Part shown: positions 1 through 64,000 of the stretch, in pieces
How the letters are laid out: each line of letters begins with the position of its first letter
How positions within the stretch are numbered: position 1 is the stretch's first letter
Assembly (NCBI RefSeq): GCF_022984075.1
Contig: NZ_JALAAD010000001.1
Span: 1,840,455-1,904,454, forward strand
Reading direction: 5' to 3'
Source: Synechococcus sp. C9
GTDB lineage: Bacteria; Cyanobacteriota; Cyanobacteriia; Gloeomargaritales; Gloeomargaritaceae
Length of the DNA: 64,000 bases
Program-made: the position numbers and the translations under genes
Notes under the pieces: generated by a model
Told to the model about the DNA's origin: nothing
Database searches by the model: none
What the model saw: the letters and a program-made list of their open reading frames with translations, nothing else

Positions 1-1335
1 TAGGTCGAGTTCCTGAATTGCTTCCTGACGCATTTGTTCTCGCAATTTTGAGGGAGCAATCACTTCGCCGTTGGGTCGCCAATCCCGCAAACGCATCGTT
101 AAATCGGTATCACCCAGCCGCACCTGAGCTTGATAGTAGGCATCATTCGCAGAACGTTGTTGCAAAATCTGTTGAATGTATTGCCGTTCTGGGTGATTAC
201 GAATTAAGTATGGAATTCTTTGGTAAGGAATTCTCTGAAATGTTGGGTGTCGTTCGGTTCCGTCAATATAACGGCGGGCAAAGTCTGGCTTAAACCGTAA
301 AATCATCAGGGCTTTTTCCAGATAAAAATCAGTTCCCCAAGCCTCATACCAAGCCATTTGTACCTGTTCGGGTGTAGGTAATTTTCTGCGTTCTCTTAAG
401 TTTGATAAATCTGGCATGATTCGAGCATCTGACCAGTCTAAAACCTTAAGTTTTTTTGATGTAATTCGGTCGAGACGAAAGTTATACCAACCTAAAGACT
501 GATTCGGTGTTGTGCCGTAAGCACTCAAATATTTGGCTCTACGGGCATAAAATAAACACACCGGATAGGTAATCATTGGTTGTTGACCGTTCTGGCGGGT
601 ATTGTAGATAAATTCGATGGGATTAATCTCTGGTTGTGACCATATTTCATTGAGTTGATATTGGAAGTCGTCCACTTGGTCTTGGGTATTGGGTGAAAAA
701 ATAAAATCCAAGTGAATAAAAATCCGTTGCTCTTGCTGGTTATTCTCTTGTAAATTAGCAAGTAACAAGGATATACGGGGGTCAACAAAGGCAATATCAT
801 TTAACACATTAAGGCTATAAATTAGAGATAGTGCTTCAGAGTTATGTCCACGGGGTAGTTGGGGTAAATTATCTAGGGATAAGCGCATAAATTTAGCATT
901 GGGAAGGGATTTTAGCCAGCCACTTTCCACTAAATGAGGTAAGGTTTTGCGAAGGGTGCGATGGGAATGGTGAAAGGGTTTTTCTACCAAATATTCTTCC
1001 CAGATTGGTTCAGGTATCGCTAGGGCGTGGCGTAGTTCATCAGCAATCGGTTCCACCCAGTAGCTTAATGGGATATGACAAATACATTCTGCATCAGGAC
1101 AGAGAATTTTTTGTCCCTGACTGGGGTCTTGCCGGGGATGGGCAGGTGATAGTAACCGATCCCGAATATCGGTGTAGGTGAATGCTTCGGGTAAATCACT
1201 CCAACCCTGGTCAGAATCGTCATAAAGTTTGTGCAAAAGTACCCATAATCGCACAGAAAAACTCAATCGCTCGGCTAAACGATGCCCGGATAACCAATCC
1301 AAAACTGAGACGCTTAACGGTAAGTCAAAAGTCAT
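1..1335 (-). CDS. CRISPR-linked WYL-type regulator (TIGR03985-like), C-terminus outside window
   Basis: The frame is open from an ATG at 1335 to base 1 (445 codons) and the C-terminus lies outside the window. The N-terminal third looks like a DNA-binding region. A later segment, around residues 240-300, has a WYL-like pattern: a proline, aromatic-rich strands and the motif RRAKYLSAYG. From memory this matches the cyanobacterial CRISPR-linked family TIGR03985, thought to regulate type III loci. The start codon overlaps the stop of the upstream CARF-RelE gene by ATGA (1332-1335), so the two are cotranscribed and probably translationally coupled. Base composition is more AT-rich than the neighbouring housekeeping genes. 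Family assignment is by recall; a regulatory role is inferred. Confidence 0.7.
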   Translation of the reverse strand, partial: MTFDLPLSVSVLDWLSGHRLAERLSFSVRLWVLLHKLYDDSDQGWSDLPEAFTYTDIRDRLLSPAHPRQDPSQGQKILCPDAECICHIPLSYWVEPIADELRHALAIPEPIWEEYLVEKPFHHSHRTLRKTLPHLVESGWLKSLPNAKFMRLSLDNLPQLPRGHNSEALSLIYSLNVLNDIAFVDPRISLLLANLQENNQQEQRIFIHLDFIFSPNTQDQVDDFQYQLNEIWSQPEINPIEFIYNTRQNGQQPMITYPVCLFYARRAKYLSAYGTTPNQSLGWYNFRLDRITSKKLKVLDWSDARIMPDLSNLRERRKLPTPEQVQMAWYEAWGTDFYLEKALMILRFKPDFARRYIDGTERHPTFQRIPYQRIPYLIRNHPERQYIQQILQQRSANDAYYQAQVRLGDTDLTMRLRDWRPNGEVIAPSKLREQMRQEAIQELDL

Positions 1336-2441
1336 CCGTGTAACCCCTTATCGAGCTTGTCAATCACAAAAATATCATGCTCAAAATGACCAAAGATACG
1401 TTTTGCATCCAAGTCACTCCAGGCATCGCATTCATGGGTTGAGGGTGGACAGGGATTCTTCTTAAGTGCTTTGAAATCTAGGGATTTGGGGTTATAATTT
1501 TGGTTTGTTTCCAAACAACGACTCAGTTGATCTAGGCGTTCGTTAACGATTTTTTTCCGGTCTGGCGATAGGGAAGCAAATGTTTTTTGGAAGGTTTCTG
1601 AATAACGGATTTTTGGGCTAAGAGGTTCGAGCAACTGTTCACTATAATAGTCGTCTTTGCAACGGTTCCAGAGTAATTTACCCCACTCAGAAAGTTCGAC
1701 TTCATCCCCAACTTGATAAAGCAATGTTTCAGGAATGGCACGACACATTTTGAGGGGCAGAGTTTCACCTTGGGCTAAGCGACGAAAGATAGATAAATTT
1801 TCACGAATAATGCCCTCTGGGTCAAGTTTTACGGGCAGACGGGGAATCCGCAACAATTCGCTGGAGCTTTGAAAAATATACACACATTCATCGGCGTAAA
1901 ACATTCCCATCGCCTGCAAAAAGCCATTCACACTTTTGAACCCGCCTGTGAGATTGAATACAATTTTATAATTACTTTTTCGATACCCTGGTAAGGTATT
2001 TTCTGCCCATTCAACTAACTCACTCATTGCCAAACGAAAATTTTCCGTATTATTCACATTTAAGTATTCAGAAATGCTCGCAATTTGGACGCAACACCCA
2101 TATTTTTCTAACCAGGATTGAATGATGCCCGCCGTCTTTTGCCCTTGATAGGTGGCAGTTGCTAATAAAAAATGTATGTCTGTTTTGGGAGGAATCTGCC
2201 CCTGATAATAACTTAAAATGCCATTTAACTCGGCACTCCATTTGCGTACTTTAGCAATACTAGCTTGCAGAATTTCTGACCGTCGCTGATCAATGTATTG
2301 TTCTAAAATTAATTGTTGTTCTGGGGTCAAATCTTGCTCTTGGCTATCTGCGGTTTTATTGAGCAGTTCTCTTATCTCACCATCGGCTTGGTTCGTAAGG
2401 GTACTGGTGCCGCAGGGGGAAATCATTACAGTATGAGACAT
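1332..2441 (-). CDS. CARF-RelE fusion, CRISPR-associated mRNA interferase (Cami1-like)
   Basis: A 369-residue protein. The N-terminus (SPCGTSTLTN, residues 8-17) and the motif NLTGGFKS (163-170) are typical of CARF domains of the APE2256/TIGR02619 type, which bind cyclic oligoadenylates made by Cas10. A linker or winged-helix stretch follows (about 200-275). The last 90 residues resemble a RelE/ParE toxin: a helical hairpin (about 281-312), then THECDAW, KRIFGHFEHDIFVID and a terminal KLDKGLHG, the usual RelE pattern of a basic strand before an acidic-hydrophobic end. This is the architecture of Cami1, a ribosome-dependent ribonuclease activated by cyclic tetra-adenylate. A ribosome-binding site (AGGCAGG) precedes the ATG. 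It diverges from the Csx3 gene and is coupled to the WYL-type gene. The RelE call rests on pattern only. Confidence 0.78.
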   Translation of the reverse strand: MSHTVMISPCGTSTLTNQADGEIRELLNKTADSQEQDLTPEQQLILEQYIDQRRSEILQASIAKVRKWSAELNGILSYYQGQIPPKTDIHFLLATATYQGQKTAGIIQSWLEKYGCCVQIASISEYLNVNNTENFRLAMSELVEWAENTLPGYRKSNYKIVFNLTGGFKSVNGFLQAMGMFYADECVYIFQSSSELLRIPRLPVKLDPEGIIRENLSIFRRLAQGETLPLKMCRAIPETLLYQVGDEVELSEWGKLLWNRCKDDYYSEQLLEPLSPKIRYSETFQKTFASLSPDRKKIVNERLDQLSRCLETNQNYNPKSLDFKALKKNPCPPSTHECDAWSDLDAKRIFGHFEHDIFVIDKLDKGLHG

Positions 2442-2546
2442 GGTTTACCTGCCTTTTCAGTTCTATCATCATAACCAGAGTACAAAGGGTTAGAACCATA
2501 TCCTTCCAGAAAACTTTATGATTCCCTCTAGATTACACATTTGGTA

Positions 2547-3470
2547 ATGATGATGTCCTCGCCTACGGTCTGTTTGCATTGGCGCCCGGATGTGACCCAA
2601 ACGGGTTTGGCGTGTCAGGTGGTGGAAATTGAATTGTTGCGACCAGATCGGCTGATGTTTCCGCAGGATTTGTTGGAGTTGCGCCTGCCGTCTGAGTTGG
2701 AACCCCGGCGGGGCGTGATTCTCACGGGACGTGCCCCGATTTGGCTGTACGGTTGGCTGGTTCATGCCTGCCATCACACCCGTTGGGTCGCCTGTTATGA
2801 CCCACGCCTGGGGGCAGTGGTTGTGAGTACCCATCACCCGGAAGTGCGGCTGGGGGAGGTGCTGTGGCTCCAATCCCAAGGGCAACGGACTCGGCTGGCG
2901 GCGGCGGTGATGGTCGTGGGTCCCCCGAACAGCGGCAAAAGTCTCCTGAGTCATGCCCTGTTTCAAGCCCTACTGCCCACCTGCCCCGAAGTGTACCTGC
3001 AACGGGCGCACTGGGATGGGGAGGGCAATTGGTTCCTGGAAATCCCCGACCCACAGCAGGGGCAAGCCCTCAAACAACAGTATCGGGGAACCGAAACACG
3101 GGAGTTTTTCCCAGTTCAAGCCCAAGCGATTCTCAATTTACGGCGGCAAAAACAACTGGTAATTGTGGATGTGGGGGGTAAGGTTGACCCAGCCAAACAA
3201 CCGATTCTGGAAGCCTGCACCCACTATCTCATCGTTAGCTGTGAACCCCAAGCCATCCCCATTTGGCATGAATTTTGTGCGGAACGGGGCAATTTACAAC
3301 TGCTGGGCATTGTCCATACCTACCTGGGCAAAGGTCAACGGGTGCGCCAGGAACTTCCCTATGTGGAAATCGAGTTGGGAATGCCCCTCGATACGGTGCC
3401 ATCGCTCCTGTTCAACGTGATCCGCAATCTGGCTCTGCCCATGAAATTAGAAGGGTATATTTCCAATTAG
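2547..3470 (+). CDS. csx3: Csx3 ring-nuclease domain fused to a P-loop ATPase
   Basis: The N-terminal ~110 residues carry the Csx3 signature (GRAPIWLYGWLVH, then CYDPRLGAVVVSTHHP). Csx3 (Crn3) is a CARF-like enzyme that degrades cyclic tetra-adenylate and so switches off type III CRISPR signalling. A P-loop follows, GPPNSGKS at about residues 125-132, with a Walker B-like LVIVDVGG near 205, so the second half is an AAA/KTI12-like ATPase. Csx3-ATPase fusions are known in cyanobacteria. A TTG lies at 2541, but three in-frame ATGs begin at 2547 and I use the first. The gene diverges from the CARF-RelE gene across about 105 bp, placing an activator-read toxin beside a likely signal-degrading enzyme. 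Confidence 0.85.
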   Translation: MMMSSPTVCLHWRPDVTQTGLACQVVEIELLRPDRLMFPQDLLELRLPSELEPRRGVILTGRAPIWLYGWLVHACHHTRWVACYDPRLGAVVVSTHHPEVRLGEVLWLQSQGQRTRLAAAVMVVGPPNSGKSLLSHALFQALLPTCPEVYLQRAHWDGEGNWFLEIPDPQQGQALKQQYRGTETREFFPVQAQAILNLRRQKQLVIVDVGGKVDPAKQPILEACTHYLIVSCEPQAIPIWHEFCAERGNLQLLGIVHTYLGKGQRVRQELPYVEIELGMPLDTVPSLLFNVIRNLALPMKLEGYISN

Positions 3471-3513
3471 AGGTATAAAGGGATTGTGGTAATCGTTTTA
3501 TTGAGGAGGAACT

Positions 3514-4452
3514 ATGAATGCGGTCGCAAAAGTGGGATGGTGGGGTGGTGCGCTGTTGCTGACCCTGTGGACAAGACAAGTGGTGTTTGGGCTGTTGCCG
3601 GTAGCAGTTCTTTTCCAGCGGCGGCAATGGCAACAAATTCACCATATTGTTGACCAAAAGATTGCTCAAGAATTGGGAACCAATCAGCATTTAATGACCC
3701 AATTGGCTGACCAAATTCACGGGTTACAAATCCAAGTGAATGATTTAACTACCAATGGTCATAGCTCTGCGGCAATTCGGCAGAATACTGTCCCGATTAT
3801 TCAGCAAATTCATTTGATTCAGCAACGATTGCACCAAATGGAAGTGACAACAACGCCCCAAGTGCAACAGTTAAACAACCAAATGATGCAATTACACGCT
3901 CAAGTGGATATGCTGGCGCAGGGGATGATTCCTCGGCAGGGTGTGGGCGTATTTATTGATGGGGCAAATCTCCACGCCAGTGCCCGCCAAATGGGAGTGG
4001 ATTTGGACTACGCTCAACTGCTTCCCCGTTTATTACCTAAGAATACCCCCGCCAGTGCCATTCACTTTTACAGCGGTTATGACCGGAATAATTTACAACA
4101 ACGGCGCTTGCATCGGGATTTAGAACAAATGGGGGTGCAACTGCATCTAAAAGAAGTCACGCAATTTGCCAACGGCGCTACCAAAGCCAATTTGGATGGG
4201 CAAATAATTGTGGATTTGCTAATCAATACCTTTGCCCATGTGATTCTGATGAGTGGGGATGGGGACTTTGTGCCTGCTTTGGATCATTTACACCGGCAAG
4301 GGGTACAAATTACGGTGGCGGCTTTTGGGAAAAATACCAATCAAGAGTTACAGCAAAAATTCCCCTTCCGGGATTTAGCCAAATGTTGCCCAACTGCTGG
4401 CAAAGTCATTCCGTTACCGGCAAAACAAACCCGCAAATACGCTCATTCATGA
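3514..4452 (+). CDS. Membrane-anchored coiled-coil NYN-domain ribonuclease
   Basis: A 312-residue protein in three parts. Residues 8-33 form a hydrophobic segment (WWGGALLLTLWTRQ onward), probably a single membrane anchor. Residues 36-135 are glutamine-rich heptads, a likely coiled coil. Residues 143-290 form a NYN (LabA/DUF88) PIN-like nuclease fold with the acidic metal-site motifs VFIDGANLH, KANLDGQIIVDLL and MSGDGDFVPAL. NYN domains cleave RNA. An AGGAGG sits just before the ATG. The gene follows Csx3 by 43 bp and precedes the HD hydrolase by 10 bp, so all three may form one operon. I know no fixed CRISPR role for it; a place in the defence module is inferred from position. Confidence 0.8.
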   Translation: MNAVAKVGWWGGALLLTLWTRQVVFGLLPVAVLFQRRQWQQIHHIVDQKIAQELGTNQHLMTQLADQIHGLQIQVNDLTTNGHSSAAIRQNTVPIIQQIHLIQQRLHQMEVTTTPQVQQLNNQMMQLHAQVDMLAQGMIPRQGVGVFIDGANLHASARQMGVDLDYAQLLPRLLPKNTPASAIHFYSGYDRNNLQQRRLHRDLEQMGVQLHLKEVTQFANGATKANLDGQIIVDLLINTFAHVILMSGDGDFVPALDHLHRQGVQITVAAFGKNTNQELQQKFPFRDLAKCCPTAGKVIPLPAKQTRKYAHS

Positions 4453-4462
4453 GGTGGTCATC

Positions 4463-5050
4463 ATGCTCAGTTCTCGTTTTTCCCAAGCCTTGGTTTATGC
4501 CCATGAATTGCATCAAAATCAGGTGCGAAAAGGCACTTCCATTCCCTACATCAGTCATTTGATGGCTGTGAGTGCGATTGCCCTAGAGCATGGGGCGAAT
4601 GAAGACCAGGCGATTGCCGCTCTTTTGCACGATAGTTTAGAGGATGCTCCCCAATATAGCGGTCGTTCTCGCTGTATAATTGAACAGGAAATTGCCAATC
4701 AATTTGGCACACAGGTATTAGAAATTGTAAGGAATTGCACGGATACCAATAGTGAGGGGGAAAAAGAGGATTGGTGGGGAAGAAAAAAGGCTTATCTTCA
4801 ACATTTAGAAGCGATGGATGATGCGGTTTTGCTCGTATCGAATGCGGATAAATTGCACAATGCCCAATGTATTTGGCGGGATTATCAAAACTTGGGAGAA
4901 ACCCTTTGGTCACGATTTACGGCTGGCAAAACGGGCACACTATGGTATTACCAAAATTTGGCAGAACTATTCAACCGCCGCCGCCCGTCCCAACTGGCAA
5001 CCGATTTGCAAAAAGTTGTGAACCAGTTAACCGATGCTTTGCCTGAATGA
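4463..5050 (+). CDS. HD-domain hydrolase, small alarmone hydrolase type
   Basis: A 195-residue HD-superfamily protein similar to the hydrolase half of RelA/SpoT and to Mesh1. Visible motifs in order are RKGTSIPYISHL, AALLHDSLED and SNADKLHNA, which supply the metal-binding His, His-Asp, Glu-Asp and Asp residues. The family removes pyrophosphate from (p)ppGpp or related nucleotides. A GTG lies in frame at 4454, but a GAGG motif overlapping the upstream stop fits the ATG at 4463 better. It follows the NYN gene immediately. In this block it could act on an alarmone or on a signal nucleotide; it may equally be a housekeeping alarmone hydrolase. Confidence 0.75.
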   Translation: MLSSRFSQALVYAHELHQNQVRKGTSIPYISHLMAVSAIALEHGANEDQAIAALLHDSLEDAPQYSGRSRCIIEQEIANQFGTQVLEIVRNCTDTNSEGEKEDWWGRKKAYLQHLEAMDDAVLLVSNADKLHNAQCIWRDYQNLGETLWSRFTAGKTGTLWYYQNLAELFNRRRPSQLATDLQKVVNQLTDALPE

Positions 5051-5123
5051 TGTTAGGAGTGTAACTAACACTATCACATAGATAGATATGAAACACGCTG
5101 TAATTTGGTTACTCCGAAATAAT

Positions 5124-6467
5124 TTATACTGCATCTGATGGAGTGGGGTTATTTTGGCACAACTGCTGGAGGGTTTCCCAGAATTGGGGATAGGAAATCT
5201 GGACACAACCCGCAGGGGCAAGGCGGGAGGCTCCCTGGGCACGGAGTGCGGCAATTGCCAACGCCATCGCAATCCGATGGTCATCATAGGTCTGCAATTC
5301 CGTACCCATTAAAGACTGGGAACCGCCGTGAATCGTCAAACCATCCGGGTGTTCCTCCACCATGACCCCCAGCCGGGTGAGTTGGGTCGCCATCGCCGTT
5401 AGCCGGTCGCTCTCTTTCACCCGCAGTTCAGCGGCATCCCGGATCACGGTTTTTCCCTGGGCAAAAGCCGCCGCCACCGTCAGAATGGGAATTTCATCGA
5501 TCAAACGGGGGATCAACGCTCCGCCCACCGCTACGCCTTCCAGGGCACTGTACTGCACCCGTATATCCGCCAGGGGTTCCCCCGCCACCATACGTTGATT
5601 GTGACAGGTGATCTGGGCACCCATCGCCTCGAGGACTTCTAAAATGCCGGTGCGACTGGGATTGACCCCCACATTGGTGAGTAGAATATCCGCCCCCGGT
5701 GTAATGGCTCCCGCCACCAGCCAAAACGCCGCCGAACTCATATCCCCCGGTACAACCACCGACTGCCCCCGCAGGACGGCTCCCCCTTGTAAGGTTACCG
5801 TGCCATGTTCCCAGGTGATGTCCGCCCCGAAGGCACGCAACATCCGCTCCGTGTGATCCCGGGAGGGTGCCGGTTCCCGCACCTGGGTGATGCCATCACA
5901 GCCCAAACCCGCCAGGAGAATGGCTGATTTCACCTGCGCCGAAGCGATGGGACTGTCGTAGGCAATGGGTTTTAGCACCTGACCCTGTACGGCTAAAGGT
6001 GCCCGGGTGCCCCCTTGACGTCCCCAAATCTCTGCCCCCATCTGACGCAAGGGCGTGACCACCCGTTGCATGGGGCGACCCCGCAGGGAATCATCCCCAG
6101 TCAGACAAAAAAATTGCCCCGCCCGCCCCGCCAGGAGTCCCAACAGCAGGCGCATGGTGGTGCCCGAATTGCCGCAATCCAATACCTGCAACGGTTCCCG
6201 CCACTCCCCTGGTTGTACCAGCACCGGGTCAGCCGTCAGGGGGGAAATCTCATGCCCCAAATCCCGCAAACACTGCGCCGTACTCTGGGGGTCCGCACTG
6301 GGTAAGATGCCGGTAATGGTGGTGGTTCCCTGCGCCAAACAGCCCAGCATCAACGCCCGGTGGGAAATGGATTTATCCCCCGGCACCGCCACGGTTCCCC
6401 GCAAGGTCAGGTCAGAGGAGGGGTTAATCTGTACCCACTGCGGGGTGAGTTGGATCGGGGCAGGCAT
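5124..6467 (-). CDS. aroA: 3-phosphoshikimate 1-carboxyvinyltransferase (EPSP synthase)
   Basis: Transfers enolpyruvyl from PEP to shikimate-3-phosphate in chorismate synthesis. The sequence shows the N-terminal [14 protein letters not shown], the substrate loop [24 protein letters not shown], the catalytic region LIDEIPIL and a C-terminal [15 protein letters not shown]. The frame is open further upstream, but that would overlap the next gene. ATG 6467 gives 447 residues, the usual size, with a purine-rich GAGGGG upstream. It is the last gene of a minus-strand run after the YtxH-like gene (13 bp gap) and upp. Confidence 0.95.
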
Positions 6468-6480
6468 GGGCGGGTTCCCC

Positions 6481-6756
6481 TCAGGAGGGTTCGGCAACCG
6501 ATGCCGGGGCGGGTTCGGGTTCGCTCGCCTGTGCCAGTTGATCCCGTACTTGCTCAATGGTTTCGTTGAGTTGGCTAATTTTTTCCTCCAGGTTTTGCCG
6601 CAGGTTCGCCGTGCCCACCCCGGACTTGACCCCCTTGGGACGGGATTCGCCACTCATGCGATTGGCAATGATCACCCCCAAGACACCGCCAATCACCCCG
6701 CCCAGGAGGGTGCCCACCACCAACCCTTTGCTAAATCCATCGCCACGGGGTTCCAT
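6481..6756 (-). CDS. YtxH-like small membrane protein
   Basis: About 91 residues. A glycine-rich hydrophobic segment ([20 protein letters not shown]) forms one membrane span near the N-terminus. A charged helix with likely coiled-coil character follows (residues about 50-75), then a Pro-Ala-Glu tail. This is the layout of YtxH/DUF948-like proteins, which have no clear molecular function. The GGGAGG at about 6764-6769 favours the ATG at 6756 over the GTG/ATG pair 15-18 bases upstream. It lies between upp and aroA on the same strand. Confidence 0.65.
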
Positions 6757-6803
6757 GCCATCGCCTCCCATCACTAATACCAGTTTACATGGCTTGCATG
6801 GCT

Positions 6804-7466
6804 TTATCCGCCCTCGGTACCAAAACTCCGATCCCCCGCATCCCCCAGCCCCGGTACAATAAACCCCATTTCATTGAGGGTTTCGTCAATCCCGGCGGTG
6901 TAAATCTGCACCTGCGGGTACTGGCTGGTGATTTTTTGCAGGGCAGGCGGCGCCGCAATCACCGCTACCACCCGAATATGCGCCGGTTGTGCCCCCCGTG
7001 CCACCAGGGCTTCCAGGGCGGACATCACCGTGCCCCCGGTTGCCAACATGGGGTCAAGCACCAGCACCCGGGTCTGGGGGTCGAGTTGGGCGGGCAATTT
7101 ATTTAGGTAAACCGTCGGTTCTAAGGTTGTTTCATCCCGCACCACCCCAAAGTGATACACCCGTGCCAGGGGTAAAAGATTTTGGCTCCCCTCCAACAGG
7201 GTCAACCCCGCCCGCAAAATCGGCACCAACACCACCGGCACCGTTGGGTCAATAAATGTAGCCACCGCCGTTGCCAAGGGGGTTTCCACCGTCGTCGCCG
7301 TCAGGGGCAACCAATCCCGCCGCACCGCCTCGTAGGTCAACCAACGCCCCAACTCACTCAGGGCTGGACGGAACAACGCCCCCGGGGTATGGCGATCCCG
7401 CACTACCCCCAACCAGTGCTGAATCAGGGGATGGGGGGGCACATAAACCGTCGCTCGCAGGGTCAC
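6804..7466 (-). CDS. upp: Uracil phosphoribosyltransferase
   Basis: Salvages uracil to UMP with PRPP. Diagnostic motifs are HPLIQHWLGVVRD at the N-terminus, VPILRAGL, the PRPP loop DPMLATGGT and the C-terminal GIDETLNEMGFIVPGLGDAGDR that closes over uracil. The Thr in the PRPP loop replaces the more common Ser. The frame opens at a TTG at 7514, but the GTG at 7466 gives 220 residues and aligns with the usual start, so I chose it; ribosome-site support is weak either way. It diverges from the agmatine deiminase gene. Confidence 0.9.
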   Translation of the reverse strand: MTLRATVYVPPHPLIQHWLGVVRDRHTPGALFRPALSELGRWLTYEAVRRDWLPLTATTVETPLATAVATFIDPTVPVVLVPILRAGLTLLEGSQNLLPLARVYHFGVVRDETTLEPTVYLNKLPAQLDPQTRVLVLDPMLATGGTVMSALEALVARGAQPAHIRVVAVIAAPPALQKITSQYPQVQIYTAGIDETLNEMGFIVPGLGDAGDRSFGTEGG

Positions 7467-7546
7467 AGGGGTAGGAAATACAGGGCTAAAAACATTATCC
7501 CCCAGGCGGTACAATCAATTCGCAAGCCATTAGGAGCGCAGACCGG

Positions 7547-8560
7547 GTGAATCGCCAGCGACGCTTACCGGCGGAATGGGAACCCCATCAGGCCACCTGG
7601 TTCTCCTGGCCCCACAACCGGGACACCTGGCCGCAACGGTTAACCTCAGCCACAGCGGCACTGGCTGAAGCAGTCAAGTATCTCAGTGGTGATGAAACGG
7701 TACATATTAACGTCCTGGATGCCCAACACGCCGAACAGGTGCGGGCACAGGTGGGAGAAAGTGATAACATTATACTGCATATTGTCCCCACTAACGATGC
7801 CTGGTGTCGGGATCACGGGGCAATTTTCATCCAGGAACAAACGGCGCAGGGCTGGGCATTGGTGGCGACCCATTGGCAGTACAACGCCTGGGGGGAAAAA
7901 TACCCGCCTTGGGGGTGGGATCAACGGGTGGGACGGGCGATGGCGGAGATTCTACAGGTTCCCTGTGTTTCGTTAACGCCGGTGTTGGAGGGCGGGGCGA
8001 TTGAATCCAATGGGGCGGGGATGTTATTGGCTTCCCACGATTGCCTGCTCCATCCCCGGCGCAATCCCGGTTTGACGACTCAAGATTGGGAGGGCTATTT
8101 CCGGGATTATTTCGGAGCAGAGCGGGTGATTTGGTTAAATGCCGAGATTCAAGGGGATGACACGGACGGCCATGTGGATGTGACCACCCGGTTTGTCGCT
8201 CCCGATACCCTGGTGGTGGCCCTGGAGACGAACCCGGATGACCCGAATTACCCCTCCCTGCGGGCGAATTGGGAACGGTTGCAATCCCTAGCACCGGCAT
8301 GGCACTTAACCCTGATTCCCCTGCCCATGCCCCAGCCGGTCATCCACCAGGGGCAACGGCTCCCCGCCAGTTACGCCAATTTTTACATCGGCAATCGGGT
8401 GGTGCTATTACCGATGTTTCATGACCCCCAGGATGAGGTGGCTCGGGCAATTCTGCAAAAATTATTTCCCGAACGGCGGGTGGTGGGGATTGACAGCCGG
8501 GGCATTATCGAGGGGCTAGGGGGCTTGCACTGCCTGACCCAACCGGTACCGGCGGTTTAG
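7547..8560 (+). CDS. aguA: Agmatine deiminase family protein
   Basis: Hydrolyses agmatine to N-carbamoylputrescine and ammonia in putrescine synthesis (guanidino-modifying enzyme, peptidylarginine-deiminase type fold). Seen in order: MPAEWEPH-like start (LPAEWEPHQATWFSWPHN), NDAWCRDHGA, EGGAIESNG, DDTDGHVDV and the catalytic cysteine near the end in GLGGLHCLTQ. 337 residues, normal length. It starts with GTG after a GGAG-like site. The stop overlaps the convergent pentapeptide gene by four bases. The specificity (agmatine versus related guanidines) is inferred from family. Confidence 0.88.
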   Translation: MNRQRRLPAEWEPHQATWFSWPHNRDTWPQRLTSATAALAEAVKYLSGDETVHINVLDAQHAEQVRAQVGESDNIILHIVPTNDAWCRDHGAIFIQEQTAQGWALVATHWQYNAWGEKYPPWGWDQRVGRAMAEILQVPCVSLTPVLEGGAIESNGAGMLLASHDCLLHPRRNPGLTTQDWEGYFRDYFGAERVIWLNAEIQGDDTDGHVDVTTRFVAPDTLVVALETNPDDPNYPSLRANWERLQSLAPAWHLTLIPLPMPQPVIHQGQRLPASYANFYIGNRVVLLPMFHDPQDEVARAILQKLFPERRVVGIDSRGIIEGLGGLHCLTQPVPAV

Positions 8561-9552
8561 TTCATGACCCGGCCATCGGGCATGGTGGCACCCCTGAGGT
8601 TGGCACCCGTGAGATTGGCACCGCCGATGTCGGCCTTGAGCAGATTGGCTTGGCTTAAATCCGCATCCCGCAGGTCGGCCTTGGTGAGGTAGGCTTCGTG
8701 GAAGACAGCCTGTACCAATTGCGCCTGCCGCAGGACTGCCAAGCTCAAGTCCGCCCGGGTAAGTTTCGCCTCGTGCATCTGGCACCGCAGGAAGACAGCT
8801 TTACTGGCTTTCGCTTCGGTGAGGTTGGCTTGGGTGAGCCGGGCATCGGTCAAATCCGCTTCCATCAGCACCGCCCGCACCATTTGCGCCTGGTGGAGTT
8901 GGGCACGGTTCAAAATGGCTTCGCTCAAGTCCGCATCGTTGAGGTTGGCCTCATGCAAAATGGCGTTGCTCAGGTTGGCATTGGCCAGGTTGCTGTGCAG
9001 TAATTTCGCCCCCTTGAGGTTGGCCCGGCGCAGGTCTGCCCAGGCGAGGTCGGCCCCTTGCAAATCCGCCCCCTGCAAATCCGCCCCTTGTAAATCCGCC
9101 CGCCGCAGGTTCACCCGGTCGCCCCCTTTGCGTGGGGAACTTAAATTGGCCTGGCGCAAACAGGCACCCCGCAGGTTCGCACTGGAGAGATTGGCACCCC
9201 GCAGGTCGGCTTCCACCAGGCTGGCATCCAGGAAATTGGCAAAAATGCCGTTGGTGCGGGAGAGGTTGGCCCGGTAAAGGACACTGCCGTGGAGTTGGGC
9301 CGTATTCAGGTCCGTGCCTGCCAGGTTGGCTTGGGCGAGATAGGCACCGCTGAGGTTGGCGTTATTCAGTTTGGCTCCCTGTAAATTCACCCGGCTCAGG
9401 TAGGCAAAGACCAGTTCCGCCCCGTGCAGGTCACACCGGGACAGGTTGATATTGATCAAATCCGCCTGGTTGAGGCGAATCCCCCGCAGGTCCTCCCCGG
9501 AAAAATCATTTTTCCCCTCGCTGTAGCTTTGCAGGAGTTCCGCCGCATCCAT
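8557..9552 (-). CDS. Pentapeptide repeat protein (331 aa)
   Basis: After a short N-terminal module (LLQSYSEGKNDFSGEDL) the protein is almost wholly A(D/N)LXX repeats, running from about residue 23 to the end; this predicts a right-handed quadrilateral beta-helix. An interruption around residues 140-152 (SSPRKGGDRVNL) splits the helix into two blocks. The N-terminal module LL..Y..G.RDF is shared with the pentapeptide genes at 17145 and 54650, so these are paralogues. The C-terminal MPDGRVMN also resembles the 54650 protein (MPDGSIRT). Function is unknown; no signal peptide is seen. It starts 2 bp after the upstream gene's stop. Confidence 0.88.
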   Translation of the reverse strand: MDAAELLQSYSEGKNDFSGEDLRGIRLNQADLININLSRCDLHGAELVFAYLSRVNLQGAKLNNANLSGAYLAQANLAGTDLNTAQLHGSVLYRANLSRTNGIFANFLDASLVEADLRGANLSSANLRGACLRQANLSSPRKGGDRVNLRRADLQGADLQGADLQGADLAWADLRRANLKGAKLLHSNLANANLSNAILHEANLNDADLSEAILNRAQLHQAQMVRAVLMEADLTDARLTQANLTEAKASKAVFLRCQMHEAKLTRADLSLAVLRQAQLVQAVFHEAYLTKADLRDADLSQANLLKADIGGANLTGANLRGATMPDGRVMN

Positions 9553-9554
9553 CC

Positions 9555-10700
9555 CTACTGCCCTCGCTCTTCTAAACGCTGGAGAATTTGGGCAAACCGG
9601 TCGGCCATGTCCTGCACCTGGGTGACAAATTGCTTCAGGTAACGGTAGCGGGTGGCGGGGGGCAAATGGCGGGTGGCGGTTTCCAAATCCGCTTCTAAAT
9701 TCCGAAACACCTGTTCCATATCCCCAATCACCTGATGCACCGCCGTGGAGACCAACCGCCGCAGTTCCGCCTCAATCGAAAGTTCCTGCAATTCCCGCTG
9801 AAATAGGTCGCTCACCCGGGCCACCCCCGGTTCTGGCATGGCTGGTTCGGGAATATCGGGAATGTCTGCAATGTCTGCCACTACCGGCTCGATGGGGGGG
9901 GACTCCGGCTCGGGTACAGTTCCCATTGGTTCCACAGCCACCACTTCCGGCTCCGGGCCAACGACGACCACCGCCTCGACCGCTTCCCCAGCCGGGGGCG
10001 ACCAGTTGGGCACCTCCGCATCCGAGAGGGTTTGGAGTTTGTGCAACCGTTGGTACACCGGTTTTAGCACTTCCAACAACGTGCCCACCACCTGTTGGTA
10101 CTCCTCCGGTTCCTCCAACTGCGGGGCGATGGTTTCCAGGCGTTGACAGAGTTCCCCATAGTCGGGACAGGCCAGGAGTAAATCCGGGAGCAGGCGTTCC
10201 AGTTCCAGCCCCTTGACCGTCAACCAAGGTGCAGTGGGGGTCACGTCCCCTTGACGCAGGGCCCGGGCGATGAGGATTTTGATCCGCAGGGGGTTGGTGC
10301 GATTCACCAGTTCCAGCCGCAAATCAAACCACTCCTGGGGCGGCAAAACCGAGGTCTGGGGGCGGGGGGTTTGGGTGCGAAACCACTCGGTCGGGTCCTC
10401 ATCCGGGTAAAGGGCGGCAATCGAACGCAAAATCGTTTCCGCCACCGGCAGGTATTCCACGGGTTTATTCAAACTGCGTACCAGATTTTCCAAAGTGGGG
10501 CGCAATTCCCGCATGGTGGGACGCACCTCCAAGGTCTGGGCGACCAAATCCCGCAGGTCAATCGCCGCCAAACGGTCAGGATTGGTTTCCCAAGTGCCGG
10601 TACAGGTAAAAATCAACAGTTTTTTGATCCGCAGGTAATGCGGACTCTGCTCCAGTTGGGCACTGACACTGGCAATGGTTGGCGCCTCGGCAAGAGTCAT
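9555..10700 (-). CDS. Conserved hypothetical protein, 381 aa, Pro/Glu-rich linker
   Basis: Not recognised. An alpha-helical N-terminal half (residues 1-225) is followed by a low-complexity linker rich in Pro, Glu and Val (about 228-285) and a helical C-terminal segment (about 295-381) with heptads that could be a coiled coil. No signal peptide, membrane span or catalytic motif is visible. It lies directly upstream of the pentapeptide gene with a two-base gap, so they are probably cotranscribed. Composition matches the surrounding housekeeping genes, so it appears to be a resident cyanobacterial gene. Confidence 0.7.
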   Translation of the reverse strand: MTLAEAPTIASVSAQLEQSPHYLRIKKLLIFTCTGTWETNPDRLAAIDLRDLVAQTLEVRPTMRELRPTLENLVRSLNKPVEYLPVAETILRSIAALYPDEDPTEWFRTQTPRPQTSVLPPQEWFDLRLELVNRTNPLRIKILIARALRQGDVTPTAPWLTVKGLELERLLPDLLLACPDYGELCQRLETIAPQLEEPEEYQQVVGTLLEVLKPVYQRLHKLQTLSDAEVPNWSPPAGEAVEAVVVVGPEPEVVAVEPMGTVPEPESPPIEPVVADIADIPDIPEPAMPEPGVARVSDLFQRELQELSIEAELRRLVSTAVHQVIGDMEQVFRNLEADLETATRHLPPATRYRYLKQFVTQVQDMADRFAQILQRLEERGQ

Positions 10701-10756
10701 GGGTGAATTTCCTAACCATCCCTAATCTACACCGGGGCTGGAGCCAATGACTGCTT

Positions 10757-11882
<1,126 letters not shown>

Positions 11883-11952
11883 CTAAAAAAATCCTGCCCT
11901 CCCCCTGGGATAGGTGGGGATTAGGTAGGCAATGGCAGGGAACCACATCCGC

Positions 11953-13158
11953 CTACAAATTATCCGGCAGTCTGCCCCATAAACCGGCCATAAAGTGCAA
12001 GGAGAGACGGCGAAGCCCCCCCACCCTCTGCATCAGTCGCAACCCTGCCGCCCGGATGGACACCAACGGCCACCAGCCCTGGGAAAACACCCGGTTCAAA
12101 CTATCAATAAACATCAGGGAAAGGAGCACCTGCGGCCATCGCCAGCGTTCATACTGATGCAGGACTTTTAACTGACCAATATCTTCACCCCGTTGGTGCG
12201 CCAAAACCAAAACCTCCCCCAGGGTCGCCGCATCCCGCAGACCCAAATTCAACCCCTGCCCTCCCACCGGATGACACCCATGCGCCGCATCCCCCACCAG
12301 GGCCAACCGGGGTTTGACATAACGGCTCGCCTGCCGCCAACCCACCGGGAAGCACCGCCGTTCCCCCGCCAAGACCATCTGCTCAAACGGCCCATAGGGA
12401 ACCAACTGCGCCAAAAATTCCGCTACCGGAACCGCCACCAAACCCGCCGCCTGGGCATGGGGCAACGTCCAGACTATCCCCCACCGCCCCTGGGGCAAAG
12501 GCAAAAATGCCAGGGGTCCAGACGGCCAAAATCGCTCGTAGGCCACCGGGTCAGCGTTCGCCTGGATCACCGTCGTCAGACAGGATTGCCCATACCGCCA
12601 GCCCCACGTGCCGATCCCCGCCTGTTGTCGCACCTGGGAAGCCGCCCCATCCGCCCCCACGATCAAGCCCACGGTCACGGACAGGGACTGATCCGCCCGT
12701 TGCATACGGACTGTAACCTCTGTCGGCGCCGAATGAAAATCAACCAACTGGGTGGCATCCCAATAAGTAACGGTGGGAATGTGGGTCACGAACTCCCGCA
12801 CCACCGGCCAGACCGTACCATGCTCCGCCACATACCCCAGAGCGTGCTTCCTGCCCAAATCCGCTGGCGTAAAGACAACCGCATGACGACCCTGATCCGA
12901 TAAATCAATCCGGTTGTAGGACTGCACCCAGGGAACCAGCCGTGACCACAGCCCCACACTTTCCCAGATCATCTGCGTTAGGGGCATCAGGGCATAAACA
13001 CGAGCCGGGGCCCCCGCCATCCCCCCTTGTGCCTCAATGACCAAAACCCGCAAGCCATTTTGCCCCAACCAAGCCGCCAGGGTCAGCCCGACCAGGGAAC
13101 CACCCACAATCAGTACATCGTAATCCCAATTTTTATGAGTGTGATCTAGCCCCGTCAT
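11953..13158 (-). CDS. FAD-dependent monooxygenase, UbiH/COQ6 type
   Basis: A 401-residue flavoprotein of the aromatic hydroxylase family. It shows the FAD/ADP-binding IVGGSLVGLTLAAWLGQNG at residues about 17-35, an acidic strand end (LVIEAQ), the internal VGADGAASQVR, and the C-terminal FAD motif LVGDAAHGCHPVGGQGLNLGLRDA. The UbiH/UbiF/COQ6 group hydroxylates quinone or related aromatic precursors. Cyanobacteria make plastoquinone by a different route, so the exact substrate here is uncertain. ATG 13158 is the natural start. No operon partner is evident. Confidence 0.85.
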   Translation of the reverse strand: MTGLDHTHKNWDYDVLIVGGSLVGLTLAAWLGQNGLRVLVIEAQGGMAGAPARVYALMPLTQMIWESVGLWSRLVPWVQSYNRIDLSDQGRHAVVFTPADLGRKHALGYVAEHGTVWPVVREFVTHIPTVTYWDATQLVDFHSAPTEVTVRMQRADQSLSVTVGLIVGADGAASQVRQQAGIGTWGWRYGQSCLTTVIQANADPVAYERFWPSGPLAFLPLPQGRWGIVWTLPHAQAAGLVAVPVAEFLAQLVPYGPFEQMVLAGERRCFPVGWRQASRYVKPRLALVGDAAHGCHPVGGQGLNLGLRDAATLGEVLVLAHQRGEDIGQLKVLHQYERWRWPQVLLSLMFIDSLNRVFSQGWWPLVSIRAAGLRLMQRVGGLRRLSLHFMAGLWGRLPDNL

Positions 13159-13238
13159 AGTGCTGACCGGATATTAACGAAGTTTCTTAATATAAATAAT
13201 TATGACAGAATCAGCAGGAAATGCGGAGAATGATTGCC

Positions 13239-13577
13239 CTAGCGACTGCTGTGAATGCGGCAGGCCACCAGTTGTTCCTCCAGGGTAGCGATCCGGCTGT
13301 AGGCCGCCGTCAACTGGGCCATCAACCGCTGAATCTGCATTTCCGGGGGCAAATCCTGCCCGTCTTGGGCGTAGTTTTGTTGGGGTAGGGACTCGACCAA
13401 AATATCCCGATGCTCAGACATTCCCCCTAGATAATTGGTCTGCGGGGCGGACGGCGCCGGATGGTGTGCCAAGTCCAGGGAATTTAACAGTTCTAAGCGG
13501 AACCGTTCGATGAGTCCCTCCAAGGCTTCAACTTTTTGGCTGAGTTGTTCCAGTTGCGCTTCTAGGTGCCCTTGCAT
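13239..13577 (-). CDS. Small coiled-coil protein, unknown function
   Basis: 112 residues with heptad-rich ends (residues 5-30 and 80-108) and a Pro/Gln-rich middle. AGGGTTTGCC precedes the ATG. It stands alone between the monooxygenase gene and ftsY; the 289 bp up to ftsY hold no other convincing gene. Composition matches the neighbours. I do not recognise it. Confidence 0.6.
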   Translation of the reverse strand: MQGHLEAQLEQLSQKVEALEGLIERFRLELLNSLDLAHHPAPSAPQTNYLGGMSEHRDILVESLPQQNYAQDGQDLPPEMQIQRLMAQLTAAYSRIATLEEQLVACRIHSSR

Positions 13578-13866
13578 GGCAAACCCTCATATTAGGCTTG
13601 AATTTATCCTAGGCACTCATCCCCAAAATTCCCTCAGAATCACGGAATCATTTAACCTTTATATGGATACGTTATGGACACCTTATATCCCATCCCACCC
13701 AATTGGTGAACCAATATTTGCGATATTTGCGAGAACCCAGCCCGTCGGGAATGCCTGCAACCCCTGATTCCCCATTCATCATTCCTCATGTTCACCCGTG
13801 TTGGACACCAGGGGAGAAGTGGGTGGGTATGCTAAAATCTGGTCACACCGGGAACCCGATTGCCCC

Positions 13867-15186
13867 ATGAGCTTGAACTGGTTTGAACGGGGTATTGCTA
13901 CCGCACCCACCGCCGATGCCCCAGCGGATTATGTGGCCTGGGCAAAGCGAGCCTATGAGCATATCCGGCAACAACAGCAGAGCGAACCCGCACCAGCACC
14001 CCCAGCCGAAGCCCCACCCCCCCCGGAGGAGGCTGAATCCCCAGCGCCCACTTCGTTTTTAGCCCGTGCCGCCGCTTTGCGTCAGAGTCGGTTGGCGGCC
14101 TTGAAAGAATCCCTGGCACCCCCAGCCCCCGCTCCAGAGGAGGCACCCCCCCAGCCCGCCCCAGTCCCCCCCGCCGTCGAATTGGATGAGGGGTTTTTGT
14201 GGTCGGCGGAAATTTTAGCCGCCCAAGGCCGGAAACCGGAGGAAGTCACCCTTGAGGAAATCAACTGGCTCCAAAAACTGCGCCAGGGCTTAGCCAAAAC
14301 CCGCCGCAATCTGCTCAACCAACTCAAAGCCATTGTCGGACAAGGCCCCCTAGACGAACGGGCGGTGACGGAACTGGAAACCCTGCTGTTGCAAGCGGAT
14401 GTGGGGGTGACGGTCACGGACTGGGTGATTCAGCAAATCCAAGCCCAAATTCGCCAAGAGGCATTGCCCCCCGAGGTCGCCCTGAAACTGATGGGGGGGT
14501 TACTGCGGCAGGTGTTGGAACGTCCCTACCAGCAGGGGCATCCCCGCAATTTAACGCCACTGCCGGGGCAGTTGAACCTCTGGCTGATCACCGGGGTGAA
14601 TGGGGTAGGCAAAACCACTACCATTGGCAAGTTGGCCCACCTGGCGACCAAATCCGGGTACAAGTGCCTGATTGCCGCCGCCGATACCTTCCGAGCCGCC
14701 GCCGTGGAGCAGGTCAAGATTTGGGGAGAACGAGCCGGGGTAGAGGTCATCAGCAATCCCAGCCCCAATGCCGACCCCGCCGCTGTGGTGTTTGATGCGA
14801 TCAGTGCGGCGCAAGCCCGGGGGGTAGAATTACTTTTGGTGGATACGGCAGGACGGTTACAAAATAAGCAGAATTTGATGGCCGAATTGCAAAAAGTCCG
14901 CCGCATTATTGATAAAAAAGCGACCAACGCCAAAGTAGAATCTCTTTTAGTTTTAGATGCCACCCTGGGACAAAATGGTCTGCGCCAAGCCCAAGTCTTT
15001 ACCGAGGCGGCGCAATTAACCGGGGTAATTTTAACCAAACTCGATGGTACCGCCCGGGGGGGGATTGCCCTCGCCATTACCCAGGAATTGGGTTTACCCA
15101 TTCGCTTCATTGGTGCCGGGGAAGGGATGATGGATTTACGCCCGTTTTCGAGCTATGAATTTGTGGAAGCGTTGATGGGAATTTAG
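13867..15186 (+). CDS. ftsY: Signal recognition particle receptor FtsY
   Basis: GTPase that docks SRP-ribosome complexes at the membrane. The N-terminal 100 residues form a Pro/Ala/Glu-rich acidic A domain, long as usual in cyanobacteria. The NG domain then shows the P-loop GVNGVGKTTTIGKLA, DTFRAAAVEQ, DTAGRLQNK and the guanine-binding TKLDGTARGG, ending in the conserved lipid-binding-side helix (LRPFSSYEFVEALMG). I chose ATG 13867 (MSLNWFERG) over the open upstream frame; 439 residues. The upstream region has AT-rich promoter-like blocks but no clear consensus. Confidence 0.96.
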   Translation: MSLNWFERGIATAPTADAPADYVAWAKRAYEHIRQQQQSEPAPAPPAEAPPPPEEAESPAPTSFLARAAALRQSRLAALKESLAPPAPAPEEAPPQPAPVPPAVELDEGFLWSAEILAAQGRKPEEVTLEEINWLQKLRQGLAKTRRNLLNQLKAIVGQGPLDERAVTELETLLLQADVGVTVTDWVIQQIQAQIRQEALPPEVALKLMGGLLRQVLERPYQQGHPRNLTPLPGQLNLWLITGVNGVGKTTTIGKLAHLATKSGYKCLIAAADTFRAAAVEQVKIWGERAGVEVISNPSPNADPAAVVFDAISAAQARGVELLLVDTAGRLQNKQNLMAELQKVRRIIDKKATNAKVESLLVLDATLGQNGLRQAQVFTEAAQLTGVILTKLDGTARGGIALAITQELGLPIRFIGAGEGMMDLRPFSSYEFVEALMGI

Positions 15187-15293
15187 GGGTGGGTTTGGTC
15201 TAAATTTAAGCCACAGTGGGCGCAAAAATTAATCCGCCATCGCCCGTGACCATTGGGACGTAAATGGGACGATTCCTGTGAGTAATAAGGCTA

Positions 15294-15412
15294 TATAGCA
15301 ATCCTAACTAAGTTTAGAACACGGGTCGCAGGGGCACCGCCCCCGTAAAAGAAGCACCTGCGGTGTATGGTTCTGGAGAATTCCTGTTGCGTCATGGTTG
15401 AGGATTGCTATA
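15294..15412. mobile_element. MITE, TATAGCAATCC-end type
   Basis: 119 bp bounded by TATAGCAATCCTAAC at the left and GGTTGAGGATTGCTATA at the right (inverted repeats ending in TA). The interior carries the shared core GGTCGCAGGGGCACCG followed by GCCCCCGT, a GC-rich hairpin. It occupies most of the 300-bp gap between ftsY and the broken methyltransferase gene. No coding capacity. Confidence 0.85.
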
Positions 15413-15486
15413 TTTTGGATATGACATCCTTGACATCCTTGGGAGACTTGGAACAATGGTTGGCTGATGTTGTTGGTTAAAGATAG

Positions 15487-17095
15487 ATGCCAAATCAATT
15501 ATTTTATGGGGATAATTTAGAAGTTCTCCGCCGTCATATCCGGGATGAAACGGTGGACTTATGTTATATTGATCCGCCGTTTAATTCTAAGCGCAATTAC
15601 AATCAAATTTACTTGAATCAGGGCAAAGAAGACCAGGCACAAGCCCAAGCATTTATTGATACTTGGACATGGGATGACCATGCCAATCAAGGGTTAGGGG
15701 AAATTCAAGAGAATACTCAAGGGCGATTTACAGCGCAACTCATTGCGTTAATCAGTGGGTTGGTGAACGTGTTGGGGCGGGGTTCGTTATTGGCATATTT
15801 GATCAGTATGTCTCTGCGAATTGTGGAAATTCATCGGGTGTTGAAACCAACGGGGAGTTTTTATTTGCATTGCGACCCAACGGCAAGCCATTACTTGAAA
15901 TTGATTTTAGACGCAATTTTTTGTCCGCAAGGTGGCGACTTTCGTAACGAAATTATTTGGCATTACAGAAGGTGGACAGGAAAAGCTAAAAAATTTCAAG
16001 AACTGCACGACGTTATTTTTTACTATACGAAAAGTAAAAATTATACTTTTAATGTTCAGTACATAAACTATACAGAAGGTTCAAAAGACAGAAAAAAGCA
16101 AGGTGTTTTACACAGATTTAAAAAAGGTGAAGAACCTTATTTGGTTAGTAATGGAACATTAGATGAAAAAGGAGTTAGAGATAATGATGTTTGGCAAATT
16201 CCATTTATAGTAATTTCAAACAAGTTTGCGACATTCGCCTTTACCTGCAAACCCTTTCCTAGAAGGGGATACAGTGATTACCAGTGCTTCAAAGTGTTGC
16301 ATTTTCTTGTGAAACGACTATATTGCCCCATCAGCAAAGGAAAGATTAGGTTATCCTACTCAAAAACCCGAAGCATTGTTAGAAAAAATAGTAAAAACAA
16401 GTTCTAACGAGGGAGATATTGTTTTAGACTGTTATTGTGGTTGTGGCACCACTGTTGCCGTAGCGCAAAAATTGAACCGGCAATGGATTGGCATAGATAT
16501 TACCTATCAGAGTATTAGTTTGATCCTCAAACGCCTCGAAGATACCTTTGGCAAGGGCGTATTAGATACGATTAACATTGCTGGCATTCCTAGAGATATG
16601 GACTCTGCCATCGCACTAGCGAATAAAAAAGACGACCGTACCCGTAAAGAATTTGAAAAATGGGCAGTTTTAACCTATTCCAACAATCGAGCCGTGATTC
16701 AACAACGCAAGGGTAAAGACCAGGGCATTGATGGGATTGCTTATTTTAGTTCTGATCGTGATAAACAAGAAAAGGTGATTTTTCAAGTAAAATCCGGGAA
16801 CGTCAAATCCGGTGATATTCGAGATTTACGGGGAACGATGGAACGAGAAGGGGCGGTCATTGGCATTTTTATCACCCTCAAGCCTCCCACCAAAGATATG
16901 CTCAAAGAAGCTAAAGAAGCGGGCATTTATCAAAGTCAATACATGAATCAACCCGTGGATAAAATTCAAATCGTTACCGTGCAAGAAATTATCGAAGAAC
17001 AAAAACGATTTAATATTACCCTGATGCTAGAAGTCCTCAAATCTGCGGAACAAATTACTGAGATTGGCACTCAAAAAGAACTGGATTTAGAATGA
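15487..17095 (+). pseudogene. DNA methyltransferase with C-terminal nuclease domain, broken by a MITE
   Basis: Encodes an adenine/cytosine-N4 type DNA methyltransferase in two frames. The first 240 codons carry the catalytic motif DPPFNS near residue 30. After the insertion at 16208-16322 the frame changes and resumes with the SAM-binding motif DCYCGCGTT, followed by an Mrr-like nuclease domain (GKDQGIDG, then FQVKSG). Deleting 115 bp (element plus one TA) restores a continuous protein with the junction [19 protein letters not shown], the expected family sequence. The undisturbed gene would encode about 497 residues. The rest of both halves shows no other lesion, so the insertion looks recent. 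The N-terminal fragment alone lacks the SAM motif and should be inactive. Codon use is AT-richer than the neighbours, as expected for a transferred modification gene. Confidence 0.9.
16208..16322. mobile_element. MITE inserted in the methyltransferase gene (second family)
   Basis: An insertion of 115 bp including one TA. Ends are imperfect inverted repeats: TATAGTAATTTCAAAC on the left, GTTTC..ACGACTATA-type sequence on the right (reverse complement TATAGTCGTTTCAC). The inside has a short hairpin (CCCTT-6 nt-AAGGG at 16252-16267) and lacks the GGTCGCAGGG core of the other elements, so it is a different family. TA flanks both sides. Excision with one TA reconstructs the gene in frame. Confidence 0.88.
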
Positions 17096-17144
17096 AATTA
17101 AATGAGGTAATCCCCTGATGACCCCTAATTTTTTAGCTCCCACC

Positions 17145-17654
17145 CTAGGGCAGTAATGCCCCATCCAATAAAACTTGTTTCAAATCCACCCCGGTCAATT
17201 TGGCACCCCGCAGGTCAGCCTCGGTCAAATCCGCCCCCCGCCAGCGCACTTCCGTCAGATTGGCATCCCGCAGGCGAGCCAGTTTCAGCACCGCATCCCC
17301 CAGATTGGCACTGCTCAGGTCGCATTCACTCAGGTGGGCACGGGTGAGATTCGCCCCCCGCAGGTAGGCACGCCGCAGGTCAGCCCCCCGGAGTTGGGTG
17401 TCAATCATATTCGCCCCGCTCAGGTTACAGTTGTACATCCGTGCCAAGTTGAGGGTCGCCCCCTGAAAATTCGCCCCCAAAAAATTGGTACCGGTCAGGT
17501 TCGCCCGCTCCAGGTAGGCATCCACCAGGATAATCCGGCTGAGAATACAGTTGCTTAAATCCACATCCCCCAGGTAAGCACCACTGAAATCCCGCTCCCC
17601 TTCCGCATAGCGTGCCAGTAACTCTTCTCGGGTCAGGTGTCGGGGCGCAGGCAT
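17145..17654 (-). CDS. Pentapeptide repeat protein (169 aa)
   Basis: Starts with the same module as the other pentapeptide proteins here (LTREELLARYAEGERDFSGA) and continues as A(D/N)LXX-type repeats from about residue 25 to 165, predicting a right-handed beta-helix. A TTG 15 bases upstream is also open; ATG 17654 is preferred. No signal peptide and no enzyme domain. Ends 49 bp after the broken methyltransferase gene in convergent orientation. Function unknown. Confidence 0.85.
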   Translation of the reverse strand: MPAPRHLTREELLARYAEGERDFSGAYLGDVDLSNCILSRIILVDAYLERANLTGTNFLGANFQGATLNLARMYNCNLSGANMIDTQLRGADLRRAYLRGANLTRAHLSECDLSSANLGDAVLKLARLRDANLTEVRWRGADLTEADLRGAKLTGVDLKQVLLDGALLP

Positions 17655-17724
17655 GGATGAGGTCAGCAACCCAAGGCGAAATTACCCAAAAAGTATAACA
17701 TCCGCAGGCTCCCAGTGATTTACA

Positions 17725-18444
17725 TCACGCCTCAGCGGTCAGAATGCCCGGTTCACTTTGGCGGGGTACGGTGGTCAAAGTATCCATCTGGGCACAGAAC
17801 TCTAAATCCGCCCCCTGCCCTAACCCCAATAGCCGCTGACCGTGGCTGGCTCGTTGGAGTAATGGGAGTAAATCATTTTGCCATTGTTGGTACAAGGCGA
17901 GGGCACTCACCGCCTCGTCATTGCCGGTCGAAACCTGACTGCCCAACCCCGCCAGCAGGGCACCAGCGCACACCGTGTCCTCCAGGGAAAATGCCCCTTC
18001 CCACCCGGAAGCCACCACCCAGACCCGCTCCGGTTGGTGTTGGTGCAAACGGGCTACCACCGCTTGGCGGTTCACCAGGGCGCAGGTGAGTACTTGGGGG
18101 GCAGACTGAACCCGAGTCAAGGCCCGGGTGCCATTGGTGGTACTCATGAATAACCGCCGCCCTTTCACCCGTTCCGGGGTGCAATCCAGGGGAGAATTGC
18201 CCAGGTCAAAGCCGTTCACCACCTTGCCGCCCCGTTCCCCCACCCGCAAGCGTTGCGCCTCTGGCCAAGCCTCACTCACCTGAAGCAGTTCCTCCAAATC
18301 CGCAAACACCTGCACCGCCGTTGCCCCCGCCGCCAAGGCCACCGCCATCGTGGTCGTCGCCCGCAGGACATCCACCACCACCGCACAGTCGGGCAATTCC
18401 CCGGTGGGCACCTGCTCCGGGGTATGGTACACCCAGAGTTTCAT
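17725..18444 (-). CDS. comB: 2-phosphosulfolactate phosphatase family protein (ComB-like)
   Basis: 239 residues. Recognisable ComB features are [38 protein letters not shown] and [11 protein letters not shown]. In methanogens ComB dephosphorylates 2-phosphosulfolactate in coenzyme M synthesis. Cyanobacteria keep a homologue whose physiological substrate is unclear, so the function is stated at family level. Its ATG overlaps the stop of the upstream TPM-domain gene by ATGA (18441-18444), indicating a coupled pair. Confidence 0.87.
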
Positions 18445-19100
18445 CGCAGGACGTACCAGTAATAGGTGACCATAGGAATCACGGTCGCCAAAATCAGTAA
18501 AACAATCACCACGGCTGTGGAAAAATCCTTCTGTTTACGGGTTTCCTCGATGGTGGCAAAATTCCCTGCCGTGGGTTCCACCACCTCCGGGGGCGGCCCG
18601 GGGTCGGGTTCGCCACGCAAAATCAAGCTCAACCGTTGCACCGTGTCCACCAGGGCTTGGTTGTAAATGTTCTGGCGCACGGGTCGGAGCAGGGTTTCTT
18701 CAGTGATACTTAGGGCGGTGGCCGGGGGAAGTAGGGGTACCACCTCCGCACCGGCTTGCAAGTCGGCGGTGGCCGTGCGGGCAACCAGCGTGATTAATAC
18801 CTGTTTGGCACCCCCGTCGGGAAACCAACGTTGAAACAGCTTTTCCCCAAAACTGGTAGCCGTCTCCCCGTAATCCAATCGCCGCAGGCTGACCAACCGC
18901 ACCTGCACCCCTGTATCCTGGTTGAGTTGGGTCAGGGTGCGATTCACCTGGTTGACCGTGCTGGGGCTGAAGACCTCCCCCTGGTCTAATACCCATTGGG
19001 GCGGGGTGGCGGGCAATTCACTCACCGCCGTTGCCCAGGCGGCTCCCATGTTGCCAACCAGTAACATCAGGGCTAAACCCAACCCCCATAGCCAGCGCAT
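18441..19100 (-). CDS. TPM-domain membrane protein, Psb32-like
   Basis: 219 residues: a signal peptide ([20 protein letters not shown]), a TPM domain (about residues 35-165, beginning [20 protein letters not shown]), a Pro/Glu linker, and one C-terminal membrane span ([20 protein letters not shown]). This is the layout of Psb32, which protects photosystem II during repair. GGGAGG precedes ATG 19100; the open frame upstream overlaps pnp and is not used. Coupled to comB downstream. Psb32 identity is likely rather than certain because other TPM proteins share the layout. Confidence 0.8.
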
Positions 19101-19170
19101 TGCTCCTCCCCCAAACTTTAACTGAGAATCCCTATGACAAAGTATAAAGTCTGGGGGGTCATCCTGCGGG

Positions 19171-21300
19171 TTAGGTTCCCTGGCGGGCGGTGGCGGCCTC
19201 ATCCGGGTGAATCCCCAAACGGGTCAGGTTGATCCGACCCCGGCTGTCAATCTCCCGTACCCGTACGATCACCTCATCCCCCACGGAAACCACGTCCTCC
19301 ACCTTGCCGACCCGGTGTTCCGCCAACTGGGAAATGTGGATCATCCCCTCTTTCCCCGGCAGGATTTCCACAAAGGCACCGATGGGAATAATCCGGGTCA
19401 CCCGTCCCGTATAGACCTCCCCTTCGTTCAAACGCCGGGTCATGCCGTCAATCAACCGGTAGGCTTTTTGCGCCCGTTCCTCATCAGCGGCACTGATGGT
19501 CACCGTACCGTCATCCTCGATGTCGATCTTGGCACCGGTTTCCTCCGTAATCCCCCGGATGGTTTTGCCGCCGGGGCCAATCACCGCCCCGATCAACTCC
19601 TGGTCAATCTTAAGGGTCAACAGGCGTGGGGCATAGGGGGACAGTTGGGAACGGGGTGCCGCCAGGGTGGCCAGCATTTTTTCCAGGATAAACAACCTGC
19701 CCGCCCGGGCCTGCTTGATCGCCTTCCCCAGGGTCGGCACATCCAGACCGGTGATTTTCATATCCATTTGCAGGGCGGTAATCCCCGCATCCGTGCCCGC
19801 CACCTTGAAGTCCATATCCCCCAGGAAGTCCTCGATGTCCTGAATGTCCGTCAGCACCTGCACCTGGTCCCCCTCTTTGATCAAGCCCATCGCCACCCCA
19901 CTCACCGGGCGCAGGAGGGGCACCCCCGCATCCATCAACGCCAGGGTGGAACCACACACGGAACCCATCGAGGTGGAACCATTCGAAGATAAAACTTCCG
20001 ACACCACCCGCAGGACGTAGGGAAACTCGGTTTTGCTGGGCAAGACCGGCAGTAACGCCCGCTCCGCCAAAGCCCCATGCCCAATCTCCCGGCGCGACGG
20101 TGCCCGCATCGGTTTGGCTTCCCCCACGGAATAGGGCGGAAAATTGTAATGGTGCAGGTAGCGTTTTTCGTCCTCCGGGTGCAGGTCATCCGCCAAATCC
20201 TGGGCATCCCCCGGCGTCCCCAACGTCACCGCCGAAAGCACCTGGGTCGAACCCCGTTGGAAGACCGCCGACCCATGCACCCGCCGGGGCAATACCCCTA
20301 CCTCACAGTGAATCGGGCGCACCTCATCCACCTTCCGACCGTCCACCCGGATGCCTTTCTCCAGCACATGGCGGCGCATGAGTTTCTTGGTCAGGGATTT
20401 GAACAAAGCCTCCACGGTTTTGGGGGTACCCGCCACCCGCCGGGGGTCTTCCTCCGGCAAAGCTTCCAACGCCGCCGTCACCTGGGCTTTCACCGCTTCT
20501 AGGGCTTGATTCCGCAGTTGCTTATCGGCAATCGTCTGATCCAAAACCGCCTGAATCCCCTCTGCCGCCGTTTCCTCCAGCAAGCGCACCAAATCCGCCG
20601 GGGGTTCCGGGGGGGGAGGCACGGTCAAGGTCACCCCCAGTTCCGCCAAAAGTTCCTGTTGCGCCCGGATCAACTCCTGGATCGCCTCATGCCCAAAATC
20701 AATCGCCTCGATCATGTCCGCTTCCGGCAATTGATTCGCCCGGCATTCCACCATGATCACCCCCTGGGGCGACCCGGCCACCACCAGGTCCAATTCCCCC
20801 GCCTCCACTTCCGCATAGGTGGGATTGATGATAAATTCATCCCCCAGGAGTCCCACCCGCACCGCCGCCATCGGTCCCAGGAAGGGAATCCCCGCCGTCG
20901 CCACCGCCAAGGAAGCCCCCAAAGCCGCCAAAATATCCGGGGGCACCTCCTCATCCAGGGATAGGGTCGTCGCCACCACCTGCATATCCTCCCGCAACCA
21001 ATCCGGGATCAGGGGACGCAGGGGACGGTCAATCAAGCGGCTGGTCAAAATCACCTTTTCGGGGGGACGGCCTTCCCGGCGCAAAAACCCCCCCGGAATC
21101 CGTCCAGCGGCGTACAACCGTTCCTCGTATTCCACCATCAGGGGCAGGAAATCCACCCCCTCCCGCGCCGTGCCTTGGGTAGCGGTCACCAATACCGCCG
21201 TATCCCCGCACTCGACCAGCACTGAACCACCCGCCTGCGGGGCCAACTCTCCCAGGCGCAGACGGATTTCCCGTCCGTCAAACGTGATTGACTTTTGCAT
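19171..21300 (-). CDS. pnp: Polynucleotide phosphorylase
   Basis: 3'-5' phosphorolytic exoribonuclease and polymerase of RNA decay; in cyanobacteria it also makes heteropolymeric tails. The 709-residue protein has two RNase PH domains (residues about 1-230 and 310-550), a KH domain ([28 protein letters not shown]) and an S1 domain ([29 protein letters not shown]). Core motifs such as FPPYSVGEA and [12 protein letters not shown] are present. Start ATG 21300, typical [15 protein letters not shown]-terminus. Monocistronic in appearance. Confidence 0.97.
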
Positions 21301-21375
21301 TGTTTGCTCTCTTTTTTAATCAATCGTTATCCTAACATTGGATGAGCGGGGGACTCCATCACCCCGGGAGGGCAA

Positions 21376-21843
21376 ATGTCGCTGATCCGTCAGGTTTGGT
21401 CAGGGGTGGGGGTAAACGCCTGGAGTTGGGCTGTTTGGACAACGCTGGCGTTAATCGCCTGGATGCCCCCGGTGGGGGGGACAACCGTTTATCTCAATCG
21501 CCGGTGCCAACGGGTCAACAGCCCCCAGGACGCTTGGCGGGTGGACTTCCGGCGCAACCTGTCAGCGGGTAGCAAACGCTATTGGTTTTCCCTGGCTCGC
21601 TATCTGGATGGCTCAGCCCTGTTGTGTTTAAGCCAACCCAATTACACCCAAGGGCAACCCCTGGCGGTGCCAACCCTGCAACATCAATTTATCCGAGAGA
21701 TCCAACAGGAACAGCCGGAAACTTCCTTTTTAATCACCGTAGCCGACGGCAATGGTCGCAACGTGCGCCTCACCCAATTTCGTCTCCAGCTCAACAATCC
21801 CACCCAACCCGCCCTGTCCAAGGTAAAAGAATGGCGCAATTAA
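21376..21843 (+). CDS. Hypothetical protein with N-terminal membrane/signal segment
   Basis: 155 residues. Residues 16-33 (AWSWAVWTTLALIAWMPP) are hydrophobic and could be a signal peptide or anchor. The remainder is mixed and soluble (RRNLSAGSKRYWFSLARYLDG, FLITVADGNGRNVRL) with no motif I recognise. It starts 75 bp after pnp begins in the opposite direction. Composition matches the chromosome. Confidence 0.6.
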   Translation: MSLIRQVWSGVGVNAWSWAVWTTLALIAWMPPVGGTTVYLNRRCQRVNSPQDAWRVDFRRNLSAGSKRYWFSLARYLDGSALLCLSQPNYTQGQPLAVPTLQHQFIREIQQEQPETSFLITVADGNGRNVRLTQFRLQLNNPTQPALSKVKEWRN

Positions 21844-21953
21844 CCGGGTGGGGTTGATTGCCCTTATGCAACCCCAAACCCAGGCATCGCCAGAGTATGA
21901 TATATGGATAGGTCAGTATCTGCTACTGTCATCGTTTTGGAGCCGGAAAAGCC

Positions 21954-22244
21954 ATGACCTTTTCCACCCCGTCCGCCCCCCCTGCCCCACCAGAATTTGC
22001 CCAGGGCAGTACGGTTTACCTCAAAGATGACCATTGGTCCCACGAAGGCCCCTGGGTCATCCTGGATACGGAAGAAACCTCCCGGCACATGGTTCTCTGC
22101 CTGCGCCAGAAATTTTACCCCCAAGACCTGTATCGCTCCGTCTGGTTACGGCGGGAACTGCTTTCGGCCCAACCCTGGCCCTCGGAATCGCCCCGCCCCC
22201 GTCCCACCGCCCCTGTTAGAAAACCGCCACGCCCGACCCCATGA
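21954..22244 (+). CDS. Small hypothetical protein upstream of yidD
   Basis: 96 residues with a proline-rich N-terminus and C-terminus around a compact core ([23 protein letters not shown]). No signal peptide, span or known domain. Its stop overlaps the yidD start by ATGA (22241-22244), and yidD overlaps the ABC gene the same way, so three genes are chained by translational coupling. Function unknown. Confidence 0.62.
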
Positions 22245-22480
22245 AATCCTTGTGTTTGGGGGCAATCCGGGGCTACCAACGGTGGATTTCTCCCCTCAAG
22301 CCCCCCAGTTGTCGCTTTTATCCCACCTGTTCCTGCTATGCCTACACGGCTATCGAACGGTTTGGTGTGGTGGCGGGGGGCAAGCTCGCTTTAATGCGTC
22401 TGGGGCGATGTCATCCGTTTAGCCCTGGGGGATATGACCCCGTACCGGCCACCCTGTCTGAAGGCAAGGAGCCAGGATGA
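22241..22480 (+). CDS. yidD: Membrane protein insertion efficiency factor YidD
   Basis: 79 residues with the family signature [20 protein letters not shown], the cysteine pattern [11 protein letters not shown], then [15 protein letters not shown]. YidD is a small membrane-associated protein that assists YidC-dependent insertion. Usually it sits near rpmH-rnpA-yidC; here it lies between a small hypothetical gene and an ABC ATPase, overlapping both by four bases. Confidence 0.93.
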
Positions 22481-23367
22481 ACCCCAGTCCCCATCCCCAC
22501 CTCAACTGCCAAACCTGCGCCACCGCCGTTTGTTTGCAGGGGGTTTACAAGGTTTACAACCGCAAACCCGTAGTGCAAGATTTAACCCTGGCGATTGAGC
22601 GGGGGGAAGTCTTTGGGTTGCTGGGGCCCAACGGGGCAGGCAAATCCACTACCATTCGCATGGTCACCACCCTCACCCGCCCCAGCGAAGGGGATATTTG
22701 GGTCGCCGGGTGCAATGTGGTCAAACAGCCCTTGGAGGTACGCCGTCGGATTGGCGTGGTGCTCCAACAGGTGAGCGTGGACGGGGATTTGACCGTGTGG
22801 GAAAACATGGAATTTCACGGTCGTCTGCACCATATTCCCCTGGCGGAACGGCGGCGACGGATTAATTATTGGCTGGACTATGTGGAATTGACCGAGCGGC
22901 GGGATGATCCAGCCAAAATCCTCTCCGGCGGCATGAAACGGCGACTGCAAATTGCCCGTGCCCTCTTGCACCAGCCGCAAATTTTATTCCTAGATGAACC
23001 GACGGTGGGACTCGACCCCCAAACCCGCCGGAAGTTGTGGGCCATCATTCGCCAATTGAACCAGGAGGGCATGACCATCGTTTTGACCAGCCATTACATG
23101 GAAGAAGTGGAATATCTCTGCCAGCGGGTGGGCATCATTGACGGGGGAAAATTAATTGCTCAGGGGAGCGTGCCGGAATTACGGCGGCAGTTGGGGGAAG
23201 GGTTGGTGGTGAAACAGTTGGGCGACCGTTGGGAACATAAATTTTTCCCGGATTTGGCCGCCGCCAATGCCTACTTAGCGACTTTTGAAGACAAAACCGG
23301 ACTGCTGGTTCGCCCCTCCAACCTGGAGGATGTGTTTGTGGAATTGACTGGCCATCAATTGGATTAG
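22477..23367 (+). CDS. ABC-2 type transporter ATP-binding protein
   Basis: 296 residues of the DrrA/NodI-like group. Walker [10 protein letters not shown] near residue 45, Q-loop LQQVSV, signature LSGGMKRR, Walker [14 protein letters not shown] and the switch histidine (VLTSHYMEE) are intact. The C-terminal 70 residues are the usual specificity domain ending in [13 protein letters not shown]. No permease follows; MITE repeats do. A matching DrrB-type permease lies at 44908-45720, 21 kb away, and may be its partner. Probably exports or moves a small hydrophobic substrate, unknown. Confidence 0.88.
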
Positions 23368-23389
23368 GGATGGGAGCGCAGGGTAGATA

Positions 23390-23658
23390 TATAGCAATCC
23401 TAAATAAGAATGGAACAGGGGTCGCAGGGTATCGCCCCGTGCTTGCTTCTTAGGAATCTGGTTCTTTCTACCAATCATCTCAGATTGTCCTAGGAGAATA
23501 GGGGTCGCAGGGCATCGCCCCGTGCTTGGTTCTTAGGAATTTGGTTCTTTCCATCAATCATCTCAGATTGTCCCAGGAGAATAGGGGTCGCAGGGTATCG
23601 CCCCGTGCTTGGTTCTTAGGAATCTGGTTTTTTCCATCAATCATCTTAGATTGCCGTA
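23390..23658. repeat. MITE-derived tandem array, 83-bp unit, three core copies
   Basis: Begins with TATAGCAATCCTAAAT, the usual MITE left end, and finishes in a decayed right end (GATTGCCGTA). Between them the core GGGGTCGCAGGG followed by ATCGCCCCGT recurs at 23421, 23504 and 23587, an exact spacing of 83 bp, with TTCTTAGGAAT and CAATCATCTCAGATTG in each unit. It looks like one element expanded internally. No coding potential. Confidence 0.85.
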
Positions 23659-23713
23659 CAGCTATTTCCCAATTCTGGAGGATGACTTATTCACATTGTT
23701 CAATTTAGTAACT

Positions 23714-23830
23714 TTAGGGCACTTCTAAGAATGGGTCGCAGGGGCGTAGCTCCCGTTGTTGGTTTTCGATAGCATGGGCATTTTAGCTAGGTAACCGCCA
23801 ATGGGTGCAAACAAATAGAGGTGCCCTTTA
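23714..23830. mobile_element. MITE, AGGGCAC-end type
   Basis: About 117 bp between TTTAGGGCACTTCTAA and the inverse end AATAGAGGTGCCCTTTA. It holds the shared core GGTCGCAGGGGCGTAGCTCCCGT. Located 15 bp after the decayed 83-bp array, so two elements sit side by side downstream of the ABC gene. Confidence 0.8.
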
Positions 23831-23873
23831 GTAAATTAGCTATCCTAGAATAACCAGGTTAATTTCAGCAGAC

Positions 23874-24440
23874 ATGATACCGGTATTAGCCGTGTTGGCG
23901 GCGGCGGCGGCGGGTGGATTTCGTTTAGCAATGCCCCTGTTGTTGGTCTTAATTTTACGGCGGGAAGATGGGTGGGAACAAGTGCCGATTTTGGGGCAAT
24001 TTTCTCCGCAGGTGACCCTGGGCATCCTCAGTGCTTGGACGGTCTGGGAACTGTTAGTGACGATACAGCCCTGGGGGATGCGGTTGATGCAACCTTTGCA
24101 GGTGTTGTTTAGCCCGTTTGTGGGCTGGATATTGGGGGTGATGACGGCGCAGGTGGTGGGGATTCCTACGGGTCTGTGGGATGTGATGGGACTGATGGGA
24201 GGTGCGCTGGCGCTACTGTTGCAGTTGGTGCAGGTGGGGTGGTTTTACCGATGGGGACGGTTCCCCGCCTGGGTGATTTTGGTGCAGGATAGCCTGTGTG
24301 GTTTGTTAGCCGTATTTGCCCTGCAAGCCCCGCAACAGGGGGGGTTGATTGCCCTGCTCCTGCTCTGGTTGGCTCTGCGGATGTCGAAGGATTGGCAACG
24401 GCAGTTTCAACGCCACCGGCGGGCACAGGCTCCGGATTAG
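23874..24440 (+). CDS. DUF4126-family membrane protein
   Basis: 188 residues with five or six hydrophobic segments (for example residues 3-22, 85-110, 115-135, 140-170). The N-terminal AAAAAGGFRLAMPLLLV and central PFVGWILGVMTAQVVG fit the DUF4126 family of integral membrane proteins. Function unknown. It stands alone after a repeat-filled gap. Confidence 0.68.
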   Translation: MIPVLAVLAAAAAGGFRLAMPLLLVLILRREDGWEQVPILGQFSPQVTLGILSAWTVWELLVTIQPWGMRLMQPLQVLFSPFVGWILGVMTAQVVGIPTGLWDVMGLMGGALALLLQLVQVGWFYRWGRFPAWVILVQDSLCGLLAVFALQAPQQGGLIALLLLWLALRMSKDWQRQFQRHRRAQAPD

Positions 24441-24447
24441 GGAGCGT

Positions 24448-25164
24448 TCACCATTGGGGATAGCCGGTTTTGGGGTCCATCGGTTGATACCGTTCTGGGG
24501 GGGGCAAGTCCCCCGGTTTCGCCACGTGCCAAGCCACTTCCCCCCGCTTTTTCCCCACCCGCACAAACACAAACCCGGAATCCTCAAACAGTTCCCCGTG
24601 TTCGGTGATGGTACGAGGGGAGACCCGCAGGAGGTGCGCCACCTCGGACGTGCTCAAAATCCAGCCATTGCGATGGGCTTCTTCCAGGGTGCGGAGGTAT
24701 TCCAGGGGGTCGGTGGTGGGTTGGAGTTGAGCCAGACGGGTAGCGACCGCATCGGCAATCACCCCGGCGGTGGAGCGCATACTGGTGACCACGGCTCCGG
24801 CCACCGCATCGGCAACCGTGCCAATCAAATGGCTGAGATTGACGGGAATCTCCGTGCGGTTGAGGCTCAATTCGGTGGGGGGGGTGGGTTCCTGGGCGAG
24901 AAAATCGTTGATGGTTCCCCCCTGTTGCAGATGGCTGTGCAGTTGATCCAACCGTTCCAATTCCTGGGTGGTAATGTAGGCCCGCCGACTGACTTTGAAG
25001 GGTTTGATCCCCAAGCCCTTGAGCCGGTTGTACAGGGCATTGTGCCCCAATTGGTAACGGTCTTCCAGAAGTTCGACGGGGAAACTGTCAATTTGGGTGT
25101 CGGAATCAAACCCGGCGGGGTCAATCCGATTGTCCGGGTGATGTCCATTGGCTGGGGCAGGCAT
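24448..25164 (-). CDS. Putative DNA-binding protein with helix-turn-helix region
   Basis: 238 residues. Residues about 30-75 (LEDRYQLGHNALYNRLKGLGIKP) and the C-terminal segment (TSEVAHLLRVSPRTITEHG, then FVFVRVGKKRGEVAW) each look like MerR/excisionase-type winged helix-turn-helix units, joined by a helical region. I chose ATG 25164 because GAGGAG sits five bases upstream; the frame is open further from a TTG. No effector domain. Likely a cyanobacterial DNA-binding protein; its target is unknown. Confidence 0.6.
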   Translation of the reverse strand: MPAPANGHHPDNRIDPAGFDSDTQIDSFPVELLEDRYQLGHNALYNRLKGLGIKPFKVSRRAYITTQELERLDQLHSHLQQGGTINDFLAQEPTPPTELSLNRTEIPVNLSHLIGTVADAVAGAVVTSMRSTAGVIADAVATRLAQLQPTTDPLEYLRTLEEAHRNGWILSTSEVAHLLRVSPRTITEHGELFEDSGFVFVRVGKKRGEVAWHVAKPGDLPPPERYQPMDPKTGYPQW

Positions 25165-25308
25165 GGCACTCCTCGGTTGGGTAGCATGAACGGGATGGGT
25201 GATGGGAATTCCCATATCATTTCCCACTATGGTAGCAAGTGGGGAAGAATCTGCCAAGATGGGGGGATGGGAATGGTACAGTGAAACCAGGAAGATGCGG
25301 GGACAGCT

Positions 25309-27384
25309 ATGCCGTTTTCGATTGCTGAGTTATTAGGAAATCTGCCGGAAGACAAGTTAATTGCCCCCAAGGTGTTGGCGAAAAAACTCTTTTGTGAGGA
25401 TGAAAACGACCGTCTGCGTTTGAAAATTGCCCTGGATGCCCTCACCAAGTTAGAGTTGGTCACGGAGGAGTTTGGCAAATACCGGCGGGTGACTGTGCCG
25501 GATGTGGTCAAAGCCCGGTTGCGGTTTTCCCGGGGCAGTTTTTGGGCGATTCAAGAGGAACCGGGGGCGGCGGATATTTACATTCCGGCCCGCTACCTGG
25601 GAACCGCCTGGCATGGGGACCGGGGGTTGATCAAGGTGATGCGGAAGGGGCGCAACCGCCGCAGTCCCGAAGGGGAAGTGTTCGTGGTGTTGGAGCGAGC
25701 GATTACGGCTCTGGTGGCGCAGGTGCAACGGACAGAGACGGGCTATGTGGCCAAACCGATGGATGAACGGTTGAATATCACGGTCGCACTGCCGGAGACG
25801 GTGGCCGAATGGGAGGAGCAGTTGGTCTATGTGACGATTGCCCGTTATCCCCTGGCTCAACTCCCGGCCCAGGGGGTGGTGAAACGGGTTTTGGGGCCAG
25901 ATGCGGGCAGGGCCGACCCCGCCACCTTGGTTTTGTGTAAACACAACCTCCTGTCGGAAATGCCGGAGACTTTGCCCAAGACGTTGGCGCCGACGGGGGA
26001 TGAATTGCCCCGCCAGGATTACCGGGAGCGGGTGACGTGGGGGCTGGGGCATTTGGCGGTCTCCTGGGAACCGGGGGCGGATGGGGGGCGTTTGCTGGGA
26101 ATCCATATCCCCGATGCCACTGGGAGTATCCCCCCGGAAACCCTAGTGGATTGGTATGCCAGCCAGCAGGGGGCGAGTTTTGGTTTGGCGGAAACCCGAG
26201 TCCCCATGACTCCGCCTCTGCCGGTTCGCACCGAATGGCCGAGCCTTTCCCTGTGGGTGGCGGTGGATAGCACGGGGGAAATTGGTACGTACCGCCTTGA
26301 ACCGGGGTGGGTACGGGTGACCGCAACGCCCCCAGCAGAATTGGTTCAGGGGGTGACCGAGTGGGTGATGGGTACCCAAACGGCACCGGGTTTGACCTTG
26401 GCGGAACCCCAACTGACCCCGGATGAGCATCCCACCGGGTTTCCCTTGGCTCAGTTAACCGGGGAGCAGGCGGTGGCCCAGCGGCTGGCAATCTTGGCGA
26501 ATCATCTCTTGGCACGGCACATGCAGGCGTTACAACTGCCGGGTCTATTCCGGGTGCAACCCCCACCGGATGCGGAAGCCTGGGAACGGTATCGCTTTCT
26601 CTTGACGGAATTGGGGCTGAACCCCCCGGAGCAATTGGATACCCGCATTCTCTTACCGATGATCCAAGCGCATGAATGGGCACCCCTACTCCAGGATTTG
26701 TTCCTGGAAATCCTCAAGCCTCCCACCGATAGCCTGCAACCGGGGGCGCATTTTGGGGTAGGCAGGGAGCCGTATTTGCATGGGGTGGCCGCCTTTGACC
26801 GCTACGCCGATTTACACAACCAGCGGGTGCTGTGGGCCCTATTTACCCAGGGGAAAGACCGGAAAAGTCCCCGCTCGAAGGAGACGATTGACCCCCGCAG
26901 TAGCACCTGTCATGGGCGGGTGGATTGGCCGGTACTGCCCCCCAGCGTCCAGGAGGAGTTGTACCACCGGGCGCAACAACTGCTCCCCCAACTCCAGGAA
27001 CGGGAACGGGCCCACCGGCAGGCACGGGAGGACTACCGCCATCTGGTGTGGTTGCATCGCTGTCAGCTCAGCCCAGGGCAGACCGTGCGGGGCTTGGTGG
27101 TGGGGGTGGAATCCTACGGCTTTTTTGTGGCAATTCAGCATACACCCCTACAGGGGCTGGTGCACGTGACCGCCTTGAAAAATGACTGGTACGAATTTCG
27201 CCCCAAACAACAGGCCCTAGTGGGACGGAAAACCAATGCGACCTTTGCGGTGGGAACGGTGCTGGAGGTGGTGGTCAAGGGCATTGACTATTACCGGCAA
27301 CAGGTGGACTTGGTACTGCCGCCGGAGATGACCACACCAGCGGAACTCCCGGATGCCATTCCCCCGGATACAGCCGCCGAGTGA
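25309..27384 (+). CDS. RNase II/R (RNB) family protein with degenerate active site
   Basis: 691 residues: an N-terminal winged-helix region (1-70), an RNB-type body (about 190-560) and an S1 RNA-binding domain (about 587-672, GQTVRGLVVGVESYGFFVAI). Cyanobacteria have two such proteins, RNase II/R and the Zam type, and this length suits the Zam type. The catalytic block that normally holds several aspartates (DFDDA-like) is replaced by GLGHLAVSWEPGADGG before IHIPDATGS, so the metal-binding acids are absent. The downstream DRYADLHNQR retains the family Arg-Tyr-x-Asp-Leu. Probably an RNA-binding or regulatory protein rather than an active exonuclease. Confidence 0.78.
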   Translation: MPFSIAELLGNLPEDKLIAPKVLAKKLFCEDENDRLRLKIALDALTKLELVTEEFGKYRRVTVPDVVKARLRFSRGSFWAIQEEPGAADIYIPARYLGTAWHGDRGLIKVMRKGRNRRSPEGEVFVVLERAITALVAQVQRTETGYVAKPMDERLNITVALPETVAEWEEQLVYVTIARYPLAQLPAQGVVKRVLGPDAGRADPATLVLCKHNLLSEMPETLPKTLAPTGDELPRQDYRERVTWGLGHLAVSWEPGADGGRLLGIHIPDATGSIPPETLVDWYASQQGASFGLAETRVPMTPPLPVRTEWPSLSLWVAVDSTGEIGTYRLEPGWVRVTATPPAELVQGVTEWVMGTQTAPGLTLAEPQLTPDEHPTGFPLAQLTGEQAVAQRLAILANHLLARHMQALQLPGLFRVQPPPDAEAWERYRFLLTELGLNPPEQLDTRILLPMIQAHEWAPLLQDLFLEILKPPTDSLQPGAHFGVGREPYLHGVAAFDRYADLHNQRVLWALFTQGKDRKSPRSKETIDPRSSTCHGRVDWPVLPPSVQEELYHRAQQLLPQLQERERAHRQAREDYRHLVWLHRCQLSPGQTVRGLVVGVESYGFFVAIQHTPLQGLVHVTALKNDWYEFRPKQQALVGRKTNATFAVGTVLEVVVKGIDYYRQQVDLVLPPEMTTPAELPDAIPPDTAAE

Positions 27385-27463
27385 TTGACGTTTCCCAGCG
27401 GGACTGGCTAACGTAACGACAATTGGCAGAGACGGTTTCCACCCAGGCACGCCAGGGAGGTTT

Positions 27464-28810
27464 ATGGCAACGTGGCAGATAACGGTGACAGGCATGACGT
27501 TCCTGCTGGTCTTGGTGCTGATCATGACCGAGTGGGTGCATCTGACCGTGGCGGCACTCCTGGGGGCAATGGTCTTGGTTTTTGTCCATGTCCTCAGTTT
27601 GGGGGAGGCGGTGGGCTATATCGGCCAAAGCTACAGCACCCTGGCCTTGTTTTTTGGCGTGATGGTGTTGGTACGGGCGTTTGAGCCGACCAAAATTTTT
27701 GAATACTGGGCGACCCAGATGGTGCTATTCGCCCGGGGGCAGGGAAAACGCCTGCTGTTGGGGGTGGTGGGGCTGACAACGGTGGTGACCGCCTTTTTGC
27801 CCAATGCCACGACGGTGATGCTCCTGGCTCCCCTATTCCCCACCTTGGCGGAGGAGATTGGGGTGGATTGTGTCCCCCTGTTGATTTTGCTGGTGATCAC
27901 GGCCAACAGTGGCAGTTTATTGACCCTGGTGGGGGACCCGGTGACCTTTATCATCGGGGATGCGATCGGCATGGGTTTTCTGGAGTATTTCTGGCGGTTG
28001 AGCCTAGCGGGGGTGGTGGCGGTGGGAACTATCTTGGTGATGTTGCCCTGGTTGTTTCCCAAAACCTGGCGCAAGCAGTTGACCAATTTGGAGCAGTTGC
28101 CCCATCCCCAGGTGAATCATCCGCTGATGTTGACGGCGGGGAGTGTAATTGTTTTATTTGTGTTGGTCTTTTTTGTGGTGGGGGAATATTTGCCCGTGCC
28201 CATGACCCCAGCGGGGGTGGCCTTGATGGGGGCGACCTTAGCCCTGCTGTTGGCGCACAATAGCAAAATTGATACGGTACACAACATTCTGCGGGATGTG
28301 GATTGGAGTACCCTAATCTTTTTCATGTCTTTTTTTGTGTTGATTGGCGGTCTGGAAAAAGCGGGAATTATTCAACAACTTTCCCAAGTCATGGCGCAGG
28401 TATTGGGCAATAATATGGCGTTGAATGCCCTATTGATTTTGCTATTGACGGGGGTCCTTTCCAGTTTGGTGCCCAATATCCCCTTAGCAGTTGCCATGCT
28501 GGCGTTGCTCAATGCCTATTTGGTGCAGGAGGGGTGGGTGAGTGCGGCGATTTTAGAACCCGGGGCGCAGAGGGAACTGCCGGCGGCGGTACAGCCCCTC
28601 TTTTTCGCCATGATGATCGGGGGCACCTTGGGGGGCAATGGCACGTTGATCGGCGCTTCCGCCAATATCGTAGCCGCTGGGGTGGCGGAACAACATGGCC
28701 GTCGCATTTCCTTTGGCGGTTTTTTGCTCTACGGTCTGCCCGTGATGATTGCCCAGTTGGGCACGGCGGCGATTTTTTTGTTGGTGCGGTTTTTCCTCCT
28801 GCCGAGTTGA
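27464..28810 (+). CDS. SLC13/ArsB/NhaD-type ion transporter
   Basis: 448 residues with about 11-12 predicted spans of the ion transporter superfamily. Characteristic re-entrant motifs are AFLPNATTVMLLAPL and TANSGSLLTLVGDP in the first half and VLSSLVPNIPLAVAML with GGTLGGNGTLIGASAN in the second. Such proteins exchange Na+/H+ or move arsenite, sulfate or dicarboxylates; the substrate cannot be set from sequence. ATG follows GGAGG closely. It precedes the frameshifted TerB-like gene by 63 bp. Confidence 0.85.
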   Translation: MATWQITVTGMTFLLVLVLIMTEWVHLTVAALLGAMVLVFVHVLSLGEAVGYIGQSYSTLALFFGVMVLVRAFEPTKIFEYWATQMVLFARGQGKRLLLGVVGLTTVVTAFLPNATTVMLLAPLFPTLAEEIGVDCVPLLILLVITANSGSLLTLVGDPVTFIIGDAIGMGFLEYFWRLSLAGVVAVGTILVMLPWLFPKTWRKQLTNLEQLPHPQVNHPLMLTAGSVIVLFVLVFFVVGEYLPVPMTPAGVALMGATLALLLAHNSKIDTVHNILRDVDWSTLIFFMSFFVLIGGLEKAGIIQQLSQVMAQVLGNNMALNALLILLLTGVLSSLVPNIPLAVAMLALLNAYLVQEGWVSAAILEPGAQRELPAAVQPLFFAMMIGGTLGGNGTLIGASANIVAAGVAEQHGRRISFGGFLLYGLPVMIAQLGTAAIFLLVRFFLLPS

Positions 28811-28873
28811 GATTGTCCCCGGTGTCCCCTTCCGCTAAAGTACAGGTAGTCCTGCCCCTGGGGAAGTTTGCCA

Positions 28874-29277
28874 ATGCTTGAGCGTTTCAAAAAGTTACTT
28901 AGAAAAGACCCGCCACAACCGGCTCTGCAACCCCAACGGGAAGCCCTGGTGGATTTGCTTTTGTTGGGGATGTACACGGATCATCTGCTTTCGGTGGCGG
29001 AGGGGGATTTGTTAGCGGCAAAACTGGGGGATTTACCCTGGGAATCGGGGCAAGCCCTGAGCATTTATCTACAGGTCAATATGCCGAAAATTCGCATGGC
29101 CTATGAAAATTTGCCCAGCCGGTTACAGCTTTTGCAGTCCATTCGTGACCGTTTGCCAACCCTGGAAACTCGCCAGGGGATGCCTACCAAAAATTGCAGG
29201 AATTTTTAGCGGTAGATGGGGTCGCTAATAATGAACAGGAATTTTTGACCCAAGTGCGGACGGTTTTGGGAATTTGA
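28874..29277 (+). pseudogene. TerB-like small protein, frameshifted near its C-terminus
   Basis: Begins MLERFKKLLRK at ATG 28874 (a TTG lies 6 bases upstream). The helical body has TerB-like acidic helices (LLLGMYTDHLLSVAEGD). At about 29176-29180, in CGCCAGGGGATGCC, the frame appears to slip: reading on in the original frame stops at 29209, while one extra G gives DAYQKLQEFLAVDGV and a natural end at 29277. A base lost in the G run, or an assembly error, explains this. Related to the TerB-like gene at 39892. Confidence 0.65.
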
Positions 29278-29297
29278 ACAAGTTCGATGATTTATTA

Positions 29298-29413
29298 TTT
29301 AGGGCACCTCTATCAATTCAAAGTTAGCGGTCGCAGTGCCCTTGGTTCTGGGTAATATGGACATTCCCACGATGGGATTTATGATTGGTTCAAATAAATA
29401 GAGGTTCCCTTTA
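29298..29413. mobile_element. MITE, AGGGCACCTCTA-end type
   Basis: Left end TTTAGGGCACCTCTATC, right end AAATAGAGGTTCCCTTTA (one mismatch), with a decayed core GCGGTCGCAGTGCCCTTGG inside. About 116 bp, noncoding. Confidence 0.75.
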
Positions 29414-29556
29414 TTTATCTGATTGGCAATCACCTTGGAATGGCTAGAGAAGTTGGCTCTCTTAGATTTAGGGTGATAATTTTTTCTAATGAGAGAATGG
29501 GGCTAAGGTGCTCGCCCGGAAGTTGTCAAAATTTGAAAAGCTATGGGCTTGTCTCT

Positions 29557-29794
29557 TAAGGGCACTTCTAAAAATAGGTCGCAGGGGGCACCCCCGCCCT
29601 TGGTTCTGGAGAATTTCTATATGCCTACGGCACGCCAGCTAACGTTAATCAAGTCGGATTGCTATATAGAGCAATGCTAAATGAGAATAGAATAGGGGTC
29701 GCAGGGGCACCGCCCCCGTCCTTGGTTCTGGGTAATATGGGTATGCCAAGGATGAGATGTTAGCTTGGCTCGAATAACATAGAGATGCCCTTAA
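29557..29794. mobile_element. Composite of nested MITEs
   Basis: Outer ends are TAAGGGCACTTCTAAAAA and ATAGAGATGCCCTTAA. Two cores occur (29577-29602 and 29697-29722), and between them TCGGATTGCTATATAGAGCAATGC looks like two TATAGCAATCC-type ends meeting. The best reading is one element inserted into another. Confidence 0.7.
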
Positions 29795-30114
29795 TAACAA
29801 GAGTGAACATGAGCCGTTTTTTTGCCAATGGCTCTATTAATTCCCATGAAAATTTCCATTTTTTAGGATGTTTTAATCCTCTCACAACTTAACTACGAAA
29901 TGTTACAGTTTTGGTAGCTCCCATGCTGTATTATGTTCTAACGGATTAACAATTTTTTATCTCATGGACCTACCCCTCGATTTATGATTGGCAGTGGTCA
30001 GGAACCAGATGGTCAACTTTCAGTCTTGCTTTCACAGTAGTACCATGATGTGCCATGCGTTTGTGCCCAAAGACCGGTATAGTAGCAGATATTTGGGCCC
30101 CAGGAATCACCCCT
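29795..30114. other. Intergenic region upstream of the pseudo-receiver regulator
   Basis: 320 bp, AT-rich in its first half (GAGCC/GGCTC arms around a T-run near 29810-29835 could form a weak terminator). No open frame with a ribosome site and no tRNA is seen. It presumably holds the promoter of the gene at 30115, but no clear -35/-10 pair stands out. Confidence 0.4.
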
Positions 30115-30792
30115 ATGACCGAACCTAGTGCGGCCCGTATCTTGCTCGTCGTTGGGGATAGCACCCTGCGGCAACGCTTGATGACCGACCTGAGCGAAGC
30201 GGGGTATCCCTGCCAACCCCTGGCGGAACCCAGTGAGGTGTACCCCTATTTGGCTACGCATTCCGTTAGTTTGCTCATTGTAGCCACCAGCCCCGCCGGG
30301 TTGACCCTCTGCCAGCAGGTCAGCAGAACCCATCCCCCGTTGCCGATCCTGCTCCTCACCGAGGGGGATACCCTGGAGGAACGGGTGACTTGTTTGGAGT
30401 CTGGGGCTTGGGACTACCTCAGCCCGCCCTATCCCCGCAAGGACCTGCTCCACTGGCTCAAACTTTATGTGCAACCCCAGACCGACCCGGCGGAACGTTT
30501 GACCTTTGCGGACTTGACCCTGGATTTGAATACCCGCATTGCCCTGCGCCAAGAACGGCAAATCCAACTGACGATGAAAGAATTTGACCTGCTCAAATTT
30601 CTCATGCAAAATCCGGGGCGGGTACTCACCCGGGAAGAAATCATGGAACAGGTGTGGGGTTACCAGTCGGTGCATGAATCCAATGTCATTGAAGTGTATG
30701 TACGTTATCTGCGCTTGAAACTGGACCAACCTGGGGAAAAGCATCTGATTCAAACCGTGCGGGGGGTGGGCTATGTCCTCCGGGAACCTTAA
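30115..30792 (+). CDS. OmpR-family response regulator with degenerate receiver
   Basis: 225 residues: a receiver-like domain (about 5-115) and a winged-helix DNA-binding domain (about 128-225: LTMKEFDLLKFLMQNPGRVLTREEI, VRYLRLKLDQPGE, QTVRGVGYVLREP). In the receiver the phosphoacceptor aspartate is missing: the strand reads LLIVATSPAG where LLVLDxxLPG is expected. The first acidic pair is reduced (VVGDS) and the conserved Lys-Pro loop is SPPYPRK. It therefore cannot be controlled by ordinary phosphorylation. I chose ATG 30115 (MTEPSAAR). It overlaps the DUF192 gene by 20 bp. Confidence 0.85.
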   Translation: MTEPSAARILLVVGDSTLRQRLMTDLSEAGYPCQPLAEPSEVYPYLATHSVSLLIVATSPAGLTLCQQVSRTHPPLPILLLTEGDTLEERVTCLESGAWDYLSPPYPRKDLLHWLKLYVQPQTDPAERLTFADLTLDLNTRIALRQERQIQLTMKEFDLLKFLMQNPGRVLTREEIMEQVWGYQSVHESNVIEVYVRYLRLKLDQPGEKHLIQTVRGVGYVLREP

Positions 30793-31261
30793 ATCCTGGC
30801 TGTGGGGGGCTCTGCTCTGGGGTTGGCTGGGGGGGAGTTCCATCGCCTTTGCCCAAACCCCCCAAAATTTGCCGGTGCGGGCCCAATTTAAGCACAACGG
30901 CCAGCAGATTCTCCTGGAAGTGGCGTGGACACCGGAGCAACAAGCCCTGGGGTTGATGTACCGGGAACGCCTGGAACCCAACCGGGGGATGTTCTTTCCC
31001 TTTCAGCCCCCCCGGCCGGTCAGCTTTTGGATGAAAAATATGCGTACCCCGATTGATATGGTTTTTCTCCATGAGAATAAAATCCTCGCCATTTTCCCCA
31101 AGGTGCCGCCCTGTACCACCCCCCGTTGCCCCACCTATGGCCCGGATGGCTTGGTGGATAGCGTGATCGAACTGGCACCCGGTCGGGCAGAACAGTTGGG
31201 TCTCAAGGTCGGCGATACCCTCATCGTGCGCTGGATTCCGCCCAGTGGCGTGCCCAAGTGA
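30773..31261 (+). CDS. Secreted DUF192 protein
   Basis: 162 residues. A signal peptide (LWGALLWGWLGGSSIAFAQ) is followed by a DUF192 domain with VAWTPEQQALGLMYRERL, GMFFPF, VSFWMKNMRTPIDMVF and SVIELAPGRAEQLGLKVGD. The domain is a small beta-barrel of unknown function found in the envelope of many bacteria. The start lies inside the end of the regulator gene, suggesting coupling; its 3' end overlaps the convergent phosphohexomutase gene by 41 bp. Confidence 0.85.
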   Translation: MSSGNLKSWLWGALLWGWLGGSSIAFAQTPQNLPVRAQFKHNGQQILLEVAWTPEQQALGLMYRERLEPNRGMFFPFQPPRPVSFWMKNMRTPIDMVFLHENKILAIFPKVPPCTTPRCPTYGPDGLVDSVIELAPGRAEQLGLKVGDTLIVRWIPPSGVPK

Positions 31262-32627
31262 GCATGGTTTGTCCCTGTTCTGGGGTCGGCGATTCGCAGT
31301 ACAAGCGCAGGAGTGGTTCCGTGCCACTAAAGCGAATGAGCAACCAACTTTGGTCATGGAGATAAAATTTATACCCATCGCCACTCCAGGTTTTGACGAC
31401 GGGCAGACCGGCAATTTCCGTAGGCGGTTGGGTCGCCAGTTGGGCGAGTAAAGCATCCCGTACCCCCTGGTCGGCTAAAGGCACATCAATCCGGTTGTAG
31501 GTACTGACAAAGTTTAGCTTTTGTTGGAGTTCCTGGTACTGCACCTCCAGGGGTTTTTGGGTGACGGCAATGGCTTCGAGCAGATACAGCGCCGACAGCA
31601 GAGCATCCCGTTCCGGTAGATAATGCCCGTACCCAATGCCGCCGGATTCCTCCCCGCCCAACAGCACCCCCCCCTGGAGCATTTCCTGGGCAATGTACTT
31701 AAACCCAATGGGGGTTTCCACCACCGGCAACCCGTAATACGCCGCCGTTTTGGCAATCAATTCCGAACCGCTAATCGTTTTCACCACCCGCCCGGTCAAC
31801 CCCCGGTGTTGCGCCAAATGTTGAATCAAGATGGGAATCAGCACCTGGGGCGAGAGAAAATTTCCCTGCCCGTCCATCGCCGCAATCCGGTCCCCATCCC
31901 CGTCAAACACCAGCCCCACCTGGTTACCCGGATGACTTTGTAAGGTACGCCGCAATTCCTCCAAATAAGCAGGCAAGGGTTCCGGCGGATACCCCCCAAA
32001 CAATACATCCCGCTGGGTCCGCAATTCCTGTACACAGGTTCCCAGGATGCGGGTCAACCCCCCTGCCGCCGCCCCGTGCATGACATCCACCCACACCCGC
32101 CAGTGGGTCAAACCGGCTTGAATCTGCGGTACATCCACCTGCTGTTGTAAGGCATTTAGATAATCGGGCCAAGGGTCAAACGGCTGAATCCCACCGCCAG
32201 AACGCTGGGGGAGCATTTGTTCTAACTGGGCTTCGATTTGCTTGGTAATTTCCGGGGCAACCGAGCCGCCAAAACTGCCTTTGACCTTCAACCCGTTGTA
32301 TTCCGAGGGGTTGTGGCTGGCGGTGATCACCAAGGCCCCCATCGCCTGTTGCTGGCGCACCTGATAACTCAACGCCGGGGTGGGAGCCGGTTGGGTCGCC
32401 AAACGTACCGGGAATCCGGTTTGCGCCACCGCCTGCGCCGCTGTTTGGGCAAATTCCGGGGACAAAAACCGCCGGTCATAGCCGACCAAAATTGGTGCTG
32501 TGGTATCCCCGTAGGTTTGGGCTAAAACGGTTGCCGCCGCCTGTGCTACCTGGGCGAGCCGGGCGAAGGTAAATTCCCGGGCGATCACCCCCCGCCAGCC
32601 ATCCGTTCCAAAGCGAATTGGTTCCAT
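31221..32627 (-). CDS. Phosphoglucomutase/phosphomannomutase family protein
   Basis: 468 residues of the alpha-D-phosphohexomutase superfamily. Seen: FGTDGWRG at the N-terminus, the phosphoserine loop TASHNPSEYNGLK, the Mg-binding DGDGDR, the sugar-binding GGEESGG and the phosphate-binding RFSGTEPLLRLY. Which hexose or hexosamine phosphate is used cannot be fixed. ATG 32627 (MEPIRFG) lies 8 bases after GGGAGC; an ATG five codons upstream is less likely. Confidence 0.9.
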   Translation of the reverse strand: MEPIRFGTDGWRGVIAREFTFARLAQVAQAAATVLAQTYGDTTAPILVGYDRRFLSPEFAQTAAQAVAQTGFPVRLATQPAPTPALSYQVRQQQAMGALVITASHNPSEYNGLKVKGSFGGSVAPEITKQIEAQLEQMLPQRSGGGIQPFDPWPDYLNALQQQVDVPQIQAGLTHWRVWVDVMHGAAAGGLTRILGTCVQELRTQRDVLFGGYPPEPLPAYLEELRRTLQSHPGNQVGLVFDGDGDRIAAMDGQGNFLSPQVLIPILIQHLAQHRGLTGRVVKTISGSELIAKTAAYYGLPVVETPIGFKYIAQEMLQGGVLLGGEESGGIGYGHYLPERDALLSALYLLEAIAVTQKPLEVQYQELQQKLNFVSTYNRIDVPLADQGVRDALLAQLATQPPTEIAGLPVVKTWSGDGYKFYLHDQSWLLIRFSGTEPLLRLYCESPTPEQGQTMLTWARHWAESSAR

Positions 32628-32654
32628 GTGCGTTGCTCCCATACCGAATTGATT

Positions 32655-33422
32655 TTATTTTAAGCATTTATTTTTGAGTAAAACATCACCACTAAAGCGG
32701 TAAATTAATTGGAAATTAGGTAGTAACCGAAGCATATCTCGCAGGCAAACCTGTCCTTCGTACAACTCCTCATTGGCATATTCCGTATAAAAATAACGGG
32801 TGTGCGCTAAAGCAGTCTTGCCGCCTTGAATCAGATCAATTTCTGCCCCCTGGACATCTGCCCAAATAAAATCAATGTGTTGAATTCCCGCCCTTTGCAA
32901 CCAGGTGTCCAAGCGATGGGTAGGGACTTTGATTGTTTGCTCAAAGGTACACCAGGGAAATACTTCCAGATGTTTTTTGGGTTTTCTAATGGAGCTAGAC
33001 ATATCCCAGTGAGCAGGTATATGTTCCGATGGTCTGCTATCGCTCATAAAAAAATCAATTTCCCCATCTATTGCAGAAATCGCTATCTTTTCTAACACGA
33101 CCCTGGGGTCAGTGCCTAATCTCTGCTGAAACTTCTCACACGCACGGGGATCAGGTTCAAAGGCATAGATTTTCGCCCTGGGAAAAAGTTCTAAAAACAG
33201 AGCCGTATGGCTCCCATCATTGGCCCCAACTTCCAAGATCACCGGGTCATCGTTACCTAATAATGTCACCAATTCGTCTAGGTCAAACGTCCCGCTGGTG
33301 ATTGGGGTTAATTCGGGTCTGAAAATACTGGCAATTTTGAGTAAGTTTCTTTTGATGCTTTTCAAAACCTGCTTGATATAGGGAAAATGATTGAGCCAAT
33401 TTTTTAAGGTCTTAACCAGCAT
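32655..33422 (-). CDS. FkbM-family methyltransferase
   Basis: 255 residues. The SAM motif is VILEVGANDGSHTALFLELFP, then IYAFEPDPRACEKF; the C-terminal block DTWLQRAGIQHIDFIWADVQGAEIDLIQGG is the FkbM hallmark. FkbM enzymes O-methylate sugars or polyketides, so a role in surface polysaccharide is plausible. AT content is higher than in the neighbours, so lateral transfer is possible. Confidence 0.88.
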   Translation of the reverse strand: MLVKTLKNWLNHFPYIKQVLKSIKRNLLKIASIFRPELTPITSGTFDLDELVTLLGNDDPVILEVGANDGSHTALFLELFPRAKIYAFEPDPRACEKFQQRLGTDPRVVLEKIAISAIDGEIDFFMSDSRPSEHIPAHWDMSSSIRKPKKHLEVFPWCTFEQTIKVPTHRLDTWLQRAGIQHIDFIWADVQGAEIDLIQGGKTALAHTRYFYTEYANEELYEGQVCLRDMLRLLPNFQLIYRFSGDVLLKNKCLK

Positions 33423-33466
33423 GGGGTACCTCTATTTATTTACATGGCAAGCAGATCAAGATTATT

Positions 33467-34891
33467 TTATTTTGTGATCAGAAATGCAGACAATGCCTGC
33501 CCATAGGTGGCCTGGGCACAATTTCCCCATTGGTCAGGGGGAGAATTTTCCGCCCAATCATGCACCGCCATCACCATCTGGTCAATGCCCCGCCGGAGGT
33601 TCGCCGCCGGTTGTTCCGACAGGTTCACCACAATTGCAAATACCAATCGGGGACGATGGCGGGGTTGTAGATAACCCGATAGAGCCGCAACCCCCGCTAG
33701 GGTGCCGGTTTTCGCCTGTAGGTCAATGTCCGTCTGGGTAAACCGCCGACGTAGGGTGCCCGGCAGTCCCGGAACCGCCAAAGAATCAGCATAACTGGGA
33801 TGGGCAACCGCCATGCCCTGCAAGAGCTGTACCAACGCCAGGGGTGTCACCCGGTTGTGGCGAGATAACCCGGAGCCGTCACTTTGGAGTACCCCGCCAG
33901 GGCTAACCCCCAGACCCGCCAACACGTTTTGTACCGCCTGAATCCCGGCGAAATCACTGGGAATCCGGGGATTGCTGACCGCCCCCAAATGCCGCAACAG
34001 GGCTTCCGCATACAAATTGTCACTGAGTTGATTGGTCTGGGTTATCAACTGCGCCACCGGCACCGATGCCACCGCCGCCACCTCCGTCCCCAAATTGGCT
34101 GGCAGTACCGTTCGTCGCAAGACCACTTTTTTGTTAGGAAAAAGCCGGGTCACTGTCTGCATAAGATACTGATCCGTATCCAAAATAGGCACAGTAAAAC
34201 TCAGGGGTTGCGGGGTCACATCCCCCCGCAGATGCAACTGGGGTAACCCCGGCGGAATCCAAATGTTCACCGGCTGGGTGGGCGTGGTAGTACTGCGGGT
34301 GGTGTTGATAATTTGCCAGTAACGCCCCGCAATCGGGTCAGACCAGACAACCCGTGCCGGTTTGCCGGAAGTTTGTGCCACCAGCCGCACCTGACTCTCA
34401 TTGCGATTCAAAATTAAATTATTCACCGGCACCATATCAGTAGTGAGAATATCCTGCCATTCCCATTGGTCATTAAAATTAGGGCCTTGAAAATAGCCGG
34501 TTTGAATCACAACGGTATCAAAAGTTTGCCGTTGACTGGGGGTAATTTTTTGCGCCAATTGTTGCAATTTAAGGGTTGTCAAAGTCGGGTCGCCCTGCCC
34601 CACCAAATGCAACTGCCGCCCCTGTTGATAAAATACGGTTCGCAGGCGATGTTCGCCCCCCAAACGGACAAAAGCCGCCGCCGTAGTCAGGAGTTTAGTA
34701 GTAGAAGCAGGTAGAAAGAACCGCTGGCTTTGGTGGTCATACAACGTGCGGGGTGGATTTTCCTGGGTCTGAATTAAAATTCCCCAATGCGCCTTTTGGT
34801 ACTCCGGTTGCTGACGGATTTGATCCAATGTATTGGTTAAAGAGGTGCGACACAATTGTACGGGCGTGGGTGGATTAGCAAGAAACATCAT
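33467..34891 (-). CDS. dacB: D-Ala-D-Ala carboxypeptidase/endopeptidase, PBP4 type
   Basis: 474 residues with the three penicillin-binding motifs in order: SxxK in LPASTTKLLTTAAA, SxN in QLSDNLYAEALLRHLG and KTG in LQAKTGTLAGVAALSGY. Peptidase family S13 trims and cleaves peptidoglycan crosslinks in the periplasm. The N-terminus (MMFLANPPTPVQLC) has only a short hydrophobic stretch and no positive n-region, so a standard signal peptide is not visible. A MITE ends 15 bp upstream of the start and separates the gene from its original upstream sequence. Confidence 0.88.
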   Translation of the reverse strand: MMFLANPPTPVQLCRTSLTNTLDQIRQQPEYQKAHWGILIQTQENPPRTLYDHQSQRFFLPASTTKLLTTAAAFVRLGGEHRLRTVFYQQGRQLHLVGQGDPTLTTLKLQQLAQKITPSQRQTFDTVVIQTGYFQGPNFNDQWEWQDILTTDMVPVNNLILNRNESQVRLVAQTSGKPARVVWSDPIAGRYWQIINTTRSTTTPTQPVNIWIPPGLPQLHLRGDVTPQPLSFTVPILDTDQYLMQTVTRLFPNKKVVLRRTVLPANLGTEVAAVASVPVAQLITQTNQLSDNLYAEALLRHLGAVSNPRIPSDFAGIQAVQNVLAGLGVSPGGVLQSDGSGLSRHNRVTPLALVQLLQGMAVAHPSYADSLAVPGLPGTLRRRFTQTDIDLQAKTGTLAGVAALSGYLQPRHRPRLVFAIVVNLSEQPAANLRRGIDQMVMAVHDWAENSPPDQWGNCAQATYGQALSAFLITK

Positions 34892-34906
34892 GACTAGCTC
34901 AGCAGA

Positions 34907-35029
34907 TATAGCAATCCTACTTGATTTACATTAGCTGGCGTGCCGTAGGCATACACAAAGTTTCCAGAACCAAAGACGGGGGCGATGCCCCTGCGAAACC
35001 CTGTTCCCAATTCATGTAGGATTACTATA
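34907..35029. mobile_element. MITE upstream of dacB
   Basis: 123 bp from TATAGCAATCCTACTTG to CATGTAGGATTACTATA, with the core in the reverse sense (CCAAAGACGGGGGCGATGCCCCTGCGA). TA lies at both edges. It also contains GCTGGCGTGCCGTAGGCAT, shared with the composite at 29557. Confidence 0.85.
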
Positions 35030-35208
35030 GCCCATACATTGTACCAGTGATGATATACTCCACGTTGTGAAACTCTTGTGTAGCCTAAACAATAGTCTCT
35101 ATCTTCCACGACGTAGCTCCTTTTGATACTCTCTAGCCTCCCTCCAGGGCACGGACTGATAGCCCTCAGAACGACTCTTATCCACTTGCCAATGCTAATA
35201 AACGCCCG

Positions 35209-35328
35209 GTGATAGAAAATATATGTAGAGAGGCAGGATACCAACCCTCGATTATCGGTACACCAAAGGTAATGTCAGGGGAGGTTCGGGTAAAAGGTGC
35301 TGAGAAAATGGCGGAGGAAGTGCTGTAG
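35209..35328 (+). pseudogene. 3' remnant of a type I restriction specificity gene (hsdS), first copy
   Basis: A frame open from about 35137 to the TAG at 35326-35328. Its end reads PKVMSGEVRVKGAEKMAEEVL, the familiar C-terminus of HsdS subunits. Only 40-60 codons remain and no plausible ATG precedes them; GTG 35209 is the only candidate start. The stop overlaps the PIN gene's GTG (TAGTG), the spacing of coupled genes. It may therefore be a remnant that still feeds ribosomes into the PIN gene, or a short antitoxin-like ORF. A second copy follows at 35996. Confidence 0.55.
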
Positions 35329-35765
35329 TGAGGGTTTACCTAGACACTAGCGTTTTTCACCGCCCATTTGATGACCAATCCCAAGCTAAAATCTTTTTAG
35401 AAACTCAGGCTATTATATTAATTTTTCAAGCCATTGAGAGTCGACAAATAGAACTTATCATTTCTGAGGTATTAGAATATGAAATCAGCCGTAATCCCAA
35501 ACCAGAGCAAACCTTATTTGTCCTTACATATTTTCAGTTTGCCACTCACCACCAGACACTTACACTAGGGATTAGAGATCGTGCTAAAAAACTACAAGAA
35601 AGAGGAGTAAAAGAATTAGATGCCTTGCACATTGCCTGCGCTGAAGCCGCAAACTGTAACTATATGCTAACCTGTGATAAACGGCTCATCAACCGTTGTA
35701 CGAGCTTGACCATTTCCGTTCTTAATCCAGTAAATTTTATTTTGGAGTTGGGCAATGAGGGTTAA
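35328..35765 (+). CDS. PIN-domain protein, putative toxin ribonuclease
   Basis: 145 residues with a PIN fold: YLDTSVFHRPFDD at the N-terminus supplies the first acid, ISEVLEYEI the second, and ELDALHIACAEAANCNYMLTCDKRLI the last two. PIN proteins are Mg-dependent RNases, often VapC-type toxins. The GTG start overlaps an upstream stop, and the next gene overlaps its 3' end by 11 bp. AT content is higher than average, consistent with an acquired module. Free-standing nuclease rather than toxin remains possible. Confidence 0.78.
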   Translation: MRVYLDTSVFHRPFDDQSQAKIFLETQAIILIFQAIESRQIELIISEVLEYEISRNPKPEQTLFVLTYFQFATHHQTLTLGIRDRAKKLQERGVKELDALHIACAEAANCNYMLTCDKRLINRCTSLTISVLNPVNFILELGNEG

Positions 35766-35979
35766 CTTAGCAGACGATCAACAAATCCTAGCAGAAGCTC
35801 TAAAAATTTTAGTCAAAGAAATGGAGCCTTGGAAAGTTGCCCGTTTTGTTGCTTATTTAGGCTTAGGAAGTGGCGACTATCTCCAAACTAAAGATAAACT
35901 ATTTACAGGCGAAACGGTAGATAGTTTGTACGAAAAAATCCAAGCCTTCGCACAAAGAAAACAAAACAACGGTGAATAA
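35755..35979 (+). CDS. Small partner of the PIN gene, possible antitoxin
   Basis: 74 residues (RVNLADDQQILAEALKILVKEM at the start, then VDSLYEKIQAFAQRKQNNGE). Overlaps the PIN gene by 11 bp. It is helical and charged and resembles no domain I know. Position and size suggest an antitoxin encoded after the toxin, the reverse of the common order. The hsdS remnant at 35996 follows by 16 bp. Confidence 0.55.
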   Translation: MRVNLADDQQILAEALKILVKEMEPWKVARFVAYLGLGSGDYLQTKDKLFTGETVDSLYEKIQAFAQRKQNNGE

Positions 35980-35995
35980 CACGGCGATTCACTTC

Positions 35996-36049
35996 TTACC
36001 CAAGCTGATGTCAGGGGAGATACGGGTAAAATCTGTAGAGAAAATGGCG
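35996..36049 (+). pseudogene. 3' remnant of hsdS, second copy
   Basis: Encodes LPKLMSGEIRVKSVEKMAG, again the HsdS C-terminal sequence, close to the first copy at nucleotide level (ATGTCAGGGGAG, CGGGTAAAA and GAGAAAATGGCGG are shared). It has neither a start nor upstream HsdS sequence. With the copy at 35209 it brackets the PIN pair. Confidence 0.6.
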
Positions 36050-36171
36050 GGGTCAATCGCTGTCTTTACAGTCACACTCATCATACGTCATAGAATCTAA
36101 GACTCCTAAAGCTTAACATCTAAAACTTTGTTGTTGGTGTGCTTTTTTCCTTGTCGTGTAGTAAGATATTG

Positions 36172-36228
36172 GGGTCTCCAGAATGCCCCTGCGAAGCCCT
36201 ATTCCCTTCTCATTTGGTATTGCCATAG
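36172..36228. repeat. Decayed MITE fragment
   Basis: Contains GGGGTCTCCAGAATGCCCCTGCGAAGCC, CTATTCCCTTCTCATTTGG and a right end TATTGCCATAG. It is a shortened and mutated copy of the TATAGCAATCC-end element, in the gap after the PIN module. The rest of 36050-36316 holds nothing I can support. Confidence 0.6.
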
Positions 36229-36316
36229 AGCCATTGCCCCTGAATGGTCATAAGGGTTTAGAGCAAACCGTACCCCGCCCTGATTCGGAACCGTATTTTT
36301 AGGGATGGTTATCTGG

Positions 36317-38077
36317 TTAACCGCTGACGCTGGGGGCAAACCGCTGTTGCAATTGGCTCAATCCCACCCGGTGACAAAAATCCCCAAACCGCTCACCCAT
36401 GTACCGCTCTTGTTTGTAAAATGTAAACACTGGTTTCAGGGCTTGGGTTAAATTTTCTAAGGGCATTTTTTCCCAGAGCACCTGGGCGAGACGGTCCCCA
36501 TTGGCACTGGCTCCCACCCACACCTGGTAATAGCCGGGCAAGGCACCCACCAAACCCAATTCCGCCAAGTAGGGACGGGCACAGCCATTGGGACAGCCGG
36601 TCATGCGGATAATCAAGGGGGTATCTGCCAAACCCACCTCGCCCCAGAGGGTTTCCACCTGCTGTACAAAATCCGGGAGTACCCGCTCGGATTCGGTGAT
36701 GGCCAAACCACAGGTGGGCAGGGCAGGACACGCCATCGCCAAACGGGTGAAGGGGGACAGGTCATCCGGCAAGGGCACCCGATGCTGACGGAGTATGGCA
36801 GTGATTTTCTCCCGCCACTGGGGGTCAATGTCCCGGAGGATCACATCCTGGGTGGGGCTGAGTTGCAGGGGTAGGGCAAATTGCTCATTGATCAAGCGCA
36901 GGGCGGTTTTCAGTTGGCTGTCCTCGGTGTCCCGAATCCGCCCGTTGGGAATGGAAAGACCCAAAAATAACTTGCCGTCCCCCTGGGGTTGCCAGCCGAG
37001 GTAATTCAAGCCTGCGGGAAAGGGGGGAATTTTGTGCCAGGGTTTGAGTTTTTGCCCCGCATATTCTTGCACCACCTGGCGGAATTTACGAATGCCCCAA
37101 TTGTGGACAAGATACTTCATGCGGGCTTGTTTGCGGTCCTGCCGGTTGCCGTGATCCCGTTGGACAGCCAGGATTGCCTGGATCACCGTTTCAATCTGTG
37201 CCGCCGGGACAAATCCCAAGGGTTGCCCCAACAAGGGGAACGTTTCTTCTTTGTTGTGGGTGCGCCCCATGCCCCCCCCGACCAGGATATTAAAGCCCCG
37301 CAATTCCCCCTTGGCATCGGTGATGACGATCAAGCCAATGTCCTGGGAATAAATGTCCACCGAATTGTCATCCGGGACGGTAATGGCGCATTTGAATTTG
37401 CGGGGCAGGTATTGGTTGCCATAGAGGGGTTCCACCGGGTCGTCCAAATGGATTTTGGGCAAAGGGTTTAGCGCCGGTAATGCCGGAATGTCCACCTCCT
37501 GGTCGTCAATCCACAACTCGTAATAACTGCGAGTGCGGGGCAACAGCAAATCCGATAACCGCTGGGCGTAGTCCTGGGCGTGGCGATAGCTGGGGCGGTT
37601 CAAAAAAGGTGCCGGGGGTGCCATCACATTCCGGTTAATATCCCCGCAGGTGGCGAGGGTCGTGCCCATGTTCCGCACAATTGCTTCAATCACGGTCTGC
37701 ACATTCGCCTTGAGCACCCCGTGCATCTGAAAGGTTTGCCGGGTCGTCACCCGCAGGGTACCATTCCCATAAGCATCCGCTAGGGCATCTAGGGTGCGGT
37801 AGAGGGGTGCCGGGACGTAGCCCCCCGGTTGACGGGTGCGGAGCATCAAGGAAAAATCCCGCTCTAACCCCTGTTGGCGCAATTCCTGCCGTTTGTCCCG
37901 GTCATCCTGCTGGTAGGAGCCGTGAAATTTCAAAATCTGCACCGCCGCTTCGCTGAAATGGGTGGTGGGTTGGCGGGCTTCCGTGGCAAGGGGTTCCCGG
38001 AGATAATCGCTGGCAACCTTGACCGCCTCACTCCGGGGCAAACGCACCTGCGCTTCGGTGGGGGGAATGGAAGTCAT
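36317..38077 (-). CDS. sir: Ferredoxin-sulfite reductase
   Basis: Reduces sulfite to sulfide with electrons from ferredoxin. 586 residues with the siroheme and 4Fe-4S signatures: TTRQTFQMHGV, GDINRNVMAPPAP, then the paired cysteine motif MACPALPTCGLA with TGCPNGCARPYLAELGLVG. The length and lack of a flavoprotein partner fit the plant/cyanobacterial ferredoxin type, although the same family includes the NADPH-type hemoprotein. It diverges from cysH, with 80 bp between, so a shared sulfur-responsive promoter region is likely. Confidence 0.93.
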   Translation of the reverse strand: MTSIPPTEAQVRLPRSEAVKVASDYLREPLATEARQPTTHFSEAAVQILKFHGSYQQDDRDKRQELRQQGLERDFSLMLRTRQPGGYVPAPLYRTLDALADAYGNGTLRVTTRQTFQMHGVLKANVQTVIEAIVRNMGTTLATCGDINRNVMAPPAPFLNRPSYRHAQDYAQRLSDLLLPRTRSYYELWIDDQEVDIPALPALNPLPKIHLDDPVEPLYGNQYLPRKFKCAITVPDDNSVDIYSQDIGLIVITDAKGELRGFNILVGGGMGRTHNKEETFPLLGQPLGFVPAAQIETVIQAILAVQRDHGNRQDRKQARMKYLVHNWGIRKFRQVVQEYAGQKLKPWHKIPPFPAGLNYLGWQPQGDGKLFLGLSIPNGRIRDTEDSQLKTALRLINEQFALPLQLSPTQDVILRDIDPQWREKITAILRQHRVPLPDDLSPFTRLAMACPALPTCGLAITESERVLPDFVQQVETLWGEVGLADTPLIIRMTGCPNGCARPYLAELGLVGALPGYYQVWVGASANGDRLAQVLWEKMPLENLTQALKPVFTFYKQERYMGERFGDFCHRVGLSQLQQRFAPSVSG

Positions 38078-38157
38078 TATGTCGCTAATTCCGGTCGGGT
38101 TTTGTTGGTTTCTCTAATGTATCATTTTTTTGTGGTCACACTCTTAAGGGAAGCTAA

Positions 38158-38949
38158 ATGAATCCGGCTCAGTCAATCCAGACCCCGTATGGTGGTAAAA
38201 CGAATGCCCCTACGGAGCAGATGATGTTCGCTGAAGTGATGCAAAAAGTACAGGCTTTAGATTTGGCGGTGCTCAACCAGGAATTAGAGGCGGCGCAACC
38301 CCGGGAAATTTTAGCCTGGGCGACCGAGACCCTGCCGGAGGGGTTGGTGCAAGCCAGTGCCTTTAATGTGGATGACATGGTGATTACCGACCTGCTTTAC
38401 CGAGAATTTCGCCCCCGGCATCCGGTACCCGTTTTATTCCTCGACACCCTGCACCATTTCCCGGAAACGCTGGAGTTGGTCGCCCGCAGTACCCAGCACT
38501 ACGATCTGAACCTAAAAATTTACCGGATCATGACGGTGGATTCCCGGAGCGCCTTTGCCCAACGCTACGGAGACAAACTCTGGGAAACGGATATTGAGCA
38601 GTTCCATTACCTGACTAAAATTGAACCCCTGCAACGGGGGCTGGCGGAGTTGGGGACGGTGGCGTGGATCACCGGGCGCAGGCGGGATCAGGCGCACACC
38701 CGCTCGGATATGCCCATTTTGGAGTGGGATAAACAGCAACGCTTGAAAATCAATCCCCTGGCTAACTGGACCCGTACCCAAAGCTGGCAGTACGTGATGG
38801 AGCATCAGGTGCCCTACAACCCCCTGCACGACCAGGGCTACGCCAGCATCGGCGATGAACCCCTGACCACCCCGGTCGCCGAAGGGGAGGATGAACGGGC
38901 AGGGCGCTGGCGGGGTACCGGCAAAACCGAGTGCGGCATCCACATTTAA
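38158..38949 (+). CDS. cysH: Phosphoadenylyl-sulfate (PAPS) reductase
   Basis: Converts PAPS to sulfite using thioredoxin. 263 residues. Visible are the PP-loop-related ASAFNVDDMVITDLL, the substrate-binding FLDTLHHFPETLEL, ITGRRRDQAHTR and the C-terminal catalytic cysteine in KTECGIHI. The extra paired cysteines of the 4Fe-4S APS-reductase branch are not seen, so PAPS is the likely substrate. It diverges from sir; the two act in consecutive steps. Confidence 0.93.
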   Translation: MNPAQSIQTPYGGKTNAPTEQMMFAEVMQKVQALDLAVLNQELEAAQPREILAWATETLPEGLVQASAFNVDDMVITDLLYREFRPRHPVPVLFLDTLHHFPETLELVARSTQHYDLNLKIYRIMTVDSRSAFAQRYGDKLWETDIEQFHYLTKIEPLQRGLAELGTVAWITGRRRDQAHTRSDMPILEWDKQQRLKINPLANWTRTQSWQYVMEHQVPYNPLHDQGYASIGDEPLTTPVAEGEDERAGRWRGTGKTECGIHI

Positions 38950-39035
38950 GGAACCAACCCATCTGGCGAGTCCCCCATGCCCTATCTATAATGAACGGAT
39001 ATGGGATTAACCAGTTCTTAACCTTGGGGGGAGCG

Positions 39036-39959
39036 ATGACACCAACGACCCTGGGACAGTGGTTGCATCCCCATCTCCGCCGGGCTTACCAGCGGTGGGG
39101 CAAGCAGGAGGCGGGGGTGCGCCGGGGGGATGACCCGGAGGCGATTCACCAGATGCGGGTGGCGCTACGGCGGATACGGGCGGCGATGACCGGGTTTGAG
39201 GCTGTTTTAGACCTGCCCCGGGTGACCCGCAAGGTGGGGATGATCAGCCGGGTCTTGGGGCAGGCGCGGGACGGGGATGTGATGTTAGCCCGTTTGGAGC
39301 AGGATTATCTGCCCGGATTGCCCCCTGAGGAACAGGCACCGCTCCGGGATTTTATCCGGGGTTTGCGGCGGCAACGGCAGGACGTGCAACGGGAGGTGGT
39401 CGCCCTGTTGAATTCCGCTACTTATCAGCGGGTCAAGGAAGCCTGGGGGAAATGGCTGGATCATCCCCGCTGGCAGTCCCTGGGGAATGCGTCGGTGGCG
39501 GGAACCGTACCGCACCTTTTGGCAATTGCCTGGGGGGAACTGGCACTGCATCCGGGCTGGCGGGTGACAACCCCGGAGGCTGATCCAGAATTGCTCCACG
39601 ACCTACGCAAAGCCATCAAACGCACCCGTTACCTGTGGGAATTTGCCGACAACTCCCTGGATATTGGCTTGAGCGAACCGTTGGGCTTATTGCGGGAGGC
39701 GCAGGAGGTGCTGGGGCATCTGCAAGATGGATTTGTGCTGGCTTCCCAGATCGGCAATGCTTGTCCCACCCTACAGGAGCGTTTAACCCAACAGCGGGGG
39801 GAACACTGGCAGACCTGGCAAACCCTGCGGCGGCAACTCCAGAGCCGGGCAATCCAACAGCAGGTCTATCACACCCTGGGTGATTTGGGACTCAATGGGG
39901 CAGATCAAGTTCCCCCAAAGGACGAAATCGCTCATCCTGCTGTAATTCCTCTTGGATAA
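39036..39959 (+). CDS. CHAD-domain protein
   Basis: 307 residues. CHAD (conserved histidine alpha-helical) features are EAIHQMRVALRRIRAAMTGF near residue 35 and LLHDLRKAIKRTRYLWEF near 190. Both are histidine/arginine helices that bind inorganic polyphosphate. Such proteins associate with polyphosphate granules. ATG 39036 follows GGGGGGAG. Its 3' end overlaps the convergent TerB-like gene by 68 bp. Confidence 0.85.
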   Translation: MTPTTLGQWLHPHLRRAYQRWGKQEAGVRRGDDPEAIHQMRVALRRIRAAMTGFEAVLDLPRVTRKVGMISRVLGQARDGDVMLARLEQDYLPGLPPEEQAPLRDFIRGLRRQRQDVQREVVALLNSATYQRVKEAWGKWLDHPRWQSLGNASVAGTVPHLLAIAWGELALHPGWRVTTPEADPELLHDLRKAIKRTRYLWEFADNSLDIGLSEPLGLLREAQEVLGHLQDGFVLASQIGNACPTLQERLTQQRGEHWQTWQTLRRQLQSRAIQQQVYHTLGDLGLNGADQVPPKDEIAHPAVIPLG

Positions 39960-40359
39960 TCTGCTCCAGGCGAGACTCGCTTACCCCCAGGACGTGGATG
40001 AGGTCAATCAGCAGGGTATTTTCTTCAATCAGCACAAACCCATCCGCCAGGGCAATCCGTACCGCCAACCGCATCGCTACTTCCGCCTGTTTGGTATCCG
40101 CTAATGCCCGACAGGCGGCTCCCCCCAGAGGTGCCATTCCCTCTTGTGCCAAAACCTGCAACGCCTTATGGATAGCCGCCTGCGCCGTCGCCACCGGCAC
40201 CCCCTGCTGGACGAGAAATTCCACCAGTTGGTCTTCCTCCTCCGGGGCGGTATCCTCATCCGCCGTCATCATCAGCACACCCACGGCGGCAATCCCTTCC
40301 CACAGGCTCAGGCTCGCTGAGGAGGGAGTGGTAGGGTCAAATAGGGGTTTTCCCGTCAC
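39892..40359 (-). CDS. TerB-like tellurite-resistance family protein
   Basis: 155 residues, helical and acidic. GIAAVGVLMMTADEDTAPEEEDQLVEFL and RIALADGFVLIEENTLLIDLIHVLGVSE are the two TerB-type halves, each with an acidic loop that could bind a metal. Starts at GTG 40359 with weak ribosome-site support. Overlaps the CHAD gene tail to tail. Role unknown; a relative of the broken gene at 28874. Confidence 0.72.
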   Translation of the reverse strand: MTGKPLFDPTTPSSASLSLWEGIAAVGVLMMTADEDTAPEEEDQLVEFLVQQGVPVATAQAAIHKALQVLAQEGMAPLGGAACRALADTKQAEVAMRLAVRIALADGFVLIEENTLLIDLIHVLGVSESRLEQIIQEELQQDERFRPLGELDLPH

Positions 40360-40411
40360 GGACTTGATGGGGTAGGTGTTCCTTTCTAGTAAATCAGAAA
40401 TTGAGCTTATT

Positions 40412-40715
40412 TATAGCAGTCCTACTCGATTCACGAACAAACATTCTCCAGAACCAAGGACGGGGGCGGTGCCCCTGCGACCCCTATTCTATTGGGAACC
40501 TCTATCTATTTGAGCCAATCATCAATCCCATCGTGGGAATGCCCATATTACCCAGAACCAAGGGCGGGGGTGCCCCCCTGCGACCCCTATTCTATTCTCA
40601 TTTAGGAGTGCTACATATTGAGGTGCCCTCTATCTTATTGGCATTACCAGCAGGTTATCACGCTGGAATCCCGATACTATCGAGAACCAAGCACGGAAGA
40701 ACCCCTATTAGGGCG
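40412..40715. mobile_element. Cluster of nested MITE copies
   Basis: From TATAGCAGTCCTACTCG onward there are at least two reversed cores (GGACGGGGGCGGTGCCCCTGCG at about 40460 and GGGCGGGGGTGCCC at about 40562). An AACCTCTATCTATTT end, a TTGAGGTGCCCTC end and a decayed third interior (GAGAACCAAGCACGG) follow. It fills the gap after cysT and includes no gene. Confidence 0.7.
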
Positions 40716-40718
40716 TGA

Positions 40719-41546
40719 CTATACTGCTGATGTGGAGGGCATCACCCACCGTTGGATGGCAGAAGTCAGGGCAAATAGGGCTAAAGAAGCCGCCAGCAGT
40801 ACCAGGGAAATGACCGTTGCCGCCGGATAGTTAAATTCCTCCAACTGTTGATACACATAAACCGTCGCCGCCAAAGTTTTGTAGGGGATATTCCCGGAAA
40901 TGATCACAATCACCCCAAATTCCCCAATCCCCCGCGCCAAAGCCAGGGTAAACCCGGTCACCAAAGCGGGCACCACCGGCGGCAGAATCACCCGCCAAAA
41001 ACACAGCCAATCCCCCGCCCCCAGGGTATGAGCCGCCTCCTCCACCTCCGGCTCCAACTCCAATAGCACCGGTTGCACCGTCCGCACCACAAATGGCAGG
41101 GTGACAAACAACTGCGCCAACACCACCGCCCCCACCGAAGCAGTGAAATTCAGGGGGATCACCCGCCCCAAAGGGGTGCCCTCGTCCCAAAATTGCCCCA
41201 ACACCCCCCCCGCCCCGTACAAGGTCGCCAGGGTAATCGCCGCCACCACCGAGGGCATGGCAAAGGGTAAATCCACCAGACTATCCAACAGCCGCCGCCC
41301 CGGAAACCGATAGCGCACCAGCACCCACGCCAGGATAAACCCGAAGATTGTATTCAAGACCGCCGCCGTCAACGCCGTCCCAAAGGTCAACTGGTACGCC
41401 GCCAGAGCCATCGGGGCAGTAATCAACGACCAGACTTCCTGCCAGGGATATTGCAGTCCCGTCCCCACCAACGCCCCCAAGGGCAACAGCAACAAAAACC
41501 CCAGGTAGGTGAACATCACAGCGACCAACCAGGGGGAACGCCGCAT
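40719..41546 (-). CDS. cysT: Sulfate ABC transporter permease CysT
   Basis: 275 residues with six predicted spans and the permease loop EEAAHTLGAGDWLCFWRVILPPVVPALVTG, the EAA motif that contacts the ATPase. LVDLPFAMPSVVAAITLATLYG is typical of CysT/CysU. Start ATG 41546 overlaps the sbpA stop (TGATG), so they are translationally coupled. The usual cysW and cysA do not follow; the MITE cluster does. Confidence 0.92.
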   Translation of the reverse strand: MRRSPWLVAVMFTYLGFLLLLPLGALVGTGLQYPWQEVWSLITAPMALAAYQLTFGTALTAAVLNTIFGFILAWVLVRYRFPGRRLLDSLVDLPFAMPSVVAAITLATLYGAGGVLGQFWDEGTPLGRVIPLNFTASVGAVVLAQLFVTLPFVVRTVQPVLLELEPEVEEAAHTLGAGDWLCFWRVILPPVVPALVTGFTLALARGIGEFGVIVIISGNIPYKTLAATVYVYQQLEEFNYPAATVISLVLLAASLALFALTSAIQRWVMPSTSAV

Positions 41547-42574
41547 CACCGCCCCTGCGCCGCCAACCGCTGTGCCTGGTCAAACAACGCCCCATCCGCA
41601 AACAACAGGGCATTCACCTTCCCCCAGCCCCCAAAATCGCCAATTTTATAGATGCGATTCACACTTTGAAAGTTTTTGGCAAACCGCTGGCGTACCTTCG
41701 GGTCAAAGGGGCGATACCCCGCCTCGGCGTAAAGTTCTTGACCTCTAGGAGTAAATAAAAACTGGGCAAATGCCTCCGCCACCTGACGGGTACCCCGTTT
41801 GTCCACCGTCCGGTCAATCACCGTCACCGGGAAATCCACCTGCACATTGGGAGAAGGAGCCACATAGGGATAATCCTGCGGGATGGATTCATTCAAAAAC
41901 AGTACCTCATTTTCAAAATTGATCATCACATCCCCAAGGCGGTTTTTGACAAACTTATCCGTCGCATCCCGCCCGGAGTTTGCCAACACCTTCGTATTCC
42001 CCACCAACCGTTGCAGATACTCCTGCGCCTTCGCCTCCCCAAACCCCCTTTGCATGGCACCAAACCCCGCCATAATTCCCCAGCGGGCATTCCCTGCCGT
42101 TTTCGGATTAATCAACAACACCTCCACATCGGGACGGGTCAAATCGCTCCAGGTGCGGATATTTTTCGGGTTGCCGGGGCGGGTCACCAATACCATCACA
42201 CTGGTCGCCGGAATCGCCTGGTTGGGTAACCGTTTATTCCAGTCCGCCCGCACAAAGCCCTTTTCCACCAGCGGGTCAATGTTGCTCTGGATATTCTGCG
42301 CCAAAATGTCCGCCTCCAAACCGCCCAAAATCGCCCGGGTTTGCGCCCCCGAAGCCCCATAGGACTCCTTAAACGTCACCCGTTGCCCCGTGCGGGCTTG
42401 CCACTGCTTCTGAAACTCCGGGATTAACTTAGCAAACACCGGTTTCGCCACCGCATAACTCACCAGGGTCAACTCCGTCGCCCGTTGCGCCCGAGCCAAC
42501 CAACCCGGCAAAACCGCCATTGCCGCCCCCGCAACCATTGCCACGAATCCATAACCCCATTGTTGCGCACCCAT
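41546..42574 (-). CDS. sbpA: Periplasmic sulfate-binding protein
   Basis: 342 residues with a signal peptide (YGFVAMVAGAAMAVLPGWLARA). The mature part shows LTLVSYAVAKPVFAKLIPEF, FKESYGASGAQTRAI, DILAQNI and FENEVLFLNE, all typical of sulfate/thiosulfate-binding proteins. GGAGG precedes ATG 42574; the frame is open well upstream but that part is not coding. First gene of the sbpA-cysT pair. Confidence 0.93.
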   Translation of the reverse strand: MGAQQWGYGFVAMVAGAAMAVLPGWLARAQRATELTLVSYAVAKPVFAKLIPEFQKQWQARTGQRVTFKESYGASGAQTRAILGGLEADILAQNIQSNIDPLVEKGFVRADWNKRLPNQAIPATSVMVLVTRPGNPKNIRTWSDLTRPDVEVLLINPKTAGNARWGIMAGFGAMQRGFGEAKAQEYLQRLVGNTKVLANSGRDATDKFVKNRLGDVMINFENEVLFLNESIPQDYPYVAPSPNVQVDFPVTVIDRTVDKRGTRQVAEAFAQFLFTPRGQELYAEAGYRPFDPKVRQRFAKNFQSVNRIYKIGDFGGWGKVNALLFADGALFDQAQRLAAQGR

Positions 42575-42646
42575 TGTTAAACCTCCAAATCCGATAGGAA
42601 TAGGGGTGATTGTAGCATGAAGGGGCAGGCATTGGATAATGGGGGC

Positions 42647-42967
42647 ATGATTTGGCTGGTCATTGGGATTAATTTGGGTATCAGTTGGGGGTGTTGGCGG
42701 TTGGTCGGCATTCTCATCGGTTTGCGCAAGACGATGGTGGGGGTGACCCGTGCCATTGAGGGGGCGGATCGGGCGACCCATAACCTGTTGGCGGGGGCAC
42801 CAGACGCAATTCTGCTAGGTCACACCGGCGCACGGTCACTAAGGCGGCACATCCCCGGTTTAGCCCAGTATCTCAGCAAAGTCCGGCAGGTGCTTACCGT
42901 AGCCCTGTGGTTACAACGGCAGTTAAAATTGCTTCAATCCAAAACCAGGGGCAACCGCCCCGCATAG
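42647..42967 (+). CDS. Small protein with one N-terminal membrane span
   Basis: 106 residues from ATG 42647 (a GTG-free ATG 30 bases upstream is also open; GGGGGC precedes the chosen one). WLVIGINLGISWGCWRLVGILIGL is a membrane segment; the rest is basic and helical. No known domain. It diverges from sbpA, and its end overlaps sfsA by 34 bp tail to tail. Confidence 0.55.
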   Translation: MIWLVIGINLGISWGCWRLVGILIGLRKTMVGVTRAIEGADRATHNLLAGAPDAILLGHTGARSLRRHIPGLAQYLSKVRQVLTVALWLQRQLKLLQSKTRGNRPA

Positions 42968-43647
42968 CTGATGCCAATAGGGTTCACCCGAAACTGACAG
43001 GGCAACACCTCCACCCCCGCATTAACTGCTTGGCGCAACAACCGACCATACTCCGGGTCAGCCCGATCCCCAGGGGCAAAGTGGGTACAGTCTTCCCGCC
43101 CAATGAAATAAATAATCAACGCCCGACACGCTGGCACCAAACGCATCAATTCCCGCAGGTGTTTTTGCCCCCGCACCGTGACCGTATCGGGAAAAAGGGC
43201 TAAATTCCCCTGCACCCAAGTGGTATTTTTCACCTCGATATAAATCGGTCGTGCCCCCCCGGTCAAACAAAAATCAATCCGGCTCCCTTCCGTCCCATAG
43301 GTCACTTCCGGGGTAATGTGCTGATAATCCTGCACTTCGGGTAAACCGTGAACCGTTAATAATTCCCGCAGTACCGGGTTGGGGCGGGCGGTATTGATAT
43401 TCACCCAGGTGGGGGTCGTGTCCTCCAGATGGATCAATTCCCAGGTGTAGGCTAATTTACGCTTGGGGTCGGGGTGATGGGACACCTGCACCGGGCGACC
43501 CGGAACCGCCACCCCCGTCATGGGTCCAGTATTCGCACAATGGGCTGTGACCACCTCCCCCGTATCCAAAAGAATATCCGCCAAAAAGCGTTTGTACCGT
43601 TTTTGTAATGTGCCTGGATGCAAGGGTGGGTAGGTGTAGAGGAGCAT
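42934..43647 (-). CDS. sfsA: SfsA family protein
   Basis: 237 residues. The family blocks are present: KRYKRFLADILLDTGEVVTAHCANTGPM, RKLAYTWELI, GSRIDFCL, YIEVKNTTWV and FPDTVTVRGQKHLREL. SfsA was named for stimulating sugar fermentation in E. coli. Its fold resembles nucleases with an ExK core (IEVKN), and the true activity is unclear. Start ATG 43647. Confidence 0.92.
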   Translation of the reverse strand: MLLYTYPPLHPGTLQKRYKRFLADILLDTGEVVTAHCANTGPMTGVAVPGRPVQVSHHPDPKRKLAYTWELIHLEDTTPTWVNINTARPNPVLRELLTVHGLPEVQDYQHITPEVTYGTEGSRIDFCLTGGARPIYIEVKNTTWVQGNLALFPDTVTVRGQKHLRELMRLVPACRALIIYFIGREDCTHFAPGDRADPEYGRLLRQAVNAGVEVLPCQFRVNPIGISYAGRLPLVLD

Positions 43648-43683
43648 GGGGGGGGTAACATTTTCCTAAAAAAGCGGGGCAGT

Positions 43684-44304
43684 TTAATCGGAACCTGCCT
43701 GAAAAACCTGTGCCACCGTCAGCAGGAGTTCTGGAAAGGTGGGAGAAATCAGCCGCTCCTGTTCCCGAAACGCACTCACTTGATATTCGCCATCAATAAA
43801 TTCATGAATAAATATGGTTGGTTGCTTCGGATTACCCAGGAAACGCCGTCCCCCCAACCCCAAATAATCCACCAACCAGTATTCCCGAATCCCCATCTCT
43901 TCGTAGTCTTTCACTTTAGTCAGATAATCAACCCGCCAATTATTACTCACCACTTCAATGATTAAGGGAATAGACGCTCCCAAGGTCACGGTGGAGGCTT
44001 TTGCCCAGAGCGGCTCATGGATTAAATTGGGACGATTTAACACTAAAACATCGGGTAAATAGGCAGATTCCGCATCGGGCTTTTTAACTAAAGCGTGTTT
44101 GGGTATTCGATAGGGCAAGTTCAAGCGCAGATACTCAGCCGTCACCTGCTCAGCGAGGAAGCTGGCAATATCCTCATGTTGACCTAAGGGTTGGGGCATC
44201 TCAATGGGTACTCCATCATACAATTCGTAGTGACTGCCATCGGGTTTCCATTCGATAAACTCGCTGAAGGTGAGCCGTTGAATTTCCGTTTTAAGTTGTT
44301 GCAT
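43684..44304 (-). CDS. Uma2-family (DUF820) putative endonuclease
   Basis: 206 residues. LTFSEFIEWKPDGSHYELYDGVPIEM, SAYLPDVLVLNRPN and IPLIIEVVSNNWRVDYLTKVKDYEEMGIREYWLVDY are the Uma2 signature, including the PDV..I.EV...K core of the restriction-like nuclease fold. Such genes are abundant in cyanobacteria and often lie among mobile elements, as here. Biological role unknown. Confidence 0.88.
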   Translation of the reverse strand: MQQLKTEIQRLTFSEFIEWKPDGSHYELYDGVPIEMPQPLGQHEDIASFLAEQVTAEYLRLNLPYRIPKHALVKKPDAESAYLPDVLVLNRPNLIHEPLWAKASTVTLGASIPLIIEVVSNNWRVDYLTKVKDYEEMGIREYWLVDYLGLGGRRFLGNPKQPTIFIHEFIDGEYQVSAFREQERLISPTFPELLLTVAQVFQAGSD

Positions 44305-44361
44305 CGGAAGACTTTGACCTAAGATAATGAATTTCGCACTTTAATTCCTATTTTACAAATA

Positions 44362-44518
44362 TAGGGCACCTCTATTTATTGGCACCCCTCGAAGGTTATC
44401 TCGTTAGAATGCCCATGTTAATGGCTACGCTACGCAGGCTAATGGCTACGCCACGCAGGCTATCGAAAACCAAGGACGGGGGCAACGCCCCTGCGACCTA
44501 TTTTTAGAAGTGCCCTAT
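44362..44518. mobile_element. MITE, AGGGCACCTCTA-end type, with internal duplication
   Basis: Left end TATAGGGCACCTCTATTT, right end TTTTTAGAAGTGCCCTATA. Inside, TAATGGCTACGC(T/C)ACGCAGGC is repeated in tandem (about 44418-44462) beside the reversed core GGACGGGGGCAACGCCCCTGCG. Noncoding. Confidence 0.8.
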
Positions 44519-44648
44519 AGCAACATGATATGCCTTACGAATAAAAATTCCGCAGAACCAGAACGGGAGGCGGTGCCCTGCGACCCTTGGCTTTCTAAAT
44601 CTTTCTAAGTACAGAATTTCTACTCACAATTTAGATGAGATGGCTATA
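44515..44648. mobile_element. MITE, TATAGCAA-end type, abutting the previous one
   Basis: Runs from TATAGCAACATGATATG to GATGAGATGGCTATA, with the reversed core GAACGGGAGGCGGTGCCCTGCGACCC inside. Its left TATA is shared with the right edge of the previous element, so one seems to have used the other's end as target. Confidence 0.75.
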
Positions 44649-44729
44649 TTCCTCGGTATCTCTCCCACCGTAGGACAGCCCGCCTGCAAACCAGTATAAT
44701 TATCACTGGTGTTTCTAAGGGTCATACAC

Positions 44730-44873
44730 ATGAAAGCTGTCAAAAATACCGTCCTGTCCGTTTTGGGTGGCGTATTGACCGTCGTGGGGGTGATTGCATT
44801 CATTTTACCCTTTGTTCCTGGCACCCCCTTGCTGTTGTTGGCGGCGGCTTGTTTTGGAGCCATTGAGTCCTAG
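44730..44873 (+). CDS. 47-residue hydrophobic protein, possible YbaN/DUF454 fragment
   Basis: ATG AAA GCT to TAG gives MKAVKNTVLSVLGGVL, then GVIAFILPFVPGTPLLLLAA and CFGAIES. The LPFVPGTPLLLLAA pattern resembles the first span of YbaN/DUF454 or PGPGW-type membrane proteins, which are normally about twice as long. No good ribosome site is seen (AAGGGTC is 9 bases upstream). Either a short membrane protein or the 5' part of a truncated gene. Confidence 0.45.
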   Translation: MKAVKNTVLSVLGGVLTVVGVIAFILPFVPGTPLLLLAAACFGAIES

Positions 44874-44907
44874 GATAATTGACCGCATGGTTTGGGGGTG
44901 GTCACTG

Positions 44908-45720
44908 CTAAAGTTGCCGTTCTCTTTGCACCATTTGCAAATAGGACAACCAACCCCCTATCACCATTACTCCAGTAAATACGGCTAAATAACCCAAGTT
45001 TTCCCCAACCTCTTGCCAGGAATACCCCTGGATTGCCACCCCCAATAACCCCTGATTCATGTGATAAACCGGCGTATATTTCGCCACTGCTAAAAGATTT
45101 TCTGGAAATAGGGTGGTGGGCAAGAATGTCCCCCCAATGATCACAAACGGCAGACCGACAGCGGCGACCAATGCATTTACATCATCTGTACGTCTTGCTA
45201 ATTGCGTACCCAAGATAAACCCCGCCCCCACATAGCCCGCTACGGTCAACGCAAACAACAGCAGACCCAACAGTACATTGCCGTGATACCTTGCCCCCAG
45301 GTAGGCTGCCACCCCTGCCACCAAAACCACCTGCGCCGTCGCTACGAGAATATAGGCGAGAAAAATTCCCAAAAAATAGGACAACCCGCTCATGGGTGAG
45401 AGAAATAACCGTTTCAGGGTGCCCTGCTCCCGTTCCGCCACGATGGTCGAAACCGTGCCCCCCACGCCACTGAAGAAAAAACCAGAACCCACTAAAGCAG
45501 CCACAGCCGCCTGCTCAAAGGCTTCCGGGATGGTCAAATCCGTGCGCCCGGTCAAGATCATGCCAATTAATAAAAGGATCGACACGGGGAAAAACCCCCA
45601 AAACGCCAAACTGCGCTGACGGCGGATCAATTCCGTGAGAATCCGCCGCGCCACCGCCCAGGTTTCCCGTCCCACCCGTTTTATCCCCATTTCTGAGGAA
45701 TTGCACCGATTTCTTGACAT
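44908..45720 (-). CDS. ABC-2 type transporter permease
   Basis: 270 residues with six predicted spans. ETWAVARRILTELIRRQRSLAFW at the N-terminus, STIVAEREQGTLKRLFLSPMSGL and GLPFVIIGGTFLPTTLFPENL are typical of DrrB-like permeases. The frame opens at 45777; I chose ATG 45720 (MSRNRCNSS), preceded by GAAGA, while an ATG at 45690 is also possible. No ATPase is adjacent; the one at 22477 is the only matching candidate in the window. Confidence 0.83.
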   Translation of the reverse strand: MSRNRCNSSEMGIKRVGRETWAVARRILTELIRRQRSLAFWGFFPVSILLLIGMILTGRTDLTIPEAFEQAAVAALVGSGFFFSGVGGTVSTIVAEREQGTLKRLFLSPMSGLSYFLGIFLAYILVATAQVVLVAGVAAYLGARYHGNVLLGLLLFALTVAGYVGAGFILGTQLARRTDDVNALVAAVGLPFVIIGGTFLPTTLFPENLLAVAKYTPVYHMNQGLLGVAIQGYSWQEVGENLGYLAVFTGVMVIGGWLSYLQMVQRERQL

Positions 45721-45831
45721 TTCTTCATATTTTATGGCTAGATAGCAGAGGGAGTTTGCACCATCGGCACAGTACAATCCTAGTCTATGGTACTAACCAC
45801 AACCCTGTGAGGAGTCCGTTCGTTCCTGATC

Positions 45832-47748
45832 ATGAATCAAAATTTTGAACCCAACGGCCATTTCTCCCGCCGCCAGTTGCTCAAGCTGTTTGGGGTGGGA
45901 GGTGTGGGTGCCGCCATCGGCTATTCCCGTTTTGTGAAACCTGAACCGGCGGTATGGCAACCGGATACCCTGGCGTTACCCTGGCGTTTGGAAAAACCCA
46001 TCCGGGTGACAGTGGTGGGGGGTGGTTTGGCGGGTTTGGCCTGTGCCTACGAACTCAGCCAACGGGGGTTTCAGGTCACCTTATTAGAACGGGCGCCACA
46101 ATTGGGAGGAAAAATCGCCGGGTGGCCGATTGAGGTGAATGGGGTGTCCCTGCAAATGGAGCATGGGTTTCACGGTTTTTTTCCCCAGTATTATAATCTC
46201 AACCGTCTGGTGCAGGAATTGGATTGTGATGGGAATTTTGTCTCCCTAAATTCCTATGCGGTGGCCTACAAAAATGGCTATGCGGCGGAGGTTTTTCGTC
46301 CCAGCCATTCCGCGTTTCCCTGGAATATCGTGGATTTGGCGGTCGCTTCGGAGAATCGTTGGCGCTGGGGTCTGAATCTCACCAGTCCGGGGCATTGGGG
46401 TGTATTCCGGGAAATTACCGGCTTTGACCCGGTGCAGAGCTATCAACGGCTGGATCACCTGTCCGTGCTGGAATGGGTGGGCAATGATTTTCCCCAGGGT
46501 TTGTTTGATTTGTACTTTTTACCCTTTGCCAAATCCAGTTTGAATGCCCCGGATCGGCTGAGTGCCGGGGAATTGATGCAGTTTTTCCACTTTTATTTCT
46601 TTGGCAATCCCGAGGGGCTGGCCTTCCGGGGCACCCGCCAGGATATGCGCCGCTCCCTGGTGGAACCGATTGCCGCCAGCATCCGTGCCAATGGAGGGGT
46701 GGTACGCACGGGGGTCACGGTCACGGGCGTGGACTGGCAGGGGGGCAAAATCGCCGGGTTGGAGGTGCAAGCCGCCGGTCAGGGGAGTGCTGCGCCGTTT
46801 TGGGTGTCAGCCAATCCCGTGTTACCAAGGGGGTTCTATGGCGCCGGGGATGCGGTCTATCAAACCAAGGGGAACCAAGCCCTCTGCCTCACTTGTCCGC
46901 ACCAGGGCTGTACGGTGCAAGTGCAAAGTAATGGCGGTTATCGCTGTCCCTGTCACGGGGCGGAATTTACGGCGCAGGGGGAGGTAGTCAAAGGCCCGGC
47001 CACCCGCAATTTGAGTACATTTACCATCCTTACCGAGTCTCCGGAGCGGGTGCAGTTGGTGGCGCAAAATATTGCCCATGAGGGACTTGAGCGGCTCGAA
47101 TCCGAATACTATGTCCTGGCCGCTGATGTTCCCGGCGTGCAACAAATCATCCGTCTGAGTCGGGGGGAACCCAACCCGGAGGTGGTGGCACAAATTGAGG
47201 GTTTAACCGTGGCGGACCCGTTTGCTGTGGCTCGGTTCTGGTTTGACCGGGATTTTGAATGGCAGTACAGTGACTTTACTTCCCTGTCCGGTTATCGCTT
47301 GACGGATAGTATTACGTTGTACCACCGTATCCAGGACGATTACAAAGCCTGGGCCCAGGCCACCGGCGGCAGTGTGGTGGAGTTACACGCCTATTGTTAC
47401 AAGGAAAAGGAATTTCCCAACCAGGAGGCTTTGCTGACTACGTTTGAACAGGAATTGTACGAGGTGGTACCGGCTTTGCGGGGGGCGACCATTTTGCATC
47501 GGGAGTTGGTCAACCAAAAGAATTTTTCCGGGTTTCCGCCCCACAGTTACGACCAGCGTCCCACCAGTGCCACAGCGGTACCTAATCTATTCCTGGCGGG
47601 GGATTGGGTGAAAATGCCCTTCCCCTGTGCGTTGATGGAGCGGGCGGTGAGCAGTGGTTTTTTGGCGGCCAACGAGATTATCAGCCAGGAAGGATTGCAA
47701 CGCCGTCCCCTCTATTCCGTGCATCCCCGGGGGTTGTTGGCGACCTAG
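45832..47748 (+). CDS. FAD-dependent carotenoid desaturase-like enzyme with internal Rieske domain
   Basis: 638 residues. A twin-arginine-like leader (SRRQLLKLFGVGGVGAA) is followed by the FAD motif VTVVGGGLAGLACAYELS (about 59-76). QMEHGFHGFFPQYYNLNRLVQEL recalls the CrtU/CruE (beta-carotene desaturase/methyltransferase, isorenieratene synthase) group. Around residues 355-400 a Rieske 2Fe-2S domain is inserted (CPHQGC, then CPCHGAEF). The C-terminal FAD/substrate block NLFLAGDWVKMPFPCALMERAVSSG is intact. Probably an oxidative step of aromatic carotenoid synthesis, or a related quinone/carotenoid oxidoreductase. The exact substrate is not known. Confidence 0.75.
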   Translation: MNQNFEPNGHFSRRQLLKLFGVGGVGAAIGYSRFVKPEPAVWQPDTLALPWRLEKPIRVTVVGGGLAGLACAYELSQRGFQVTLLERAPQLGGKIAGWPIEVNGVSLQMEHGFHGFFPQYYNLNRLVQELDCDGNFVSLNSYAVAYKNGYAAEVFRPSHSAFPWNIVDLAVASENRWRWGLNLTSPGHWGVFREITGFDPVQSYQRLDHLSVLEWVGNDFPQGLFDLYFLPFAKSSLNAPDRLSAGELMQFFHFYFFGNPEGLAFRGTRQDMRRSLVEPIAASIRANGGVVRTGVTVTGVDWQGGKIAGLEVQAAGQGSAAPFWVSANPVLPRGFYGAGDAVYQTKGNQALCLTCPHQGCTVQVQSNGGYRCPCHGAEFTAQGEVVKGPATRNLSTFTILTESPERVQLVAQNIAHEGLERLESEYYVLAADVPGVQQIIRLSRGEPNPEVVAQIEGLTVADPFAVARFWFDRDFEWQYSDFTSLSGYRLTDSITLYHRIQDDYKAWAQATGGSVVELHAYCYKEKEFPNQEALLTTFEQELYEVVPALRGATILHRELVNQKNFSGFPPHSYDQRPTSATAVPNLFLAGDWVKMPFPCALMERAVSSGFLAANEIISQEGLQRRPLYSVHPRGLLAT

Positions 47749-47768
47749 ACATACCAAAACCCAATCAA

Positions 47769-47885
47769 TAAAGGGCACCTCTATCTATTGCCACCACTGG
47801 CAGATTATTTCACTAAAATGCCCATATCATCGAGAACCAAGAACGGGGGCTACGCCCCTGCGACCCATTTTTAGAAGTGCCCTAA
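47769..47885. mobile_element. MITE, AGGGCACCTCTA-end type
   Basis: From AAAGGGCACCTCTATC to TTTTTAGAAGTGCCCTAAA, with the reversed core GAACGGGGGCTACGCCCCTGCGACCC. It is one of the best-preserved copies of this end type. The remaining gap to tyrA holds no gene. Confidence 0.85.
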
Positions 47886-48000
47886 ATCATATCCCTAAAA
47901 AATAATTGCTCTGAAATGCCCATCATTCCATAATGATTGAGAAATTGAGGATGAGGGATGGGGATTTGCCCCGGCGAACTATTTCTTTTAGAGGCGTTCT

Positions 48001-48876
48001 ATGCACATTGGCATCGTGGGTTTGGGTTTAATTGGGGCTTCTTTGGCTTTGGATTGGCGGCGGGGGGGGCACAGGATTACGGGGGTCAGTCGCAGTGAAA
48101 CAACGATTGCCATTGCTGGGAAACGGGGGGTGATTGACCAGGGTGGCACGGCGGTTTCCCTACTCGCTGGCTGTGATGTGGTGGTCTTGTGTGTGCCGTT
48201 GGATCGCTTGGTACCTATGGCGGCGGCGGTCTGTCCCCACCTGCAACCCGATGCTATCTTGACGGATGTGGGTTCGGTCAAAGCCCCGTTGGTAGAGGCG
48301 ATTATCCCTTTGTGGTCGGGATTTATCGGGGGGCATCCGATGGCGGGAACGGCAGAGCAGGGCATTCAAGCCGCCCAGTCCCAACTTTTTCGCCAGCGTC
48401 CCTACGTGTTGACCCCTACCGCCCAAACCCAGCCCCAGCAGTTGGCGCAATTACAAACGTTGGTAGAGGAATTGGGTGCTCAGGTGTTGCTGTGTGACCC
48501 CCATGTCCATGACCGGGCGGTGGCGTGGATTTCTCACCTGCCGATTTGGGTCAGTGCCGCCCTATTGGGGGCTGTGCAGCAGGAATCCGACCCGGAAATT
48601 ATTGCCCTCGCTCAACAATTAGCCAGTTCTGGTTGGCGGGATACCACCCGGGTGGGGGGCGGAAATCCTGAATTAGGGGTATGTTTGGCGCATTATAACC
48701 GGGAGCATCTCCTGCGGGGGTTATACCAGTACCGGCAGGAATTAAACCAGGTAATCGCCATGATCGAACAGCAGGACATGACCGCTCTGACCACCTATCT
48801 CCAAAAAAACCAACGGACACGAACCCAGTTTGAGGATAGGCATCAGACCCAAGAACAGGATAATAATCATATTTGA
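48001..48876 (+). CDS. tyrA: Prephenate/arogenate dehydrogenase
   Basis: NAD(P)-dependent oxidative decarboxylation toward tyrosine; cyanobacterial enzymes usually prefer arogenate and NADP. 291 residues: IGIVGLGLIGASLALDW (Rossmann), VVLCVPLD, TDVGSVKAPLVEAI, GGHPMAGTAEQG (substrate-binding) and ISHLPIWVSAALLGAV. The last 15 residues are Gln/Asp-rich and variable. Flanked on both sides by MITE material. Confidence 0.92.
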   Translation: MHIGIVGLGLIGASLALDWRRGGHRITGVSRSETTIAIAGKRGVIDQGGTAVSLLAGCDVVVLCVPLDRLVPMAAAVCPHLQPDAILTDVGSVKAPLVEAIIPLWSGFIGGHPMAGTAEQGIQAAQSQLFRQRPYVLTPTAQTQPQQLAQLQTLVEELGAQVLLCDPHVHDRAVAWISHLPIWVSAALLGAVQQESDPEIIALAQQLASSGWRDTTRVGGGNPELGVCLAHYNREHLLRGLYQYRQELNQVIAMIEQQDMTALTTYLQKNQRTRTQFEDRHQTQEQDNNHI

Positions 48877-48908
48877 ATTGCGGGAAGATTTTATCTTCAG
48901 AAAGTTCA

Positions 48909-49229
48909 ATAGTCCTAGGGCGCTACCCCGCACTGGTTTTTAGTAATTTTAGTATTCATACAGACAGCAATTATAATTGCGTTTAGAACAAGGGTCGCAG
49001 GGCACCGCCCCGTACTGGTTTTTAGTAATTTTAGTATTCATACAGACAGCAATTATAATTGCGTTTAGAACAAGGGTCGCAGGGCATCGCCCCGTACTGG
49101 TTTTTAGTAATTTTAGTATTCATACAGACAGCAATTATAATTGCGTTTAGAACAAGGGTCGCAGGGCATCACCCCGTACTGGTATTTAGTAATTTTATTA
49201 TTCCCATAGATCATCTAAGATTGCTGTAG
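48909..49229. repeat. MITE-derived tandem array, 82-bp unit, about 3.6 copies
   Basis: The start of the unit (ACTGGTTTTTAGTAATTTTA) occurs at 48932, 49014, 49096 and 49178, exactly 82 bp apart. Each unit includes TATTCATACAGACAGCAATT, ATAATTGCGTTTAGAACAAG and the core GGGTCGCAGGGCA(C/T)CGCCCCGT. The first three copies differ by only a base or two. The right edge GATTGCTGTAG is a decayed MITE end. Confidence 0.92.
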
Positions 49230-49259
49230 AAAACAGAGTTGCGATAAGGGGTAACACAG

Positions 49260-49454
49260 ATGGACGGTTTTTGGACGAATGTCGGTCGTTACATGAGCTA
49301 TTTCGTCACCGTCATTTTGGGAGTATTGCTGACCCTAGCTCGGGGGCTGGGGCGGCTTTGGCAACGTCCGGTCACAGCGGTGGCAACCGTATCCCTCCTG
49401 GTGAGTGGCATTAGTCTATTGTACTTCACCCTCCTAGCCATGCTAGGGCAATAA
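49260..49454 (+). CDS. ycf33: DUF751 (Ycf33-like) small membrane protein
   Basis: 64 residues: DGFWTNVGRYMSYFVTVILG, then PVTAVATVSLLVSGISLLYF and TLLAMLGQ. This is the Ycf33/DUF751 pattern, found in cyanobacteria and algal plastids, with two membrane spans. Function unknown. It follows the 82-bp array and is followed by a hairpin terminator. Confidence 0.88.
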   Translation: MDGFWTNVGRYMSYFVTVILGVLLTLARGLGRLWQRPVTAVATVSLLVSGISLLYFTLLAMLGQ

Positions 49455-49459
49455 AAGCG

Positions 49460-49484
49460 AAAGAGCCGGTCGCCCGACTCTTTT
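49460..49484 (+). terminator. Intrinsic terminator after the ycf33-like gene
   Basis: AAAGAG and CTCTTT arms enclose a GC-rich CCGG..CCCG hairpin and run into TTTT, six bases after the stop codon. Confidence 0.7.
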
Positions 49485-49592
49485 GCCCCTGTGGAATGCC
49501 GCTCCAGTCGACATCTATCTTTAGTTTCGGGGCAGAGCCACCTGTCCGCAGTGACGCATCCTAGGGGAGGCAAGTGCCCTGGATCACCAACC

Positions 49593-50024
49593 TTACCAAA
49601 ACCAATCCATTGGACTGATTTCCGGCAACCGCTGACCCGCCTGCACCTCAACCACAATCGGCTGATGGTCTTGGCAACGAATATGCAAACCACAGGCGAC
49701 CGCCGGGGAATAGTACGCCCGATAATTTCCATAGGTGGCATAAACTCGATAACGCCCAGGGGGCACCTGGAGTTGGTAGCCCACCCCATACTGGTACTGG
49801 CTTCCCTTCACTTGAGTTTCCGTACAATGGAGGTCTTTTGTTGTCACTTCTTCAGCACAAACCGTCAAGGGGGGGATATGATGCCCCGGATAGCTCAGGG
49901 AGCCTTCCAGCCGAGCCAAACCAGGGGGCAAATATTCCAAAGTGGCGGCGACTTTTTCCTCAGCCCAGGCGGGGTGAACCAAACCGAACAGGGCGAGACC
50001 AAGGGCAAAAACCGTTGCTTTCAT
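49593..50024 (-). CDS. Secreted hypothetical protein
   Basis: 143 residues with a clear signal peptide (ATVFALGLALFGLVHPAWAE). The mature part includes LSYPGHHIPPLTVCAEEV and VPPGRYRVYATYGNYRAYYSPAV, which suggests a small beta-sandwich; four cysteines could form disulfides. I chose ATG 50024 over the longer open frame because the signal peptide starts there. Unknown function. Confidence 0.68.
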   Translation of the reverse strand: MKATVFALGLALFGLVHPAWAEEKVAATLEYLPPGLARLEGSLSYPGHHIPPLTVCAEEVTTKDLHCTETQVKGSQYQYGVGYQLQVPPGRYRVYATYGNYRAYYSPAVACGLHIRCQDHQPIVVEVQAGQRLPEISPMDWFW

Positions 50025-50204
50025 GGGAGGGCGGGCAGGAACAGAACTGGTGTACCGATTGTTCCGACCGGGCTTATTTCTATTCTGGGCAAAATCCGAT
50101 GGGAGGAAAGTGATGACCATCTCGGTGATCGAGTGACGTGGCTCACTTGGGGAGAGAAGGTTAGAATAATTATTACAATCATTAAAATTTTATCCTCCCA
50201 ATTT

Positions 50205-50699
50205 ATGGCACCCAATGTCCTCATGGTTGTGGATGGTTACAATGTCATTGGGGCGAAATGGGATGTCACCCAGGGAGATTGGGAGCAATGGCGGCAGGAA
50301 TTGATCGAAGCCCTATGTAATTACAGTGCCTTGCATGATATCCTCACCCACATCATTTTTGATGCCCATCAACGCCGCCAACCGGAGACTTGGGAAGAGG
50401 TCACCGACCAAGTGCGGGTTTGTTACACCGGGTATGGGTTGACCGCTGATGCCTATATTGAGCGGTTTTGCGCCCGCCATCGGGGACGGGGACAACGGTT
50501 GATTGTGGTCACCTCCGACCGCCTGGAGTGGATGACCGCTACGGGTTATGGGGCGGAATGGCTATCCTCCTCGGCTCTGTGGCAAGCAATGGCACAACCC
50601 CCCCCACGCCAGACCATGCGGGCAACGGCGGGAAAAACCAGACGGGGCTTACCGGCGGCTATCCAAGACCGGCTAAGACAATGGCGCAATAAGCTATGA
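50205..50699 (+). CDS. YacP/Rae1-like NYN-domain ribonuclease
   Basis: 164 residues: VLMVVDGYNVIGAKW, HIIFDAHQRRQPE, GLTADAYIERFC and VVTSDRLEWMTATGYGAEWLSS are the YacP (DUF901) pattern. Bacillus Rae1 of this family is a ribosome-associated endoribonuclease. The frame is open far upstream, but ATG 50205 is the family start. Unrelated in detail to the membrane-anchored NYN protein at 3514. Confidence 0.85.
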   Translation: MAPNVLMVVDGYNVIGAKWDVTQGDWEQWRQELIEALCNYSALHDILTHIIFDAHQRRQPETWEEVTDQVRVCYTGYGLTADAYIERFCARHRGRGQRLIVVTSDRLEWMTATGYGAEWLSSSALWQAMAQPPPRQTMRATAGKTRRGLPAAIQDRLRQWRNKL

Positions 50700-50727
50700 T
50701 ACGTCTGTGTATCCACTGAGTGGCATT

Positions 50728-51195
50728 ATGATTGAGGTTCCTACTTGGCTGAAGCCAGTTTTACCTTTCTTTCATCCCTTGTTAATGTGGCTCTTGCTGG
50801 CTTTGAGTATTTACGCTTTGTACACGGGTATTCAGGTCATTCGGGTACGCACGGCGAAAGGGGAGGAAAAAAGTCGTCTCCTCAAAGGTAAGTTCCGGGA
50901 GGTACATTATCAAGTCGGTTCTGCATTGCTGGCTCTGATGGTGCTGGGCACTTTGGGGGGCATGGCGGTCACGTTTATTAACAATAAAAAGCTCTTTTTG
51001 GGTCCCCATTTGCTGGTGGGTTTAGCCATGACGGGTTTGATTGCCATTTCTGCATCCTTAGCTCCACTGATGCAACAGGGAAATCAATGGGCACGGGTCA
51101 CCCATATTACGATCAATGGTATTGTGTTGGGGTTGTTTGGTTGGCAAGCAGTGACGGGGATGCAAATTGTCCAAAAGATTTTGGGTTCCACCTGA
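50728..51195 (+). CDS. DUF4079 membrane protein
   Basis: 155 residues with four predicted spans, starting with PFFHPLLMWLLLALSIYALY and continuing KGKFREVHYQVGSALLALMV and LGPHLLVGLAMTGLIAI. Conserved histidines suggest a cytochrome b561-like arrangement, typical of DUF4079. A GTG lies 21 bases upstream; ATG 50728 is preferred. Located 29 bp after the YacP-like gene, so cotranscription is likely. Confidence 0.75.
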   Translation: MIEVPTWLKPVLPFFHPLLMWLLLALSIYALYTGIQVIRVRTAKGEEKSRLLKGKFREVHYQVGSALLALMVLGTLGGMAVTFINNKKLFLGPHLLVGLAMTGLIAISASLAPLMQQGNQWARVTHITINGIVLGLFGWQAVTGMQIVQKILGST

Positions 51196-51421
51196 GGACT
51201 AGAAATTTTCCCAATCCTGTAGCTATCTCGATGAATAAATATGAGCAGAGTCGAGTTCTGTTGCTGTACCAATTCCACTCAATTGGTGAACAAATGTTCA
51301 GAAAAACCAAGTCCGGGGATGTCCTGTGATCTGGTGTCCCTAAATAAACCAGAAATAAACCTGCCTCTTGTCCGGGGTAAGCTAAAGGTTTATAGTTTTA
51401 GACAAATTGCTTAGGAATGTG

Positions 51422-52426
51422 ATGACGCAGGAACAGGATGCAAACCAACCCCTCGCCCTGGGCATTTTAGGGTACGGGGGATTGGGGCAAGCGATGGCTC
51501 GTTTGGTGGCTCGGCGGCGGCAAGTGCAGTGGGTGGCGGTGGCTGACCGTAAGGGTTACGTTGTGCATCCCGACGGCTTAAACCCATCCCTATGTCAGCG
51601 GGTGTATCAGGAGCGGGGTTCCGTGGGCTATCTGGAGCCGGGGGGGGTTCTCAGTGAAACCAGCATTGCCGAGGTCATTGCCCAGCCTGGGGTGAATGCC
51701 TATTTCCTGGCGTTACCGAATCTCCCCAACACATTTATTGCCACAGTGGCACAGCAGTTTTTGGCGCAGGGCTGGCGGGGTGTGCTGGTGGATGCCATTA
51801 AACGCACCAGTGCGGTGGAACAATTGCTGGCGATGAAGTCATCCCTGGCGGCTGGGGGCATCACTTATCTCACGGGTTGTGGCGCGACTCCAGGCTTACT
51901 CACGGCGGCGGCGGCTTTAGCGGCTCACAGTTACGAGGAAATTCTCCAGGTGCAGGTGACCTTTGGGGTTGGGATCGCCAACTGGGAATCCTATCGGGCG
52001 ACCATTCGGGAAGATATTGCCCATTTGCCCGGTTATGATGTCGCTAGAGCGCAGGCAATGACTGATGCAGAAATCGAGGAATTGTTGAACCGTACCGACG
52101 GCAAACTGTATTTAGAAAATATGGAACACGCTGACGATGTAATTTTGGAATTGGCAGGCATTTGTCCCCGGGAACGGGTCACGGTGGGGGGGGTCGTGGA
52201 TACCCGCAATCCCCGCAAGCCTTTGAGTACCCATGTGCAAATTACGGGACGCACGTTTGAAGGGAAAATTGCTTGTCACACCTTTACCTTGGGGGATGAA
52301 ACCAGCATGGCCGCTAATGTTTGTGGTCCAGCTTTAGGTTACATTCAAGCGGGTTGGCAGTTGCATCAACAGGGACATTATGGTCTATTTACCTGTGCGG
52401 AAGTGATGCCCCGCTGGGTGCATTAA
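51422..52426 (+). CDS. Saccharopine dehydrogenase-like oxidoreductase
   Basis: 334 residues. An N-terminal Rossmann motif [20 protein letters not shown] is followed by [19 protein letters not shown] and [21 protein letters not shown]. This is the conserved cyanobacterial protein usually labelled saccharopine dehydrogenase-like; it also resembles the C-terminal half of arginine dihydrolase/ornithine cyclodeaminase enzymes. Substrate unknown. AGGA lies five bases before ATG 51422. Confidence 0.8.
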
Positions 52427-52594
52427 ATAAAGGTTCCCCCGACCCTGCCAATGGGTAGCGACTTAGTTATGGTCATTTGAGAAGAAAGCGGGACACTTTT
52501 GCAGTCCTGTTAACTACTTTGTGCCCTTTTGAAAAAGGATTTGAGAAGCAAGAGGAATGTTTCAAAGTTCTTGGAAATGACCACAGGGAAGCTC

Positions 52595-52780
52595 TATAGC
52601 AATCCTACTTGATTAACAAACAACAATTCTCCAGAACCAAGGACGGGGGCGGTGCCCCTGCGACCCTTGTTCTAAACTTACTTGGGATTGCTATGGGTGC
52701 GAATACCAAGATTACTAAAAACCAGTACGGGGGCGATGCCCCTGCGACCCCTGTTCCATTCTCATTTAGGACTGCTATAT
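52595..52780. mobile_element. Two adjacent MITE copies
   Basis: The first runs from TATAGCAATCCTACTTG to TTGGGATTGCTATG (about 52595-52694). The second continues to ATTTAGGACTGCTATA at 52780. Both contain the reversed core (GGACGGGGGCGGTGCCCCTGCG; TACGGGGGCGATGCCCCTGCG). Decayed pieces of a third continue to about 52910 (AAGGGCGGGGGTGCCCC, GGCAATCCTCAT). With the rest of 52427-52964 this gap holds no gene before the tRNA. Confidence 0.82.
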
Positions 52781-52964
52781 TTATTTGAACCAATCATAAA
52801 TCTGATCATGGAAATGCCCATAAGGGCGGGGGTGCCCCATAGCCATCCAACTTGACCAGCGACCCCTATGTCATGCTCATTGAGGATTTTTAGGGCGGCA
52901 ATCCTCATACTTAGTTATTACAGGTAATATTTAGGAATGGCTTGGTCATTGAGTTTTAAGGTGA

Positions 52965-54438
<1,474 letters not shown>

Positions 54439-54448
54439 TTAGGGTGAT

Positions 54449-54586
54449 TTAACGAAACCCAATGGCCGCTTGCCAAACGAAGGCCAACAGCAGGAAAAAG
54501 ACGGGAATCACCGGCAAAATGTCCACCAAGGGGTCAAAGATGGCGTAGGCTTCTGGGAGTTTGGCCAGGAGTAAGGTCAGTTCCAT
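54449..54586 (-). CDS. psbK: Photosystem II protein K
   Basis: 45 residues from ATG 54586: [15 protein letters not shown], then the mature peptide beginning [28 protein letters not shown] and QAAIGFR. The mature segment is almost invariant among PsbK proteins. A short leader precedes the cleavage site, as usual. PsbK is a single-span subunit of photosystem II near CP43 and is needed for stable plastoquinone binding. It lies convergent with eno. Confidence 0.96.
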
Positions 54587-54649
54587 AGGGTCACAGCAAC
54601 TCAGGTAATTTTTAGATTATCACCTTGGGGGGCGGTGATGCCAAAGGAA

Positions 54650-55561
54650 CTAGGTGCGAATGGAGCCATCGGGCATTCGGGCACCGCTCAAGTCCACCCC
54701 CACCAGGGTTGCCCGTCCCAAATCCGCCTTGGTCAAATCCGCCCCGCTCAAGTCCGCTCCGGTCAGATTCACCTGGGTGAGGTTGGCGCCCACCAAATTG
54801 GCTCCTTCGAGGCAAGCCCCACTGAAATTGGCCTGACTCAGGTTGGCCCCGGCCAGGTCTGCCCCCTGGAAACAGGCCCCGACAAAGACGGCATTATTCA
54901 GGGTCGCCCCGCTGATGGTTTCCCGGCGGATATTTCCGGCGGCATTCAGGATAATCCCCCGCAAATCCGCCCGCACCAACGTCACCCGGGTCATACAGGC
55001 ACGGGTCAGGTTGGCTTCCGTCAGGTTCACGCCGCTGAGGTTGGCCTCGCTCAACAGCACCCGGGTCATGCTCGCCTGGGATAAATTGGCTTCCTTGAGG
55101 TTGCAACCGGTCAAATCCGCCCCGCTCAAGTCCGCCCCCTGGAGGTTAATGCTACGGAGGTTGGCACCCCGGAGGTTGACCCGGCTGAGGTTGCACCCCT
55201 CCAAAATCGGCGCATTCAGGGTGGCTTCACTCAAATCCGCCCCGCTCAGGTTCGCCCCGCTCAGGTTCGCCCAACTCAAATCCGCCCCGCTGAGATTGGC
55301 ACCGCTCAGGTTGGCATCCCGCAAATCCGCCTGGATCAGTTTTACCTTGGTGCAATTACTCAAGCTCAAATCTGCCCCCCGCAGACAGGTGCCGCTGGCA
55401 TTGCTCCAGACCAGTCCACACCCCTGGAGGTTGATCCCGGTCAAATCCAGGTGAATCAAAACCGCTTCGCTCAGGTTGAGCCGGCCAAAGTCCCGCTTGC
55501 CGTTTTGGTAATGCCGCAACAACTCGTCCGGCTCGATCAGTCCCATCTCTAGCATGGTCAT
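54650..55561 (-). CDS. Pentapeptide repeat protein (303 aa)
   Basis: Begins with EPDELLRHYQNGKRDFGRLNL, the N-terminal module shared with the proteins at 8557 and 17145. It then has about fifty A(D/N)LXX repeats, broken near residues 208-218 (LNAAGNIRRET) and ending in MPDGSIRT. Several ATGs are possible (55561, 55555, 55546); 55561 is a compromise. Unknown function. The gene ends 63 bp from psbK. Confidence 0.85.
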   Translation of the reverse strand: MTMLEMGLIEPDELLRHYQNGKRDFGRLNLSEAVLIHLDLTGINLQGCGLVWSNASGTCLRGADLSLSNCTKVKLIQADLRDANLSGANLSGADLSWANLSGANLSGADLSEATLNAPILEGCNLSRVNLRGANLRSINLQGADLSGADLTGCNLKEANLSQASMTRVLLSEANLSGVNLTEANLTRACMTRVTLVRADLRGIILNAAGNIRRETISGATLNNAVFVGACFQGADLAGANLSQANFSGACLEGANLVGANLTQVNLTGADLSGADLTKADLGRATLVGVDLSGARMPDGSIRT

Positions 55562-55660
55562 CGGTGGGAGCAATGGCTCACATCCATCACCCTAGCAGAT
55601 TCCCAGGCGAATATCTGTCCCCCCCAAGCAAAGCCGTTCCCCAGGGTGAAATGATAGACC

Positions 55661-55780
55661 TGTATCGTAATATTAAGTTTTTTGATAAAGTTCCAAGGGA
55701 TAAATTTATGTTTATCTTTTGTCTATTTTCGGGCGGTGAAAATACGGATTTGTATCTTAATATTAATTTCTTCATAAAAT
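55661..55780. repeat. Pair of imperfect direct repeats
   Basis: TGTATCGTAATATTAAGTTT at 55661 and TGTATCTTAATATTAATTTC at 55751 start 90 bp apart and match at about 25 of 30 positions. They lie in the AT-rich region upstream of the PatA-like regulator and could be regulator binding sites or a promoter duplication. Confidence 0.55.
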
Positions 55781-55860
55781 TTTAAGGTTAAAGTCTGTAT
55801 TTATTTTGTAATTCAAGTTTTTAAGATAAAGTGCTAGTATCAGGCGGGTTTAGGGGATTT

Positions 55861-55968
55861 GATGCTTGGCATTGCCCAGGAGTTGCCCCAGGATTCCGTG
55901 AGCCTGCGGGGGCGGTTTTTACGGGGATTCGTTGATTTTGCGGTGGTCAGGGGGTTGCACCTTCGGTA
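55861..55968 (+). CDS. Possible 35-residue ORF
   Basis: MLGIAQELPQDSVSLRGRFL and FVDFAVVRGLHLR, preceded by AGGGGA five bases before ATG. It begins where base composition returns to GC-rich. No similarity recognised; it may be chance or part of the leader of the following gene. Confidence 0.25.
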
Positions 55969-56036
55969 GATTAAGTTTACTCAGTAAAGTCTGTAGTTTT
56001 ATAACCAATTAGCAACCAAGATTAAGGAGCCGACCG

Positions 56037-57188
56037 ATGATGCACCAAGAACCGCTACTCAAGGGTCTGATGTGGGCCAAGCAAAAGCAGGAAACCGGCT
56101 GTTTTGTCTTCAGTTTGGGGGAACACCGCTGGCGATTTTATTTATTTATGGGGCGGTTGGTGTATGCCACGGGGGGGGTGCATCCGGTGCGGCGGTGGCG
56201 GCGGTTGTCTGCCCAGCATTGGCCGGGGTACAGCCCCAAACCCCAACGGGTACCGGCGGAATTGCCCTGGGAGTATGGCTTGGTGGCGCAGGGGTTGGCG
56301 CAGGGGGAATTGACCAAGGAGCAGGTGCAAACTTTTGTGCAAGATTGGTCAAACGCTACCCTATTGGAATGTTTGATGACCTGGGGGCGGCAAGCGACCC
56401 TTTCCCCGCAGATGCAGTGGCAGGCGGGGCAGGAACTCCCCCAGCGGTGGATGCTGGTGCAGGTGGATTATTGGTGGCAGACGGCTTTGGGGCAACTGCG
56501 GCAGTGGCAGACTTTGGTGCCGGTGGGGCTGGAACAGGTGCCGGTGATTGACCGCCATGGCAAGTTGAAAAATTTAGTTTCTCCCGCCGCCTATCAGCAT
56601 TTGACCCAGGTTTTGGACGGCAAGTCCACGTTTTGGGAAATTGCCCAGCGGGTGGGTCGCCCGGTGGAACAGGTGGTGGCTTCCCTGCGGACGTTTATTG
56701 AGGAAGGGGTGGTGATTCTGCAGGAGGTGCCCGATTTACCCGCCCCCGTGATGCAGGTGGTGGCTAAGCCGGTGGTGGCTCAACGCCCGGTGATTGCCTG
56801 TATTGACGACAGCCCGGTGGTGGGGCAAGCCCTGCGGCATATCCTGGAACCGGTGGGGTATGAGGTGCTGAGCATTACCGACCCCCTGCGGTCTGTGTCT
56901 TTGCTGTTACAAAAGAAACCGGTGTTAATTTTTCTGGATTTGGTGATGCCGGAAACCAACGGCTATGAAGTGTGTACCTTTTTGCGTAAGAGTGCGGCGT
57001 TTCAGTCCACCCCGATTGTGATTCTCACGGGGCAGGGGGGGGTGATTGACCGGGTGCGGGCCAAACTGTGCGGTGCCAATGACTTTATGGCTAAACCCCC
57101 GGTGGCGGAGCGGGTTTTAGAGGTGGTGCAAACCCTCATCCCGGCGGCCACTCCAGCCACTGCTCCCTCCCTGGCAACAGCCTGTTAG
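56037..57188 (+). CDS. PatA-like response regulator (DUF4388 plus receiver)
   Basis: 383 residues. The N-terminal ~225 residues are a PATAN/DUF4388 domain (LLKGLMWAKQKQETGCFVFSL, FYLFMGRLVYATGG). A C-terminal receiver (about 258-375) has an intact acidic pocket (ACIDDSP), the phosphoacceptor Asp in FLDLVMPETNGYEVC and the Lys in MAKPPV. Cyanobacterial relatives such as PatA and TaxP1/PixG/PilG-like proteins act in cell patterning or phototaxis outputs. AAGGAG precedes the start. No chemotaxis partner follows; it overlaps the phasin-like gene by four bases, tail to tail. Confidence 0.88.
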   Translation: MMHQEPLLKGLMWAKQKQETGCFVFSLGEHRWRFYLFMGRLVYATGGVHPVRRWRRLSAQHWPGYSPKPQRVPAELPWEYGLVAQGLAQGELTKEQVQTFVQDWSNATLLECLMTWGRQATLSPQMQWQAGQELPQRWMLVQVDYWWQTALGQLRQWQTLVPVGLEQVPVIDRHGKLKNLVSPAAYQHLTQVLDGKSTFWEIAQRVGRPVEQVVASLRTFIEEGVVILQEVPDLPAPVMQVVAKPVVAQRPVIACIDDSPVVGQALRHILEPVGYEVLSITDPLRSVSLLLQKKPVLIFLDLVMPETNGYEVCTFLRKSAAFQSTPIVILTGQGGVIDRVRAKLCGANDFMAKPPVAERVLEVVQTLIPAATPATAPSLATAC

Positions 57189-57505
57189 GACCAGAGGCGG
57201 TTTTCCAAGTCCCGCACCTGCCGTTCCAGGCGGTCAATCCGGCCCCGCAATTCATCCACTTCGGTTTGGCTGGCCAGCCCCAATTCCCGCAGGATGTCCC
57301 GCATTTGGCGGCGGGCTTGGACTTCCCAGGCACCTGTTTGCCCCAGCCGCCCCACCAGGTCATTGATCAAAGCGGTGGCCTGTTCCGGGCGCAGGCGGCC
57401 ATTTTGCACCCACTCATCCCCCACTTCCCGTACCTTATCCACCACCAGGGCCGTGGTGCCGATGCCGAGAAGCAGTAATTGCCGCAGGAGATTGTCCTGT
57501 TCCAT
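57185..57505 (-). CDS. Phasin/PhaF-like small helical protein
   Basis: 106 residues, a helical bundle with a C-terminal leucine-rich coiled coil (EVDELRGRIDRLERQVRDLENRL). The N-terminal LLRQLLLLGIGTTALVVDKV is amphipathic. This resembles the cyanobacterial family annotated as phasin or polyhydroxyalkanoate granule-associated. No other PHA gene is nearby, so the function is tentative. Confidence 0.65.
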   Translation of the reverse strand: MEQDNLLRQLLLLGIGTTALVVDKVREVGDEWVQNGRLRPEQATALINDLVGRLGQTGAWEVQARRQMRDILRELGLASQTEVDELRGRIDRLERQVRDLENRLWS

Positions 57506-57540
57506 AATCAGGGTTGACCGTACAGTTCCTATTGTGACAG

Positions 57541-57999
57541 ATGAATTGGCGACCCATCACCGGATTGACCCTGGTTTTTTGGTGGCTCATGGTGGCTCCG
57601 GCGGTTGCCCAGGTGTGGCTGGAACTGATCCTCAGCCAGCGGCGGGTGCTGGTCTGGCGGGACAACCGGGTGATTCGCAGTTATCCGGTGGCGGTGGGCA
57701 AACCCGGCTGGGAAACCCCCCAGGGGGATTTTGTGGTGGAAGTGAAGGTCAAAGACCCGGTCTGGCAAAGTTTCACCAGCAGTACCCAAATCCCCGCCGG
57801 TCACCCCCGCAACCCCCTCGGTCGGCATTGGATCGGGTTTTGGAGCGATGGGGTGGATGAAATTGGGTTTCACGGCACCCCCCACCCGGAAACCGTGGGC
57901 AAAGCCATCAGTCATGGGTGTGTGCGGATGTATCCCCGGGATATTGCGGAATTATTCAACCTGGTGGAACTGGGAACCCCCGTGCGGGTCAGACGTTGA
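57541..57999 (+). CDS. L,D-transpeptidase (YkuD domain)
   Basis: 152 residues. A signal peptide or anchor (LTLVFWWLMVAPAVAQ) precedes a YkuD domain (about 27-150) with the catalytic motif HGTPHPETVGKAISHGCVRM, including His and the nucleophilic Cys. Such enzymes make 3-3 crosslinks in peptidoglycan or attach lipoproteins. Its last codons lie inside the left 21-bp direct repeat of the adjacent island. Confidence 0.9.
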   Translation: MNWRPITGLTLVFWWLMVAPAVAQVWLELILSQRRVLVWRDNRVIRSYPVAVGKPGWETPQGDFVVEVKVKDPVWQSFTSSTQIPAGHPRNPLGRHWIGFWSDGVDEIGFHGTPHPETVGKAISHGCVRMYPRDIAELFNLVELGTPVRVRR

Positions 58000-58003
58000 G
58001 GGG
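57983..58003 (+). repeat. Left 21-bp direct repeat of the inserted island
   Basis: Starts TGCGGGTCAGACG and ends TTGAGGGG. It contains the last codons and stop of the L,D-transpeptidase gene and is identical to 59082-59102. Confidence 0.92.
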
Positions 58004-58004
58004 C

Positions 58005-58034
58005 TTGACAAATATTTAATTTTAGAGCTAAGTT
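58005..58034 (+). promoter_or_regulatory. Sigma-70-like promoter for the island RNA
   Basis: TTGACA at 58005-58010 and TAAGTT at 58029-58034, an 18-bp AT-rich spacer. It begins two bases after the left direct repeat and points toward the hairpin-rich region. Confidence 0.6.
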
Positions 58035-58040
58035 AAAAAA

Positions 58041-58186
58041 AGGATGTAGCAGACTTGGAATTATTCCAAGACATCCCGTTACCCGCATAGGGTCGAGGAA
58101 ATCCGGTAAAGACGTTCTGAATATTGAAACATTTCCACTTCAAAAAGAAAATGTTTCAGCGGAGGCTCCCTAAGGAGCCTTTGTTA
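58041..58186 (+). ncRNA. Predicted structured small RNA, about 145 nt, unknown family
   Basis: Four hairpins in a row. (1) GGATGT/ACATCC (58042-58047 with 58071-58076) closes over CTTGGAA-TTA-TTCCAAG (58054-58070). (2) A small ACCC/GGGT (58081-58093). (3) A perfect 10-bp stem TGAAACATTT/AAATGTTTCA (58125-58134 with 58149-58158, 14-nt loop). (4) The terminator. No open frame with a ribosome site occurs here. It is not tmRNA, 6S, SRP RNA or RNase P RNA as far as I can tell. The promoter and terminator at sensible distances argue for a real transcript. Confidence 0.6.
58163..58186 (+). terminator. Intrinsic terminator of the island RNA
   Basis: AGGCTCC-CTAA-GGAGCCT (58163-58180) followed by TTGTTATTT. 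A 7-bp perfect stem with a U-rich tail. Confidence 0.85.
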
Positions 58187-58946
58187 TTTAGGAGGTTGTG
58201 GAAGCTTTTTATTATGCAGTAGGTTCTTGGCAATTGCGAAAAAGTTGACTTTCTGTATCTTACCCAACCCCTCATATCTCGGATAGGCACTTTTGATATG
58301 CAGTCTGAGTTTTTTACTCTCCCTAAATACGACAAAAGGAACAAAATAATCAACCTCGCAACCGTTAGAATTTAATACCTTAACAACCGCATAGTTATGA
58401 TAGCCAGCATGACAAACTATAGCTAAGTACGGTTAGGTTGTCGCCTCAAAAATTCTAGAGAACAAGCGCGTGGCTACGCCCTGCGACCCATATCTATGTC
58501 AACCTTTGCGTGTTTAGCTATAGGGTTTCCTTGTTGCCCAAAGATTTGATAATATTGGGTAAATTTTTTGAGAGTTCATATCTTTCAAAATTAAATGGTC
58601 TTGATTCCCTTGGGGCGTTGTACATCAGTCGCTGTGATTCTTCCCTAGACATTCCCTCCACTTCTTTGGTAAAACAATGTAGGCCGTAGGTGACAATAAA
58701 TTTATAGGTAATAGGGTTTTCTGAATTTCTTGTGTCGAGATACTCAACCCATTGGGCATCAAGATGAGATAAATCATAAACCATTCCGTCTAAAATAAAA
58801 TTTCTCCATTGGGTTACCTCATGAACAGTGGCAAACTTCATAATATTCTCAGAATCTAAGATGGGATCAGTGACCGTTAACTCTAAGTTTTTAGAGGCTT
58901 GTTTATGGCTCATTTCATTTGTATATACCTTGGGATTGTTGGGCAT
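58184..58946 (-). pseudogene. Island gene of unknown function, broken by a MITE
   Basis: The first part (58946 down to 58523) encodes MSHKQASKNLELTVTD, VHEVTQWRNFILDGMVYDL, CFTKEVEGMSREESQRLMYN and LPNIIKSLGNKETL, then meets a stop inside the inserted element. The frame resumes beyond it with VCHAGYHNYAVVKVLNSNG, VDYFVPFVVF, KKLRLHIKSAYPR and ends at 58184. Removing 103 bp (one TA plus the element) joins the parts in frame (KETL-VCHAG). An intact protein would have about 219 residues. No domain recognised; soluble, no signal peptide. Composition is AT-rich like the rest of the island. An upstream ATG at 58946 or one 11 codons later could be the start. Confidence 0.82.
58418..58522. mobile_element. 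MITE inserted in the island gene
   Basis: 105 bp counting both TA copies. Perfect 9-bp inverted ends TATAGCTAA/TTAGCTATA, and a core CTGCGACCCATATC with GGCTACGCC that relates it to the other elements. TA is duplicated at the edges. Its removal with one TA restores the host gene frame. Confidence 0.9.
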
Positions 58947-59081
58947 TAACCCGTTCTTGTTGAATGGCTACCCCATAATTCCTTGAATAGATTTTTTTAT
59001 GCTTAGGAAATATGCCGTAGCCTCAAATCTTGAAAGTGGGCAAGATTATCAACGATAGTGGCTACGCTGTCAAGCTGGAGA

Positions 59082-59102
59082 TGCGGGTCAGACGTTGAGG
59101 GG
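59082..59102 (+). repeat. Right 21-bp direct repeat of the inserted island
   Basis: Identical to 57983-58003. It contains the last two codons and stop of avtA on the minus strand. The base after it is G rather than C. Confidence 0.92.
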
Positions 59103-60359
59103 GATGCGCTGATAAACCCGTCGCACCACCTGGGTCAGGCGTTCCACCCCCCGTTCGATGTCCGTGAGGGAGGCGGTTAAACTGATCCGCACACATTGAC
59201 GGGCGTGGCTCCATTCCTGGCGCAAACCCGGGAAAAACGTATGCCCCGGCACCACAATCACCCCCACCTGTTTCAGTTCCTGGTAGAGTTCCCAGTCGCT
59301 CATGGGCAAATCCCGCAACCACAACCAGGCAAATACCCCGCCCTCGCCCCGATGCAAAAACCAGGGCAAATCCCCCGGCAAGCCCGCCCGCAGACCCTCA
59401 GCCAACACCGCCAACTTGTGCTGATAATGGGGGCGGATCACCGTCGCCGATAAATGGGCCAATGCCCCGGACGCAATCGCCTGTGCCGCCAACGCCTGCC
59501 CATACCGGGACGCATGGATACAGGCATTGGTCAAAAACCCTTCAATTGCCCGCAAAATCCCCTCATCCCCGATGGCAATCCCCACCCGCTCCCCCGGCAG
59601 ACCCGCCTTGGACAGGCTGATGCAGTGGACGATATTGGGGGCAAATACGGGGGTCATGGGCGTAAAATTCAAGCCCGGATAGGGCGCCGCATAGGCCGAA
59701 TCCACCAGCACCGGAATGTCCCGCTCGGCCGCCAACGCCGCAATCTGCCGCACCTCCCCCTCCGACAACACATTCCCCGTCGGGTTGCAGGGGCGAGAAA
59801 AAATCACACAGCCCGTTTCGGCTCCAAATTCCAACTGGTCAAAATCGGGACGGTACTTAAATTCATGCCCCTGTTCATCCACCGCCAAGGCTGGTCGCAC
59901 CGCCCGCAGGGATTCCGGCACCAAACAAATCCCCCCATAGCCCGTATAATCAGGACTCAGGGGCAGAACAATCTCCCGCCCCACCCCGCCAAAGGCATTC
60001 GCCGCAAAAAAATACAGGGATTGACTGCCCGGCGTCACCAACACATTCCGGGGAGTGAGCGTTAACCCATACCGCTGGTTAAAATCCGCCACCACCGCCT
60101 CAATCAAGGGCTGATACCCCTGGCTGGCACCATAGCGGCACACCACCTCCCCATAGTCGGGACTGGCCAACAACGCCTGGGTGCAATCCCGCCACAACTG
60201 CTCCACCTCCGGCAAAATCACCGGATTCCCCGCACTCAGATTGATCAAATCCTCCCCCGCCCGGGCTTGCAGGGTTTCCACAATGTCCTTCATGATCGCC
60301 CGCACCCCCGTCAGGCGGCTCATGGTGGCACCAAAATCACTCAGTTGTGGGTTCAGCAT
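59088..60359 (-). CDS. avtA: Valine-pyruvate transaminase-like aminotransferase
   Basis: 423 residues, fold-type I PLP enzyme. Seen: INLSAGNPVILPEVE, CRYGASQGYQPL, VTPGSQSLYFFAANAFGG, FSRPCNPTGNVLS, the PLP lysine in SISLSKAGLPGERVGI (printed order HCISLSKAGLPGERVGI) and CVRISLTAS near the end. The N-terminal LSDFGATMSRLTGVRAIMKDI is the AvtA hallmark. AvtA moves amino groups between valine, alanine and pyruvate. Start ATG 60359. Its 3' end is in the right direct repeat of the island. Confidence 0.88.
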   Translation of the reverse strand: MLNPQLSDFGATMSRLTGVRAIMKDIVETLQARAGEDLINLSAGNPVILPEVEQLWRDCTQALLASPDYGEVVCRYGASQGYQPLIEAVVADFNQRYGLTLTPRNVLVTPGSQSLYFFAANAFGGVGREIVLPLSPDYTGYGGICLVPESLRAVRPALAVDEQGHEFKYRPDFDQLEFGAETGCVIFSRPCNPTGNVLSEGEVRQIAALAAERDIPVLVDSAYAAPYPGLNFTPMTPVFAPNIVHCISLSKAGLPGERVGIAIGDEGILRAIEGFLTNACIHASRYGQALAAQAIASGALAHLSATVIRPHYQHKLAVLAEGLRAGLPGDLPWFLHRGEGGVFAWLWLRDLPMSDWELYQELKQVGVIVVPGHTFFPGLRQEWSHARQCVRISLTASLTDIERGVERLTQVVRRVYQRIPLNV

Positions 60360-60406
60360 GGTTTGGGATCAGGCAAATAAAGGCTATTTTAGCCCAGAAT
60401 TCATCC

Positions 60407-60967
60407 CTAACTGCCTGTCCCCAGGGTAATCACCCAAGTTCCCACCTGCCGGGGCAAGGGAATATCCCCGGGACTCAACACCTGTAGATTGAAAAAATAC
60501 ATCCCACTGTTGCGGGGGTTTTTCACATTGGATAGGACAATATCCACCGGCGTATCGGCGGGCACCGGGTCAACCAGGGCAATGCGCAGGAGGCGGTTCT
60601 CCTTATCCAAGACCGCTTCCCCCACCCGGAATTTTTGCTGGTCCTTGCCCCGGGTACGGCTCCGCACCACCTCCACCGCCTTGGGGTCCAATTCCCCCCG
60701 ATAGTACTCGGGATAGGTGATGTAATACTCCGCCACCGCAATGCTCTGCCGGGGCACATTCAGGTAATAGCGGTCCCATTCCCCAATTCGGCCCGAATCC
60801 GCCGAATAGCGCAGTTCTTTTTTCGGCCCCCCCCAGAGGGTCCAGCCCGAACCCTGCGCCACCGCCACCCCCGCACTACTCACCACCGTCAGCGCCGCCA
60901 GGAGCGTCCAGGCGAAGCGTTGGGAAACGTTTGGGCGTACCATGAATTTTTGCAACATACGCAACAT
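60407..60967 (-). CDS. DUF2808 secreted protein
   Basis: 186 residues. A signal peptide (FAWTLLAALTVVSSAGVAVAQ) is followed by LYFxP-type strands typical of DUF2808: YYLNVPRQSIAVAEYYITYP, KFRVGEAVLDKENRLLRI, VDIVLSNVKNPRNSGMYFFNL. These are cyanobacterial exported proteins of unknown function. ATG 60967, eight bases after GGGAG, is preferred to the longer open frame. Confidence 0.83.
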   Translation of the reverse strand: MLRMLQKFMVRPNVSQRFAWTLLAALTVVSSAGVAVAQGSGWTLWGGPKKELRYSADSGRIGEWDRYYLNVPRQSIAVAEYYITYPEYYRGELDPKAVEVVRSRTRGKDQQKFRVGEAVLDKENRLLRIALVDPVPADTPVDIVLSNVKNPRNSGMYFFNLQVLSPGDIPLPRQVGTWVITLGTGS

Positions 60968-61133
60968 AATTTTACTCCCGACGTTTGCCGGTACCGCAAA
61001 TTCCGAATTCCCTGATCGTACCATTCCCAAAAAGTTCCCGGTTGAGGATTTCAGTTTAACCGTGTATCTGCCCTATCCTGTCCAGGGGAGAATAAACTAA
61101 AGTGGAAGAAACTGTCCTAACTGTGGGTCCCAG

Positions 61134-62651
61134 GTGAGTTACTGCTTTAACCCCTCCTGCACACGCCCCCAAAACCCGGAAGGTGCCCTGGTCTGCGGCA
61201 ATTGTGGGTCACGTTTGATCCTCAGTCACCGGGGACGGGAATATCGGATGAAAAAATGTCTGGGCTATGGGGGGTTCGGTGCCACCTTTGCCGCCGTGGA
61301 GGAAAATCTCCCGGGTAAGCCCTTGTGCGTGATCAAACAACTGCGCCCGCCGGTGGACAACCCCGATGACCATGTGTACCAGATGGCGAAGGAATTATTT
61401 GAGCGGGAGGCAGAAATTTTAGGGCGGTTGGGGAACCATCCCCGGTTGGCGAGTTTGCGGGATTATTTTGCCGAGCCGCCCCATTTCTACATGGTGCAGG
61501 AGTTTGTGGATGGGAAAACCCTCCAGGCGGAGGTGCGGGAAAATGGCCCCTATGAGGAGGGTTCGGTCAAGCTGTTTCTACGGCAGATGCTCCCGGTTTT
61601 GCAGTACATTCACGAGCATGGCACCATCCACCGGGATATTAAACCCGCCAATATCATGCGCCGCAAAGCGGACGGGGAATTGATTTTGATTGACTTTGGG
61701 GCGGTAAAACAGGTGGGACAAATCCCCAGTGGGGCGGAGGGGGAACTGACCCAATTTGCCATTGGCACGGCGGGGTATGCGCCCCCGGAACAGTTGTCCA
61801 TGCGCCCGGTCTATGCCAGCGATATTTATGCGTTGGGCGGCACCTGCCTCTACCTACTCACGGGCAAATCCCCCAAGGAATTGGAAATTGACCCCCAAAC
61901 CGGGGAAATCCGGTGGCGGCAGTACGTGCGGGTGAGTGATGCCTTTGCCCAGGTGTTGGACCGGATGCTGGCGGTTTCCCTCAAACAGCGCTATGCCACC
62001 GCCGGTGCCGTGATGCGTGCCCTGGATTTGGAACCCCATTACACCAACCTATCCCAGGGGTTACGCACCCAAAAAACCACCCCCCCTGCGCCCCTGCCCA
62101 CCCCCCCCGAAGCCACGAGTGGGGACAGTCAAGCCAGTCGGTTGGCGGCGGCGATTCGTGCCCGCAAAGCCCGTGCCCTCAACCTGGAAAGCGGGGAAAC
62201 CGACAGCGGCAAACTCACCCCCAGTCGCTTGAAAGATGCCCTGCGCCGGGGCAGAAAAGATTTTGCGGGTCAGGACTTTCGGGAGTATGACCTCCAGGGG
62301 GAAACGATGGTGGGCTGTATCCTGACGGAAGCGATTTTGAGCAAGGCGAATTTGCGGGAAAGTATTTTGGAAGAGGCGAATTTGGGGCGGGCGAATTTGC
62401 AGGGGGCGAATCTGCAAAAGGCGAATTTACACAAGGCTTATCTCAGTTTTGCCAACCTCCAGGGTGCCGATTTGCGGAATGCGGATTTAACCGAAGCCTA
62501 TCTCCGCAATGCCAACCTCCGGGATGCCAACCTGTGCGGGGCGAATTTGGAGGGGGCTTTGGTCGCCGAGGACCAACTGGCGGGGGCACGTACCAACTGG
62601 GCAACCAAACTGCCTGTGGGTATCAAACGGGGCAACTGGTGGCCGCTTTAG
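61134..62651 (+). CDS. Ser/Thr protein kinase with zinc ribbon and pentapeptide tail (SpkB-like)
   Basis: 505 residues in three parts. Residues 1-30 hold a zinc ribbon (CFNPSCTRPQNP, then CGNCGSRL). Residues about 33-290 are a Hanks-type kinase with a complete catalytic set: G-loop GYGGFGATF, VIKQL lysine, HRDIKPANIM, DFGAVK, GYAPPEQ. A Pro/Thr linker (about 302-330) leads to DALRRGRKDFAGQDF and ten or so A(N/D)LXX pentapeptides. This is the SpkB architecture, linked to oxidative stress in Synechocystis. The start is GTG 61134, which the zinc ribbon requires. Confidence 0.9.
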   Translation: MSYCFNPSCTRPQNPEGALVCGNCGSRLILSHRGREYRMKKCLGYGGFGATFAAVEENLPGKPLCVIKQLRPPVDNPDDHVYQMAKELFEREAEILGRLGNHPRLASLRDYFAEPPHFYMVQEFVDGKTLQAEVRENGPYEEGSVKLFLRQMLPVLQYIHEHGTIHRDIKPANIMRRKADGELILIDFGAVKQVGQIPSGAEGELTQFAIGTAGYAPPEQLSMRPVYASDIYALGGTCLYLLTGKSPKELEIDPQTGEIRWRQYVRVSDAFAQVLDRMLAVSLKQRYATAGAVMRALDLEPHYTNLSQGLRTQKTTPPAPLPTPPEATSGDSQASRLAAAIRARKARALNLESGETDSGKLTPSRLKDALRRGRKDFAGQDFREYDLQGETMVGCILTEAILSKANLRESILEEANLGRANLQGANLQKANLHKAYLSFANLQGADLRNADLTEAYLRNANLRDANLCGANLEGALVAEDQLAGARTNWATKLPVGIKRGNWWPL

Positions 62652-62725
62652 GAGCCGAGGCACTCCCGAATTGTCAAAAAATGAAGCCAGGGGGTATGGT
62701 GGGAATGGTGTGAGGGTACAGCGGC

Positions 62726-64000
62726 ATGAAGTGGAATCCGGTACGCTGGTGGCTGTCTGGCATGGTGGCAGTGGGAATCGCCTACGGAGTCCTGCCTCCG
62801 GGGATAGCAGAAACGAACCCCCCTGGGGAGGTGCCGGGATTACCCAACCTACCACCGGTGACCCCCGTACCCCCCAATTCCCCTGGCAGTCAGGATTTTC
62901 GCAATTTACCGCCCCTGTTAGCCCCAGTTTTACCGGCGGCAAACCCCCTCGATACGCCTACCGAGCCAACCCAGGTGGAGATCAAAACCGACCAGGCCCT
63001 GAGTTTGCGCCAAGCCCTGGAACTGGCGGCCCAAACCAACCGGCAGTTACAGGCCGCCCGGGCCCAGATTGAAGCCGCCCGCGCCGGGTTACGCCAAGCC
63101 CAGGCCGCTTTGTTTCCCACCCTGGAGTTCCAGTCCAATTTTCAGCGCAGTGAGTCGGCGCAAGCGGAAATTTCCGCCCGGGTTGCCCGGATCAACGCCG
63201 CTCAAAATCCCCTCGCCCGTTTGGTGGGGGGTGGGGGCAACGATGGCCCTTCCCTGACCTGGGATGGCACCTTACGCTTGAATTACAACATCTATACGGG
63301 GGGGCAACGGGGTGCCCGGATTCAACAAGCCCAGGAACAACTGCGGCAAGCGATCCTGAATGGGGTGCAGGTGGCGCAGGAGTTGCAGTTGAATGTGGCG
63401 AGAGCCTACTACGACTTGCAAAATGCGGATGCCCAGGTCAACATCGGTCAGTCGGCGGTGCGGAATGCACAGGTGAGTTTGCGGGATGCGGAGGCGCAAT
63501 TGCGGGCGGGGGTGGGGACCCAGTTTGCCGTCCTGCAAGCCCAGGTGCAGTTGGCGAATGCCCAGCAACAATTGGTGAATGCCCAGCGGGATCAGCAGGT
63601 GGCTCAGCGAAATTTGGTACAAATTCTCAGCCTGGGGAATCAGGTGACCGTGACCGCTTCCGACCCGATTGAAACGGCGGGGGAATGGACGATTCCCTTG
63701 GATCAAAGCATTATTTTGGGGTGGCAACAGCGCCCGGAATTGGTCACCCAACTCTCCCAACGGCGGTTCCAGCAGGCACAGCGGGAGTTGGCGCTCTCCG
63801 GGATTCGCCCTAATTTGAGCCTCTTTGCCCAGACGGACTACCTGCGTTTTTATGAAAGCCCGACGGGTTTGGAGCAGGGCGGTTTTGGGCAGGGCTATGT
63901 GTTCGGTGTGCAGTTGCGGTTTAGCCTGTTTGATGGGGGGGCAGCCTTTGCGGGGGCACGGCAAGCGGAGGCGAACATCGCCGTGGCGGATATTAACTAC
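62726..64000 (+). CDS. TolC-family outer membrane protein, C-terminus outside window
   Basis: 425 codons to the window edge. A hydrophobic leader (WWLSGMVAVGIAYGVLPPGIA) and a proline-rich segment (about 35-85) precede the TolC-type helical repeat: LSLRQALELAAQTNRQLQAAR, RLNYNIYTGGQRGARIQQA, NVARAYYDLQNADAQVNIGQ, and in the second half QRPELVTQLSQRRFQQAQREL. Cyanobacterial TolC (HgdD type) is the outer membrane channel for multidrug and type I export. It begins 74 bp after the kinase gene. The long proline-rich N-terminus is typical of cyanobacterial forms. Confidence 0.9.
   Translation, partial: MKWNPVRWWLSGMVAVGIAYGVLPPGIAETNPPGEVPGLPNLPPVTPVPPNSPGSQDFRNLPPLLAPVLPAANPLDTPTEPTQVEIKTDQALSLRQALELAAQTNRQLQAARAQIEAARAGLRQAQAALFPTLEFQSNFQRSESAQAEISARVARINAAQNPLARLVGGGGNDGPSLTWDGTLRLNYNIYTGGQRGARIQQAQEQLRQAILNGVQVAQELQLNVARAYYDLQNADAQVNIGQSAVRNAQVSLRDAEAQLRAGVGTQFAVLQAQVQLANAQQQLVNAQRDQQVAQRNLVQILSLGNQVTVTASDPIETAGEWTIPLDQSIILGWQQRPELVTQLSQRRFQQAQRELALSGIRPNLSLFAQTDYLRFYESPTGLEQGGFGQGYVFGVQLRFSLFDGGAAFAGARQAEANIAVADINY

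Follow-up and report, generated by a model that had tools for sequence, protein, structure and literature searches.

An island between two convergent genes of Synechococcus sp. C9 is a mobile sroH-yjaZ RNA/protein cassette that may encode an RNA-neutralised toxin

We found that the island lying between an L,D-transpeptidase gene (ldt) and avtA in Synechococcus sp. C9 is a horizontally moving two-gene cassette, in which a structured RNA of the sroH family and a homologue of the Escherichia coli protein YjaZ (HtrC) are convergent, each with its own promoter, and meet at one hairpin. The pairing of this RNA with this protein is well supported. As to what the pair does, the chances seem to us evenly balanced that the mobile cassette is an RNA-neutralised toxin, type III-like in logic, that is spread by addiction or phage defence. 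An earlier note on the same DNA had described the insertion itself; what the island is, namely an sroH-yjaZ cassette in which a MITE splits the protein gene, went unseen there. The window, meaning the whole stretch of 64,000 nucleotides that was analysed, contains the following features at this site:

57541-57999, + strand: ldt, the left neighbour, its stop codon (57997-57999) lying within the left repeat
57983-58003, no strand: left 21-bp direct repeat, TGCGGGTCAGACGTTGAGGGG, the stretch in which ldt and avtA overlap at their 3' ends (target duplication)
58005-58033, + strand: promoter-like site preceding the RNA (TTGACA ... GCTAAGT), adjoining the left repeat
58041-58188, + strand: intact sroH-family structured RNA, class 1 (Rfam match, model R1, covariation)
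58184-58420, - strand: 3' part of the yjaZ homologue, the C-terminal 78 codons with stop TAA at 58184-58186 (NF007263, E 2e-20, profile positions 104-179)
58418-58522, no strand: 105-bp MITE splitting yjaZ (TATAGCTAAG...TTTAGCTATA, with TA at both ends)
58523-58841, - strand: 5' part of the yjaZ homologue, start assigned by homology to the ATG at 58841 (NF007263, E 1.4e-23, profile positions 3-90)
59045-59073, - strand: predicted yjaZ promoter, TTGACA-17-GATAAT, an 11/12 consensus match, adjoining the right repeat
59082-59102, no strand: right 21-bp direct repeat, TGCGGGTCAGACGTTGAGGGG
59088-60359, - strand: avtA (aminotransferase), the right neighbour, intact, its stop lying within the right repeat

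The two exact copies of TGCGGGTCAGACGTTGAGGGG, spaced 1,099 bp apart, are the only ones in the window, and their coordinates place one gene stop in each, just as the earlier note had said. Between them lie 1,078 bp with 38.8% G+C, compared with 54.4% for the window, and the note's statement that no transposase is present held, as neither an integrase nor a transposase was found among the island's open reading frames. The note had also proposed that collapsing the repeats would give convergent genes overlapping at their ends, and that an AT-rich insertion had doubled this overlap while leaving both genes whole; it advised looking in relatives for ldt next to avtA with no island, and named the presence of the region in all relatives as the result that would speak against it. 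Five congeneric genomes (G002-G006) were found to have an uninterrupted ldt-avtA junction with a single copy of the site, and the 3' ends of the two genes overlap in all five. In one of them, G005, the 21 bp are letter-for-letter identical to TGCGGGTCAGACGTTGAGGGG and the flanks are 97-98% identical, so that the sequence duplicated around the insert is single in the empty site, as in the target duplication of a transposable element. These empty sites bear out the proposal: the insert duplicated the ldt/avtA overlap and left both genes whole. Because the pair is unique in the window and a single copy stands at the uninterrupted junction of five relatives, a chance origin of the 21-bp repeat is excluded. 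Further 21-mers repeated at short range do occur in the window, in arrays of unrelated repeats, for example near 23417, where repeated units (AGGGGTCGCAGGGTATCGCCCCGTGCTTGGTTCTT) at about 23417-23605 form a separate local family.

The protein gene of the island is recognizable along its whole length. When the two halves of the yjaZ homologue were joined, they showed 51% identity to E. coli YjaZ over 179 aa (the longer open frame of the 5' part starts at 58946). The halves score 83.9 and 73.5 bits, below the NF007263 equivalog cut-off of 324 bits, which suits E. coli-type YjaZ only, as a copy from an enterobacterial plasmid scores 228. The MITE was the only damage noticed in the aligned frame, and we therefore conclude that the MITE is what broke yjaZ; only the RNA half can probably still work in this genome. 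The 105-bp element resembles MITEs with TA target duplication in its short terminal inverted repeats, TA ends and many copies, and we take it to be of the Tc1/IS630-like type. Elsewhere in the genome 14 near-full and 9 partial copies of it occur, and G001 and G005 have roughly 35-45 copies each. Some of those in G005 match the one in the window at up to 97% identity, so the MITE moved recently. The 1.1-kb island differs from such elements, having no such ends and a 21-bp duplication instead.

On the opposite strand, Rfam model RF00372 (sroH) matched 58016-58156 with 41.9 bits and E 5.6e-8. Neither the window RNA nor any other cyanobacterial match reached the gathering threshold of 80 bits of this model, which is almost devoid of base pairs. 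With model R1, of which the window sequence is itself a part, the window RNA scored 118 bits. No group II intron, retron, ribozyme or other Rfam family matched, apart from a chance match to RT-8. Twenty-eight sequences, taken from cyanobacteria, enterobacteria and phages, were aligned; the alignment contained 36 pairs, in which 98.7% of cells were paired, and 16 of the pairs were changed on both sides. The covariation score was 0.299 compared with 0.116 when shuffled (0/500), it was 0.05-0.09 when the alignment was slid, and the covariation includes G-U pairs. Furthermore, a 3' hairpin of 10 pairs, with all cells paired and followed by a T-rich tail, is conserved throughout the alignment, and both homology and secondary structure are shared with E. 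coli sroH. The folded element is thus a real structured RNA.

In the window the closing terminator-like hairpin is at 58164-58179, and the yjaZ stop sits in the T-rich tail that follows. A strict terminator scan did not flag this hairpin because its tail reads TTTGTTATTT. The promoter of the window RNA has a perfect -35 and a poor -10; among 47 relatives, 77% have a sigma-70-like promoter scoring at least 9 at a near-fixed distance 5' of the RNA, compared with 9% of shuffles.

The earlier note had suggested a search for the ends of the island and its RNA elsewhere. The RNA was found at many loci, and the 21-bp repeat proved not to be general (see below). In E. coli K-12 derivatives, sroH and yjaZ are arranged as in the window and lie between thiH and rpoC, themselves two convergent genes. 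Of 5,426 E. coli genomes, 3,714 contain sroH and 3,709 yjaZ, and the thiH-rpoC junction is without either in about 1,670. In the E. coli O157:H7 record H109 and in records H110-H111, the sroH-yjaZ region has a deletion of about 70 bp and the rest matches the K-12 locus. The window thus shares with E. coli sroH (RF00372) and yjaZ/htrC the parts, the convergent order, the spacing and the place between two convergent genes. It differs in phylum and site, in its MITE-split yjaZ, in scoring below the Rfam gathering threshold and in its 21-bp target duplication.

Among 390 cyanobacterial genomes, the RNA was adjacent to all eight strong YjaZ matches (the split copy of the window genome, G000, being counted), and a weak ninth match, in G241, had an R1 match beside the gene. 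A pattern scan of 84,980 species yielded 41 RNA loci, in cyanobacteria and gammaproteobacteria only. At most convergent loci, the distance from the start of the RNA core to the end of yjaZ beyond it is 100-115 bases. Two orders of the cassette occur, the convergent one in most loci and a tandem one, RNA-terminator-yjaZ, at L146, L154 and L109. The pair was also found on plasmids, among them a 2.5-kb plasmid on which a single further gene is annotated, and on phage contigs; viral contigs of IMG/VR matched, and INPHARED phage records gave no match to sroH or YjaZ. On the P2-like viral contig L049, an intact sroH RNA (2929-3061) lies near the portal gene, without yjaZ.

YjaZ proteins more divergent than these are carried by plasmids, where 722 records match one such query. 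Past the stop of divergent yjaZ genes of plasmids and proteobacteria we found at least two additional kinds of RNA-like stretch that are absent from Rfam. Loci of class 1 and those that were duplicate, broken or cut off were set aside; of the 21 others that combined a divergent gene with sufficient flank, 20 were read as having an RNA-like stretch (L169 being doubtful), a count made by eye and not an independent test. The class 2 RNA (TGAACGG or GACCGGTGAAAGCGCCC ... GAGTGGGATAACCAAGAGG) lies downstream of yjaZ at L136-L143, L147, L148 and L160, and has covarying hairpins with compensatory changes in 8 of 10 predicted pairs among few sequences. The only sequence that model R2, built for this class, found below E = 1 was a near-identical copy held out of it. 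More distant held-out loci were not recovered, and class 2 is therefore claimed for the aligned set only. The class 3 RNA (GGRTGGTTACAGGG ... CGCAYCCCG ... GCTGAG and a hairpin) lies downstream of yjaZ at L144, L145, L150, L151 and L153, with compensatory changes in 15 of 45 pairs among five sequences only; two of these loci were matched by the sroH-type model at E about 0.01. Beside five divergent genes from outside the model, R1 found the adjoining stretch (L064 at E 8e-4; L151, L145 and L158 at about 0.01; L136 at 0.06). At 22-23 bits these matches are weak by score, and an unrelated place in L126 gave 23.6 bits, so the evidence lies in their position and not in the score. We tentatively propose, with the balance tilted slightly against it, that sroH and yjaZ/htrC are one member of a widespread mobile family of RNA-neutralised toxins (or phage-defence ribonucleoproteins) in Cyanobacteria, Proteobacteria and Deinococcus, having a protein fold unmatched by solved structures and several co-diverged RNA classes, two of them absent from Rfam.

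The evidence that bears most directly on function comes from loci in which one partner has been lost. Among the 390 cyanobacterial genomes, five further ones (G001, G119, G244, G249 and G367) hold the RNA without yjaZ, as do at least 13 of the 41 scanned loci, counting those with enough flank. The RNAs that stand alone mostly score 127-146 bits, like paired ones, and two with a broken 3' half score 78-89. At L125 the RNA is accompanied by a yjaZ stump of 32 residues, and comparison of L106 with L100 showed a deletion that had removed yjaZ as far as the RNA. Among the loci surveyed, no yjaZ was shown to lack the RNA; as most loci were found via the RNA, this asymmetry is partly ascertained, and its unbiased part is the cyanobacterial survey. 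An RNA that outlasts the protein, with no protein shown to be without the RNA, is the pattern that an antitoxin would leave, and the window, with its broken protein gene and intact RNA, fits it. We infer that YjaZ is toxic and that the RNA binds it. In the proposed mechanism, YjaZ would be a growth-inhibiting protein and the RNA an antitoxin that binds YjaZ and neutralises its action; the RNA could then outlive YjaZ, YjaZ could not do without the RNA, and the cassette would spread through addiction or phage defence.

The main rival, which we regard as possible but unlikely, is that RNA and YjaZ form a working ribonucleoprotein, a stress regulator or a phage-defence effector, with the RNA as an essential cofactor and not an antitoxin. 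Linkage, co-divergence and covariation are the same under this reading, the unpaired AGAC and TTCTGAATACC stretches are fixed, as expected for a protein-binding RNA, and carriage by phages and plasmids would suit defence. However, it leaves unexplained the repeated retention of high-scoring RNAs after loss of yjaZ, and the PADLOC defence families matched neither YjaZ nor the plasmid recombinase described below.

The toxin reading was also compared with known systems. Two AlphaFold models of YjaZ were both confident, and Foldseek searches with them against PDB and BFVD returned nothing significant; the best match to a solved structure was HigB2 (E 0.11, TM 0.25/0.37), which was absent with the second model. 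Sequence searches of PHROGs, Pfam and PDB with YjaZ likewise gave nothing significant. Residues R141, H143 and S146 of the protein, in the numbering of the E. coli copy L126, are invariant. Type III toxin-antitoxin systems are defined by a repeat RNA antitoxin upstream of the toxin in one operon (PMC5086642). The cassette resembles these systems (ToxIN, CptIN, TenpIN/AbiQ) in combining a structured RNA and a small protein with a terminator-type hairpin between them, the RNA being associated with a Rho-independent terminator, and in its carriage by plasmids and phages; moreover, the RNA-upstream order of the three tandem loci is that of type III operons (PMC5086642). In contrast to type III, the cassette RNA is a single unit and not a set of repeats, even at the tandem loci, and is usually convergent with its own promoter, as in the window. 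Nor does YjaZ match ToxN-like proteins in sequence or fold, as neither model showed the MazF/Kid-like endoribonuclease fold and the PDB sequence search was empty. As repeats and fold thus both speak against membership, only type III-like working is claimed: by analogy, the cassette may work like a type III pair without being a member. A likeness to type II RelE/HigB systems consists of the faint HigB2 hint in one model and the RelE/RelB genes found beside sroH on one plasmid type, whereas no significant structure or sequence match was obtained and the partner in the cassette is an RNA, not a protein.

No publication linking sroH with yjaZ or giving the pair a function was found among the papers searched. 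E. coli SroH has been reported to bind kbl mRNA in a gel-shift assay, its sole reported target (PMC6172242). This binding, and the persistence of orphan RNAs, would suit an ordinary base-pairing regulatory RNA with targets of its own and yjaZ as a mere neighbour. We consider this improbable, since the pair moves jointly between phyla, plasmids and phages and the switch from convergent to tandem order leaves the linkage unbroken.

Still less probable is that the fold serves mainly as a recombination site in DNA, resembling attC, with the protein gene as exchangeable cargo of a tyrosine recombinase. On the IncFII plasmid L045 (3001-3758), sroH is followed by RelE/RelB in place of yjaZ; about two dozen plasmid records carry an sroH copy at the same 81% identity as L045, and a 236-aa tyrosine recombinase lies beyond sroH-RelE/RelB on this plasmid type. 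Such replacement of the cargo next to a recombinase, and the resemblance of the 21-bp repeat to an integration scar, are what a recombination site might be expected to leave. The near-fixed promoter and the covariation including G-U pairs, however, fit a transcribed RNA, the recombinase was seen beside these plasmid copies only, and cargo other than yjaZ is rare.

General flanking repeats, which also would be expected of a recombination site, were not found. A comparable repeat was sought at 18 other RNA loci and none was convincing, except for a dispersed repeat in L033. In E. coli, the only other cassette for which an empty-site comparison was possible, comparison of occupied and empty sites did not reveal a simple target duplication; the genera of G089 and G077 have too few genomes, and in the genus of G288 the empty-site search was confounded by dispersed repeats. 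The 21-bp duplication is therefore not a general feature of the cassette, and a duplication of the same length was lacking at most other insertions of the element and at the E. coli site.

The history of the site among congeners was less simple. G005, the genome closest to G000 (96% in an independent gene, 97-98% at the flanks), is without the insert, and G001, which like G006 is about 85% identical to G000 in the independent gene, has the RNA and a decayed remainder of the insert at the same ldt-avtA place. On its left, 86% identity extends unbroken from the flanking gene to the RNA; on its right, the repeat is lost and the end of avtA altered. A HicB-like antitoxin reading frame lies inside the decayed G001 island (L027, reverse strand, about 3230-3535 of the reverse complement). 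As the insert is present in G001 and absent from the much closer G005, either there was one old insertion with precise loss in G005, or the same site was hit a second time. The 21-bp repeats would allow such a precise loss, which is likely if only one insertion occurred. That the region is instead ancestral and was lost in relatives is hardly credible, even though its presence in G001 could be read this way, because the empty junction, with its gene overlap and single 21-bp copy, is common to all five island-free relatives, including the most distant one, and the base composition of the insert is foreign.

At this site, comparison with the sister strain and the empty junctions reveals that a whole cassette was cleanly gained or lost where two genes share an end. 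The sroH and yjaZ/htrC genes of E. coli are long known, but the small RNA and the protein have both stayed orphans; as one mobile two-part system they would acquire a testable function. The yjaZ-family genes on about 700 plasmid records, many of them from Klebsiella, join the candidate addiction or defence loci, and candidate RNA classes absent from Rfam are supplied. Should there be a direct interaction between the two partners, the several RNA classes, each with its matching proteins, would form a natural series for the study of RNA-protein co-evolution.
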